From contig NC_135242.1 in the NCBI RefSeq assembly GCF_947623445.1, forward strand, positions 22,630,001 to 22,694,000: DNA of 64,000 bases. Direction: 5' to 3'. This stretch comes from Clavelina lepadiformis. Its lineage: Eukaryota; Chordata; Ascidiacea; Aplousobranchia; Clavelinidae. Positions 1 through 64,000 of the stretch are shown piece after piece. Positions within the stretch are counted from its first letter, which is position 1. Each line of letters begins with the position of its first letter. Below the pieces are notes generated by a model that was not told where the DNA came from, ran no database searches, and was given only the letters and a program-made list of their open reading frames with translations. The position numbers were made by a program, and so were the translations under genes.

Positions 1-1
1 G

Positions 2-3000
2 GATGAATGTACATCACATGACGAAGAGCAAGAGCCTGAAGACCGTGATGCAGAACAGACTGTTCTTCCCTCCTCGGATCTAACTCAAGACCGTGATCTT
101 GGAGAAGATGTTCCTCACCAGCGGACTCAGCTCGATGAGACAACTTCTGTTGATAACGTTGCTGGAGGCGAAGTCACCCAGTCTCTTGCAACTGAAGAAC
201 AAGCATCTCAGCATCCAGATCCTCAAGATCATGAACAAGATCTCGAGCTTCCGGAAACAAATCTTGCGGTTGAAGCAATCGACAAAGAGGGAGAAGTAGA
301 GATTCCTCCAGAAGTGAAGATAGCAGCTGTTGCATCTACTCATTATACTGAAGTGCAGCAAACCACACTTTGCACAACTGAGCTTAGTGCTCAGGGTGGT
401 GGTGTGGTTCATCTCAAAGCAGTCCCTGATGATGTATTCTCCAAAGATGCCAGCATCCTGAAAAGTCTTCCAGAGTTTATCGTTGACGATGGCTTCTTAG
501 TTGCAACAACCATCTCGCAACGTCGCATCCCAAGTGATACGCGCATCCCTGAGAAGACCCTACTTGATGAACTCAACTCCCCATCAATCAAGGAAACCTC
601 AATGAAGGATGACGAAATCCTTGCGTCCCCAAGTGAGATCCACTCGGAGCAATCTGTTGAGCAGGAGGAAGATGCAGATGAAGGGTCTGGCGGCCAGTCC
701 AATGCTCTTCAAGACTTCAAACTTCCAAGATTTTTTGAGTCCGAAGATGACAGTGATACGGACGTGGTTACCGAGAAACCAATCCAAGAAGAACATATCA
801 TTAAAAACGGTAAGGCTTGGTTCCTACAAATTTGTTTAACGTCAGTGTTTGTCGTCAGTATGGTTTGCACAAGTTGGGTGTTTAGTTTCTCATTTGGGAT
901 TAATCACTGCAAAAGAACATTCGACATAGTTTATGTTGAAGAAATATGAAGCATTTATACATTTTCTATGAGAAGTAAGTAAAAAATCGCTGCTATCCAC
1001 AGTTAACGAACAAACCACTAATCGCTTACTAGAGGCGGTCAAAGTAAGCAAATAAGTTGTAAATGCACAAATTACCACGAGCTCGCTAAAAGCAATACAA
1101 CTGCTGGGAAATACATAATTTTGTGAAGCTAAATAGTTTCAGGCATACTACTGTCCTTCGTCAGAGCATTGTTACATGTAAATTAAGTTGTAGACTGAAT
1201 CTAAACGCTTTATGCAGATGTGGTTGCAAATGAAAATTACTGCAAATTATTTTCAAACTAAAACACTTACTATTTTCTACTTCGGTAGTTGGTAAAACTG
1301 CTCAAGTGCGTTACTTTGGCTTAAAAACTACTTAAGTAAAAGTACTCATGACAAATCTACTTAAGTGAGTAGCTAAAGTAGAATAAATCTGCTTAAGTAG
1401 ACTACATGAGTGAAACTACTCTGTTACTGACCACCACTGTCGCTTACTTCTCACAGATGAAAACCCAGAAGACGATAAAGAAACGGTCCAAGCTGTGACA
1501 GTTGCCAAAGTTTTGAGTGACCCTGTCTTTATTTTGTCTCCGCCTGCTTTGATGAGAAGTCGACAGCCTGGTATGTGGTTTGTAAAAATTTTGCCTTTAA
1601 CTCTAGTCGTGCACTTTTGCAATCATAGTCTTTAAATTTATCAGAATAAGTCCTTATTTCTTAACGATTTTAGAAGTAGCAGTAAATTGTTTTAAACTTT
1701 CTCAGTTGCTTAGTTTAGAAGTATTTTGATAATGTCATAATATGCCACTATCTACAATCCTTTACTGGTCAGTGCCTTGAATCTGTAACTTTCCTCAGTG
1801 TCAGCATCAACGTCTACGAACCCACCTAAGTTCACATTCTCGCCGGTTTCAACCAGAGTTTTGAGAAGTCGACGTGTGCAACCACACGATGACGCTGCAC
1901 CACCTGCCAAGACCCCAAGGTTTTCTTTTTAATTTTTTGTTATTATCTTTGTTCAAGGCATCTGGGTGCGTCACTTTGTATCTTGCGACTGCATTGGACA
2001 TGTTTTTAATTTATAAATACTCACACAGATAAAACGTGTGGTCAGTGTGATTTCTGCACGAATAATGATTGAAGTATGCAGTGTTTTTAAGCTGTTTTTT
2101 GTGACCGAAACATTGCCTTTAATTTCTTCAACAGAATTTATGCTTCTGCAACCGCAGCAGAAAAATAGCAGTTATTTTTTAAAAGTAGCGTCTCTCAGAA
2201 TTTTTTAACGTTCGTCAAAGTTAAACTTTAAAAATTGAATTGTGGTGCTTATTTATTTTAACCGTACATCTCACACAGGAAAACCAGCTCTGGAGAGCAA
2301 GAAGTAACCGGACGACCTCCACTGCCAAGTTCTGCGAGAAAAGTTCAGAAAACTCCCTCAAGGAAAACTCCAGCCAGATCCAGCACTTGGCAGAAGGTGG
2401 GAAATCAAACTGTGAAATGTGGTTTTTTGAACTGATTATGTGTGGATATTGAACAAAAAAGTTAAATGTTGAACTTATTGAAACGTCTTGAATGGAAAAT
2501 TATCCCTTTGCCGATTTGAACTTCTGATATAATCTGAGGATGGGTAACGTCGGACTCGCAAAATAATTTTATTGGGCTCTCGAGTTGTCACAAAACAAAA
2601 CTCCTTAATATGTAAAAATCTAACCTTACTATCATACGTCATAAACGAGAAACCCTCTCACCAGATAATAATGGTAACTAGTGTATTAAATTGTTGTTGT
2701 TTCTAACCCATGTTCATAGAATTTTCACGGCTCGCCCAACATATACCACAACCAAACCAAAGTCCATAGAGAAACGATATCAACGATCTGGTCTTTTAGC
2801 TGAATTTTATTTTGTCAGACTTACTTAATAGAAGTTTAATATTCAAATTGAATATAAATTCATGGCAAACGTTTTGCATCGACCTTGATGTACAAAAACA
2901 TTTCTATGTTTAGAGTGAAACTTCTTAGTACGCAAAATCATTTTTCTTCTTGATGTGATGTCTTTCTTCTTTATAGTTAAAGCAGCTTGCTTCAAGCGAT

Positions 3001-4679
3001 TGTGTATCATCTGCCCAACCAGATCCCGAACCTATTGTGACGTCACAAACACCAGCAATTGCTACGGAAGCATCAAATGCAGAAGTTTCTCAAAGTGCAT
3101 CAGCGAGCACTCCGTTGCGGAAGAGTTCCAGGGAGCGGAAACCGAATATCAAGTATCTCGAGGAGACAAAAACCTCGTCGCAGGAGACTGCGGAGGACAA
3201 GAGCTCGACTGAGGACGTGCAACCAACCGTGACAAGAAGTTCCTCGAAAAAAAGAACAAAAACAAGCGCGGAAGCCAACAACCAACCCACAGTGACGCGG
3301 ACACCTTCCAGGAGGAGCACACGGACCAGTGAATCAGAAAAATATGACGAAGTGTCAGAAGCTGACGAGCAACCTTCGGTCCGAAGAACTTCTTCCAGAC
3401 CAAGGGCTCGAAGTAGTCGGTCGAACGTAGACGACGAGCAACCAACCGTGACAAAAACGTCATCAAGGAAGAGAGTAAAAAGTGACGTAATTGAAACTGA
3501 GTTGCAACCAATAGTAACCAAAACTCCGTTGAGGCGAGGAAGAAGCAAAGCGCATGAAACCACCGAATCAGAACGAGATGATCCGCCAACCGTGACAAAA
3601 ACTCCTTCACGACGGACCAGGTCGAACTCCACTGCAGATGATGTAGAAGTCCCACCTACTGTCACAAGATCTCAATCCGGTCGTCGAAGCCGTGTCAGCC
3701 AACCTCAGGAATCAACTGAACTTCAAAACCCACCAACAGTGAGTCGGACTGCATCACGAAAAGGACTTCGATTGAGCAAGATGGAAGAGGAAAAAGACCT
3801 TCCGCCAACTGTTACTAGATCCTCATCACGTCACAAAACGAAAGACAACCAATCAAAAGAGATGGAGTTGGAGGTGCCGCCAACTGTAACGAAGACGCCA
3901 TCGAGGAGACGCAAGCAAAGCAGCGACTCGAAAGCTCCTGCATCCACCACAGAGTCTGTAAAAGAAGAAAATCCTCCCACAGTCACCAGGACGTCATCGA
4001 GAAGACGGACAAAAGCGAATGAGACCCTGGATAGCGGTGAAACTGAAAATGAATCGCAACCAAACGTAACTCGATCCTCGTCCAGGAGAAAGACTCGCTC
4101 TAGTGAATCCCAGGACACAACAGATCCCGAAGCCCATCCTGTTGTGACGCGCACGCCATCCAGAAGACGTAACAAAGGGTCTACAGAAATAGACCAATCC
4201 AAGCAACAAAGCATGAAGAAAGCTTTAAAAGAACAATCTGGAAAGAAAAAATCCAACTCAGACGTTGACTCGCATCCTGTTGTAAGTAAAACGCCGTCCA
4301 GGAGACGCCAAACCCGCGTCACAGAATTTGAAACTATCGTAGAGGAAACGTCCCAGACCGTTCAAAGAAATGAAAGCGAAGTCGCCTATCACTCCCCGAG
4401 CCAGGATAAAATAAAATTAATACACCTGTCACCAGGTGGCGATGTGGCAGAGAAAAAAAGAAAAACAACGGTAGGTGGATAACTGGCCGTTGTACCAGTG
4501 GACTGTGTGTTTATTTAACTAAATTGTTTACCGCGAACGACGACTTATGTTCTCATGTGTAGGACTCCAGCAGTGGCGAAGACATCGCGAAACGCGTCAC
4601 AAGGTCACGTAAAGTTCATTTCCCTATTACGTCACGTCGCAGGGCTAAAGTTTTTCAATGGGAAAACAAAAAAAAGTGA
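2..4679 (+). CDS. Basic repeat nuclear protein, 3' part (possibly ELYS/AHCTF1-like)
   Basis: The gene enters the window already open and has six exons in phase: 2-809, 1457-1570, 1799-1919, 2279-2396, 2977-4470 and 4563-4679 (TGA at 4677). The first exon is acidic, rich in Glu, Asp and Ser. Exons 2 and 3 hold short FILSPP/FTFSP motifs followed by Arg-rich stretches. Exon 5 carries 14 degenerate repeats of about 22-45 residues, each starting near PPTVT(K/R)TPSRR and then a Ser/Lys/Glu spacer. A KKRK cluster closes exon 5, suggesting nuclear import, and the tail is basic (TRSRK, SRRRAK). No folded domain is visible. This fits a disordered chromatin-binding tail with many TP/SR phosphosites. The ELYS idea rests only on general resemblance of the tail and is weak; the gene and exon structure are well supported. 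Confidence 0.75.
3278..4320 (+). repeat. Coding tandem repeats, PTVT-(K/R)-x-x-S-R-R unit
   Basis: Fourteen diverged in-frame copies of a unit whose core reads (Q/P/H)P-x-V-(T/S)-(R/K)-(T/S)-x-(S/L)-(R/G)-(R/K). The spacers between cores vary in length and sequence, so the array is old at DNA level but the core is conserved. The core joins a proline-valine-threonine strand to a basic SR cluster. Confidence 0.85.
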
Positions 4680-4756
4680 ACAGGCGCCGCCACACTCTTT
4701 GGACGCCACCTTTTACCAGCACTGCCAGGCCACAAGCAAGCGGCTCACTTCACGAG

Positions 4757-4762
4757 AATAAA
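4757..4762 (+). terminator. Polyadenylation signal AATAAA
   Basis: A canonical AATAAA lies 78 bases after the stop of the repeat-protein gene, with another near 4815. It is the likely 3' end of that transcript. Confidence 0.5.
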
Positions 4763-4829
4763 ATTGAACTGCTTTTTGTTGGAACTTATTGGTGCACACA
4801 GCCTAATCACTTCGCAATAAAACAAAATT

Positions 4830-5890
4830 AACAAAATGTGTAATTTCGCGCAAGTAAAGCTCCTCTAAAGCTTGTATGAGACGCTGCCATCGTCTTGTAT
4901 TATAAATCGATGCAACCAAATGATATTCGTTTTACAGACGTTTTTAGAATTGTTTTGCGGATTGTTAGCTTTGCAACTGGCAGGAAGTTGTGCATCGGTT
5001 CGTCATGTGATCGTCGCCTCAGGTGATGAGATTTTTGATGTGTAATTACATCATTGGGAATTTGACCTTTGACATCGAACATCGTAAAGCTTGCAAGGTT
5101 CGGTAAACATAACAACGGAACGGTAAGTTAAGATAATGCTCGGTTTAATTTCTTCAGCGTCTGCCGAATGACCTACGTTTCAGTAGCAAATTATTGGAAT
5201 AGTTTATTTCATGGAGAATATTTAACCGGTCTTGAATGCAACCTGACAAGTTTAAACACCAAGCTACTTAAAAGAGTTGATATTGAGGTTTTACTGCCCT
5301 GCTCGCAAGTGGATTAGTTGTCTGGTAAGAACAGCAGTTAATCTATAAACAAAGCGGTCAACAATAATCTGTGGAAGTCCAGCGCGGTGTGTGCCCACAT
5401 TCTCGCCTAATTAAATGAGCCTCTGTCGGGGGTGAATCATTAGGATTTGTCGGCACTTACGTCAGTTTGGTGGGGAGAAAACACTTGAACGCAGTTGTTT
5501 TAGTAAATATTTTTTGAATCAAAAGTAACAAAAAAGTTGCTACACTCTAGCATATCAAGTCAAGACTAATATATAACAGCATTTTTACAGACTGCCACCC
5601 TTCCGCAGATTAACTTCTTGTTTTACTCAGAAAAAAAACCCCAAGAGGCAGATATTTTTTTGTAACTCAATCCATCGGATCCTGTATTGCAGCTATGGAG
5701 TCGCGATTGCGCTCGGACACATCGAGAAGCCGCCCTACTGGCCGACTGTGAGCGAAATGGGGATAGCGACCCCAGAAAAGGGCTGGTTTACGATGTGCTT
5801 GGTCTGGGCAGCATTTGCAAGTCTGGCCACCACTTATCGTTATTACGAGTAAGACGATGAAGAAGGTTACATCATAAAATGCGAGAATAT
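4830..5890. other. Intergenic, nothing recognised
   Basis: About 1 kb of AT-rich sequence. Short open frames on both strands show no protein-like composition, and I see no repeat or RNA gene. Confidence 0.5.
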
Positions 5891-5899
5891 CGTTTAGAC

Positions 5900-6118
5900 C
5901 AGGGGTGGGCAACATACGGCCCGCGGGCCGGATCCGGCCCGCAGACAGTTTCCGGTCTTACATGGTAAAGTGGCCTGCGGCCACGATACACAATTAATGT
6001 ATCGATTCAGGATACGATTCCACGATACACGATTAATGTATCGATTCAGGAATCCGGCCCGCCAAGTACTTCATTTTCTCATATCAGGCCCGCCGACCGA
6101 AGAAGTTGCCCGCCCCTG
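5900..6118. mobile_element. hAT-type MITE with perfect 8-bp target duplication
   Basis: A 219-bp element starts CAGGGGTGGGCAAC and ends with the near-inverse GTTGCCCGCCCCTG. It is flanked on both sides by GTTTAGAC (5892-5899 and 6119-6126), the 8-bp duplication expected of hAT elements. The inside is rich in GGCCCGC blocks and has a short repeated ATACACGATTAATGTATCG-like stretch. It has no coding capacity, so it would have been moved by a hAT transposase supplied elsewhere. The perfect duplication suggests a fairly recent insertion. Confidence 0.9.
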
Positions 6119-6429
6119 GTTTAGACTGTGTGGTGATTAAAAAAATACACGGAAAACTGTTAATTTTTTTGTATAACGTTAGCCATTAGGCGCAGGTTTT
6201 TCAATATTTTCAGCAGAAACACAACGATCTCCATATATCACAAACTCCAACGATCACAAACAATCACTAAAATCCCACAAAATTGAAAAATCAAATTCTG
6301 GTTTAAATTCTTGTTAAAATTGTTTTTGCCACGTTCTCTGTCAATGAATTTTCCCACGATCAACTGTACTTTTAAGATGTTTGTTTAGGTTCAATATTAA
6401 AAACAAGATAAAATCGGTCAGATTGAATC

Positions 6430-7819
6430 AATGCGCTTTCGTCACGGCGTGTATTGGCTGCTTTGGCATGACCTTAGTTATTCAAACAAAAAATACCCTC
6501 AACCCTCTAGTTTCTCCACAGATTTTGCCGTCATTACCGTTGCTGCCAAACAATTCCATCATGTCGATGTTTCCGGAATCGGCACCCGACTTTCAAATTG
6601 ACAGTACAACGCCTGATCCTACGGCTGTCCCTTCGCCGTCGGCTACGTTTAGCGACCTCCCGATGCCCGACTCACCGATTCCCGATTCACCAGAGTCACC
6701 GGATGAACAGGCGGCTCCCGCTCCACAACTGCCGATTATCAGACCTGGTGAACAAGGCTCTAGTTACCTCCTTCCCCGGCGCGCTGACCTGGCGGTTTGA
6801 AAACAAACGGTACTTCGGCCGATACACAAACAATATGAGATATGGGGACCAGAAATTTCAGTGCCGATCCTGGCATTTCCTCCACCACCAACCACTTCGG
6901 CGGAGGACCTACGACTTTGGTTCCAGCGACTGGAGGCAACGTTCGAACTGGTTCCACAAACTGATTGTGTGACAAGAATCTATACAATGATAGCAGCCAC
7001 ATCTGCTGTCCGTTCGGCCAACTTGCTAAGGTTTCTTAACGAAATTGCAGGAAGTATTCCAGTTAGACGTCTGCCATACGAACGGTTCAAACAATATTTG
7101 GAAAACCTGTTGCTCTCTGAGACACCCACCAACATGTAGTTGTTCTGTTATCTGTAAATAATCATCCTGTTGTTTTTTCATGCTCCCTGTTATAATCAGA
7201 ATGTTCCATATTAATTATCAATTTTTTTCCCTTCCGTAGTGGGGGAGGAATGTAGTGGCCTGGGAGGCATTTTTAATACCGTTACATCATTCGTGGGAAA
7301 GTATTTGCCAGTTATTTATTGAAATATTGTTTATTGATGAAACTGCAATTGTCGCTTAATATTTGGAAACTTTCTCTAAATAACTTCATGTGAAAGCGCA
7401 GTTTAGTACGTTACCAGGTGATTTCATAACATCCGAGTTTTAACTGAAAATAATCCCCATTGCCAACGCTTTATTTTATCGTTCGCGCATTCTGAAATGT
7501 TAGTGTATATTGTGTTGATTATTTCCGCTCACATCGCTCCGCTTTATAAACTCGAACTGATACGCGAGTAACCGCAGTCAGAGATACAGAATCGTACGAA
7601 CGTATGACGCTAGTCGTGTTAATTGTAATTCATTAGACTTGTTTTAAATGGTGAATACTAAGTTTGTGATTGTGTGTAATATTCGGAACCTGTACAGTTC
7701 CTACAATAAAGGACCGTTTCTGATAAACTGTATCTGTAGTATCGTAAGAGCTTTCGGCTAGTAAGAGGTTAGAGAATTCTAACCGCACGCAACCACGGAG
7801 TCAGATCATTAATTCGGCA
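6430..7819 (+). mobile_element. Ty3/gypsy-like LTR retroelement fossil (gag-like piece plus one LTR)
   Basis: A Pro/Ser-rich stretch (about 6540-6780) is followed by a Gag capsid-like segment (about 6861-7138) with the gypsy-style motif LRLWFQRLEATF. Next comes a purine tract ending at 7250 and directly after it a TGTAGTGG start typical of an LTR. The putative LTR runs from 7251 to about 7819, with a TATA-like box near 7540 and AATAAA near 7703. No second LTR and no pol region were recognised. The element looks broken and is a fossil. The family call is moderate; the LTR end is a guess. Confidence 0.5.
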
Positions 7820-8747
7820 GGTAAATTAAGTCCGAATATCATAAGTTAAAACTGATGAACAGTGCAACAACCTCTGCAGCATCATAAACCTTCGTAAAAG
7901 CGACAACTGTAAGCCTTAATGTCGTAAACTAGGAATCCAGGAAGACTGCAGTAAAATGAAATTTTATTGCTCACAGTATGGGAATTACAGGCAGCAAGAA
8001 AGTGGAGAAAACTTGTACACAACTTTATTACAATACCGTACAGCTCGCCATGCAGAATGTGGCAAACGTCCACATGCATGCACATGCGCTTTTTGTTGAA
8101 GCCTGATCGAAAGCACCCGGTTAAAATTATTTCATGTACACAATTTACAAACACATAGAGTATAATGAGGTACATCTAGGGAAGTTTCTTGTCTGATTTG
8201 AAAGGAACAGCAGCATTTCTACTAGCAAGTAAGCCTAACGGTAAAGCTACTCTGCATTTAATGCCATGACCATATTGGATATCACTACAAGTCAGTTTTA
8301 CAAGAGTAAACCATTACCATAATTTAAAGTATGACATGCTTTGTTAGTATCAAGCCACCCATGCAAATTTAAAATTTTGTGTGTTGGAAACACTGCTGCT
8401 CTCCTCAAGTCGCCAAGAAATTTTTCATCTGAAGAAACCAAAATAGTAGTTACAGTTGTTTACATAGTGATATAATTATAAGGTACAACGACAAACGGAT
8501 TGCACCTTTGAAAAGACATAGTACAGTTAAACCGTGTATACTATATACCGTATCTGGCTACAGATAACAAAGAAACACGGAAACTAAAACTAACACGGCA
8601 GAAGGGTAACTTTGGCAGCAAACTAAAAATTGCTCTCCCGCTAAAACTAAAAAATTCGGAACTTAAAACGAAGGCCAAAAACTACAATGGAAAAGGCCTT
8701 TCATTGGATGAAGGTACGAGAAGAAGAAGTTATATAACGCCAAAAAA
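7820..8747. other. Probable 3' UTR of the minus-strand transporter
   Basis: This stretch lies between the fossil LTR and the stop codon of the SLC49A3-like gene. A minus-strand AATAAA (TTTATT near 7959) could end that transcript. I see no other gene. Confidence 0.35.
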
Positions 8748-11700
8748 TTATAAATGTGATAATTCACTATCTTTGTTGATATATGCAGGCGGCATTACGC
8801 TTTCGGAGCTGTCCGAGTTCAAGTCGTTGCTTCGTTCCGCCTCCATTCGTAAATATTTCGGCCGAAAGAATAACAGCAGTGTCAGCGCCATAAGACCCAT
8901 GTAAGCCGTGCATACGTAAATTGATACTAGAAATGAAAGCAAGGAAGTAAGATGTGGTTGACTAAGTCGTTTTTTCCTTTTTTTTATAAAATTTTGGGCC
9001 CAAAAGCCTGGAAAGGCTGAGCCAAAATCATAAACACAGCGATCACTTACAGCTCAAGTCGTAGGTGACATCACCACCGCCGTCCGCTCCAGTTGTTAGG
9101 AGATTCGCCACACTTGACGTACTGTACTCCGCCGTGGTAGTCGCACTTTCCGCGTTTTGACTTTGGTGACACTGTGAGTCGTATTTAATCACTTCTTCGG
9201 CCGACATTGGTCGACCAATTAATTGCAGGACGAGGACAAGGATGATCGATTGTAACTGACTGTGGCAAAGTGTTTTTATCAGGCCTTTGTCGTTTGTTAC
9301 TGACCATATTTTTATGTTATACATTAACAATGCTTAGCTAAGTTAAAATCAATGAAAACGCAGCAGACAGCAATCCCGCCATTATTACATATTATCTACA
9401 ATCAAGATAGAACAATCTTTACCCTGATATCATAATCAGACCCGAACTTGTGGCCACACCCACTGGGTATGTGCATTCAACCGCAAGCTCGACTCCTATT
9501 GGGTAAATTCCAAATGAGAAGAGTCCACATCCACCAACCACGATCAGGATCAAATACCCGATATTTATATGAAACACCTGGAAAGAATAATGAAAGGTTA
9601 TTTAGAGTACGCAAAGTCCAAGCAATATACGGTATATTTAGAGCTTGATGGGGCCAGTCTCCTATCTTCAACACATATAAGCATCATGCAATCGCATTAA
9701 TTACGCCCAGTGGCGTAGCGAGAGGTACCGTCCAGGGGCTTTGATTGACTCTTTAAAAAGATGACGTCTTTCAAGAGCAAAAATAACTTGTCAATTATTA
9801 ACACTACGGAAGGCTTTCTTATCAGAAACCGGTAATTGTTCTATGAACATGCAACCGCACTATAGCTTCAACAAGCGGTTAAGATCAAGACAATACCAAA
9901 ATTAAAATTATCAGAACAAGACCGCCAAATCATACTGCAGTGTGTAGAATGAGACTAAGACGGTATTTAGTTAAGTGTGGAAATGACAGGAAAACTTATT
10001 GGTTCAATGAAATTATTCAATGCGTTCCTTTATAAAAACAATATCTTTAAGTAAGCAAAGTCAACTTATTTAACCACAGGGTCCATGTTACTTTTGACTT
10101 TATAAAGCATTACGTATATAGCATTTCCCAAACCGTGGATGTACAAATGTTTATAAAAACTTTACAGCTTATACCCAACTTTACAAATTATTTTGAACTG
10201 AAAACTGTGCTTGTGCCATGACAACGTCACGTCAAAAAATTAGAAACTTCTTTAAAATTAACAAAAATAACACTGTGTTACTCACGCATGAAAAAACAAT
10301 GGTGCCTATCGTCACTGCAATGTAGCAGAACTTGATGGAGGACGAAAACTGCTTTGTTCGGTCACAATAGACGCCCACGATGGCTGCTCCCACAACCCCA
10401 AATCCTGTCAGTACAGCTGAGCATATCCCAGCCATAGTCTGGTAACATCATTGTATGAGGTTAGGGTAGAAAAGCTTTCGAAATAGCAGTTGCCTTATCT
10501 AATACGTTTAAGATAGAAACCACTTATGCCATGATTTCGGTTTGAATGACTTCTATGCAAATCGGAAAAAATTGAAACTAAGCGTTAAATTCAGTCCCAG
10601 CAATCAATCTCTTAAAGTTTTATGAATAAATCTGGTATCGGTAGATATGTGACACAATCCTGTACTTACGTCAGTGTACCCGAACGGACACAGCAGTTGT
10701 TCAAGCAAGGTTGCGAACGTCCCATAAAGACCAATACCGGCGCCCACGGTCAGGAGGAGGATCACGTAGTTCTTGTTTTTAAATAATTTCTAACAAACGT
10801 TTAGGACATATTAGATACAAATACTATGCTGCCCTACTTTTAAAATGTCGTAACAATGGTAGCTATTACACTCATTCTTTTTATAAAAAATCTTTTTACA
10901 GTATATTGGGATATACCGAAAACGGCTAATTCTTCGGCTTTTGTTCAGAAAACTTTCCTTTTAAAACGAGTGTTTAAAAATTAAGAAACCTAGTTACAAA
11001 CTTTAACCATAAATGGTGTTCCCAAAATCAGAAAACTAAAAACCAAGTTACGAGCCTCTCATAGAAAATGAGTGTTTATGTCTCTGCAAACTTTTTGCAG
11101 CATGTGAGGATATTTTAAAATGCAGACTACCAGCATAGCTGCGTGCACAGCGCTTTCGTAATATAATACTTAAGAATGTTCTGTTTGCTGATGAAATGGG
11201 ATAATACGCATTTAAAAATGTTTAAAATGTTTATACCACAAATAACAAATCTCCTACTTTCAAGCCGTGGCCAAAGTATTCAGGTGTTTTTTTACCGCCA
11301 GCGCTCGGAGGGATAGAAGGTTCACCTGATGTCACAATAAGCAACGTCATGAGAGCCCCGAGGGCGGCTGGGCAAGCCATTGTGATAAGCTGCAATTAAA
11401 TATGACCGCATAATTGCAACGTGATGCCATGTACCAAACTCAAAATTCAAGAGCAACTCAGACGCAACAGAGATTGTACGTGATAGTATACTGGAGTATA
11501 GTATATACGTGATGGTATTTCGCGGTCATTCAGTAAACGTACCAGATTAAGTACATAGAAATCACCCGAGTTGTAGTCGACAAAGAGCGGAGAGATTAGA
11601 CCAGCCAACACCACACCGATAGGGTTCGCTAGAAAATAAAAAAATTGTGATGTCATGACTTTAAGTACTTTACGATTACCCAACCCATTGAAAGTTTCTA

Positions 11701-13572
11701 TTTCCGCGATAAATTATGCAAAATAAAATTCCATCATGCTGCAACAGAAATTCTTGTTGGTTTCCGTGCACTTAAAATAAAATATCGCACAACGCCCCAC
11801 GTTTGAGCTCAAAAAGAAGTCGAATATTTGAAAGCGGGCGGCAGAAAAATCGCCAAAAACAGCACAACAACAACAATGCGTAAAAGACCTTTCTCACCTA
11901 CAGCCCCTATCGTGTTCGCGATCGCCCTTTCATCTTCAGGGAACCAGACTGCGGCGGTCTTGGCAGGAGCGTACATGCTAAACGGCTGACCTACTGCCAC
12001 TAGCGCTTGACCCGCAAACAACACGACAAGCTTTTCCGTGCTGTTTAGATCCTCTGCCACACTACAAAATGTTAACTTTAAAGAGTTTCTGGTGACATAA
12101 CTGCAACAAATTTGTTATTATTGATTACGCGACCACTAGAGACAGAAACAGTTGAATTTGGTAATACGGTACAGTGTTGAGTTTATGCTACACTAAGCAA
12201 ATACTTAAAATCAGAAAAAGTTGCAGAAATTTTGCTATACGAGAAGCGTTTACAGCTTTAAAACGACAAGCCCTATTCTATCCAAACAATGCCATTTTGA
12301 AACAAATCATGGCCAAAGTAGCATATACCCATCTATAGATATGATCTGGGTACCTGGCAATTCTCAACGCGGCCCCGACGAAGGTCAGCCCGGCGGATAA
12401 GTACAGAGCAGGCCTTAGGCCAAAGCGCTCCAGTTCGTATGTGGCCACTACGCCAAAGACTATTCCACAAACATTGAAAAGTAATGCCAGCCAGTTAATG
12501 GTGCCCAAGTCGGTCTCGTAAAAGGCAACCGCTTTGTAGGCTACAGGCGTGAAAGTAATCCATACCTGAAAAATAAAGTTCAATGGTTGACAACATGGAA
12601 TATTAAAGATCATGATTGCATGATAAAATATGGAATTAAGCCCTGAAACGTGTATCTATCCTTAATAAGGAAGCTTCAACGGTAAAATGCGGACACGAAA
12701 TAAAGTTAATATTGTATATGATCGATGTATTATTGAACTGTAATCATTTCGCTCACAAAGGTATTTCAAATAATTGTCATGCCCTTAGTTAACATACCAG
12801 CGACCGATAGTTACCACATCGGATTAATAATTACCAAACTTACAAGAAAACCTACAAATCGCGACATTGTTTAAACTTTAAAGAATTAAAGCAAACAACT
12901 GTGATTTGAAAAGCCTTCTTAACACTCCCTTTCGTTTGTTATAATTAACAGCTACATACATTTTTGTGACATCATTAATTATGCATTGTGATGTAATAAT
13001 TTCCACGTGACCCAATCTCATGTGCAGATTGAACTAAAGGACGTTGAAAATGTGTCAAGTACATAGCCTTCGTAGATGCCATCCTACCTACTTTGGTTTT
13101 GGAATTAATGTAAAGAGGCGGAATTAATTTCCTACTAACATAGTTTATGGTGAAAAACTAACATGCATCCCGGAATGTAGCCCAAGGTTTTCACGTCTTC
13201 AACATATTTTCCGGCGAAAAATATAACAACAAAATCCTTTACTGCCAGCGTCCTGTGTATGGTTTTTCAAAACAAAATTTGAAGTTGTTCAGTTTTTACT
13301 CAGTTCGCGTTTTTGTTTGTGCAGGTTAAGGAATTACAGTATGTCTGATCTGGAAGACTATTTGAGGAACGCCTTCGTTGTAAACATTTTTAAGTCACTA
13401 TTTGGGTTTACGTTTGCGCTATCGCACTAGTATTTGCGTACAGCACGACACTTACCATCCCTCCACTCAGGTTCAATACTGCCACCACACATAACACCAG
13501 CCATCTTTTCTTGTAAGTCCGGTAACTGGCGATTGGTTCTTTGTCCAAGGAACTGCACTTTTCATTATTCAT
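8748..13572 (-). CDS. SLC49A3: SLC49A3/MFSD7-like major facilitator transporter
   Basis: Ten exons in phase on the minus strand: 13572-13456, 12565-12354, 12061-11898, 11628-11543, 11389-11258, 10789-10670, 10438-10286, 9577-9423, 9259-9051 and 8926-8748, giving about 508 residues. Order along the protein: a short cytosolic start, YKKRW before helix 1, LGTINWLALLFN, SMYAPAKTAAVWFPEDERA (the family's cytosolic hallmark), NPIGVVLAG, NKNYVILLL, VYCDRTKQF (the central-loop DRT motif), GVELAVECTYPVG, then helices 11 and 12 and a Ser-rich tail. These match human SLC49A3 (MFSD7) closely, better than FLVCR1/2 or SLC49A4. The family acts at membranes; some members carry haem or choline, but the substrate here is not known. 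A splice-acceptor-like TTTTTAG ends 7 bases before the ATG. Confidence 0.9.
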
Positions 13573-13837
13573 AGTTACTCTAAAAACGTGAAGTCTGTGT
13601 AAGTGTAACCTTTAAAAAACAAACATTTGTTCATCTGAGGTTAGCCGAATGTTATCCTTGGTTTTGTCGCCACGCTATTACACACACCTGACGCTTGTGT
13701 ACACGCCTTTTTAAACTCGGGCGTGAAATATACTCGGTAAAACCGCGTATATCGGCATACTAAAATACTTTTTATTGTCCACTTCTAACTTAGTGCAACA
13801 GTAGGCTCGCTCATGGTCAAGTTTTGAACGCCTAGTT

Positions 13838-14167
13838 CAGGGGTCGGCAACCTTTTGCACTTAAAGAGCCATTTTAACCGATATTCCACAAAATAAAAAT
13901 CACTGGGAGCCGCAAAACTATTTTCACAATAAAACGAAAACGACACTCTGTAACAAAACTGTCATTTGTCGCATTTATAAAAGCAGTTAATTCAGTAAGA
14001 TTTAATTAATGTGATTTAATTAATGTGATTACTATAATGTGCTCAGTGAGATAAAGACGCGAGTGTTCTTCTGTTTGTTTCTACTGTAGCAATAAAATTA
14101 ATAAGAGCCGCATCAGAAGGGTGAAAGAGCCGCATGCGGCTCCGGAGCCGCAGGTTGCCGACCCCTG
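13838..14167. mobile_element. hAT-type MITE, second family, perfect 8-bp duplication
   Basis: A 330-bp element begins CAGGGGTCGGCAACC and ends with the inverse GGTTGCCGACCCCTG. It is flanked by GCCTAGTT at 13830-13837 and 14168-14175. The inside carries AAAGAGCC and GCCGCATGCGGCTC motifs common in Charlie-like hAT derivatives of many animals. It is non-coding. It lies about 270 bases upstream of the SLC49A3-like start, so it is close to that gene's promoter. Confidence 0.9.
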
Positions 14168-14175
14168 GCCTAGTT

Positions 14176-16600
14176 AAAACATGGAACTCTATTAGGCTGC
14201 AAAAAAGACTCCCATTGCGCAACTAAAATCAGTCTAATACTGCAACGCATTCAATACACTATAGCTCGGAAAACTATAACTGAGCTACATATCAAGCTTT
14301 AGAATGGAATTTCGGTTTTTCCAAGAAAAAGCTCGCTAACTTGTGTAAGCTAACACCAGCTCTTGATCTCTGCTGCATGCTCTTGATTTGACTTCTCGCG
14401 GGAAAAACTAAACGGAAAGAAATGGTTTAATGTCAAGCAGGAAACGTGTGGTTTTAAATGATAGAGGAACGACATGTAATATAGGCTATTATGACAACTG
14501 GTTATCAATCGTCTTTCGACAAATTTTCGACAAAAACATACAAATTTATTTGGTAAGACCATTCATAACCATGTTTTTTAACAACGCAGCGTGTAAAATT
14601 ACAACGCAAAATAATATAGTCGCAGAAGACGGCGTCCATTTCTTCGGCCAATATCAAATATTCTTAGCGATTTTTCTCACTCAAATGTTTCAGTTACCGG
14701 TAACTTAAATTTATAATATGCTAATTTTAACATAACCTTTATGAACCAGTTATAACTCAACTTTGACTCCTTTACGCGCCCTTTCTCTTATAAACTTAAG
14801 CTAACTGACATTATTACATAACAAAGTTTGCCTGGAAAACAGCCAGTTTGCAAGCTGAGGCTAAGGCATTCGTTTGGACAACGATTTTTATGAGCAATCA
14901 GAGTATGGATTTTCAATTTTTTTTCCAACTCAAAACAATTTGATTCGAACCAACACAATATTGGCACGTTCTGCTATTTTCGTTATGACAAGTTTGCAAC
15001 TTTCAATAGTGACTGCCCCTCACTGTTTTACCAATCGCGTATTTTATCACCATGAACTGACGAAATCTGACGCTTTTCCTGAAGCTGTTGTTAGCTGGAA
15101 CAGCGCTATGTAAAGTTTTGCGTTTTGCACTATATCGGAACTGCAACTGCAACTGCAACTGCTTCTGCGTTTAAAGTGTGAAGCGATTTGACACTTGCCA
15201 CATGACCCTTACAATTTCAGACCTACTCCGCCTCTTATAATACATACCTGTTGTGAACTTTTATACCTTGGGGCAGAATTATTACTAAGTTTCTATTGTT
15301 TATGTTGACGCAACCACTCGTGCCTGTGCATGCATTCTAACTGATCACAGACACCTGATACGTCAGATGACGAATTGCATAATAAAACTTTTTGCAGCGC
15401 CGTCTAGTTTGACTTGTCACTAATTAACCATGAATAGTTTGTTCGGACAAAAGGTTTATTGTTTGCTTTCAACAAACGCAAATGGTGTGTATGAATGTCA
15501 GTATAAACGAGAAGTGCATGACAACGCAAAGACTAGCAATTCTTTGTCGGCAATAAATTTTTGGATAAAGAAAAACCGAAATGTCAGCAAGACTTCTTGT
15601 TTTTTTTTATGTACTTTAGACGGCAAAGCATTATTTTGCTCGTCTTTCATTTGAACCTACGCTAAAAATATTCGCATGTTTACCGCAGACCATGGGTTAT
15701 TTTCACACGGAGTTGTCGTAATAAACAAACAACCTCTGTTTGTTCCGCGTGTTGACCCTACTCTGCACTGTCATGAAATAAAATACCCAAAACTTTTGAC
15801 TAACGCTCTGTGTCGACATCTGGCAGAAGGTTGTAGATATAACTTTGACCAAGGTATTGAGTCTGTGTAATTCTAAAAGAGCTAAGCGTCACAACCATGA
15901 AATATGACTAACCGTGAATACATAGATGTTTATTGTCAATCATCGACCTTTTCAACGAGGGAAAACTCATAAGCAACAGGAGCTTTAATTAAGTGCAGGT
16001 GTCAATTCATTTCGCCTCAAATTGCGCTGCTTAATAATAATGATGACGAAGTTCAGCAAAAATGGTGCTAATTATAACCTAATTAAATAATACAATATTT
16101 TTATTAGGATAATGTTGTATTTTATAAATATTATTTGTCAAACATTAGTGAGAGTTTAATAAGATATACAAAACTCTGTGAAAAAGGCACATTGAAACTA
16201 AAATGTGTACAATCATATACCTATGATATGTTTTGTCATTGCCTAGCTGGTGTGTAGCAAAATGGTATTAAGAAAGCACTTGAGTGTATAGCTACCTGAC
16301 AGAAATGATTGATAACTTAGTGAATACAATTTATGAAATGGCATCTCGGACGAAGATCACTTGATATTGCCATGTTGTAACAGTGGCACTACAGTATTTG
16401 CCAACTGTACTAAGAATAGTACGGGGATAATTGGATAAGTACATAATCACCAGATACACTATAAATGGGGAAAAATATCACAAAAAATCATAAGTAGCAA
16501 GATGGTTGGTTTGCTGGTAGGACATTTCTGCAGACGGTTGAAACGTACAGCGCTGGGCTAATTGCAGGCTGGAACATCCAAAAGATTTTATATAAATTAG
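14176..16600. other. Intergenic, nothing recognised
   Basis: About 2.4 kb of AT-rich sequence between two minus-strand genes. It contains a short CTGCAA-type run near 15140-15165. Several open frames of 60-90 codons lack protein-like composition or splice context. A minus-strand AATAAA near 16100 could serve twinfilin. Confidence 0.5.
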
Positions 16601-16668
16601 GCAAATACACTAAATATAGCAATGATAATGAATCTTAAAATAGGCTATAGCCCAAGTAACCGTGGAGC

Positions 16669-18742
16669 TTATTCCGTTCCATTTGGGGCACCGCGGGGTT
16701 TTCTGGTTGGGGCCCGTCTGCCTGGGGCTTTTGGTTTGCTAAAATTCTGTTTTGCCTCCACTGCGGGTGGGTGTGCTTCGTTCCTTAAATATTCCTCAGT
16801 CAATTTCTCGGTTGAATCGCATTCCAACTGTACGAAAAGTATAAATAGATGACCACCACTTTTAACTCAAGCATTTAACCTACAGTTCAACATACCAAGT
16901 TTAAAAGAAGCATCAGTTCCATGCTTCAAAACATACCTTCTTATCCAGCTTAATTTCAAAATCTTCTTCGATTGCGGACAACAGTGGAGCCTTGCACGAT
17001 GAATAAAGCATTCTTGCTTTGATTGGGATTGAGTATCCAGGCATTGAGTAGACGAAAACTGTACAAATTATGAAATAAAAATTCATCTAGTTAAACTTAT
17101 AAAAACAAAATATAAAAAAGTTTGCTCTTAAATGAACGAGTCTACTTACAAACTGTGGTTTTGTCTTCACCATTATGCCGATGAGCATAGTTAAAAATAT
17201 GGTAGCCGGCCCGGTCTTCAGAGATAAGACCTTCTAGATCCGATGCGCAAATTAATTTGGAGCAAACTTTAAATATTGTTTCATTCTCGAGGTCTACGTT
17301 CTAAGCATGTAAAAACGTTGATTGTGAAAATGTTTTCTATGAAGCAATAAGAGCCACTCATGCTTAGTCAGGGTTTGAACACGTATTTTTTACTTTGATC
17401 AAACAGATTCTGTGACCTGACTATGAAGAATTAACCAAAAGCTCTCACCAACTCAACATGATTGACAACCCCTTCTTTAAAGTCAGACAAAGCCTGTTGG
17501 GCATCTTTGGTGATTGGGAATTCGATGCCCTGCACAGTCTGGTGTCTTGTTGTATTGCCGATTCCTGAATTACTCTGCACAAGAACAAAACATAGCATCC
17601 CCACAACATTACAAAAGTAATCTGCGTCGTTTTACAACAGTCACTGTAATTTGTTTTGAAATAATAAAACTCTCAGTAAGGCCACCTCAGTTTCATCGAG
17701 AAATTTTAGTTCTTCCTCAGCGTTAGTCAAAGGGGGAGGAGCATCTTTGTGGGCTTTGTGCTCCATGTATCCTTTGTAAGAGACGTCATTCTGGATTAAA
17801 GAAGACTCAAACTTAGTTAACTTGTACCTTGAAAGGTTTGGTCGATGATTAAAATAAGTCATCGATCTTCATTAAAGTAAAGTAGGTAGTTTTGAATGGT
17901 TTTAGAAATCTTATGTTACTTATTTATCATTGCTATGAAAGGAGGTCATAAATGCTATGAAACCTCTGAAGTCCCAAAAACTTCATCAGCAATAAAACCG
18001 CCTCCAAATTCTTGTTTTAGTGTGGATCTAGTTGCAGCGTACAACATCTTTTCACGGACCTGAGAAAAAGAAGATACTTGAAGGAAAAAACGTTATACTG
18101 TATTACATCAAAGGCTCAAAGCAATAAAACAAAAGTGAAAATTCATACCGGTGAGTCATCAGGTGAAAACGTGATCATCAGCCATTCACTTTTAGAAGCA
18201 AGCTGATACAACAGGTAACACGGCTGCTTTGCCACCAAAAGGTTTAAAATAACGTCATCGTATTCACCTTTCCATGAATCAGAGCACTTATCCACGCATT
18301 CAGAACACACTAGTGTTTCTATACACATAATAATTGGGCTGATTAAAGTGACTCATTTTTTAAAATATAATTTGTTGCATAGATGATCTTTCAAGCTGCA
18401 TAAGGACAATTAACAAGGCATAACGACAGTGACATATTTATGAAATGTAATGACGTAAGATATGACACATGATGTGACATATATAATATCAATCACATAC
18501 TATATACCATTTAGAAGTAATATATAAAAGTCAATGAAATAAACTTGCCATCCTCAATTCCAACTTTCACACAACGAATGCTTCCATCTGTGGTGCAATC
18601 ACGGAAAACACCTTTTAAATCATCACCACCTGCATGAGAAAAAACACACACTATTTAACAACGTTTCAAGCTAAAATAAAGCACAAGTTATCATGTTCTT
18701 AAATGCCCAATACTTGCTGCTATCTGTGGGAAATCAAATTTT
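16669..18742 (-). CDS. TWF1: Twinfilin (two ADF-H domain actin-binding protein), first exon not located
   Basis: Nine exons follow in phase: 18742-18714, 18629-18549, 18318-18149, 18059-17964, 17790-17686, 17574-17449, 17300-17150, 17058-16937 and 16827-16669. Twinfilin binds actin monomers and caps filaments through two ADF-homology domains. Domain 1 shows [19 protein letters not shown] and [11 protein letters not shown]. The linker holds [15 protein letters not shown] and [13 protein letters not shown]. Domain 2 has [19 protein letters not shown] and [19 protein letters not shown]. The tail is Pro/Arg-rich ([10 protein letters not shown]), matching the family's capping-protein-binding tail. 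The initiator exon is missing: the 29-nt exon at 18714-18742 needs an upstream exon in phase 2. The intron after 18549 uses a GC donor (GCAAGT), the only one that keeps frame. Twinfilin-1 and -2 cannot be told apart here. Confidence 0.92.
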
Positions 18743-21270
18743 CTGCAAAGAAAATTCAGATCAATTAAGCTTTACAACTAGGACATACTACTAAGTTAAA
18801 TGGAAACAAAGTAGCCTCGCAGCCCAACACTATAAGTTATGAAAATGCAAACACAGCAAAACAACATTTAGTATACAGAGGAGAGTGTTTATGGAAACTT
18901 TTTCCATAACTTTAAACATTCTCGCAAACAATCAACTAAGGCGGATGTTTTCTTCCATTTTACAACTGCTTTTGAATACTGCTTGGGTTATTTACATTAA
19001 AATTTTAGCTGCACTTACAGTAACAAAGCCTGGCTCATACCTTAAGGTATAAGTATGTAGATGCCGGCTTTATCGTCAGTATACAGGAGATTAATCACAC
19101 CTTAATCTAAATAGTACATCACAGGGATTCATTTCGGGGCCTACAACTGTAAAGTTTTATAATTTTAAATTCAAAATCGTGCCAGCAGGGACACAAAGTT
19201 TGGTGTAACGGAGTGCGCTAAGGATTCAATTTTTGTTTAATCAGTGACATCAAAACAGCTAAGTTTGTTTCCCTATAAATCAGCATTTCATGTGTGTGTT
19301 GATATGTGCAAGCGCAAAAAATCCAAGTTATGACTTCTGAAAGGTATCAGTCAAGGTGACATTAAAAATACACTGTCATCAAAATCAAAAATAAACTTAG
19401 TGATTGCTGAATTTGTTTTGATGGCTTAGTAGATCATTGGGATTTTAGTAGATCATTGGCGTGATGCGATAGCTTGGAGTCTGAACTTAGTAATCATAAA
19501 TTTGGCAGCAAAGAGTAATAAACACCAAAACAAAGCTGCCACTATTTCACCGGAAAAAAAATCAATTTTCAGAGCTATTTTTTACAGTTTCTTTTTACCC
19601 TAACTTAAATGTTATAACATAGTAATCTAAACCTAACCTAAAACTACGTTTTAACCTAAATATAATTCTAAACAATAAAAACCCTAAATTGCTTAAATCG
19701 ACTTTTTGCGGTGCCATTCTCGGAAATTAACCGCTCATCTTTACAAAATCAGCTTGCGTAACCTACATGATACGGTGAAACAGTCACTTCGAATACACAA
19801 AAAAATGCTAGTAAAGCTTTAGTATTATTATTTGGTATATACTATATTAGTATTAGGTATTATTTTTGCCAGCTCTTTTATGTTGGACCAAGGAGTCAGC
19901 ATGGACTTCATTAACAATTTTAAGCGAAAAATTTGCCAACTTAAAAAATGACAAGAAATCGTGCTTGTAGAAAAACAAATTTTGGTGTGACATTTAGAAA
20001 TTGGCGCTTAAACAACTAAGTTTTCCTTCAAGTCTTTTTAAACGAAACAATTTTCGACAGATCTTGAGTGCTGTGTGTTTGCTGCCATCAGGCATTTTCT
20101 CGTCTTTCCACTACCTTTGGCATATCCTAACACCCTAGTCTAGGTTTCCAAAACAGATGAAAGCTTACATGTGATTCCGGTTTGATGAGACATTCTCTGG
20201 AAGACTTGTTCCTTCAATACAAATCTTGCAATTCCTACTGAACCAAACAACCCTAGAAGTTTCACTAGGCTGCGTATTTCACTTACGCTTACGGAAATAG
20301 AGCCAAATAAAACAATTCTTGCGTTGAGTGATCATTGTAAGTCAAACAATAATCATAGAAATCGTATTAAAATTAGAAATAATGCGGCTTAAAATGAGCA
20401 TAGTCTACAAAACGTACATACTAAAATATATACTAAAACTTAACTAAAACATATACTAAAACATCTACACAGACATATACAAACAACTTTTAGTATACTA
20501 TGTTTATACAATTTCAAAGTTGCTAGATACTGAATTTATGATTGCAAATGATCGGAAATCAATAAAAAAAATGAAGTCAAAGTAATGGATTAATTTTTAA
20601 AAGAAATATATGAAATAATATTTTTTGTTCGTCAAGATTTTGTTGGAAAAAGATTATTAAATGGGTTTCTTTATTACTTAGGTAGCAGGTGGGGTCGTAC
20701 AAACCTACCATCTTATAGCACAATTCCATTATTATCATTTTGCATATTTTAAACTCTTTTGACACTACCGCCTCTTCCTAATCACTAATTGCTTGTGAGG
20801 ATGTATTTTTGTTGTGGTATAACAATTACTACAATCCTGTTCAGTTCATGAAAAAAATATCAATTCAATCAAGAAAATGATTATTTGTCACGCAATATCT
20901 TCTTCGCCCAACCTGCAATAAATATCATTTACTTTACTTTATTATTTCATATTATTCATTTTTTTAAATGTTTTGCTTTTAGAAGTTTGATTTCTTAAAA
21001 AATGCATCTAGATAAAAACTAGAATAGAATTTTTAATCATGAAAATATAAAAAGCTTGTAATAAATGTTTTAGTTTTTTACCTGTTTAGATTATTTTTAT
21101 CCAAATTATGTTGGGTTGGTACCAAATCATTGTTTGAAATCTAAAACCGTATAATTTCACATGTGAGCGTTAGTAGCGTAAGAAAGTTAGCAAACAAAAG
21201 GCTACAGAGCACCAAAATCGCTATCGTAGGTATAGTAGGATAGTTTTTGGTTATGGTGTATTTGTTGATG
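18743..21270. other. Twinfilin 5' region and intergenic DNA
   Basis: This should hold the missing twinfilin initiator exon and the promoters of twinfilin and PRORSD1, which are transcribed away from each other. I could not identify the exon. The rest is AT-rich, with local short repeats such as ATACTAAAAC near 20430 and GTAGATCATTGG near 19430-19460. Confidence 0.4.
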
Positions 21271-21274
21271 AATT

Positions 21275-21784
21275 ATGGATGAAAAGAGAAAAGGACTGAT
21301 GGAATTGCTTGAAAAGCTCCAGATAAAAACGGAGCTTATCGAACATGAAGAAGTGTTTACAGTTGAAGCGATGATGCCGTACTTAAACCATTGCAAAGGA
21401 GTCGTTTGTAAAAACCTTTTTGTGAAGGACAAAAAGAAGAAAAGACTCTGGTTGATTGTTGCTAAGCATGATAGGAGCATAAACTTAAGTGATATTGCTA
21501 AGAAAGTTGGTGGATCTGGTGGGTTTCGATTTGCGGATGAACAAATTTTGTTGGAAAAGCTCTGTGTTTCGCAAGGTTGTGTTACGCCACTTGCAGTTTT
21601 TTGTGATCAAAATTCTGATGTTAAAGTTGTCTTAGATTCTGTGTTTACATCAGATCCTACTGAAATGGTATACTGCCATCCGATGGTCAACTCTGCTACC
21701 ATAGGAATGTTAAGCTCAGATTTTATGAAGTTTCTAAAGCATACAAATCATGAACCTATCATTGTAAATCTTGTTGATGAATAG
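21275..21784 (+). CDS. PRORSD1: PRORSD1-like prolyl-tRNA editing domain protein
   Basis: A single-exon gene of 169 residues that matches the YbaK/ProX (INS-domain) family over its whole length. These free-standing editing proteins hydrolyse wrongly charged tRNA-Pro, usually Ala-tRNA-Pro, in the cytosol. Visible marks are VCKNLFVKDKKKKRLWLIVA with the conserved lysines, the segment around GGSGGFRFADEQILLEKL, and the VTPLAVF motif. The ATG gives the expected short N-terminal helix and full family length. No intron is needed. No splice acceptor lies directly before the ATG, unlike the next two genes. Confidence 0.9.
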   Translation: MDEKRKGLMELLEKLQIKTELIEHEEVFTVEAMMPYLNHCKGVVCKNLFVKDKKKKRLWLIVAKHDRSINLSDIAKKVGGSGGFRFADEQILLEKLCVSQGCVTPLAVFCDQNSDVKVVLDSVFTSDPTEMVYCHPMVNSATIGMLSSDFMKFLKHTNHEPIIVNLVDE

Positions 21785-21789
21785 CAATA

Positions 21790-23030
21790 TGTTAGGCTAG
21801 TAGATGAGCTACGTCATTTTCATCTTATTTTCTTGTCATTACGCCAAATGTGTTATTATAATATAATTGAATTTATAACTGTATGGATTATGCAGAGTTT
21901 AAATGAAAACCATAAAATGCAAAGAAGTAATGAACTGACAGTATAGACTAATTCAACATTATATGTCTCGCTTAAAAAGTGTGGCAATTTTCGACGAGAA
22001 ACGACATTACTTCCCAACTTTGTTAATATTTTAACAACTTACCCCTCGACTAGGCAATATTGCTTTCTGGTCTTTTGGCGCACTTTGGAATGCTTCACTA
22101 TAATTTAAGGCAACTTTTCTTTAATTTTACGAGGGAATGTATATGGTATGTAAAATCTTATGCCTAGCATGCAACACCACTATCAGTGATTTCAAACGTT
22201 TATTGCTTGAGTGGTAAGCACAATAGTTTATGTTCTGGCAATCTACCAGCTTAACTTTGCTTTTAATTTAATATGTTTAGATGCTCTGTTAAGTTTTGTT
22301 ACTTTGTCAGACAAGGCAATAAGCTTGTTGTTGTTAAACTGTGTTACTATGATGCACGTTTTTGCGTTTGAGGCCTTTCCACATTTTTCTGCCTTAGTTG
22401 TGTTATATTTCTAATCGGACTAATATGTTTGCGACCATCAGAGCAAGCATACATTTTCGTTCTTTGCAATTTTGACAAAAACTAAAATGAATGAAATATA
22501 TTTGCTACAAGTTTACAAAGAAACGATTTAATTTCATGCAATAATTTGTGATGTGAATGAATCTGATGTGAACAATGAGTAATGCAACTATGAAACATGA
22601 ATGAGGCAAATTTTAACATTTGCACAGTTAATATAGTTTAGCAATCTGCCATATTCCTTGTATTCTTTAAGCTGTTAAGTTAGAATTTTTGTGACTCAGT
22701 ATGGTTAATGTTTTTTTTTTATAATTGATTTATTTTCCTTAGCAAATATTTTAACTTTTTCATTTGTAATTATACATATAGTTTGGTGCATTGTTATTTT
22801 GGAATTATTATTTCCTTAGAAAAAATGTGTGTTCAAAGCTGTTTATTCAGTTGCTTTTTTATCTTGCGTGAAATTTGTACCTAGCATAGTATCATTATAT
22901 TAGTGAAAAGGCCTTTAATCCAAAGATATGCATTTAGGTTTGCTTTTAAATATATATGTTTTGTTTTTTGTTGCTGAAGAGATGAGATTTGGACCTTGGC
23001 TGTTATACAAGAGAAGAATTTTTGATTTGA
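21790..23030. other. Intergenic, nothing recognised
   Basis: AT-rich sequence between PRORSD1 and SNRNP35. It has T-rich runs and no convincing coding signal. Confidence 0.5.
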
Positions 23031-23037
23031 ACAGAAC

Positions 23038-23664
23038 ATGGAAAAATGGAGACCTCTTGCTGATGAGTATGACCCTTTAAAGTGTGGAAGCATTGACGGA
23101 ACAGATACACTTGAACATGACAGAGGAATTAGGCGTGCTATGTGTGCCAAGTATAAACCAAATAAAGGAGTGAAGGGAACTCCCCATAAAACACTCTTTG
23201 TCGGACGCCTAAATCATCAGACATCTGAATCGACATTGCAGCAGATTTTTTCCGCATTTGGTTTCTTAAAAAAAGTCGCTTTGATACGTGATATTGTGAC
23301 TGGGTTTTCTAAGGGTTATGCGTTTGTCGAGTTCAAAGAAACGAAAGATGCAAGGAAAGCGTACAAGGAAGCTCATGAGCTTGCGATTGATGGCAATTCC
23401 ATTTTAGTTGATTATGAACATGAACGAATGATGAAAGGCTGGGTTCCAAGACGACTAGGTGGTGGATTTGGAGGGAAGAAAGAATCTGGTCAACTGCGAT
23501 TCGGTTGCAGGGATCGTCCATTTAAACGACCTATTATTTTCGAAAAACACTCAAGGAGTTCGCATAGACATGATGATAAGTCTACTGGTGAAGGCAGGCG
23601 TCCGCACAGCATCCATAAGCACAGACGTTTTGATAAGCGTGAGAGGTCACATCGTCATCGCTGA
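23038..23664 (+). CDS. SNRNP35: U11/U12 snRNP 35 kDa protein
   Basis: A single-exon gene of 208 residues. The product belongs to the U11/U12 di-snRNP of the minor spliceosome, which removes U12-type introns in the nucleus. The start WRPLADEYDPLKCGSIDGTD is the family's N-terminal signature. One RRM follows at about residues 50-125, with RNP2 LFVGRL and RNP1 KGYAFVEF, then the conserved GWVPRRLGGG and KKESGQLRFG segments and an Arg/His/Ser-rich tail. The tail is shorter than the human one. A splice-acceptor-like ttgatttgaacag ends at 23034, three bases before the ATG, as expected for a trans-spliced message. TMEM126 starts 180 bases downstream on the same strand. Confidence 0.96.
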   Translation: MEKWRPLADEYDPLKCGSIDGTDTLEHDRGIRRAMCAKYKPNKGVKGTPHKTLFVGRLNHQTSESTLQQIFSAFGFLKKVALIRDIVTGFSKGYAFVEFKETKDARKAYKEAHELAIDGNSILVDYEHERMMKGWVPRRLGGGFGGKKESGQLRFGCRDRPFKRPIIFEKHSRSSHRHDDKSTGEGRRPHSIHKHRRFDKRERSHRHR

Positions 23665-23844
23665 AAAGCCTAATTCTTATCGTGCAATTTTGCCACACCT
23701 TAAGTTTTGGTGTTTTGTCTGATAAGAAAAATAGCGCATTTTTAATTTTTGTTGTTTTGCTGATTTGTTCAGAAAAAAATGTGTAGAATGTATGTATAAG
23801 AATAAGCTGTGTGTGAAGAAACGGCAAAGATTTTACCACAGCCA

Positions 23845-25268
23845 ATGTCCATGTCTAATGCACCTGCACAACGTTTTTTAAGTCTGAGGGAATTGCTGGT
23901 TTACAAGATTTCACAGCTTGACCAGAAAGATAGGTAAATTTATAACTTACTGCACTGTCATGAAACTACATGTGATCTCATGTAGAACATGTTCAAATAT
24001 ATATATGTAACCCTCGTATATTAGCCAATTTCTTCTTAACACTTGTATGTATAACACTTGCTTTTACTTTTGCCTATAATTCTATAACATAGTTTGTATT
24101 GTTACTCAAATATTAACTTTGAACAAAAGCTTGTCGTGCTTCCCTAAAAAATTTCACAATTGTTAAGAAAATTTCAACTATATATATATATAGTTTTTTG
24201 TGATGATGATTTTTCATATCTTTGCAGACGATGGTTTGACAATTTAGTTCCACTAAATGCAGTCAATGTTGTTTCCGCGCTGGTCATAAATACTACTGCG
24301 AGAAAGTCACTGTTGTTGTACGAGAGCTTTCTATTTGGCTCTGCAGCCATCTCCATTTTCACCTGCGCCATGAGCAATGTTTTTCAGTTTGGGCTACTTC
24401 AGGTGCCCATGACTCAGGGTTTGTCATTCAACTCAACATATATTATGAATAGCGAATACAGTATTTTGGTGAATTGTGGGAAATAATTATCTTCATTACT
24501 TGAAAGTTTTCGTTGCCGGTATTCACTAGCCTTAGTTGGTCTGCTGTAAAATATGAAATTTCATAAACTAAATTTTGCTGAACTTCAAATTTTGACTTGG
24601 TTAATGTGACTTAATTAAATTCTCTAAGAAAATATGTCGCTTATGGAAGTAATGTCATAATCATACAAATTAATTTTGGACAACTAAAGTAATTTTAAAT
24701 GGATCCTTTCAACTTTAGCTTATTCAGCCATCACTATGTTTGAATAGATGAATTTTTTTTCATCTGCAAGGAAAAAATTTCAATTAACATTTGTTGGTTT
24801 TGATCTACTTTGCAGGCAAGTTAAGTTGTCCGTCTTGCGCTATCACTAGAGGATGTCTTGTTCAAGCTTTGGCTGGTTTTGTGACACCGACTTTATTTTC
24901 AATTGCGTTTAATGCAATTTCAGCAGAAAGGTATGTCAGTGTTTCCAGAGCGAAGTCCAATGCAAAAACTCTATAACAGTTTGCTGGTCATTTTTGAATA
25001 TAAACTTTTCTTGGCAAAAACTATTTGTTTCAGGTATAAATCGGCAGCGATACCTGATTTATCATCAAAAAATTTCAAATCGTTTTGGCGGGAGAAGCTG
25101 AGATATATGGGCCGGTATACCTGGGCAGTTCTTGCGATACAAGTGATGGTTGGAGGTTTTCTTGCTTATAGACAATATAAGGTGGTTGAAAATGTTAAAG
25201 GGACAATTACTCAAGAAGAATGTCAAGAATTAGTGAAAGAAGCCTTTAGTCAGTTACATTATTATTAG
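23845..25268 (+). CDS. TMEM126A: TMEM126-like mitochondrial membrane protein
   Basis: Four exons in phase: 23845-23933, 24228-24418, 24816-24930 and 25034-25268, about 209 residues. TMEM126 proteins sit in the mitochondrial inner membrane and, in vertebrates, help assemble respiratory complex I. Matching marks are the N-terminal ELLVYKISQL helix, LNAVNVVSALVIN, the CPSCAITRGCL segment (human CETCTITRSGL), SAERYKSAAIP and a last helix ending in FLAYRQYK. Several hydrophobic segments are visible. ATG 23845 was chosen over 23851 because it directly follows the acceptor-like tttaccacag; both are in frame. TMEM126A and B are not distinguishable. AATAAA lies near 25369. Confidence 0.9.
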
Positions 25269-25658
25269 TATTTTTGTTTGTGTTTTTCAAACCCATTAAA
25301 TATTTTTTTAAATTGAATGATGGAAGTGCTTTTTGTCTAATAAGACTATACGGAAGTGATTTTCTAAAATAAAAAGAAATTATGTTTGAAGTTACTTGCA
25401 AGGTCATCTAATGAAAACTTTACTTATGCCTGTTGGAATAAGACTTATTTTTGGCTTACTGGGGGTATTCTTCCCTGCAAAACTAACCACGGTCGTGTTG
25501 GAGAAGGTTCGTGTTTGAAATCACAAAAGTCCGTACCATGCGCTGAAAACTCGATTCAAATTGCCAAATTTATCCATTTTTTTCAACTTTTACATAGCTT
25601 TAAAGTCGACTGGTCAATTTACAAATGTAACTGTGTAAGATTTACCGAAATGACAAAG

Positions 25659-26493
25659 TTATGCAAACATAACGCAGGGAATGTTTACGTCTTTTAAGTC
25701 AAAGACGTTATCTTTATGCTCTGTGGTTGATCTGCTTAAAATCGTATTCTTTTTCTCGGACAATCGCCGCAGTGTTTCGTCTATATTCTGCTTTTCCTTC
25801 TCTGCCCTGTGAAGTGACATGTAAATTTATAACCAACTACGCTTAAACATCGTTTTTATTCATTTGCATGGCCTTAACGGAACATGTGTGGAAATTTAAT
25901 TTACAGTAATGTTACTTGCTAGCTTAAATTACCTACCAGGTTTTAATGCTGACAAGCAGCTTTTTGTCGATGGAAACCCTGACACAATTATCGGCAAAAC
26001 AGCTTTTTCCATCGTCCCCGACTCCAATAAGTTTTGGTATGAAAACCGGTTCCTGGGTTGACTGGTTGAAGTAAACTGTCCCATCTGATTTTTTATCCGC
26101 TTCATTTGAATCGAATCGCTGATTAATGTCCAGCTCATCCTTCAAGCTACCAGCTGAATTTGCCTGCGACATCACGCTGTCAAAAATCTGGTCCGAAACC
26201 GCGCGTCGTTGCCGACGCAGAACGCTGTTTGAACAATTAGTCGACGTTTGCGATGGTTTGGGACTTGGTTTTTCCTTTTTTGGAGAGTTGATTCTGGTTT
26301 GGGTGACGGAGGTCCTGCTGGATATCGGTTTGTATGTTAATGGCTTCATTGATCTTGTTCTAGGCGTTGATGAAAATGCACAGCGCGGCGGGCCAGGGTT
26401 TTTAGCTGGACTGACAACAGCTAGTTTTTGCTTTTTACTCCTTGGCGTTGGAATGCGCGATTTCTTTGCATCCTGGTCGGTAAGCGTTGACAT
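25659..26493 (-). CDS. Unknown Ser/Pro/Lys-rich protein with short coiled coil
   Basis: Two exons in phase: 26493-25937 and 25806-25659, giving 235 residues. I do not recognise the family. The first two thirds are disordered and basic, with several SP/TP sites and RIPTPRSKKQK near the start, like many cell-cycle or microtubule-linked proteins. After about residue 130 the sequence becomes more ordered (VYFNQST, VFIPKLIGVGDDGKSC). The second exon predicts a helical segment, AEKEKQNIDETLRRLSEKK, and ends in FDLKDVNIPC. It is convergent with TMEM126, with stops about 390 bases apart. The strand is backed by donor, acceptor and phase agreement, while the long plus-strand frame opposite has none of these. 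Confidence 0.65.
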
Positions 26494-26519
26494 ACTGCAA
26501 AATATTTTGTCGTAACCAT

Positions 26520-29500
26520 TTTATAAACATTTAGTTATAAATAAAATCATTTTTTAAATTAAATTCGAGCCGTTGTAACTTTGTAAGATGTGGTTAAAAT
26601 TAGTTATTATTTGAAGCCGATAAAAGTCACAGTAAAAGCAAAAATAGCTCTTCTGTCAATAGGAAACGTTTCCAAGTCTTATAAAACTTGAGTCTAAGCC
26701 TCGGCTTATGCGTTTGTAGATAAACTTCATTCAAAATACCTATCAAAGCCCTTTTGGCTGAATGCGGCAATTTACACAAACAGAAATGGACTACTTTTAT
26801 TTTTACCCAAATACAGAAACTTAATCAACAAAAATTGACTCCAGACAAGCCGTGTTATTTCAAATATTGACTCAAGTATAGGCTTGTTTTTATTTCTAGA
26901 AAAGGGCTTAGAAAGAATTCAATTCTACGAAAAAAGCAGTTCGATTCGAACACAAGCCGAGTCTTTAATTGAAGTCGTTACCACACCTCTAATTAATTAT
27001 TGATATTATTTTTACTCCAGTAACCCTTTACGATTTCGTCCAGTACCGTAACTAGTCCCTCAGACAAAACGTATAATTAAAGCTACAGAAACTATATTTA
27101 TTTTAATAAAATTCACACTTTTTTTACCTTATGATTCTGAAACTACTTGTACTTTTGCAACTTTCTTCTCAAATTCAATATTACATTTTTAACATAAAAG
27201 GGATTCATAGTCTGAAGTTATATCTTAACAATGGCTAATGGTTACGTCACATTGCTTTTATGTTGTTCACCACAAAACATTGCGTAAAATTTACGCAAAT
27301 GTAATCGTAAATTTATGCAAACGATGACTATTTACGTCGTAAATATCGTAAAAAACAGAAATTTTCACCAGTTGTGCCTTGTATTTGATGATTATAATGC
27401 CTGGTGGCAACCATAGTATATTTATTGCGTAAGCAGTGGTGTAGCAAAGCAAGAAAAACTACTGAAAAAGTAGCCTAAGCAATGCTGTAGGATATGTTGT
27501 GTAAAACGTAACACAGCGGTCCAGTTTTTCTTTACCTTGTCGCTTTAGCCTTAATCGTGATTACAGAATGCGGCAATTTACACCGATACCATCCGTCTCG
27601 TAAGTAGCACTAAATGAATGTGAGTAACTTTTTTACTATTAAGTAAATTCGCCGAACGTTTTAGTAAAATACTTAAATTGTAAATAAAATTTAGGTTGCA
27701 AACATTTTCTAAAGCGAAAATAGGCCTACCGCTAAAAATCTACAAAAGGTTTTCAGGCAGTCCGATTGAAATGAATATTTGTACTAAACAGGTGTGCAAT
27801 GCTGCCACAGCGCCGCTTCCACAACTGTGTGACCTTTGCTTGCAAACGTAAGCTGCGTTTAGCGTATGATGATAATTAATTAATGAATGCAAAAACAAGA
27901 TGTGACATGTACAGAAACAGTGTATAGAAACTGGCAGGCTTTATCAAGCCCCACAAATCTCAGGCACCTATATAACATTGCTCAGTGGCACTGCACTTGT
28001 GATGTCATAGCTTAAATTCATACCATCTGGACCCCAGAGATGAGCAGCCGCTACTTCATGAAAAGCGGCGCTTCCGCTGGTTGATAAAGAAATGGAGCAA
28101 CTTTGGCAACCGAAACTAAAAACTGGTAAAACCCTTTTGTTGCTACTACTGCTTTTGTCTGGCTGGGTTTGTACGTAGCCATACCGTCGCACTTGCATTT
28201 TAGTGACAGGCTAATGTTAATTAAGCAATGACTTTCGTAGTAGCTTAGTTTTTATATACACATATTGTTATATAAAGAGTTTGGCGGTAGGGAATCATAT
28301 AATTAAAGTTGTTTCAGTGTATGGGCTACTAGGCTGCTGTATATGTACAGCTTTTGCAATTCCTTTTTTTTCTTCGGTCGAGTCAATAAATCGAAATCGG
28401 CCTATATTTCTGAATTCAAAATCATTTTTGATCTAAAAACATTTGTTTCCTGTCTTACTGGAATATCTAATTCATCCATGTGCAAATATTGCCTACAATG
28501 CCTAAATGCAAGGAGTAAAGTCCTACTTATAGTACTATTAATTATTTGCAACAAGTTGATAAACTAGGTACAATTTTGTTACAATCGACGAATTGGCATT
28601 TGGCTTCAAACCCTTGCATGCAAGGATCTTAAGATGCATAGCAGGCGCATTCAGGAATGTGTGCTTTCGGCGTTAATCACCTGTGCCTCGCGTCGCACTG
28701 ATGATCAAAGAGAATCTTTTAGCCTACTGCACAGGCAATAGCAGTAGACCGTTGGTATTTGGAAGGTACCGGCATAACCTAACATTGGTGTAAGTTACCG
28801 GTTGTGGTCATTTGTTGTCTAAATTGTATTCTGATTAAACGATGCGCGTTCTATTGAATAACTAAGTTGCTTGTTTGCCTTATTGGTCTCGAAAGTAATT
28901 TGTTAACCACCAAATATGGTAGCAAGTCCTTTTCTTGTAAGGCTTTTTCTTTGTAAGCATGCAGGTAATCTTTTATTTGTTCAGCCGTTGCTTTATTTCA
29001 AACGTGTTCATGGGATAGACACCCTCCTATTTTATGTCAGATTTATGATTTTTATGTCAGGTTTTGCAGATGTCTAAGACAAATGACCCAGTTACAAACG
29101 ACGCGATCATCACTTTGACTAAAGCGTTTTAGAATTTGCATTATAGCGCAAGTATAGTATAAAAGTTTCTGTTCTCGCTTTGTTTCATTTTGACGTCCTA
29201 CAGCCTAATTGTTCCAATATTCACTGACAAATCAATATTGTCAAAAGAAAAGATCTTTTTCCAGTATATTTCTCCAAATTTGATAAAAACTCATTGGTAT
29301 TTCTTTCAAGTTTTATTCTCTTTTAAACAGAATTATCATATTGTTTTAGTTTTTATCTATTCAGTTGTTTTGAAAAGATTTTTGTTGTCATAGTTATTAC
29401 AGCTTGTATTGAAAACCTGTCCGTTAGGTGATTTTGACAAAGAAAGAATCCTTTCTTCATGGGGACTTCCCCTGACTAAAGTGTTTTAAAAGGGGAAATT

Positions 29501-30349
29501 TCATTTTTTTGTTTTTTTTCTGCGAAATCCCTTGGGAATTGTATGTTATGTACTGTAGGTGCTAACGATGGAATTAGACCCGTGACTGAGCACAGGGACT
29601 TGTCTGTTTTGGCCATATGTTGAAACATGGGAATTTGTACATACTCATGTAAATTTTAACATTTTCGGCTTTACAAGTGTAGCCAAAAGTCTTAGTAGGC
29701 TTTGTAGCCTATTGGTTGGCATAAGCTGTTGTGTTTTTGTTAGTAAGTTAACAGTGCTTACAGGTTAAAGAATAAGAGACTCTGGAAATGTTAAAGCATA
29801 ACATTGTTTAGCGTTTGTAGCAATATTGGTTTAATAACATAGTGGTAAAAACAATCATGACGTTTTTCCGGGTCTCTTATGCTTTTGCAGTCCGATATGA
29901 AGGCCTAAATGAAAAGAGGTTATTAGGCAATACCGAAGAAATTTTTACATAATAATTCCTCAACAATCAATCATGATATGAGAGTTCAAAACGAAAAGAG
30001 ATCCGTTTCGTCAAGAATTTAGAGGAAAAGAAAAAGAAATTTATTCGAAAGCAAAAGTTTGCGCTAATCATGCATGTCTTTTGAAGAAAGCATTTATACA
30101 ACTAGCATATGTTGGATATGAGATTGGAGATTCAGTTAAATGACAAAACTGAAGTGTGTTTGGCGAGAAGACGAATCTTTCAGCTTTGTAGGCCTATATG
30201 CTGTTGTAGATACACTAGCAAACCGGACTTTTACAGTTGATTAACTTAAAATTTAACTATTTGAAAAATATATTTGCCAGATGTTTTTAAGTTTTATTTT
30301 TCTGTATGTCTGCATAGTCTGTTGAGTTATTATTTTATTTTGAATCATC
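26520..30349. other. Gene-poor AT-rich stretch
   Basis: Nearly 4 kb without a convincing gene. Open frames here are short and of low complexity. I saw no transposon ends or RNA genes. The 3' part should contain the promoter of the Kelch gene. Confidence 0.45.
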
Positions 30350-33300
30350 ATGGAATCACCGCTCAGTCAATCATCAAATGAAGAAAATTATGAAAAAGTT
30401 TTCGAAAGTTGTCATTCTTCTGCAGTATTAAAAAATTTAAACAGGTTTCTTGCTTATAGAGATTCTGTATTCTGGGCTGTCAATTACTCTCAATTTGTTG
30501 AGTATAACTTAATTATATTAAAAACTGAAAAAGCGTAAAGGTTTAATCAAGGAAAGGTTTTATACTAATAGATTGCAACATTAGTAATCTGCTTTCAGAG
30601 ACAGAAACAACCTTAAGGAGTTCTGTGATGTCACAATATGTATCGACTCACATGAGTGGCCAGTTCACAGATGTGTTATCGCCGTGGTGTCTCACTTTTT
30701 TAGGAAAATGTTAACTACAGAGGTGCTTTTGTTCAATATTAGGATAAATATCACAGAGACAAATATAAAAATAGGTGTGAAATAAAATGTGTTGGTATGT
30801 CAGTGTGTTTGTTTTCTTTATATTTACCTTTTGAATTTTTAGATGAAAGAGAAGCAACAAGGCAAAATAAACATACAAACCATTGAGATTCAGACAATGG
30901 ATTCCATTATAGACTTTATCTACACTTGCAAAATAACTGTGACCATGAGCAACGTGTTACAGCTTCTGTATGCTGCCGAGTTCATGCAAGTTCCCTGTGA
31001 GTGGAGAAAACTTATTCAAAGCAGATATCACAGTAGTTGAAAAATTGATATTACTGCATCTTTTTCTTTGTTCTGGATTACCAGATCTTTTAAAACTGTC
31101 ATAAAAAGTGTTTAACTTTAAGTCATGATTGCGTATTTCATTTGCATTTTGTTAATTTCAGTCATAAAGAAATATTGCGAATCATTCCTCAAAGACAACC
31201 TAAGCCCAGCAAACAGCTTAAGCATCATGGTCTACTCCGAGCGTTATGACATGAAGGAACTGGCCCAAGCTGCCAGACTTGTTATTACTGAAAACTTTGA
31301 TGTGGTTGTGGCTGAAGAAGAATTTAAAGAACTTTCGTTGGAAGATGTGATCAAACTTTTAAAAACAAGCAATAAAAAGGTGGTCACTTATTTTGCTAGG
31401 GTCTGGTTAATTGTAATTTTTTAAATTTTGTGTTTTTTCCATTCCTTGTTGGTTTATAAGTGTTATTTTTTCTAACGTACCTATATTTTATTTACTGTGA
31501 AGTCATAATTTCAGTAATATAATTTCCGAAAGGTTTTTTTTGTTGAGAATGTTGAAAAAGCAGTTTTTATGTTTCAGTGTGCCTCTGAGGATGTCATCTG
31601 TGCTGCAGTCTTGGATTGGGTAAAACACGATCTTTTGACACGGGAAAAACATTTGGATCAGTTATTTGCGCTTGTTAAAATTGAAAAATTATCAAGATGT
31701 TACATAAAAAGTCTTCTCGCAAATGAGGTGAAAATAACACTGCCAAAATGTAGTTATCCTTTTTCGTATGTACAACTTACTATGCGGTAGTTTTGTGCAT
31801 TTGGTCATTGTTACTTTGTTGTTCTTAAATTGAAAGCATTCTTTGTTTGATGCAGGAGTTGACGAAAAAGAACCACAAATTTGTTGTTACCTTTTGTGAC
31901 TCCTTTCTCCTACGAAGCAAAAAGCGTTCAGTGAAAAGGCTAAAGCAAGGTGTGGTTTTTCTCTTTTTCTTGACAAGGAAGCTTGAAATATGTGTTTTTT
32001 TTGACTTGCATGTTATAGGAGCTGTAAAAAGCTCATTTGTACTCTGCTCCCATAGGAAATTCATAACTTGTAACAACGTTTTGATATGCGCATATGTAAC
32101 CATGTCATATTATTATATTATTTACTAACAATTTGAATGAAATCTTAATCTCTGTTATTTTAAACTTTTCATGACTAAAAATCTCCAATTGTCCATGTTC
32201 AGATCGCAAGGGTGGAATTCTTATTTTTGGCGGCGACAAATGTGAACGAAAAGTAATAAAATATGAAATCGAACGTAAAAAGTGGACCGAAATTACGGTA
32301 TAATGATTATTGTGCTTTCAAGAATTAATTTCCTTTTTAATGTTTCCTTCAATTATATGCTTCACTGTTAAAAACAGCTTGTTGCTCTAAAATGTCATTC
32401 GCAATTGCTGATAGTTTCATTTTTAGGATATGAATTGTGATCATTTTGCCGCCTCTGCCGTAAGGTACGACGATGAAGTTTGCGTCATTGGCGGTAAAGA
32501 AAGCGAATCCGTAGAAATTCTATCCTTGAAAGGTGAAAATCGCTGGGTTGAAGTGGCCGATTTAAATATGCGGCGCGAGGCCGCGGCATCTGCCTTGTGT
32601 CAAGGTTGGTTGCACTTTGCCAGTTTAGACCGACTCAGTTTACCAGTTTAACCTACTAAGACATAGTTAGCGTATTTTTCCAATTTTCCAAGTATCTTCC
32701 CACTCCCCTTATCGTTCATATCTAAATAGCTGTAAAACATACCGCGTTATTACAGTACAAGCTCTGATATATGTGTGTTTTGGTTTGCTCGGTGGTAATA
32801 TCAGAATGCTTATATCGTTAAAGACTACAGCAAAGTGAAGTTGCAAGGAATTCACGGATGAGCTCTAAAAGACTAGGGTTTCGCTCTTTAAAATCGAATG
32901 CAGTGAACGTTCTTCTAGCAAAATCTTTTCGCTTGTCACCATCTTTTTCCTCGTCAGGTTGCGTTTACGTGGTCGGTGGAAAGACGCCAACTGAATGGTC
33001 TTCCGCTTCTGGACAATGTTACGACTTTGAAAACAACAAATGGTCCAACTTGACCAACATGCTCTGGCCTCGATATGGTCACGCTTTAGTTTGCCTTCAG
33101 GGTAAGTCCCTGAATACTTCTTTCCCTTAGTATGAGTCTTAGTATGAGCATTAATGCGACCAGGGACATTATTTGCACTTAAGTAGCACCGTCACCTTTA
33201 GGCTAAAACTTGGCGCCGAGGAGGCAAAATAGAAAATGATTCTACTGCCTACATTAAAAAGCACTTTACATTCTTTAGGCCGGTTAGAATGTTTGTCATA

Positions 33301-34164
33301 TTTGTTGTGCTGTGTGTTACCTGTATTATTATTCGCATTGCTTGGTATTTCTTCACTGTATAAGCACATGCAATTCATGTCAGTTAAGACTTACTTATAT
33401 AGGCCTTCTCTATGCCATCGGTGGTTGTAATTCAGACGACCAATCGGCGGAGTCCTACGATCCAAAATCCGGTCGATGGTCCTCGTTGTCCCCGATGAAC
33501 ACGCCCAGATACGGCCTCGCAGCTGTCGTTCTTAATTATGAAATCTATGCAATAGGTAATTTGATATTGAATATACGTCAATGCAACTATTAGCCCTTGC
33601 TCTTGTAGCTGGTAAAAATAATATCGGCCCATATGCAGGCATATTGTTGCGTTTGATTGAAAAAGCACAGTAACTGTCTGTTGTTTTTTATTGGTGTTTG
33701 CACTTCTAACTTTCTTATATAATTTTTGTTGCTTAGTAAGATAAGGAACAATTAAATTTATTTTCGCCGACTTTTCGACCTCGACAGGCGGCAGAACTCG
33801 CACGAAAGACGCGTCAAATCTGTCTTCGGTCGAAAAATACAACCCATACACCGACATTTGGTCCGAAGTAGCTTCGATGAACCAACCGAGAAGATTTCAT
33901 TCCGCTTGCGTGGTTGGTTCAAAGATTTACGTCAGCGGAGGGTGAGCAGCCCTGCACACGTCACATTTCGTATTGTGACGCACTGAGCTCTGGTTTCTAG
34001 AAACTTTTGTATTCGCCCAGGCGTGCGAATTTTGGATTAAAATAATTTCATATAATTCCAGAAATTCAAAGACACTCGAAGTCTATGATCCTCTACGAGA
34101 TGAATGGACGATAGAAAATGAACTGGATGAGCTCAGGGATTTTTCCTGCGCTGTTGCTATTTAA
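30350..34164 (+). CDS. Kelch-like protein (BTB-BACK-Kelch), probable Cullin-3 adaptor
   Basis: Twelve exons in phase: 30350-30444, 30599-30722, 30843-30996, 31162-31379, 31578-31727, 31856-31949, 32203-32297, 32427-32604, 32958-33101, 33403-33555, 33788-33941 and 34062-34164, about 553 residues. Exons 1-3 encode a BTB domain (FCDVTICI, VHRCVIAVVSHFFRKML, FIYTCKITV). Exons 4-6 encode BACK (KYCESFLKDNLSPANSL, EDVICAAVLDWVKHD). Exons 7-12 give six kelch units with GG cores: ILIFGG, VCVIGG, VYVVGG, LYAIGG, IYAIGG and IYVSGG. Proteins of this layout bring substrates to Cullin-3 ubiquitin ligases. Length is typical. Which vertebrate KLHL is closest cannot be said by eye. Confidence 0.93.
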
Positions 34165-34626
34165 TACTTCCTGCCCTTAGCGAAAAATTTTATTCTTCAA
34201 CTTCTAACTTTTTAGCTCAATTGCCAGCTCGTGTGATTGCGTCGTACTGTGGATGTTGTTTTGACCCATGTTGGGATTTCATTCGTTGCTGACTGTGGTC
34301 CTGATATCTTCTGCAAGTGTAAAGCTCAATTGCACACGTTTATGATTTTTATTCTTGCAATGATGCGCGCAATTATCAGTGTGATAATGCGCGTTACTGT
34401 TACGATTCGTAAACTTCTTCCAAAACAAGCGATTTATGCCAAGGAATTACGGTTTTATTCATAGCACTGAAAGCAGAAACAATTACGGTGATTAAGGTGA
34501 TTCACCTCGTAAGACAGCGGGTTTTATTGCTGCGTCAAATTTAAAGTTTCAATTCTTTTCGTCAAAGGACGGTTCTTAGGAATGTTGTGTGTACAGTACA
34601 TGGCGGCCAACTGTCAGTACGTTTAA

Positions 34627-35938
34627 CACTAGAAGGACGGCAATTTTCGTATACCTAGAAGGACGGGGTGCGTCAATTGACGCAAAAGGTGAAAACGGCG
34701 CAAATCTAACGTTTTTTGTTGAGAAAACTGTGCTGTTGCTCCGAAAAAACTACTTAAATCGCATGTCCGCTATGTTCATTTTAATTAACAAAAGCAATCG
34801 CATTGAAAATACAAGCCGTCGTGCCTAAACACTTCTGTTTCACGTAACTCCTTTTTCTTCTTGCACTCTTCCGGGACTTCTCTCCTGTTCTGGCGCATTG
34901 TCCCTACGAGGCTGCACTTCTTTTCCGCAAGTCGCAACGCCTGGTCAATTGAGGTGAAAAAATTATCGCAAGTGACGTTGTAACCTCCTTCAAAAAGCGG
35001 AGCCATGAGTTTCAGTACAACGTCGGTGGGCACACTCCCTTGGGGGCACCTTGCGTCATCTTTTCCAACGCAAGGAAAACCGTTGAATAAATATTTGTTT
35101 TCGACGTCAACTGCCAGTCAGAACTTTAGACCAAACTTGTCTGGTTTATTGGCCATATATTGGATGAACTTGCAGCGTGCCTTACACGGCAATAGTTGCT
35201 CATCCACAGTTATCTTCCACTGTGAAATGAGTGCTTTTTGGCAGATTGATATAAAACTGTTCCAAAGTTGTGAAGCGAGTGCAAATTTATCATGCAATAG
35301 ATTCCTACGCCTTTCCGTCTTCAGATCGAAGCGAAGGAATCGTATGAGCTCCAGAAACCTGTCTCTTGCCATGGTTTGGGAAAACATCGGACATCCCCAC
35401 GAATTCCCCCACAAACTCTTCACAGGGAAATTGCGCCCTCCTGTCACGCCACGAGCAACCACCGACCCGACGAATTTATCTAATTTATCCAACTAAGAAA
35501 CTCTTACTACACTTACGCTTCGATAAACGTTAAAAATTCCGATATTAGGCTGCGCTTGTGACGAAACTACTCTGTTTTGCGGAAAAGTCGACTTGCATAG
35601 TTTGTCAACACGTTTGTTACACCCCTGTGCTGGCAGCTGTGACCTAATTCGATAAACCATGTAATTATTAGCAGAAAGAAAACAATGCTCTCTATCGCGA
35701 GAACTGGTTTTTGTAGTGTGAAATAACAATGCGTCAATTGACGCACCCCGTCCTTCTAGGTAGTGACCACGTTAATTATCTCTACCGGTAAAATAAAAAC
35801 TTCATATTCATGGGTTAGTTACCTAACACTAATGTAGGAAAAGTCAGGAAATATCACGGTTGTGCGATGCACCACTTAAAAGTTATAGATGAACTTAGGT
35901 TGAAAATGCGTCAATTGACGCGCCCCGTCCTTCTAGTG
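34627..35938 (-). mobile_element. piggyBac-type DNA transposon, shortened and inactive
   Basis: A 1,312-bp element flanked by TTAA on both sides (34623-34626 and 35939-35942), the hallmark of piggyBac insertion. The ends are inverted: CACTAGAAGGACGG and CCGTCCTTCTAGTG. A second inner copy of the CTAGAAGGACGGGG motif lies at about 34655-34668, and an inverted copy at about 35745-35759. A 16-bp palindrome, TGCGTCAATTGACGCA, sits beside three of these four copies. It encodes the middle of a piggyBac transposase on the minus strand. It lies about 460 bases after the Kelch gene. Confidence 0.92.
34785..35492 (-). pseudogene. piggyBac transposase remnant
   Basis: Minus-strand frame matching the piggyBac DDD transposase: FSQTMARDRFLELIRFLRF, then VDEQLLP with the first catalytic Asp and YMANKPDKFGLKF. 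An in-frame TGA follows at 35118-35120 where a Trp codon is expected. The same frame continues with PTDVVLKLMAPL and CDNFFTS, which holds the second Asp. The third Asp region and the Cys-rich zinc tail are absent, because the element ends about 160 bases after the frame closes. The N-terminal part is also not recognised. It cannot make a working enzyme. Confidence 0.88.
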
Positions 35939-36078
35939 TTAAGAAATAAAAACTTCGTTTCAAAAGACAAGGTTTTATTTCAAACGTAATGCACCGTGGC
36001 ACTATCAAGGTTCCCAGCTTGCAGGTTGCAACCTAAATTGTACTTGCGCTTGCCCGAGGGAAAACCACACTTAGTAGA

Positions 36079-36941
36079 ACAAGCCTGCACAACATACGGC
36101 CCGCACAGTATTTTAATGCGGCCCACGATGTAATAACTAATAACTAGGGCAACCAAAAGTCAATATGGTCAATTTTTTTTACCTGCTCAGAATGCTATGA
36201 AACAAGCACAAAACAAATTTCAGCTTTGTACGACGTGTGGTATAGAAGTTATTAGGTCAGATAAAGTCAAAATGTTACGTTAGGTCAAAATACGGTCAAA
36301 TTGTTTCGTTAGGTCTTTTTTTTTAGGTCAAAATCTATTAAACTTGTAATTTTGTAACCATTTTGTAATATTATTCTTCCGTTTTTCTCTTTTCTTGTAC
36401 CGCAAACAATTCCAGTCCCGCAAATTTTACTTAGAACCAAAGCCACAAAGAGAGGGAAGGCTTTTCAGCGCGTTTGGTGAGGTCACGATGTGACGGCATT
36501 GCATTTGAAACTGCAAGTTGTCAATCTTAATACGCAGAAACGAAAAAAAAGTCAACACTAGAAAAGCATTTTGTCATTTTTAAATGCAGCTTTAGATTAG
36601 AAAGTTGCTGTAGGGAGTGTAGAGACTATCAGTATACCGTTTTTCAAAATGAGGTCAAAATTTAAACGTTTTAGGTCAAAATAAGGACAAAATGTAAACT
36701 TTTTAGGTCAAAATGAGGTCAAAATTTGCAAATTTTAAGGTCAAAATTTAAAATTTTTAGGTCAAAAAACTGGTTGCCCTACTAATAACATTTCATTTTT
36801 CCCTGACTCGGCGATATCTCCTATTCGACTATATTTTATTGTATACACGTTACAAAGGTTACATCAAGTAGTAGTAAACGGCCAGCGAAAAATAGTTTTT
36901 CTTATTGCGGCCCTTGTATCATTTTGAGTTGTGCAGGCCTG
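36079..36941. mobile_element. hAT-type MITE (outer), split by a second MITE
   Basis: Ends are CAAGCCTGCACAAC and GTTGTGCAGGCCTG, inverted with one mismatch. Flanks TAGTAGAA and TCGTAGAA match at 7 of 8 bases, an aged hAT duplication. Without the inner insertion it is about 218 bp, close to the 219-bp MITE at 5900, and it shares the internal ACAACATACGGCCCGC-type sequence. It is likely a relative of that family. Confidence 0.8.
36145..36781. mobile_element. hAT-type MITE (inner) with TAGGTCAAAAT repeats
   Basis: A 637-bp element begins TAGGGCAACCA and ends TGGTTGCCCTA, and is flanked by CTAATAAC at 36137-36144 and 36782-36789. The inside holds many copies of AGGTCAAAAT and GTCAAAATTT, clustered near 36240-36330 and 36650-36770. 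It inserted into the outer MITE, so it is the younger of the two. Confidence 0.88.
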
Positions 36942-36949
36942 TCGTAGAA

Positions 36950-38150
36950 GAATAAACATTTCCATAGTTTTAAAACAAACATGCTAAAGCATATGTAGAC
37001 AGTTCATGCTCGTGTGACTAATTCTACACAAAGATCACTTTCAGAAAACTCATGAAACATGTGGTATTGGGCTCTTGATATCCACTGTAAAGTTTTTTTT
37101 CTTTTTAAATTATGAAGATGATAACTATTAATTTATCATAGGTCTACGTTGTGTACGTAAATTACCATTAGCAGAACAAATTACACAGTATTTAATATAT
37201 GGCAGCATTTTGTGATTTATAACTTAATGCTATCGCTATTATAAAACTTCTTTAGATGTTTGAAAGTAAAAAGAATATATTGATAACATTGACTTGCTAC
37301 TGATGTGGTGACAGCTAGCAAGGCCATCATATATAATCTGATTTTCTAACATCTGTGTTTGTACACTTGGAAAGTTCAATACAAGATTACTAAGTGACCA
37401 GCAGGCTGTATGTTATCAATAGCGTCGATTTTAATGTTGTTAAAGTATGCTGTAAGCTTTTCGTATAATATGGAAGCCTAGCTTTACCAGCTTTTTCTCA
37501 TGTACTCAAATGATTTTCCGCAATTGCCAAGAACTTTAGAGCAATACCGTCGCACAACCTTTCAACCACACAACAAATAACTCCGGCACATGCGACATGT
37601 GAACAAGTATATACATAATACCCCTAGGAGGCTCGATTGTTTAATGGCGGTTTATAATTAATAATTAACCATACGTATAAGCCTATTATGTTTGCTACTG
37701 CCATCCGCATATGAGCACAACAAACAACGGCGTTAGTGTTTGCTAATTGCTGCCCAATATCAAAGGCGGAAAAATTGTTTTAGGTTACTATGTTTTGGTT
37801 GCCTAAGTTAGCCTATATACGTTGGGCAAGTCTGTATTTCTGTCACTGAAAAACGTAGCCTATCTTGGTATTTTCGTCACATGTACAATAAGTAAAACTA
37901 CATTAAACCATTTTTTCTGAAAGCAATGAAAATATTCTTTTCCCTTGGTTGGATAGAAAGCGAGTTTCAAATCATGCTATTTTGCAACTGACAAAAAACT
38001 ACGTCTGGTAAGAAAAAACTTAACCACATAGCATATATATTTTATTCAGGAGAAGTACTTAAATAACAGTTAAGCACGCGTTGAGGACCAATTTTTAAGA
38101 CAAAAGAAAACTTTTAGTTCTAAGCTAGGAATTTTTCATGAAAACAGTCC
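36950..38150. other. Intergenic, nothing recognised
   Basis: AT-rich sequence between the nested MITEs and the 3' end of the minus-strand sulfotransferase-like gene. No convincing gene or repeat was seen. Confidence 0.5.
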
Positions 38151-38271
38151 GCTTGGTCATAAATGTTTATAATTGGCACAAAAGAAAAAAGTACAAAAAC
38201 GCGTAAAAAATTTCTTGGAAGGTGTAATCAGCAAACATTTACAATTTTCTTTTCCATATTTTTTCTTAGCT

Positions 38272-40420
38272 TTATCCCCAAAATAATTTCGGGAGACAGA
38301 TAAGTTTTTCATGCCAGAAGTAAAAGGGTGACTTCCTCGCAAAGGTCAAACCAATTCCAGCACATGATAACAGAAAAAGCGACGTTATCACAGCCAATTC
38401 GCGTCTTGCTCGCTTCAGAGACGGGTCTTTTTCCCGAAGCTCATTCACTATATCTGCGTTCACGTTTCTTTTCGGGAAAGGTTTGGAAGGAACCTCAACT
38501 CCAAGAAACGTACAAAGCGGTTCCCAACCTTCCTTGACATTGAATACCAGCAGTTTGTCCTTTGGGGCCTCCTGAAAACGTTAAATATATTGTTATGATA
38601 AAGTACCAGTATCCTTATAGCATGTAGTGTATACACATGTAGGCTTTATTCTCCCTCGTGTGAGCTAATAATGCTTTTTAGTTGAGCAAATAATTTACTT
38701 TATGACGTAAATTAACTTAAGACTTGAGAGTGTAGTAGAATTCATTATATGGACAGACAGCGGTTTGCTAAATAACCATTTGGAGTTTTAACAAATTTTA
38801 CTTCATATTTTCATCCAACTTGTAGTGATAAATTCTGACTTTACCTGCAATACATGAGCATTGTGTCTTCTGTATTTCATTCTTGCCAAGTCGATGTTTA
38901 GAGGCCTTGGCCCGAAAAAATTGAATTTCATGTTTATACCAAGTCCAGTCATTACTTTGCAAGCAAACAAAAACACAAAGGAATAAAGTTATGAACGGTA
39001 ATCCCAAAATACAATTTGATGCAATAAATTCCATCGAGTACAATTAAGCATTGCTGATTGCTTAAGACGAAAAGTTCCCGATGTTTTTGCCGCGCCCGAT
39101 ATAGTTAAACTGGCCACATATTTTGAACTTACTGACGTGCTTTCCAAACTTATGCATTCTCATCATGGTAGGCGAGAGCAACCATATTAAAGAAAAGATT
39201 GATGTTTCCTGCGCCTTGAATTGATTGCGCAAGCTGGTAGCCCAAATATCTTCATTGTCTCTCGTAGTCAGGATAATCTACAGGTTGTAAAGGAAAATAA
39301 AATGTTAAAAATAAACTAGTTTATTGTCACATTCGCTCAATATCTCATTTTAGTTAGTTGCTTTTACGTTTTTTGGCTAAAATCTGGCATCAAACCAACA
39401 ATCGCGAGAGTTAATTTAAGGAAAAATATATTCGATTTGTACCGAGCAGTGAAACCGTGATTTCCTACAAAAATTGAGTAAAAATATTTCTATTCTAATC
39501 TTTTATACGTACGGTACTTATGCTTGTTTGAAAGTAATTTGATTGTCCATGATGCAAAGTATGCCGTGATTTTTAGCGGCATATTTAGGAAGGCGAAGGG
39601 AGGAGGGGCAAAGTTTTTTAAAAGCTCTACTTGGATTTTGATCTTCCGTCCATACCCACAAAGTTAGATTTTTAAAACATTTGAAGTTTTACGCCTAAAA
39701 ACGCTTAAAATTTGTTTTGGAATGAAATGTATCTTTATGTTTATGCAGGTTACGTACAATAGCCGCCAATTTATGAAGTACTATTTTGAAACGCCGTGTA
39801 CAGGGATATTTGTAAAGCCGTATGCAACAATTTTCAAACGCAGTATACCAGTCTGTATTAAATGTTTTTCTATTTAGGTTATAGCTGAAACGTAGTCGCA
39901 GCCAAGGATATGCGGTAAAGAAGCAAAAATGAAAACGTAAGAAAGGTCTATGGCCGAAAAGTGTTGGGTTCGTGAAAGGGCATTGCCCTCCCTCCATCCC
40001 TAAACGCGACAGTGCATGAGTTAGGTTATATGCACAGAAGAAAGATCATAGTCACGTTGAATGTAATAATCAAACAAATGTAATGACAATCATAGATCGA
40101 AGATTTATCCAACAAATACTTTAAAATTTTTGCAGTGTTTCGATTCTACTGTTATTCTACGCATCTACCTTTGCTTCTGGAAACGCTTTATGGATTTCAT
40201 CCCAAAAATAATAGCAAGGAAGGTCGGTAACGGCGTCGACATTCTCGAACATTCGACGAAAGTCTTCAGTAGTTCCCCCTTCTTTTAGTATCTTCATCCA
40301 GTCATCGTAGAGGTAGGCGAAGTTTTCCATGTAATCATAAACATTGTAGCCAAGCTCGGTCAGAGCGGCCTGCATTGACTTGGTGCCGGTCTTTGAATAT
40401 CCCGCGCAAATGACTTTCAT
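38272..40420 (-). CDS. Sulfotransferase-like P-loop protein with C-terminal membrane segment (copy 1)
   Basis: Four exons in phase: 40420-40169, 39277-39133, 38954-38845 and 38571-38272, giving 268 residues. The start has the PAPS-binding P-loop form GYSKTGTKSMQAAL, then EDFRRMFENVDAVTDLP, ILTTRDNEDIWATS (the family's R-D strand), FFGPRPLNIDLARMKYRRHN, and near the end PLCTFLGVEVPSKPFPKRN. Then comes one hydrophobic stretch (SLFLLSCAGIGLTF). This is the Sulfotransfer_4 family, expanded in ascidians; substrate unknown. A longer start at 40540 is open, but the ATG at 40420 matches copy 3 and puts the P-loop near the N-terminus. This is the only copy here with all splice sites intact. Confidence 0.82.
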
Positions 40421-41082
40421 GACTAAACTTTGCTGTTTTGCAGAATATTCTAGAATGCTTGTAGTGAGTTTGTCACACTGGTTGCTCCAATGACTTTTAC
40501 TGACTGTGCTATTTTTATCGGAATGAATACGTGAGTGCACTTGTGCGCTTATGTTAAATGTAACTTGGCGAAGATTTATTAATTATTAAGCTGGGTGACG
40601 CGCAAATTAAATATTTAAAAACGATTTTGCAATGTTTTCATGGTAAATACTGCAGCTATATACGTAACAGTGGTGATTAAAAAAGTCGTGGCCAATGAAA
40701 AAAGAAGGATAACAGACACAGACCCATGATGAATAAAGAACTCAGCCGTCAATATTGTGCCACAGATGATGACGTCATTTATTAGGTAGAGGTCTGTTTG
40801 GGGAAGCAAAAATCAAGCTTTTGTAAAAAGGGGAACCATAAGTTCCCTCCTGAAAACCATTGCAAGCATCACAAATCCGTCTCTGCTTGAGGATGTGGCC
40901 ATTACATCTTTGACTTGGGTCGTCGGTGATTCACAACATCGCTTGATCTAACATAGCTTGGTATAATCTCTACCTTCTTCATCCCAGTCTGAGAACATTT
41001 GATGCATTAAGCTTATGTGTATTTGGCCATACAGTCTCCCTTGGATACTTAGCTCTGAAAAAAAGTAGGTTCAACTAGAGTT

Positions 41083-41304
41083 TTATCCTTTTAACCTATA
41101 CCTGGGTTTCTTGGGATCAAGGTTTGAGAAAAGTTCAGCTACTGGGTCACTTTCGTCGCTTGAAACCACGCTCCCTTCTTCCAACGAGAAGAAGAATGCG
41201 GAGTGGTCAACTTCAACCCAGAATCCAACTCTGGTATTTTTTATTTTTACTTCATAAAATGTTCCTTGAATGTTTTTATCAAATGTTGTCCCTTTAATCG
41301 CCAT
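41083..41304 (-). CDS. Possible orphan 5' exon of an unknown gene
   Basis: A minus-strand frame starting MAIKGTTFDKNIQGTFYEVK (ATG near 41302-41304) has protein-like composition: alternating charged and hydrophobic residues, then acidic EEGSVVSSDESDP. It has a donor-like AG|GTATAG near 41100. Downstream exons toward 40800 could not be joined without a stop, so it may be a real exon, a relic or chance. Function unknown. Confidence 0.25.
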   Translation of the reverse strand: MAIKGTTFDKNIQGTFYEVKIKNTRVGFWVEVDHSAFFFSLEEGSVVSSDESDPVAELFSNLDPKKPRYRLKG

Positions 41305-41629
41305 TTTTGTGATTTCTCTTCGACTTCGCAAAAACGATATAGAAAAATTCAGAATTTAAACGGAGTGTTCGCGGCTACTGCTTTGCATTCTACATGTATA
41401 GAGTGTACAGTATAGGATATCAAATAGATACGGCCTTGGTATAAACAACAACAACCGGTTAAATGGAAAAGCGTCATTTTTCATCAACGTACAACGAGCA
41501 TGTGTCTAGTGAGTTTAAGTTCATTTTCTTGGACCCATTTAATCTATCACGAATTATTAACTCTATTTGTCTGCATCCAGTTGTGCCTAAAGTGTAGCCA
41601 AATTGGCTATTTTTGTGAATGCGCACATA

Positions 41630-42079
41630 CCACCTGTTTTGGCTCAACCATGCTGCCTATTTTCTTTGGGCCCATACAATTCAACATGGCGTTGGCAAGA
41701 ATGAAGTGCAGAGGGCACAATGTTCATGTATTGCAGATGAGCCTTTCTGCAGGTTTTATAACTGCTGTTTTTCTTTTGTTAGAACGCTCCCAAAGATAAA
41801 CTGTTAGTATTCAATGTCAAAGAAGGTTGGGAACCGCTTTGCACGTTTCCTGGAGTCGAAGTTCTTTCCAAACCTTTCCCGAGAAGAAATGTCAAAGGGG
41901 AAACCGCCAAGGATTTTATGGACAAAGACCCAACCCTCCAGCTGGCAAAACGCGAATTGGCCGTGGTATTTTTATTTCTTTTACTCTTGTGTGGTGTGAG
42001 TTTCAACTTCGCCAGAGAATCTTCTTTTTCTTCTTGGTATCAGACGCTCGTTTCTTTGCCACTACGTTTGTGGAAATAG
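41630..42079 (+). pseudogene. Sulfotransferase-like gene relic (copy 2, last two exons only)
   Basis: The segment 41630-41736 matches exon 3 of the other copies (FFGPIQFNMALARM), and 41783-42079 matches exon 4 (KDKLLVFNVKEGWEPLC, then PFPRRNVKG, a hydrophobic LFLLLLCGVSFNF stretch and TAG). No exon 1 or 2 is present upstream. The acceptor CAG before exon 3 is replaced by TAC, and the donor after it by ATGAGC. The space between exons is only 46 bases, against 326 in copy 3. Exon 4 itself is fully open for 98 codons, so the decay is at the splice sites. Confidence 0.78.
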
Positions 42080-42089
42080 GTTTAGTTTA

Positions 42090-43080
42090 AGTTTACTTCA
42101 GCTGTCAAACTTGAAAAAAATCCTTAAATAACACGTAACAGCGTTCGAGAAACGAAAGGATGCTTTGGGTGGTCCGTCGTCATCCCTCAAGTTTTGTTTA
42201 ACCTTATCTGTTGTAACGGTTTCACACCAGCACGCAAAGGTCAGCTTGTTCGAGCTGTTTTGGTGATTTGCTTTCACCCTGGATAAATGAACTGTTTTAA
42301 TTAGTTAAAGCCGTCCGATTAAATTGTTTCTGTTTATTTTTGTTTGGCTTGACGTAGCCTAAGTAATATTTTGTACGTGCAATGTATAAAATAGTCTTTA
42401 CGATTCGTCAGCATTTAATCAAGCAGCTTTGCGACAAAAACAAATACAATAACAGTAGCTTTTATTAAAATTTTTTAGAATAAAAGGCAGCAGAATGTAA
42501 TATTCTGTCCACGGAATGTCAGGTTGTAAACGTAGTAAGTTAGTCCAGAAAGCTCATGCACCAAGCAACAATAGGCGGCTTAATATATCGGCGCTTTAAC
42601 GTTAATTTGCCCGCAATTGCGAAAGTTGTAGTTTGTCGGCACCATGCATAGCCTTTCTGGCCTAGCGCCCGTTATGTGATTGCGTCATCGCAAGTCGCCT
42701 AAAGTTCGCAAAAAAACAGAAATTGTGGGCAGCCTGACCTTTAGAAACGAAATCAACATCCAACTTTTCCGGCGTTGAATTTCTAATATTACGAATTTTA
42801 TGCTATAGTATATATAGATATAGTTGGGCGATAGTTACAGTAGTTCTTGTATATTTTTATAAGGTTGATACAATCCAAATCATTACTTTGCATACATCAT
42901 ATTTTAAAGCACATGATGTAGGCTATACAGGGAAATGCTTGAGTTTATAATATGTGATAATACCCTCTACTATAATCGTGAAGCTATAACATTGGACAAA
43001 GACATCTAACAAGAACTGCAATTTGAATTATACGATGAAGATAAACATCATTGAGCTGTAATCCTGAAAGTTGTTCCGTT
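42090..43080. other. Intergenic, nothing recognised
   Basis: About 1 kb between the copy 2 relic and the cysteine-rich gene. AT-rich, with no convincing frame, repeat or RNA gene. Confidence 0.45.
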
Positions 43081-43084
43081 TTTT

Positions 43085-44870
43085 TTACACGTCATCATTC
43101 AGAAACATGAAGGAAACCCACAAGCTCATTGTGACAAACCACAAGATGTCAAGCGAGACTGTGCTACATGGGTGACCGCAATTTCGATTTGTCAGCTCAA
43201 GATTGGTGGTGATGCCAATAAAGTCGTCTCGGGACCGATAATTGCTCCAAGATTGGACCCGGGCAAAAACGAGAATGGTGTCAAACCTGAAAGTATACAT
43301 ACAATGTTTATAATGTTAATTGCATGTACATGAGCGTACACACTACTGTATTAAGGGGTGCATTGGGCTATGGCTCATTTCACGAACCAACTATACCCGG
43401 CATAGCCTTTGGTTTTACAACCTACACAGGAAAACACATAGTTGGCAGGCATATAAAGTTTCAAAATGGTTGTACACTGTCTTTCAAAAGTGTGAAATAT
43501 AAAGTTTTCTGAAGTGTTAAAACCCCACATTTTTGCGCCTAGCTCATTTTGGAGAGGGTGGAAAAAAACGGAAATTTTAGACCCAGCTTCAAAAACTTTT
43601 GGCGACCCCTAAACGCAGTCCTAAACAATACACCACTGGTTAGAAGTAGGCTACTAACCTATTATAATAAACAGATTTGGGTAACAAATTCAGTTAAAGC
43701 AAAATCGTTAACCTTGTCAGATTCAGTCTTCTGCAATTAGATCCGTCAATCCAGTTGTTAGGATCCAAACTACAGGTGTGATTGCCTTTGGGAACTACAA
43801 CCGTGTAAGTTGCGTATGGACTCTTGCATGGCTTTCCGCCAGAGAAATCTGTTGGACTGCTCGAGTGTTTACAGAATTCGTTTTCCTGCAAGAAAAATGT
43901 ATAGCCTAGATATATGCTAACACTAGGCTGTTAAGCAAAAGTAAGATGGTTCTCCTTTTTAGTAGGTCGTATCTAAAAATATAACGCGGTCATAGTTTTC
44001 CTAACTCACTGTCTTCTTAAATATCTGCATCAAGTTGGGATCATTTTTGAAATGTATTTCTTCGTTTGCATTGAAGCTCATTATCTTCCCACCACTGACA
44101 TCTACCGGCGTTTGCTGCAACCGAACAACTTTGTTTCCAGCTCCGCCTTTGGCTGGTAAAAGAAAAGCTTGAATCACCCAAGTGCGCCACTCGGACGTAA
44201 ACCCTGTTAAAATTTGATTTAACACAGAAGTATGTCAAAATAAATTATACTTTAACTATTTCCTGCAAACAAACAAGACGTTTATTGGAAAGTGTGAACA
44301 TGCTTACGTCGGTGGGACCCCCTCGTCTTGGGGATTCCCGCTTAATTGAACGTACATCGCCATCAATTGTGCGTTGTAGCAATTAACGCACTCGTCAATT
44401 GTGACGTTATTTGGATAAGTTTTGAACAGTGAAGTAGCTATTGTTGTGGAGTGACGGTAGCACGCATGGATGGTTCTTTTATAATTTCCAACCAAAAGAA
44501 TCAAACACATCATATGTCATCAACAATATTGAGCCAAATTAACTTGACATCAAACTGTTATATAACTACAGTGGTTGTGACCTGTGACCTGCAATCAACA
44601 CTGCAATAGTGATACCTTATGCGAGTAAACTATATTGGCGAGGGGAGGTTAATTGATTAATTATTAACTAAAATGAGCGCGTATTTACCTCAAGCGTACA
44701 TCTGTCTATTGATGTCTGGCATTTCATCCGCTGTTCCGTCCAGGAAATCATTCTGGCAAACCATGGACATGTTCACAACGCTACTCCATATGAAACCATG
44801 CCATGCCATGTTTTCACAACGTACCAAGCCTATACAAGCATTGTCGTTACACTTATAGCTAAGCGCCATT
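43085..44870 (-). CDS. Unknown cysteine-rich secreted-type protein, exon model incomplete
   Basis: Several minus-strand exons look real. About 44220-44010 (FTSEWRTWVIQAFLLPAK, ending at a GTGAGT donor), 43864-43712 (ENEFCKHSSSPTDFSGGKPC, NHTCSLDPNNW) and 43289-43085 (LVFARVQSWSNYRSRDDF, CGHPC) join in phase. The last exon ends in a hydrophobic tail, LDILWFVTMSLWVSFMF, fitting a GPI signal or membrane anchor. Further 5', 44513-44308 (VTIDECVNCYNAQLM) and 44870-44690 (CNDNACIGLVRCEN) carry similar Cys-rich sequence, but I could not connect them without a phase clash or stop. The gene may be damaged, or an exon was missed. I do not recognise the family. Confidence 0.5.
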
Positions 44871-45137
44871 CAACATGACACTTATACTAAGGTAAGCAGT
44901 CTGATACCAAAACGCCAGAGGTTTCGTGTGAAGCCACAATGCTCGCGATTACAAATAATGGCCGCGAAAGCATTTTCAAATATTTGATGTGTACGGCACA
45001 CAATACTCTTCACCGCCGGTCTATATAAACATTGATAAAGGCATTTTGACTGCGCAAACGTGGCAATGCAAGTGCTATAGTAGATTTCTATTAATTTATG
45101 CTACTGATTGCAGAAGTGCAGGTTTGCAGACAGAACT

Positions 45138-48100
45138 ATGAAGGTCATTTGCGCAGGATATCCAAAAACTGGCACCAAGTCGATGCAGGCCGCTCTGACC
45201 GAGCTTGGCTACAATGACTACGACGCGATGGAAAACTTCGCTTACCTACAAGACGACTGGATTAAGATATTCAAAGAAGGGGGAGCTACTGAAGACTTTC
45301 GTCGAATGTTCGAGAATGTCGACGCCGTTACTGATGTTCCTGCAGCGGCTTATTGGGATGAAATTCACAAAGCGTTTCCGGAAGCAAAGGTAGAAAATAT
45401 AGACCAAAGTGGGAAAGCTAAAGTAACAACATGTATGCGAATGTGTAAGCGTAGTTACAAACCAGTAGTTTGCATAAGTAGGCTACTGCAGTTCGCTGGG
45501 TTAATTTTTTTGTGCTCAAATCAACACCAAATCAACTCAGCAACAATCAAATCAAATCAACCGGTGAAGAAACCTGGTCATTGCGATAGAATGTGAAACC
45601 AATGCATAAATCTGTACAAAATGCTAAACAGTTTCCTCCATCGTTGATTTTGCTTGTGTTTTAAGATTGTCTTGACCATGAGAGATGATGAAGACACCTG
45701 GGCTGAAAGCATGAGTCACCAACTTAAAGCCCAGAATAATCGTTTACTTGGTCTCATTTTCATGCTTTCGCCTACGTATTGGAAATTGAAGAAATACGGC
45801 GACCCAGTCAGAAATTTATCTTTGGCCTTACTATGTGATATCTACCGCACATGTTAGGAACAAAGTTGGCCCAAGGTACGTCCGCCATTCAACAGCCAGA
45901 GATATATGTTAGAAAGAGGTCAGGAAATTTGACAATGGGCAATGCTTGGGCCAAGTATGGCGACCGATCATAAGCCTTATATAACCATGCAAGAGCCTGA
46001 GAAAAATTATCTTATATTTTTCTCTGGGCCTAGTCTTTACCTGACATAAAACCCTTTCAGTAACATTACTAATAGCTACGATCTTTTGCGGCTTAATGCA
46101 ACGTATACGTTTTAAATGATATTTATTGAAAGTTTTACTTGACAAAAGCAAGAACGCAGGAAATTAGAAAATGAAACGAAGATAAAATAAGAATTCTTTA
46201 TAGGTGAGTGTGTATTTCTTCCCCACTGCTGCAAGATTCGATCGTCCTCAGACAAAACGTGAGAAATGTGACACTTTAATGCGGCTCTTTTGGTCTTTAG
46301 GATATTGTCAAAGCTGCAGCCCTCTTTTCCCTCCCACCATCCCAATCTCCGACTCCACTAAATACAAACTGGTGTTAAACATTGACATTAGGTTTAACAT
46401 AGACTAAAAAATTTCACATTTTCAAACATCTACAATAAACACACACGAACCAAGAATGAATGCCAGCAATTTTCAGCAATGATAACAGTAAATGGAAGAG
46501 TATTTACCTTTCATCATCAGTTCGTACAAGACTTGATAGTGATCTTGCATTTTGGTTACATTCCTCAGCATCTGGCTCACTGGTTGAGCACTGCTGCGTA
46601 GTATACGCTAATCGACAGCACTTTTCATACAAACCTAATAAAAATAATGGAACAGGTAAGTCTCGTTAATCTAAATGAGTTTACACAAAAAGGTTTGCTT
46701 CGGGTAAAATGATATTTCCGTGATGTTTTGTTTCTCCTGTTAGCGAATTACATGCTACAAGATTACAAAACCTCACAAAAATGTCTCAGTAATGCCAACT
46801 AAACAATATTTGTATTACCTGCGTATAGTCATACACAACAATTAATACTTAGGCCTACGTACTCACTTGACTGATAGGCTACAATACATTGCAGCTAAAT
46901 AACTTCCAATTTTTTTTTCAACTTCCAATTCATACTAAATTGGCTGGGATTAAACTGATGCGCTAGGCTAACACAAAAGAACTAGGGTTTAACTAACAAG
47001 CACTATAAGAATAGCGCTAACTATCACTAGCAAACAAGTCACGGCCTCACGGGCTCATCAGATCTAAGGACAGGAATTCAAGACAAAGAATTCCCATGAG
47101 GCTAGATTTCGTAAAAAAAAGCGCGAAATAAATCAATGCCACGCGATTGGTCAAGGGAAAAACCTTATCGGTAGAACTATGGGTAGAGTGATGACGTAGA
47201 AACTCTTCGGCGTAAAGAGAACAACTTTTAAGGTTTGCGATTTGGTCGCCATGTTGAAAATGAATATTGTGTACGAGCTGTTGAAAGCGTGGCAGTGAGT
47301 TAGGTTTTATAACTACAAATGATTCCAAAAGGAACAATTTTGCGTTTTTACATAAAATTTTGAAAATGTACATTCCATCTTATAATAATAATTTATAATT
47401 AAGTTAACCGGTTAATTGTTCTACTTGCGCCTTGCATTTTATCGCCACTTATTGTAATATCGAACTACCACAATTATCATTACAATACAGTACCTACTGT
47501 GTGATCATTATCGTATTATACAATTTTCACACCTACAATGTTGGTAATCATCTATAGTCCATATACAATTAATTGTTTCCAATTACCTGGTAGGCTTTCA
47601 GTGACATGCAGAAATAACGTCTTTCAAGTTTGGTAAAAGGATACGTAAATAACAATCCAATATTTTTGATAAAACGTACATAAAAAATTTCGATTTTTAT
47701 ACCAACATTATGCAAGAAATTCTTACTTGAGGCAAGGTTTAGAAAGGTACCATGAACCATCGATGGGCTGTTTATGATAAACTAGGATATATGTAAGATT
47801 ATGTAACTCTTTCTTACGAACAAACATATTACATACATAATCTGTTATAATCAGACATAAGTGATCAATTGGCCATACATAATCTGGTATAATTTCCGAC
47901 TGGGGACAGAATGCGTGAGTAAATCATGTACAGTTTATAGCGAAGTAGTTAGAGTTCCTGCTGCTGACTCTAACACAAAGGTGAACCAGACTCCATTTCC
48001 AATGACGCTACCGTATACTAATACTTTAGGTATATAAATAAAAAGTATATGAACTACGCTTGCTTCTGTTCAGGTGTTTTGATGAACAGTAGCAAAATCG

Positions 48101-49017
48101 GGCTATATACGATGCAAAACATTTAAACACAAAAAATATTTTCATAAACTAAACATTTGTGACATTAAACCGCGGCTTCTTGTTTCATTGCAATTAACAG
48201 TCAGTAATTGATCAATATCTTGCTACGTTAATCTACCTAATTAGATATTATTTTATTCTCCAACGGATTATTTTTATGCGCACGCAGTTATGGCTTGCCT
48301 TGGTTCAACCATGCAAACTAATCTTTTTGGGCCCATTCAGTTCAACATGGCGTTGGCAAGAATGAAGTATAGAAGACACAACGCTCATGTATTGCAGGTA
48401 AGCCTTTCCTGTACAAATAACTTATGGTAGTTTTAGCTGTACATACTGATAATAGTTTTTAAAGTGTGACTTCGGCGACAGTTAAAAATGTTTAAAAGGA
48501 TGCGAATTCTGAAGATTATAATTGAAAGCTAATTTCAGAATTAGTTTCTGATTACAGAAGTACAGATATAAATTTTGAGAAACCTTTTGTAAAATGTAAG
48601 AAATTGTATCGGTCACCCAAAATACATTAAAATACAGTTACTCAAAACAAAACACTGCAACATAAACCGTTGTAAAATGCAGTATTAATTTGGTTTTTCG
48701 TTTTTTCCATTATGGTTATGTAGAACGCTCCCAAAGATAAACTGCTTGTGTACAATGTCAAAGAAGGTTGGGTACCGCTTTGCAAGTTTCTTGGAGTCGA
48801 AGTTCCTTCCAAACCTTTTCCGAGGAGAAATGTTAAAGGGAGCATCGTAAAAGAGTTCATGAAAAAGGATCCGACACTTCAACGAATAAAACGCGAAGTG
48901 ATAGGGACACTTTTACTTCTACTTTCGTGTGGTTTGGGTTTTAAGTTTGCAAAAGAATCTTCTATTTCTTCTTGGTATCAGAGACTTCTCGTTTTTCCCA
49001 AACTTGTGTGGAAGTAG
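45138..49017 (+). CDS. Sulfotransferase-like P-loop protein (copy 3), altered exon 2 donor
   Basis: Four homologous exons on the plus strand: 45138-45389, 45666 to 45810 or 45834, 48288-48397 and 48724-49017. Exon 1 has the P-loop GYPKTGTKSMQAAL; exon 2 has LTMRDDEDTWAESMSHQL; exon 3 NLFGPIQFNMALARM; exon 4 ends with a hydrophobic segment and TAG. At the place where copy 1 has the donor AGTAAG, this copy reads AGAAAT, so the ancestral exon 2 donor is lost. A GT 24 bases further (CTAT|GTGATA) has the same phase and would add eight residues. Intron 2 is about 2.45 kb, far longer than in copy 1. It is either a gene with a shifted donor or a young pseudogene. Confidence 0.65.
45858..48280. other. 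Long second intron of sulfotransferase-like copy 3
   Basis: About 2.4 kb of AT-rich sequence inside the gene model. No nested gene or transposon ends were recognised; the open frames here look like chance. Confidence 0.4.
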
Positions 49018-49019
49018 AC

Positions 49020-50250
49020 ACTTACTAAATTAGCATAAAGTATGCCTAATGCCAAATCGGAGAGGCCTATGTAACATGAATAAAATTTTATTTGTTTGTT
49101 TATATTTGGTGTGAGAATATACAAAATACAGTAAACCTTATCGTACGCATTGCATATAACCATGTAAAGTGTATGTTTAACTGTGTAGTCATTGTATCGT
49201 ATTTATTCATTCCCAAAGCGCAGTCTAGCACTGGCTCTTATGATCTTAAGTAAACATTTTAAGTTTTTACATGAGCCAGCACTCTTAGGACTTTTTTCCA
49301 TGTAAAACTCGGCTGTAAGATTGGTGTTGTCTTATTGTGAAGAGGAAATAAAAGTAACTTATAATTTTCTGATTTATTCAAGTACAGTTTATGTTTGATT
49401 ACATGCAAGAGAAACGCTTTACGAAAATTAGTTTATTGCTAACAAAGTTATGCTATTTTTTACCTTTGCATCATAGTTTTACGAAGATTAAATGAAAATT
49501 ATACCGTAATAAAAACAACAATTACCGTAACGAAAACTTCAAACTGTTTCCATTTAAACTGCACTTATCTACCATTAGAATGTGGCCAGTAGTTTGTTAT
49601 GTTCATTTTTCTAGCATACGCGGTGATTCTTACAAGGATTATAGCACACAATTGTGCTATAATATTTTGTATCCAGAAGTTGGATATGTGTTTGCACGTC
49701 TGCGATTTTTGCCCCGGGCGTATAGTTAAAGAACCTAAGATATGAGAAAACAATGTGAGAAGAACAAATATTTATTGCGAGCAAATCATATGAGAGAGAT
49801 GACGAGTGAACGAACGCACATGTCCCGTAAAGGATATCGTATAATGACAAAGTAGGCTACAGCTATTAAACATTGTTTGCAGTTGGTGAAAAGAGACAGC
49901 ATTTGTTTGACCAATATCGTCAGAGCTACATTCACTTAAAGTTGCTTAGCACCTATGTGCAATGTCGCTCATCGTCCTCTGTTAAAGTTGGTATAAATCT
50001 TTTATTCTTCTCTGCTGGACATTTTTCAAGTTTAAAACTTAGACTTAGGCTACAGGCTTAGTCCCAGGTTAGGCTATAGAAGTCGTAACTCAGTCGTCAA
50101 ACCAATAACGGAAGTCTAATCGAAATCATTTAATGGTACAGTAAACCTCAAGTCAAGCTAAGCAATGAATTAACATCTAACACTATAGTCTAAGATATTA
50201 ACCTACTTGTGACTTAAAAAGGATGTAAGAGCTTATAAGAAGTATTTCAG
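49020..50250. other. Intergenic, nothing recognised
   Basis: AT-rich sequence between copy 3 and the P450 gene. An AATAAA near 49079 follows the copy 3 stop by about 60 bases, and another lies near 49347. Otherwise nothing is seen. Confidence 0.5.
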
Positions 50251-50251
50251 C

Positions 50252-52956
50252 ATGTGGCAATATCTAAGTTCGACGGTTTCTTCTGCTTGTAACATATGGA
50301 CCGCTTTGGCGTTGTTTGCTGCCGCATTCTTACTTTGGTGGAGGAAACCACATCCCAATTTTCCTCCAGGACCAAGAGGAATTCCGATCCTGGGAGTTCT
50401 TCCTTTTCTGGGAACTGATCCACAAAAGGTTCTTTTGAAATGGGCGCGTCAAAACGGCCCCGTAATGTCAGTCAGAATAGCCGGAAACGACGTAGTCTTT
50501 CTCAATACATATGACGTCATCAACGAGGTAATGATGAGCTCTTCTGTCTTTTGGTTCTGGTTCAATGTATACGGTTTAAATCGCGTATGCGGTGCAGTAT
50601 AAAGTAATTCTACATGTACAGTAGTTAAAAACGTATAAGGTTTGTACGTGGAGAGGTTTTGATGGCATGCTTCCAATCACTGCTGTTACTTTCAGGCGTT
50701 TGTCAAACAAAATGACATTTTCTCCGGGCGGCCTACGATACGCCTCTGGTATCAAGTGTTGGGTGATAACGGAATAGTTTTCGCAAAATTTGGCGATAAA
50801 TTTGTCAACCAAAAGAAGTTTGCCTTGCACACATTGAAGCGGTATTGCTTTGTTTTCATGAACTTAACAACGTTTTGCTGCAAATGCTTCCGATGATTAC
50901 ATAATAAACTGAGTTGTTACAAAAAACGTTGACAGTTTCGGCTTGTCCTGAATTTGGATCTAGTAGATTCAAGAAGTTGATTGACAAAATATTTTCTTTC
51001 CCCGTTTCTATGCGCAGTTTTGGAATGGGGAAATCTACCATGGAAGATCTCATAAATGAAGAGATGGAATATTTTTCCGAACATTTAAGAAGTCGAGCGG
51101 GAAAACCGATTAATTTAACGGTATACAGATTTTCTGAGAAATTTGGTGTTGCAATTATTAAATTCCACATAAATATAGCGAATATTGCATTAAACTTTGC
51201 TTAGAAATCGCACTTCTATATTTTAGCTGCCGTACTACAGGTTGCTTGGTAACATCACAACCAAATTGGTCCTGGGAAAGAGATACGATTATAACGTGAG
51301 TTCAAAGGTCAAAGTTGCCATCGAATCTCTTCAGAAACAGTAGGTCACTTGGGTTATTAATTGTTATCGATATAATTTCTAACCTATCGCTTTTTGGGAA
51401 ATAAAATTGTAACATAAATAAAAAATCTTTCTTGTTCAGGTACACGTCTGGTGAAGCTCATCTTATATTGTTGGTTTACTTTCACCAATTTCTGTCACGA
51501 ATTCCGCCATTTCGAAAAGTTAACGATGACTTCATCGAGGCTGAGAGTAATATCGCTGGTAAGAGATATTACGAGATATTCAGAGCAAACCTTCAAGCAA
51601 GCAATATGCTAATATTCTGGTTAATATGACAGTGTTTATTTTCAAAGTCTTGATTAGCCTGAAGCGCAGTCAATGTTGTTCATGAAAGCACCTACCCCGC
51701 ACCTTCATGATTTATTGTATTCATCAGCGGACTCATGCGGTTTAGCAACACAGCTTTTGTTTGTCTTACAGATGCCTTGCAAGATGTTATTGACGAACGC
51801 AAGAAGATTTTTGACCCTGAGCATATCAACGATTTTTTGGACGCATTTCTCTACGAACAAAAGTTTGGAAAAGAAAAAAAACATTTCCAGGTAATAAAGC
51901 AAAAGCATCAGAATTTGAAAATCACAAAGTTTTCTTTCCTACGCGTGTTTGGTTTTATAAAGGTAAGCTAATGCCACCATAAAAAAAAACGACCTAATAC
52001 TTCACATATTCTACGTTTATAACTTATTTTACCGTTTTCTGATTCCTTTGCTGAGCAGGATCGACAGTTACAAGTCACTGTTCGTGACCTTTTTATTGCC
52101 GGCATCGAAACGACAAGTACTACAGTCTCCTGGTGTTGTTTGGCAATTCTTAACTACCCCAAATACCACGAAAAAATCCTGAAGGAAATTGCCGACGAAA
52201 TAGGTAAAATCCCATCGAAATCACACCTGAAGCAGTTATAAGGTACAGATCAAGTTCGTTAAAGCAAATACTTAAAATATAACACTCTATCTCGAAGGTT
52301 CAAATTTCCCTTCTATGGCAAATAGGCCAAACATGCCGATAACGTGTGCTTTTGTACAAGAAGTGTCGCGGTTCTGCACACTCGTTCCAAACGCCTTGGA
52401 GCACTTGACCACTGAAGATACAAAACTGTTCCATTACAATATTCCTAAAGGCACAAGGGTAAGCAGAATGTGGCTTCTCGCGCTTAGTTTATATTTTCTA
52501 ACCCCTAAAAGTTTTGCTTGAAACAAAATAATGCTAATTAAGATATATGTGATAATGCTATTGATACGTAGATACTTTCCACTTATGTTTACATTCTGTA
52601 AAGTTTAGTAAACATTTCTTTTGCCAACCTTCATATTTAAACAGGTCGCACCAAATATTTACGCCGCACATTTTGATGAAGAGACTTGGCCCGACCCGTT
52701 CAACTTTGACCCTGCCCGTCATCTCGATCGTAACGGCAAGTTTGTCCACTCGCCAAAAGTGATTCAGTTTTCCTTAGGCGGGCGCTCCTGTCTTGGAGAA
52801 GCGCTTGCCAGGATGGAAGTTTTTCTCATATTTGTAGGAATGTTGCAAAGATTCAAGTTCTCCGCCACATCCGGAACTCTCCCCACTATCAAGGAAGGAC
52901 TCATGGGCATTGATTACTGTCCAAAACCATACGAAGTTCTTCTCGAAACTCGATGA
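50252..52956 (+). CDS. CYP2-like cytochrome P450 monooxygenase
   Basis: Nine exons in phase: 50252-50527, 50696-50841, 51018-51120, 51227-51339, 51440-51558, 51772-51890, 52059-52203, 52298-52458 and 52645-52956, giving 497 residues. A membrane anchor lies at about residues 15-30, then FPPGPRGIPILG (proline hinge). AGIETTSTT is the oxygen-binding I-helix motif, EVSRF the ExxR of helix K, and FSLGGRSCLGEALARME the haem loop with its Cys ligand. PDPFNFDPARHLD is the PERF-type region. Length and motifs fit a microsomal CYP2-clan enzyme; the substrate cannot be told. All key residues are present, so it looks functional. A TTTCAG acceptor ends one base before the ATG. Confidence 0.95.
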
Positions 52957-52959
52957 TTA

Positions 52960-54230
52960 CATCAGATGTTGAGTTCATAGTATCCCAAAATAGTCAATAG
53001 AAAGTGCTGCTTTTGCTGGTTTTGGAGGTGTAATTTGTACTGCAACCTATATATCTGTATCTAAGCAGCCAATTCTTCATTGCTTTCAAACAAAGCTCAA
53101 ATGACCTTTTGCAAATGCTAACACTTATATGTTTGCTTAACACAAATTGCATCTAACAAGTAGCTTGCATTTATTTACTCTTGCGTTGTAATTTAGCTCA
53201 GTAAATCGTTTAAGTTGTCACTAACAGCTTTTGGACTTCTTGCAATAATTTTTGCCCTTTCTCTATGTTCATCTTATACTATCTCGAAGAAGTTAATGCA
53301 GGCGCCCAAACTGAGAATAATTACCCTTCATGGTCCTTCACGTATAATAGTTACATCGTTCCAAGACCTTTTCTTTAGTTGTTTTCGCCTCAGAGAAAGC
53401 CTAAAAGACAAAACCAAACTACGCTTTTCCGTCACCAGCCCAAACCTGTCATTATTCATATCCAACATACAGCAGCTACAGCACTTGCCGTTTCTTATGA
53501 TATTGCGTTTGGAAACTCTATTGTCTACTTCTACACTTTACAGACTCTACATTATAGGACGGTAATATTCTACAATGTAGAGTCTACAGTGTAGGATGTA
53601 ACCGAAGTGTGCAAGGTTTAAGTTTAAATGAGATATTTTCAGTTTTCCTGATTGACATAGTTTCTCTTTGTTAAGTATTAGAACAGAAAGATCAATTTAA
53701 TTTTGAACAAATTATCTGATCTATTATAATTCTGTCAATGGTTGCAAGAAAGCCGATACAAAGTATGATCAAAATAAAAATATCTGCACATTATTCCACC
53801 AAATTCGCAAAATACTGCATTTTAGTCACGTCTTCTTTACGTCATTTCCTTCACAGTCGCGTGTTTCGTCAATTACGCTTTAATTCGATGATGACAATGG
53901 GGCAGCGCAGAAAATAAATTAAAACAGATCTTCGGATAAAAATCCAGTCAGCACAAGAAGAATTTTATAGTCTAAGGCAGATTAAACTTCAGTGAGTGAA
54001 ATTATTTGAGGATTGAACTTTTCAGCATAAACACTTTTAACACACTTTGTTTTTTTGCAGTTACATGCAATAAAGGAGAGAAAAGATATTATTTTTATTA
54101 TTAAAAAATATCTTTTTTGAAACAAGTTTTCTTGACTCAATTGTTAATTATTATGATAAATACTGCAAAAATGAATGATTGAAATGTTTTTTGACAACCA
54201 ATAAGGTTGAGATAAATCTATATTACGCAC
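52960..54230. other. Intergenic, nothing recognised
   Basis: AT-rich sequence between the P450 and the first TLR. Near 53540-53600 is a short imperfect inverted run around CTACATTATAGGACGG and CTACAATGTAG. No gene was seen. Confidence 0.5.
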
Positions 54231-54242
54231 AGTGTATAAATA
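54198..54242 (+). promoter_or_regulatory. Possible core promoter of TLR-A (CCAAT and TATAAATA)
   Basis: CCAAT at 54198-54202 and TATAAATA at 54235-54242 are about 35 bases apart, a classical spacing, some 335 bases before the TLR-A start codon. No experimental support; chance is possible in AT-rich DNA. Confidence 0.3.
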
Positions 54243-54575
54243 AGAACATTATTTTTGTGACTAGTCCGGCAACAGTGTTGGCTTGAAGAGCTTGACATGC
54301 AGTGACGTAGGTGGGATATCGAAAGGTAAAGTTCCGTTTTCTTTAGTCCCGAGTTTTGCGCCAATTTACTGCACAAACAATTCACTTATTCAACGTAGAT
54401 AGCAAAAGTTGAGACGTAAAATGATTATGCGTTGAATATAGGTTATCACTACGGCCTACACACAGCTAAAAATATTACAATGATTTTGCTGTGGATGTTT
54501 TAATATTATTCAATATATGCTCTTTCATGAACTTTATTGATTTTAATAGAGATTTAGATTAGAAATGCTACAACG

Positions 54576-57500
54576 ATGCTATGGTTGTTACAAATGGTGT
54601 TTGGTGTCCTAACATCCTCTGTTGCTTTTGCCAAAGATCCTTTAAACCCATGTAAATCAACATCAAGCGTCAATGGAGTAGATTTCGTGTCTTGGACTGC
54701 GCAGGCTGAAGTTCCCTTGAATCTCATTCGTGAAAATTCTCCTTGGCTCGATAATTCATTTGTATATGTTGACTGTTATAGCAGAGGATTGACCTCTATA
54801 CCTCAAAGTTTATCAACAGATGTAGAGGCAATAGATTTCTCTTACAACGCAATTAGACGCGTAAAAACGAATGAATTTGGTCAATATCCCAAATTAATTC
54901 TTTTAAATTTTCTTGGAAATTGCGACAAAGGATTGACAGATTGCCGAACAGACTTTTATATTGAACCGGGCGCTTTGAATCATCTTGTTCACTTGAAGTG
55001 GTTGATCTTGTCGTTCAACTTCCTCCGTGAGTTTCCCAGGGAATTACCTACATCCATACTTGGCCTACATATACGCAAGACAGGACTAGCCGAAGTTACT
55101 ACACAACTTGACAATCTCACTAACTTATCTCTACTCTTGTGTGAGTCAAACTGTATGTCCGAGATTTTATTACATAATTGCCCGAGAAACTTTACCATTA
55201 GTCGACCCCTTCCTTCAAACCTGAAGCTCGTTGATCTACAGTTTAACAATTGGGATAGGATTCCAAGAGATTTACTTCCATCAATGCTTGAGGTTTTTAT
55301 GATGCGTGGAAACCCGGTTACTCGTTTGAGAAAAGATGAATTTGTCAACACAACCGGTATTGAGGTCTTGAACTTGGAAGGAATGGCAGAGATTGTTTCA
55401 ACGACGTTGATCATTGAAGAAGGAGTTTTTGATCCACTGACTAAGCTGCGACTTCTGAACCTCTCAAATAATCTGATTGAGTTTCTTTCAAATGAAACAT
55501 TTAGAACGAATAACGACTTGGAAATTCTAGATCTTTCATACAATTGCTTAAGAAAAACTATTTTTCAACCAACTTATTTAGCAAATTTGCTGAATATCCG
55601 CCATCTTGATTTGTCCTTCAACAACGTACCACAATGTGGAGGTTCCATGACACTAGAACTACTTCGAATAGGTCAGGTATTTTCAAACTTTTCTTCATTA
55701 GAAAAGATAATGTTCGGCTCTAAGGCCAAATTACTGACTACAAGTGAATGGTCAGTACAGTTCAATAGAATCGATAAAGACTCATTAGCAATTTTGTCAA
55801 ATTTAACTCATCTATCGACAATCGATATTTCCTACTGCAATGTTCATCACATTTCCTCCGATGCGTTGTCTGGATTACTTCAGCTTAAATCCGTCGGAGC
55901 CGCTCATAACCTGTTGGATTTTAATGGAAGATTTTTATCTGGAAAACAAACGTTTGAAAAAGACTATCCTAACATCTACCCGTCTTCGTTGCTGGAGTCA
56001 GATACGAAATGTGACAACAGTGGATTACTCGATTATTCGAACAACCAAATCACAACCATCTCAGGCAGGCAAGAGCTTCTCTTGTCAACGGCTACCGTCC
56101 TCGACTTATCTCACAATCAAATACAAGAGTTCCGCAAAGATGATTTCAAACATTTAAACAGTTTATGCAGCATTAATATATCTTTTAACCCCATTGTTGC
56201 AATAGACTCATTAACATTCAGCGCCTTACCAAACTTGCGAATGATTTCGTTGGTCGGGGAAAGCGTTTTCTTGACAAGTTATTCATTTTTGTGTCATTTA
56301 AACTCTTCCAGTGAAGTAGATCTGACCTGGCAGCAGACGGGTGAAACAATGGAAGTCGCATTAATGCAATGGCAAGAGAAGGAAAACTGCTCAGCCGATG
56401 TGGTTTTCAATTTAACTATGTCCAAGAATCTATTCAGCCAAGCGATGTTCAGAAGCAAAATAAATTTTCTCAAATTTTTCCCGCAACTTCGCTCCCTTGA
56501 GCTAAGTGATTGCGGTTTAAAGTGGAGATTACCTCAAGAGTGGTTTCAGGGTTTGAAATTTTTAGAAAGTTTGAATTTGAGCTACAATAATATGCCTGAT
56601 TTCCCATTAAATGCTTTGGAATTTACTACATCGTTACTCTTGCTCAATTTAGGCAACAATGACATTGTTCAATTGAAAGGGAATATTTCTTTTCTTGTCC
56701 ATCTAGAGATATTTATAATTTCCAACAACAAAATCAGTCATATTCAGTCCGGTTTCTTTTCACAAGTCCGACTTAAAACCCTTGACCTCAGTTATAACTT
56801 CATTAGAAGAATTGACCCAAGTATATTTAACAAAGATGCTCTTGACTCGCTTCTATATTTGGACATAAGGTGGAACGAACTCGACTGTTCTTGTGGCGTA
56901 TGGGACAGATTTTTTGTTTGGTATATTTCCGAAAGAAGTAAAAATACCGAACTTCCTGGTTTTCTTCCGGTATGCACAACAGAAATTGATCAATATTTCG
57001 GCGGCTGTGTGGCTTGCCAATCCCCGCCGAATTTAAGTGGTCGCTCACTTTCTCGGCATGGCTTCAATACATCGTGTGACCTGGTGCAACATTTCGCCTA
57101 CACGCTTACATTCACGTTATTTTTTATAATAAGGTACCTGTACCGAATAAGGCCCGGTCCCTAATAAGGCCCATTGCTCATATTTCGCAAACCCGTGCAA
57201 ATAAATAAAAGATTTTGTCCTTACATAAAAACTAATATAAATTCATGATGGTTTACCAGATTTCATCCTTGTCACGTGATCAACCGATTCGCTAGAGCAC
57301 AACAAAAATTTGATACTTGCAGTTAAGGTGGTTTTGTTAATTTAGAAAAAAAGTAAGTGAGAATTTGGCCGGTTAAATGAACTGTTGTCTGCCGGCTGAA
57401 GTTTTCATGTAACAACCAACTTAGTATTGAAAAGGATAATGCACTTTTTTTTGCTAAAACTTTTCTGATGATAAAAATGTGACGTTTTTTTCGTGGATGC

Positions 57501-58638
57501 CACATGCGCCTAATAAGGCCCATACAAGATGCTTGGCTAATTGATGTCCAGACTTCAAGAGTGGTTCCAGTCATCAGTTGGCAAATTGTTGCAATTACTT
57601 TGATGCGCCTAGTGGAATCTTTTTAAATGTTTGTACAACTTAAAATGTGAAATTTCTAATAATGTTATATGTTGTCTATTACTATGTTTTGAATCAAAAT
57701 ACTCACAAAATTGGTGGGCCTTGTTAGGAGCCTATGCTCCTAATAAGGCCCATTTTTTGGAATTTTTAATTTCTTTATAAAATTTTTTTGAGGGGTTGTC
57801 AGTTATTGTGGTTTGAATATGTTGTAGTCATATACCCTCACTAATACAATACGATTTTTCAGTCTATTCTCATTTATGGTTCTTGAGTTATTTTCAAAAA
57901 AGTGTTAGGTGGGCCTTATTCGGTACAGGTACCTTATTTCTTTTTTGCGGCACACTTGGTTATAGCAAATGGTTCAAGAGATTGGTATTTCGAAAAGTTC
58001 ATGAATATTTCAGAGTTCAATCGTTGAATTCAAAAGAAGTATACCTACTGTCCACAACAGCTGACAATGAACAAGCTTTTGTGTTCTTTGACCACATCAA
58101 TGATGAACTGGGTGACTGGGTGGATAACAAACTGGTACCTGGGATGATTAACGGAAACCCTTCCATCAAACTTCTCTTGGCTGGTTGTGACGTCGACGCT
58201 GGAATTTCTTCAACACAAAATCTTCTACGATTTGTTACCAGCTGTCGCAAAACCATCTTAATTTTTTCGGGAACATTTTGTTTCTCCCCTTCATGCAGGT
58301 AAGTTTTATACGAAATGTTTTTACCTTTTCGTCAGAAATTGATAACGGATTATATTGATGAATATAATCATGTTCATTACTCAAGCAAACAAAACTATTA
58401 TTGGTATAGGTTCGTCCTAACGGCGCTTCAGGAACTTCAACATTCTGCTGGAAGAGATCAACTGATATTAGTGGAGTGGCATGGTGAAGAAGCAGCTCGC
58501 GTTCCAGAATTAATCCAACGAACTTTTAACCGAAAATTCTACAACTTCTTGAGATTCGATTCATCAAATGATGACGACGTGATGTTCTTCGAAACACTGA
58601 GAACTGCTTTCGCGAGCAATATTGTTTTAAACGATTAG
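54576..58638 (+). pseudogene. Toll-like receptor A, split by a MITE in the membrane-spanning region
   Basis: A large first exon (54576-57131, resuming 57935-58298) and a second (58410-58638). The signal peptide MLWLLQMVFGVLTSSVAFA is followed by many leucine-rich repeats (about residues 60-760), a C-terminal cap (LDCSCGVWDRFF, YFGGCVACQS) and a membrane segment. A cytosolic TIR domain follows: FVFFDHINDELGDWV in box 1, LLAGCDVDAG in box 2. Intron phase inside the TIR matches TLR-B. A Tc1/mariner-type element at 57132-57934 sits in the membrane segment. Reading into it gives a stop at 57162-57164, so the message as it stands would make a secreted LRR protein without TIR. Leaving out the element and one TA, the frame runs on (FFIIFLFCG). 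Box 2 has Cys where TLR-B has Arg. Confidence 0.85.
57132..57934. mobile_element. Tc1/mariner-type MITE with TA duplication, inside TLR-A
   Basis: An 803-bp non-coding element with perfect 24-bp inverted ends starting AGGTACCTGTACCG and continuing AATAAGGCCC. It is flanked by TA on each side (57130-57131 and 57935-57936). The motif CTAATAAGGCCCAT occurs three times inside, near 57161, 57509 and 57741. The TA duplication points to the Tc1/mariner/pogo group. Perfect ends and duplication point to a recent insertion, and removing it restores an alignment with TLR-B that has no gap. Confidence 0.9.
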
Positions 58639-58644
58639 CTTGAC

Positions 58645-60735
58645 TCGTTGTGATTCGCACATTTGTTATTTCTTACTCAAACACACACACGGTCGTTAGC
58701 TGTTCTCTTGTGCTATACTTTTCACATAACTAACGCAACTAATGCTTATGTATTTGTTGGCGATGAGTTACTTCTATGACAGGCGATTATAAAAATCAAC
58801 CTTTACCAAAATTCTGGCACCGCATCGTAAGCTTATACTTGTATGGAGTTCTTAGCTGAACATTGGCGGAAATGCAGTTTTTATCGTAAACAAAACACCG
58901 AATGTTGTCGCCAAAGAATAGTTCCGGAAAGCACTATTTTGTAAAAGAAAAAATAAGTTTTGAAAATTGAAGAAACGGCAACGGTCTCAAATTGACTTAA
59001 TGATTGCATTTAATGTAGCATTTTCTCAGCTCGTTCACTTAAAAAACTTTTTGCCTGTTACACTTCGTTGTGGCTGGCATCCTTTTCCCGTTGAAACAGA
59101 CTCAAATCGCACTCAAATCTGATCATAAGAAAAGATTTAATTACAGTCATCTTTCACAAATGTAAAAGTATTTATAGGCATTGGCCACAGGTAAGCAAAT
59201 GGAATGGAAACTTAAGTCTTTTATTTGTTGTTTGACCCTCAAAGTTTCCGTAAAGATGAAATCATTTCAGCCTAAAATTTGAGTAGATTTTTATTTTTAT
59301 CGAAAGTAATCCAAATGATTACGAATGTCGAAACGCCTTGACGCGCGAGCATAAATAGCATAAAGCAGACAAGCAGTCAATGAAGGAATGCGGCAAGTAC
59401 GTATTTATTAATGAAAACACAGTGCAATAGTCTCAGCAAATATAGAAACTTAAACTTACAGTAAACGAACATGACGAAGTGGTACTAAAATACAAGGAAA
59501 CGTGGTGATGCCGGCACAATCTTAACAAGAAGTTGTTATCACATTGTCCGTGTATACAGTATATATCACAATGGCGGGCGTGTTTCCAAAACGTGCTGTG
59601 TACAACAACGTGTTGTGTGTCTCATACACTGGCCAACATCCGTGTAGTTGTGATAAATTTCATTTTTCTAGGATACGGAAACCTGCTGAGGATAGCGGTC
59701 GGTTTGATTTTTTCATTGTTTTATTTAATGGGGATGGTTTGTGACGTTCTTCTTTACAGCTAGTTTGTAATTTACACGCCAGACCGTTAATGTAAGGCAG
59801 TATGGTCTCCACAAACGAGTTTTTCAGATCTGTTACGTTGCAATGTTGATTTAATTCTTAGGTTTCCTTAAAACTTGACACTTGATTTTCTTCAGGACAG
59901 CTGGCTAGTTAACATTTAAGTAGTTCTAAGCCTTTTAGCCTGATGAGGTAACTTTTATTTTTTTATATCATTTATTGTTTAAATTTTTTGTAAACAGAAA
60001 AAGTTACAAGTCGTTTTAAATGAAGCATTACTAATAAGACACAGTCTATATGTACAGGTATGTTGATGTGTAGCCTACAAATCACACTTTTTATAGATAG
60101 CACTAAATTAGGCAAAAACCACGTAGGAAGTACGAAGCAAAAACATCGGCTAAATCCAAACGGCAAGAATGCGTTGTCTATATTGCCTTACGTCATTCAT
60201 GCTTGCATTGCTTCCTCGTCACGTATTTCATATGCTGTTGTGTTTTGTTTTGACGGGGCAATTATACGCAAATTGTGGCCGGTGAATTTAGGTTGTTATT
60301 CCCCAGGTCGCAAACCTGCACGACCGGTCTTGTAAGTTTCCAGTATCGTGAAATGAGATTTCAGTAAACCGATGGAGATTGAATTGAAGGGGTTGAGTTG
60401 ATCGAAGTCTAATTGAACGATATTTGATTGACATGACCGAAATTTGATTGACATGAAACCCTTGCACAGATTAAACCAAATTTGCCATAAAACCTCAACA
60501 CAGGCATTTTTAAAAAGAACGAAAGTTTTTTAAAAAGGACGAAAGAACGAAAGAAAATATTCGTGTTTTGAAAACTTTATTTAGAGAATATCCATTACCC
60601 ATGTTTCAAATTTTTCTAAGAATAAATATGGGGTAGTAAGCAATAAATGCATTGCATTTATTAGTATAGGGCAGGCTATAAACCGTATCATGTAAGCTAC
60701 TATTGTTGATTACAAAACAGGTTTTAAGAAAAGGT
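58645..60735. other. Intergenic between the two TLR genes
   Basis: About 2.1 kb. Near 60505-60560 there is a short tandem repeat of GAACGAAAG and TTTTTAAAAAGGACGAAAG units. Small open frames, such as one at 59533-59763 with a hydrophobic end, lack splice or homology support. Confidence 0.45.
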
Positions 60736-60742
60736 GGAAACA

Positions 60743-63700
60743 ATGTGGTGGCTGACAAAAATTTGCTTGATATCGGTTGTCTCTGCAAAGAATCCACTAA
60801 ATCCTTGCAAATCACCATCGAGTGTGAATGGATTGGATTTTGTTTCGTGGGTCGAGAAGTCGCAGCAAGTTCCGTTGGAGTTAATATTCGAAAATGCCCC
60901 CTGGCTGGATCATAGATATGTATATGTTGATTGCTATAGCAGAGGATTAACGGTCATTCCACAAAACTTAGCAGCCAACGTGGAAGCTTTAGATCTCTCC
61001 TACAATGCGATAAGGCAAATTAAAATGAAGGATTTCCGGCAATATCCCAAACTAAATCTTTTAAATTTACTTGGAACTTGCAACAAAGGACTCTCAAATT
61101 ACCAAGCAGATTTTTACATAGAACCCGGTGCTTTGCAAAATCTCATTCATCTGAAATGGCTGATTTTGTCGTACAACTATCTTCGTGAATTTCCAAAGCA
61201 ACTACCTCCGTCAATAATTGGTCTGGAAATAACTCAAACAGAGTTAGGTGAAATATCTTGCCAGTTCGACCATCTAATCAATTTAACTATACTTTTTAGT
61301 GAAGCAAATTGTATTTCTTTGGCTCCAACCCAAGAATGTCTGAGGAACTTTACCATCACTGGACCTCTTCCTTCAAGCCTTAAACTCGTTGATCTACAAT
61401 ATAACAATTGGAACAAGATTCCTCGAAATATACTTCCCCGTGGACTTGTAGTTTTAACCATGTATGGAAATCCGGTTACTCGTTTGGGAAAAGATGATTT
61501 TGTCAACGCAACTGGCATAAAAATATTGAATTTGGCAGGATTGTCAGGAACAGCATCAAAGATAGTGATGATTGAAGAAGGTGTGTTTGATCCACTGACC
61601 CACCTACAATCTCTTAATCTTTCAGGGAATTTTATATTTTTTTTCCCGAATGGAACGTTTAGAAATAACGGAAAATTGAAAATCCTCGATCTTTCTTTCA
61701 ACTGTTTGAAAAAAACTATTTTTGAACCAACTTATTTGAGCAATTTGGTTAACATCCGCCATCTTGATTTTTCCTTCAACAATAATCCAACTTGTGGAAG
61801 TCCGGAGGCAATAGACGTGCTACAGATGGGCCAAATATTTTCGAAATTTTCTTCGATGGAAACATTAAAACTTGGTTCTGTTGACAAGCCAATGGCTTCC
61901 GGAGATTGGTCAATTCAGTTCAATAGAATCGATAAAACTTCTTTTGCCAGTTTATCAAACTTGACTCATCTATCGACAATCGATTTTTCCTACTGCAATG
62001 TTCGTCACATCTCCTCCGATGCATGGTCTGGATTACGTCATCTTAAATCCGTCCGAGCCGCTCATAACCTCTTGACTCTCGGCAACAACACTTCTTTTGA
62101 AAAACAAGTATTCAGAAAAAAGTTTCTGAATATACCGTCTCAATTTCAATTTAATTTAAAAGGAAACTTGTTCCAGGAACCAATTTTGCCGAAAACTAAC
62201 CCGAAATGTGACAATAGCGGATTGCTCGATTATTCGAACAACCAAATCAACACAATCTCAGACAGGCAATACCTTATGTTATCAACGGCAACCGTCCTCG
62301 ATTTATCTCACAATCAATTGCAAAATTTACAAAAAGATGATCTGAAAAATTTAAAGCATTTATGCAGCATAGACATCTCTCATAACTCCTTTGTTGCTAT
62401 TGATCAGCAAACGTTCAATTCCTTGTCGAACTTGCGTCAAATGCTAATTGTAGGAAACGACATTCATTTGTGGAATTATTCATTTCTATGTGGTTTGAAT
62501 ACCTTAAGCACAGTGCAACTGACATGGCAGCAATCTGGCCAAAATACTGAAGCTGCATTAATACTGTGGCAAAAAAATGAAAACTGTTTCGCTGAATCAG
62601 TTTACGGTCTGACCTTATCTAATAACCTAATGACTTTAGCGATAGTCGCCAGTAAGCCAAAATTTTTAAATTTTTTTCCTGGAATTCGTCAACTCGTTCT
62701 TAACAATTGTGGACTTAGCTTGGACTTACCTCAAAACTGGTTTAACGGTTTAAACCATCTCGAAATTCTGGAACTGAACTCCAACGGCATGCCCAATTTT
62801 CCATCATCAGCTCTACAATTTATCCCAACGTTACGGCTCCTCGAATTAGACCACAATGATATTGTTGAACTGAAAGGAAATATTTCCTTTCTTGTTCGTC
62901 TCACAACATTTTCAATCTCTCACAATAAAATCAAATATATTCGACCCGGTTTCTTTTCTCGTTTACAACTGAAGACACTTGATCTTAGTTATAATTTTAT
63001 TCAACGGCTCGATCCAAGTATTTCCGATGAAAACATGCTGGAATCACTTCAATATTTGGACATAAGATGGAACGAACTCGATTGTTCTTGTGAGGTATGG
63101 GACAGGTTTTATCGTTGGTATATCTCTAATGAGTGCGACAATATCTACTTACCTGGTTTTCTACCAGAATGCACAGTAGAGGTTGATGAGTATTTTGGCG
63201 GCTGCGTTGCGTGCCAATCTCCGCTGAATTTGCGTGGTCGTCCGGTGTCACGGTATGGATTTAATAGGTCGTGCAATTTGGAGAGACATTTGGCCTACAC
63301 GCTTGCATTTACAACATTGTTTATGTTGTTCATTTTATGCGGCGTAGTTGGTTACAGTAAATGGTTCAGGAGATTACTATTTCGAAAAGTCAATGAATAT
63401 TTCAGAGTTCAATCACTGAAACAAGACGATATTTCTTCAACTTACCAGACACGCAAAAACGAAAAAGCTTTTGTGTTCTTTGACCACAACAATGATGAAC
63501 TTGGTGATTGGGTGGATTATAAATTGGTACCTGGGATGATTAACGGGAACCCTTCCATCGAACTTCTCCTGGCTGGTCGTGACATCGACGCTGGTGCGTT
63601 TTCAACTGAAAATCTTCTGAGACTTGTTTCGAAGAGTCGTAAAACTATCGTCTTATTTTCTGGCAACTTTTGTGACACTCTAATTTGCAGGTGGCATGAA

Positions 63701-64000
63701 CTAAAACCTAAATTTACAACATTTTAGCATGCATATAAGTGTACGTCGTTAGAGGTGTAAACTTCCTACTTATCAAATTGTTGAATTAAATATAAGGTTT
63801 ACTGCTTCTAGATTTCTGCTGACGGCGCTTCAGGAACTTCAACATTCTGCTGGAAGAGATCAACTGATATTAGTGGAGTGGCATGGTGAAGTAGCAGCTC
63901 GCGTTCCAGAATTAATCCAACGAACTTTTAACCGAAAAATTTATGATTTCCTGAGATTCGATTCATCAAATGATGACGAAGTGATGTTTTTTGAAACACT
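60743..64000 (+). CDS. Toll-like receptor B, intact as far as visible, cut by window end
   Basis: Exon 1 is 60743-63690; exon 2 starts at 63812 and runs off the window. The ATG at 60743 starts the hydrophobic leader MWWLTKICLISVVSA. Leucine-rich repeats fill most of the next 790 residues, with N-glycosylation sites. Then come the cysteine cap (LDCSCEVWDRF, YFGGCVACQS), a membrane helix (LAFTTLFMLFILCGVVGY) and a TIR domain: FVFFDHNNDELGDWV, LLAGRDIDAGAFS, KSRKTIVLFSGNF, then exon 2 with LVEWHGE and DEVMFFET. It is a pattern-recognition receptor of the surface or endosome signalling through TIR contacts. The box 2 proline (RDxxPG) is Ala here. Tandem with TLR-A and similar along its whole length. 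Confidence 0.92.

Follow-up and report, generated by a model that had tools for sequence, protein, structure and literature searches.

In Clavelina lepadiformis, the first exon of the Toll-like receptor gene TLR-A is split by an 803-bp MITE inserted at a TA dinucleotide in the membrane segment, and the assembled allele is very probably a tolerated loss-of-function allele. The window, by which we mean the whole 64,000-nucleotide stretch that was analysed, corresponds to C3:22630001-22694000 of a genome of 209 Mb in 95 contigs, representing a single haplotype, in which all genome-wide searches were carried out. We propose that the element belongs to a young, multi-copy family of non-autonomous cut-and-paste DNA transposons that would insert at TA, and that the AT-rich Phe/Ile/Leu codons of the membrane segment offered the target. 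A transposase supplied from elsewhere would act in trans on the MITE ends. Translation would proceed 10 codons into the element and stop, so that the membrane segment would be halved and the TIR signalling domain lost, and this loss would be tolerated because TLR-B and many other paralogues remain.

Structure of TLR-A and of the inserted element

TLR-A was classed as a Toll-like receptor because of its LRRs, which matched Pfam LRR_8 with an E-value of 6.5e-48, and the solved chains closest to it were those of TLR7/8/9. The part of the TIR domain encoded by exon 1 scored 19.3 bits (E = 0.001) against Pfam TIR, under the cut-off of 21.3, and the same was true of TLR-B; clear relatives scored above this cut-off. 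The LRR frame in front of the element comprised 852 open codons, and the frame behind it was also open, in agreement with the original prediction that the LRR and TIR frames are open on both sides. Removal of the element together with one TA gave a protein of 1048 residues with no stops, and, the element aside, the 1048 codons showed no stop, frameshift, or loss of a splice site. The membrane segment, which is split in the assembled allele, aligned to that of TLR-B without a gap in this element-free frame. Its spacing was equal to that in nine other TLR loci, the motif having located the segment in 9 of the 18 TIR loci scanned. This agrees with the original prediction that the membrane segment, once the element is removed, has as many codons as that of TLR-B (30 bases between matching points in both). 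The description of the exon as otherwise well-kept held for the open frames, but not for box 2 of the TIR domain, in which the Arg is replaced by Cys in TLR-A. The features are listed in Table 1.

Table 1. Positions of TLR-A, the inserted element, and TLR-B in the window
Feature	Position	Strand	Evidence or remark
TLR-A exon 1 before the element: signal peptide region, LRRs, first half of membrane segment	54576..57131	+	open frame, Pfam
Left copy of TA target duplication	57130..57131	.	single TA at C7 empty site
MITE, 803 bp	57132..57934	+	ends, family, consensus
Left terminal inverted repeat, 24 bp	57132..57155	+	
Subterminal motif CCTAATAAGGCCCA, further copies	57160-57173 and 57509-57522		
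TAA ending the TLR-A frame, after 10 element codons	57162..57164	+	
Two overlapping AATAAA signals within the element	57200..57209	+	
Imperfect palindrome, 38 bp	57715..57752	.	
Right terminal inverted repeat, 24 bp	57911..57934	-	
Right copy of TA target duplication	57935..57936	.	
TLR-A exon 1 after the element: second half of membrane segment, first part of TIR domain	57937..58298	+	open frame, Pfam
TLR-A intron, CAG/GTAAGT to TATAG	58299..58409	+	
TLR-A exon 2, end of TIR domain, TAG stop	58410..58638	+	
TLR-B, unbroken neighbour; second exon extends past the window	60743..64000	+	64% identical to TLR-A over 1043 residues

The inverted ends of the element were identical at 24 of 24 bases, and the TA duplication on either side was also exact; the ends, the duplication, and the boundaries had all been given correctly by the original prediction. 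Repeat detection returned 28 of 28 paired bases at the ends, since pairing extends over the TA and a further two flanking bases. The 24-bp end had two matches in the window at up to 3 mismatches, compared with a mean of 0.00 in 100 shuffles. Both ends begin with AGGTACC. An Rfam search of 57000-58100 gave no matches. When the two longest-looking frames of the MITE consensus were compared with Pfam, there was only one match, with an E-value of 0.06 and below its cut-off, and no transposase gene was found in these two frames.

MITE family in the genome

A genome-wide search with the 23-bp end of the element gave 346 matches (188 + 158) at up to 2 mismatches, and the reversed control gave none; an internal 33-mer gave 166 matches, again with none for the control. 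In a DNA search in which 40 of 245 candidates were scored, all 40 copies were 98-100% identical over at least 801 of the 803 bases. Among the end matches listed (100 of the 346), 39 pairs lay at a MITE-like spacing. These results indicated that the genome contains more than 100 near-identical copies of the MITE.

The TA duplication was examined in two samples: 30 of the 40 scored copies, ordered by their similarity to that in the window, and 20 further paired copies with perfect ends on C1-C3. It was present in 28 of the 30 and in 19 of the 20, respectively. Five copies were common to both samples, giving 43 of 45 distinct copies with the duplication, and in both copies that lacked it one end of the element was changed or short. 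The 45 distinct copies include the window copy and the two copies of a single inverted duplication (L016/L017). Terminal inverted repeats, a fixed TA duplication in independent copies, and a high copy number with uniform size were therefore all found, as in a MITE family. When the host flanks of 30 insertions were joined, only the insertion in the window split a long open frame (621 codons; the next longest was 134). In the pair L016/L017 (G000:C5:4501941-4503911), two oppositely oriented MITE copies with matching flanks are separated by 366 bp; the element lies here within an inverted duplication.

Empty site on chromosome 7 and age of the insertion

The flanks of the element, joined over one TA, had a single match in the genome at up to 3 mismatches. 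This match was exact (29 of 29 bases) and located at C7:3164576-3164604, and C7 did not differ from the joined flanks anywhere in the 150 bases surrounding the site (74 before and 76 after). The site lies within C7:3158332-3165378 (L039-L042), a duplicate of positions 54182-64464 in window numbering, which contains both TLR-A and TLR-B and shows about 91-95% identity with the pair in the window. Both C7 gene copies are broken by frameshifts and stops, and the C7 TLR-A has lost most of its ectodomain (window 54695-56877). Excision of such elements usually leaves a footprint. The single TA without extra bases at C7 has the appearance of a site that was never occupied. Since the target is present exactly in the C7 duplicate, with a single TA and without the element, the insertion is younger than, or separate from, the C3/C7 duplication. 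The C7 site is a paralogue, and it shows the ancestral state rather than a polymorphism. In the same duplicate, approximately 160 bp corresponding to window 59108-59268 are missing between short direct repeats; these represent either a second small insertion in the window or a deletion on C7.

Against the consensus of 30 copies, the window copy showed 2 changes in 803 positions, both of them private, and against its nearest copy it showed 4; such low divergence is that of a recent insertion. Among 20 other copies and the window copy, pairwise differences averaged 2.2% (0.25-4.5%) and private changes ranged from 0 to 17 per copy; three of the 20 had fewer than the two of the window copy. The divergence of the element was 0.0025 (95% interval, 0.0003-0.0090). 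For the TLR locus, the K80 distance between C3 and C7 was 0.043 over 57935-59100 and 0.086 over 59270-60700, corresponding to 0.022-0.043 per lineage. On this comparison, which is a relative dating that uses no mutation rate, the insertion would be roughly a tenth as old as the C3/C7 duplication, with a wide margin. The recent MITE insertion into the membrane segment that the original prediction put forward was thus upheld: the family exists, its copies carry TA duplications, the window copy is nearly identical to others, and C7 has an empty site.

Constraint on TLR-A and the TLR family

The dN/dS ratio between TLR-A and TLR-B over 1043 codons was 0.25 by NG86 and 0.34 by YN00. These values indicate that the two genes diverged under purifying selection and that the gene was long useful. 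The dS between them dropped from 0.8-1.1 before the element site to approximately 0.5 after it, and gene conversion in the TIR part could account for this drop. Box 2, which lies within 57937-58298, reads Cys-Asp in TLR-A, compared with Arg-Asp in TLR-B, in the C7 copy, and in 13 of the 13 other loci in which the motif was found. The change from Arg to Cys therefore arose on the TLR-A lineage after the duplication, and it may precede or follow the insertion. Because the Cys is present in TLR-A alone, the TIR half of the receptor may have been flawed anyway and the gene weakened before the insertion. After its split from the C7 copy, TLR-A acquired 6 non-synonymous and 4 synonymous changes and the C7 copy 10 and 8, respectively, as counted from 836 sites at which 5 of 33 differences entered neither lineage's count. 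The changes on TLR-A are too few to decide, and do not show constraint.

A TIR family search of the genome gave 18 matches; the box-2 motif was found in 13 of them, and 11 of these 13 loci lay in open frames of at least 987 codons. There were thus at least 13 further TLR-type loci (L050-L059, L061, L064, and L065) in addition to TLR-A and TLR-B, which fell below the threshold of this search and are counted on top of the 13. With so many other TLR loci, the loss of one member of the expanded Clavelina family should be easy to bear. An account of Ciona robusta gives three recognised TLRs (PMC12816324), and in amphioxus, the genes that are present in some individuals and absent from others include TLR genes (PMC12373286). 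A search of the titles of open-licence papers gave none on Clavelina TLRs or on MITEs in Clavelina. The exon-1 donor of TLR-B, CAG/GTGGCA, is weak compared with the GTAAGT of TLR-A, and the change is common to the C7 copy of TLR-B (window 63685-63812).

Predicted product and alternative explanations

In the assembled allele, the TLR-A frame entered the element and met the TAA, which gave a predicted TIR-less receptor of 862 residues. AATAAA was present at 57200 and 57204, 36 bp past the stop, and a short ectodomain message ending at these element-borne signals is plausible. The best 19-residue hydrophobicity (Kyte-Doolittle) was 2.14 in TLR-B and 2.0 in the element-free TLR-A, and fell to 1.39 with the element; because of this drop, membrane anchoring of the product from the assembled allele is doubtful. 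The same features could be read as signs that selection keeps the insertion, with the element's stop and polyadenylation signals ending the message of a TIR-less and possibly secreted decoy. The stop after 10 codons, the AATAAA signals, the lower hydrophobicity, and the fully open LRR frame all agree with such a product, and vertebrates have decoy TLRs that lack the membrane and TIR portions (PMC12816324). A very young insertion, however, would keep an open frame without any selection, and for TIR-less TLR-like genes of Ciona the same source reports that convincing evidence for a soluble-TLR function was not found. We consider selection for a decoy improbable, and give similarly little credence to its fuller form, in which a segregating MITE allele would express the TIR-less ectodomain and be kept beside an intact TLR-B. 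Less probable still is that splicing removes the element like a newly gained intron, so that TLR-A continues to be made. Among the GT sites of the window scored with a donor matrix, AAG/GTACCT at the left end ranked at the 94.3rd percentile, and 14 of 30 donor-acceptor pairs kept the frame open. By the same measure the real TLR-A donor ranked at the 99.9th percentile, and about a third of random pairs keep the frame anyway. None of the 14 frame-keeping pairs restored the element-free protein, all of them altering the membrane segment, and with only 1 of 30 insertions splitting a long open frame, the family is no recurrent source of introns in exons.

An explanation that deserves more attention, although we regard it as unlikely, is that TLR-A was already dying and that the insertion was late and neutral. 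The box-2 Cys in TLR-A only, the 6 non-synonymous against 4 synonymous changes on its lineage, and the dead C7 duplicate speak for this explanation; the lack of any other stop, frameshift, or splice-site loss over 1048 codons speaks against it, and the Cys change and the insertion could have occurred in either order. The least credible explanation was an assembly artefact in which a repeat was misjoined into the exon. The element is indeed a high-copy repeat, but its exact ends and TA duplication are as expected from transposition, and it carries two private bases. The quality value of 67.4 estimated for the published C. lepadiformis assembly (210.1 Mb, 102 scaffolds; PMC10884593) also argues against an artefact. 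The tolerated loss-of-function allele was accordingly preferred.

Comparison with known systems

We take MITEs with TA target duplications to be grouped with the Tc1/mariner and pogo-like kind. The element resembles these MITEs in its TA duplication, short perfect inverted ends, lack of a transposase gene, and many near-identical copies. It differs from them in its length of 803 bp, which is large among MITEs, its AGGTACC ends, the CCTAATAAGGCCCA motif, and the 38-bp palindrome, and its superfamily is only putative. Like TLR pseudogenes and null alleles that arose through an insertion or stop, TLR-A has otherwise open LRR and TIR frames, one disabling lesion, and intact paralogues nearby; it differs from them in that the lesion, a transposon within the membrane-segment codons, could be dated and the same target exists empty at another place in the genome. 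The predicted ectodomain without a TIR domain recalls the soluble or decoy TLRs of vertebrates, whereas TLR-A keeps half a membrane segment. Introners are transposon-derived introns. The insertion resembles them in being a DNA transposon that landed in a coding exon and has GT and AG close to its termini, but no GT-AG pair restores the element-free TLR-A protein and the other copies examined split no long frames.

The TLR-A insertion is a clean and young, but ordinary, transposon knock-out, and the presence of a single MITE in a single member of a large set of TLR paralogues is by itself unsurprising. As a transposon-broken immune receptor it is unusually clean: the ends are exact, divergence is low, the same genome has the exact target in an empty state, and an unbroken paralogue in tandem serves as control. 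Should the insertion segregate, natural TLR null alleles would become available in a sea squirt, an animal closely related to vertebrates, for testing the redundancy of the expanded TLR family, and copies of the MITE could be used directly as insertion markers.

Source of the transposase

The TA target and the ends presumably fit Tc1/mariner or pogo-like transposases, and the TA duplication found is that of this superfamily. Both kinds of transposase occur in the genome: DDE_3 had 15 matches among the 56 candidates scored, and DDE_1 had at least 150 (150 of 150 scored, from 277 candidates), several of them in long open frames. On C1-C4, none of the 96 DDE_1 matches (each frame counted once) and 8 DDE_3 matches lay within 7 kb of a perfect end among those listed; the nearest was 7,371 bp from such an end (C1-C4, ends among the 100 of 346 listed). 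A search for end patterns followed by a base absent from the MITE gave no element with a transposase, and the loci with an unpaired end (L004 and L087-L095), when read, were full, truncated, or interrupted MITE copies with no autonomous partner. That these searches turned up no transposase partner counts against the proposed origin of the insertion.

Two candidates were rejected. A seemingly autonomous copy of 2.1 kb (L043, G000:C3:15190500-15195000) proved to be a MITE with another element nested in it, and at L022 a Tc1-like transposase, which lies 1.1 kb away from a copy of the MITE, had a different end at its visible side. The element nested in L043 was 1.3 kb long, with 187-bp inverted ends and approximately 9 bp of MITE sequence duplicated, and by eye its frame looks like a Mutator-type transposase. 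At L047 (G000:C7:15197829), TATA repeats flank an isolated match of 18 bases to the MITE end; no element follows this match, which may be an unusual remnant of excision. L048 carried the first 13 bases of the end followed by other sequence, with a MITE copy approximately 1.1 kb on. A pogo-like transposase in a long open frame was located approximately 9 kb past the window (L044, G000:C3:22702774-22703364).
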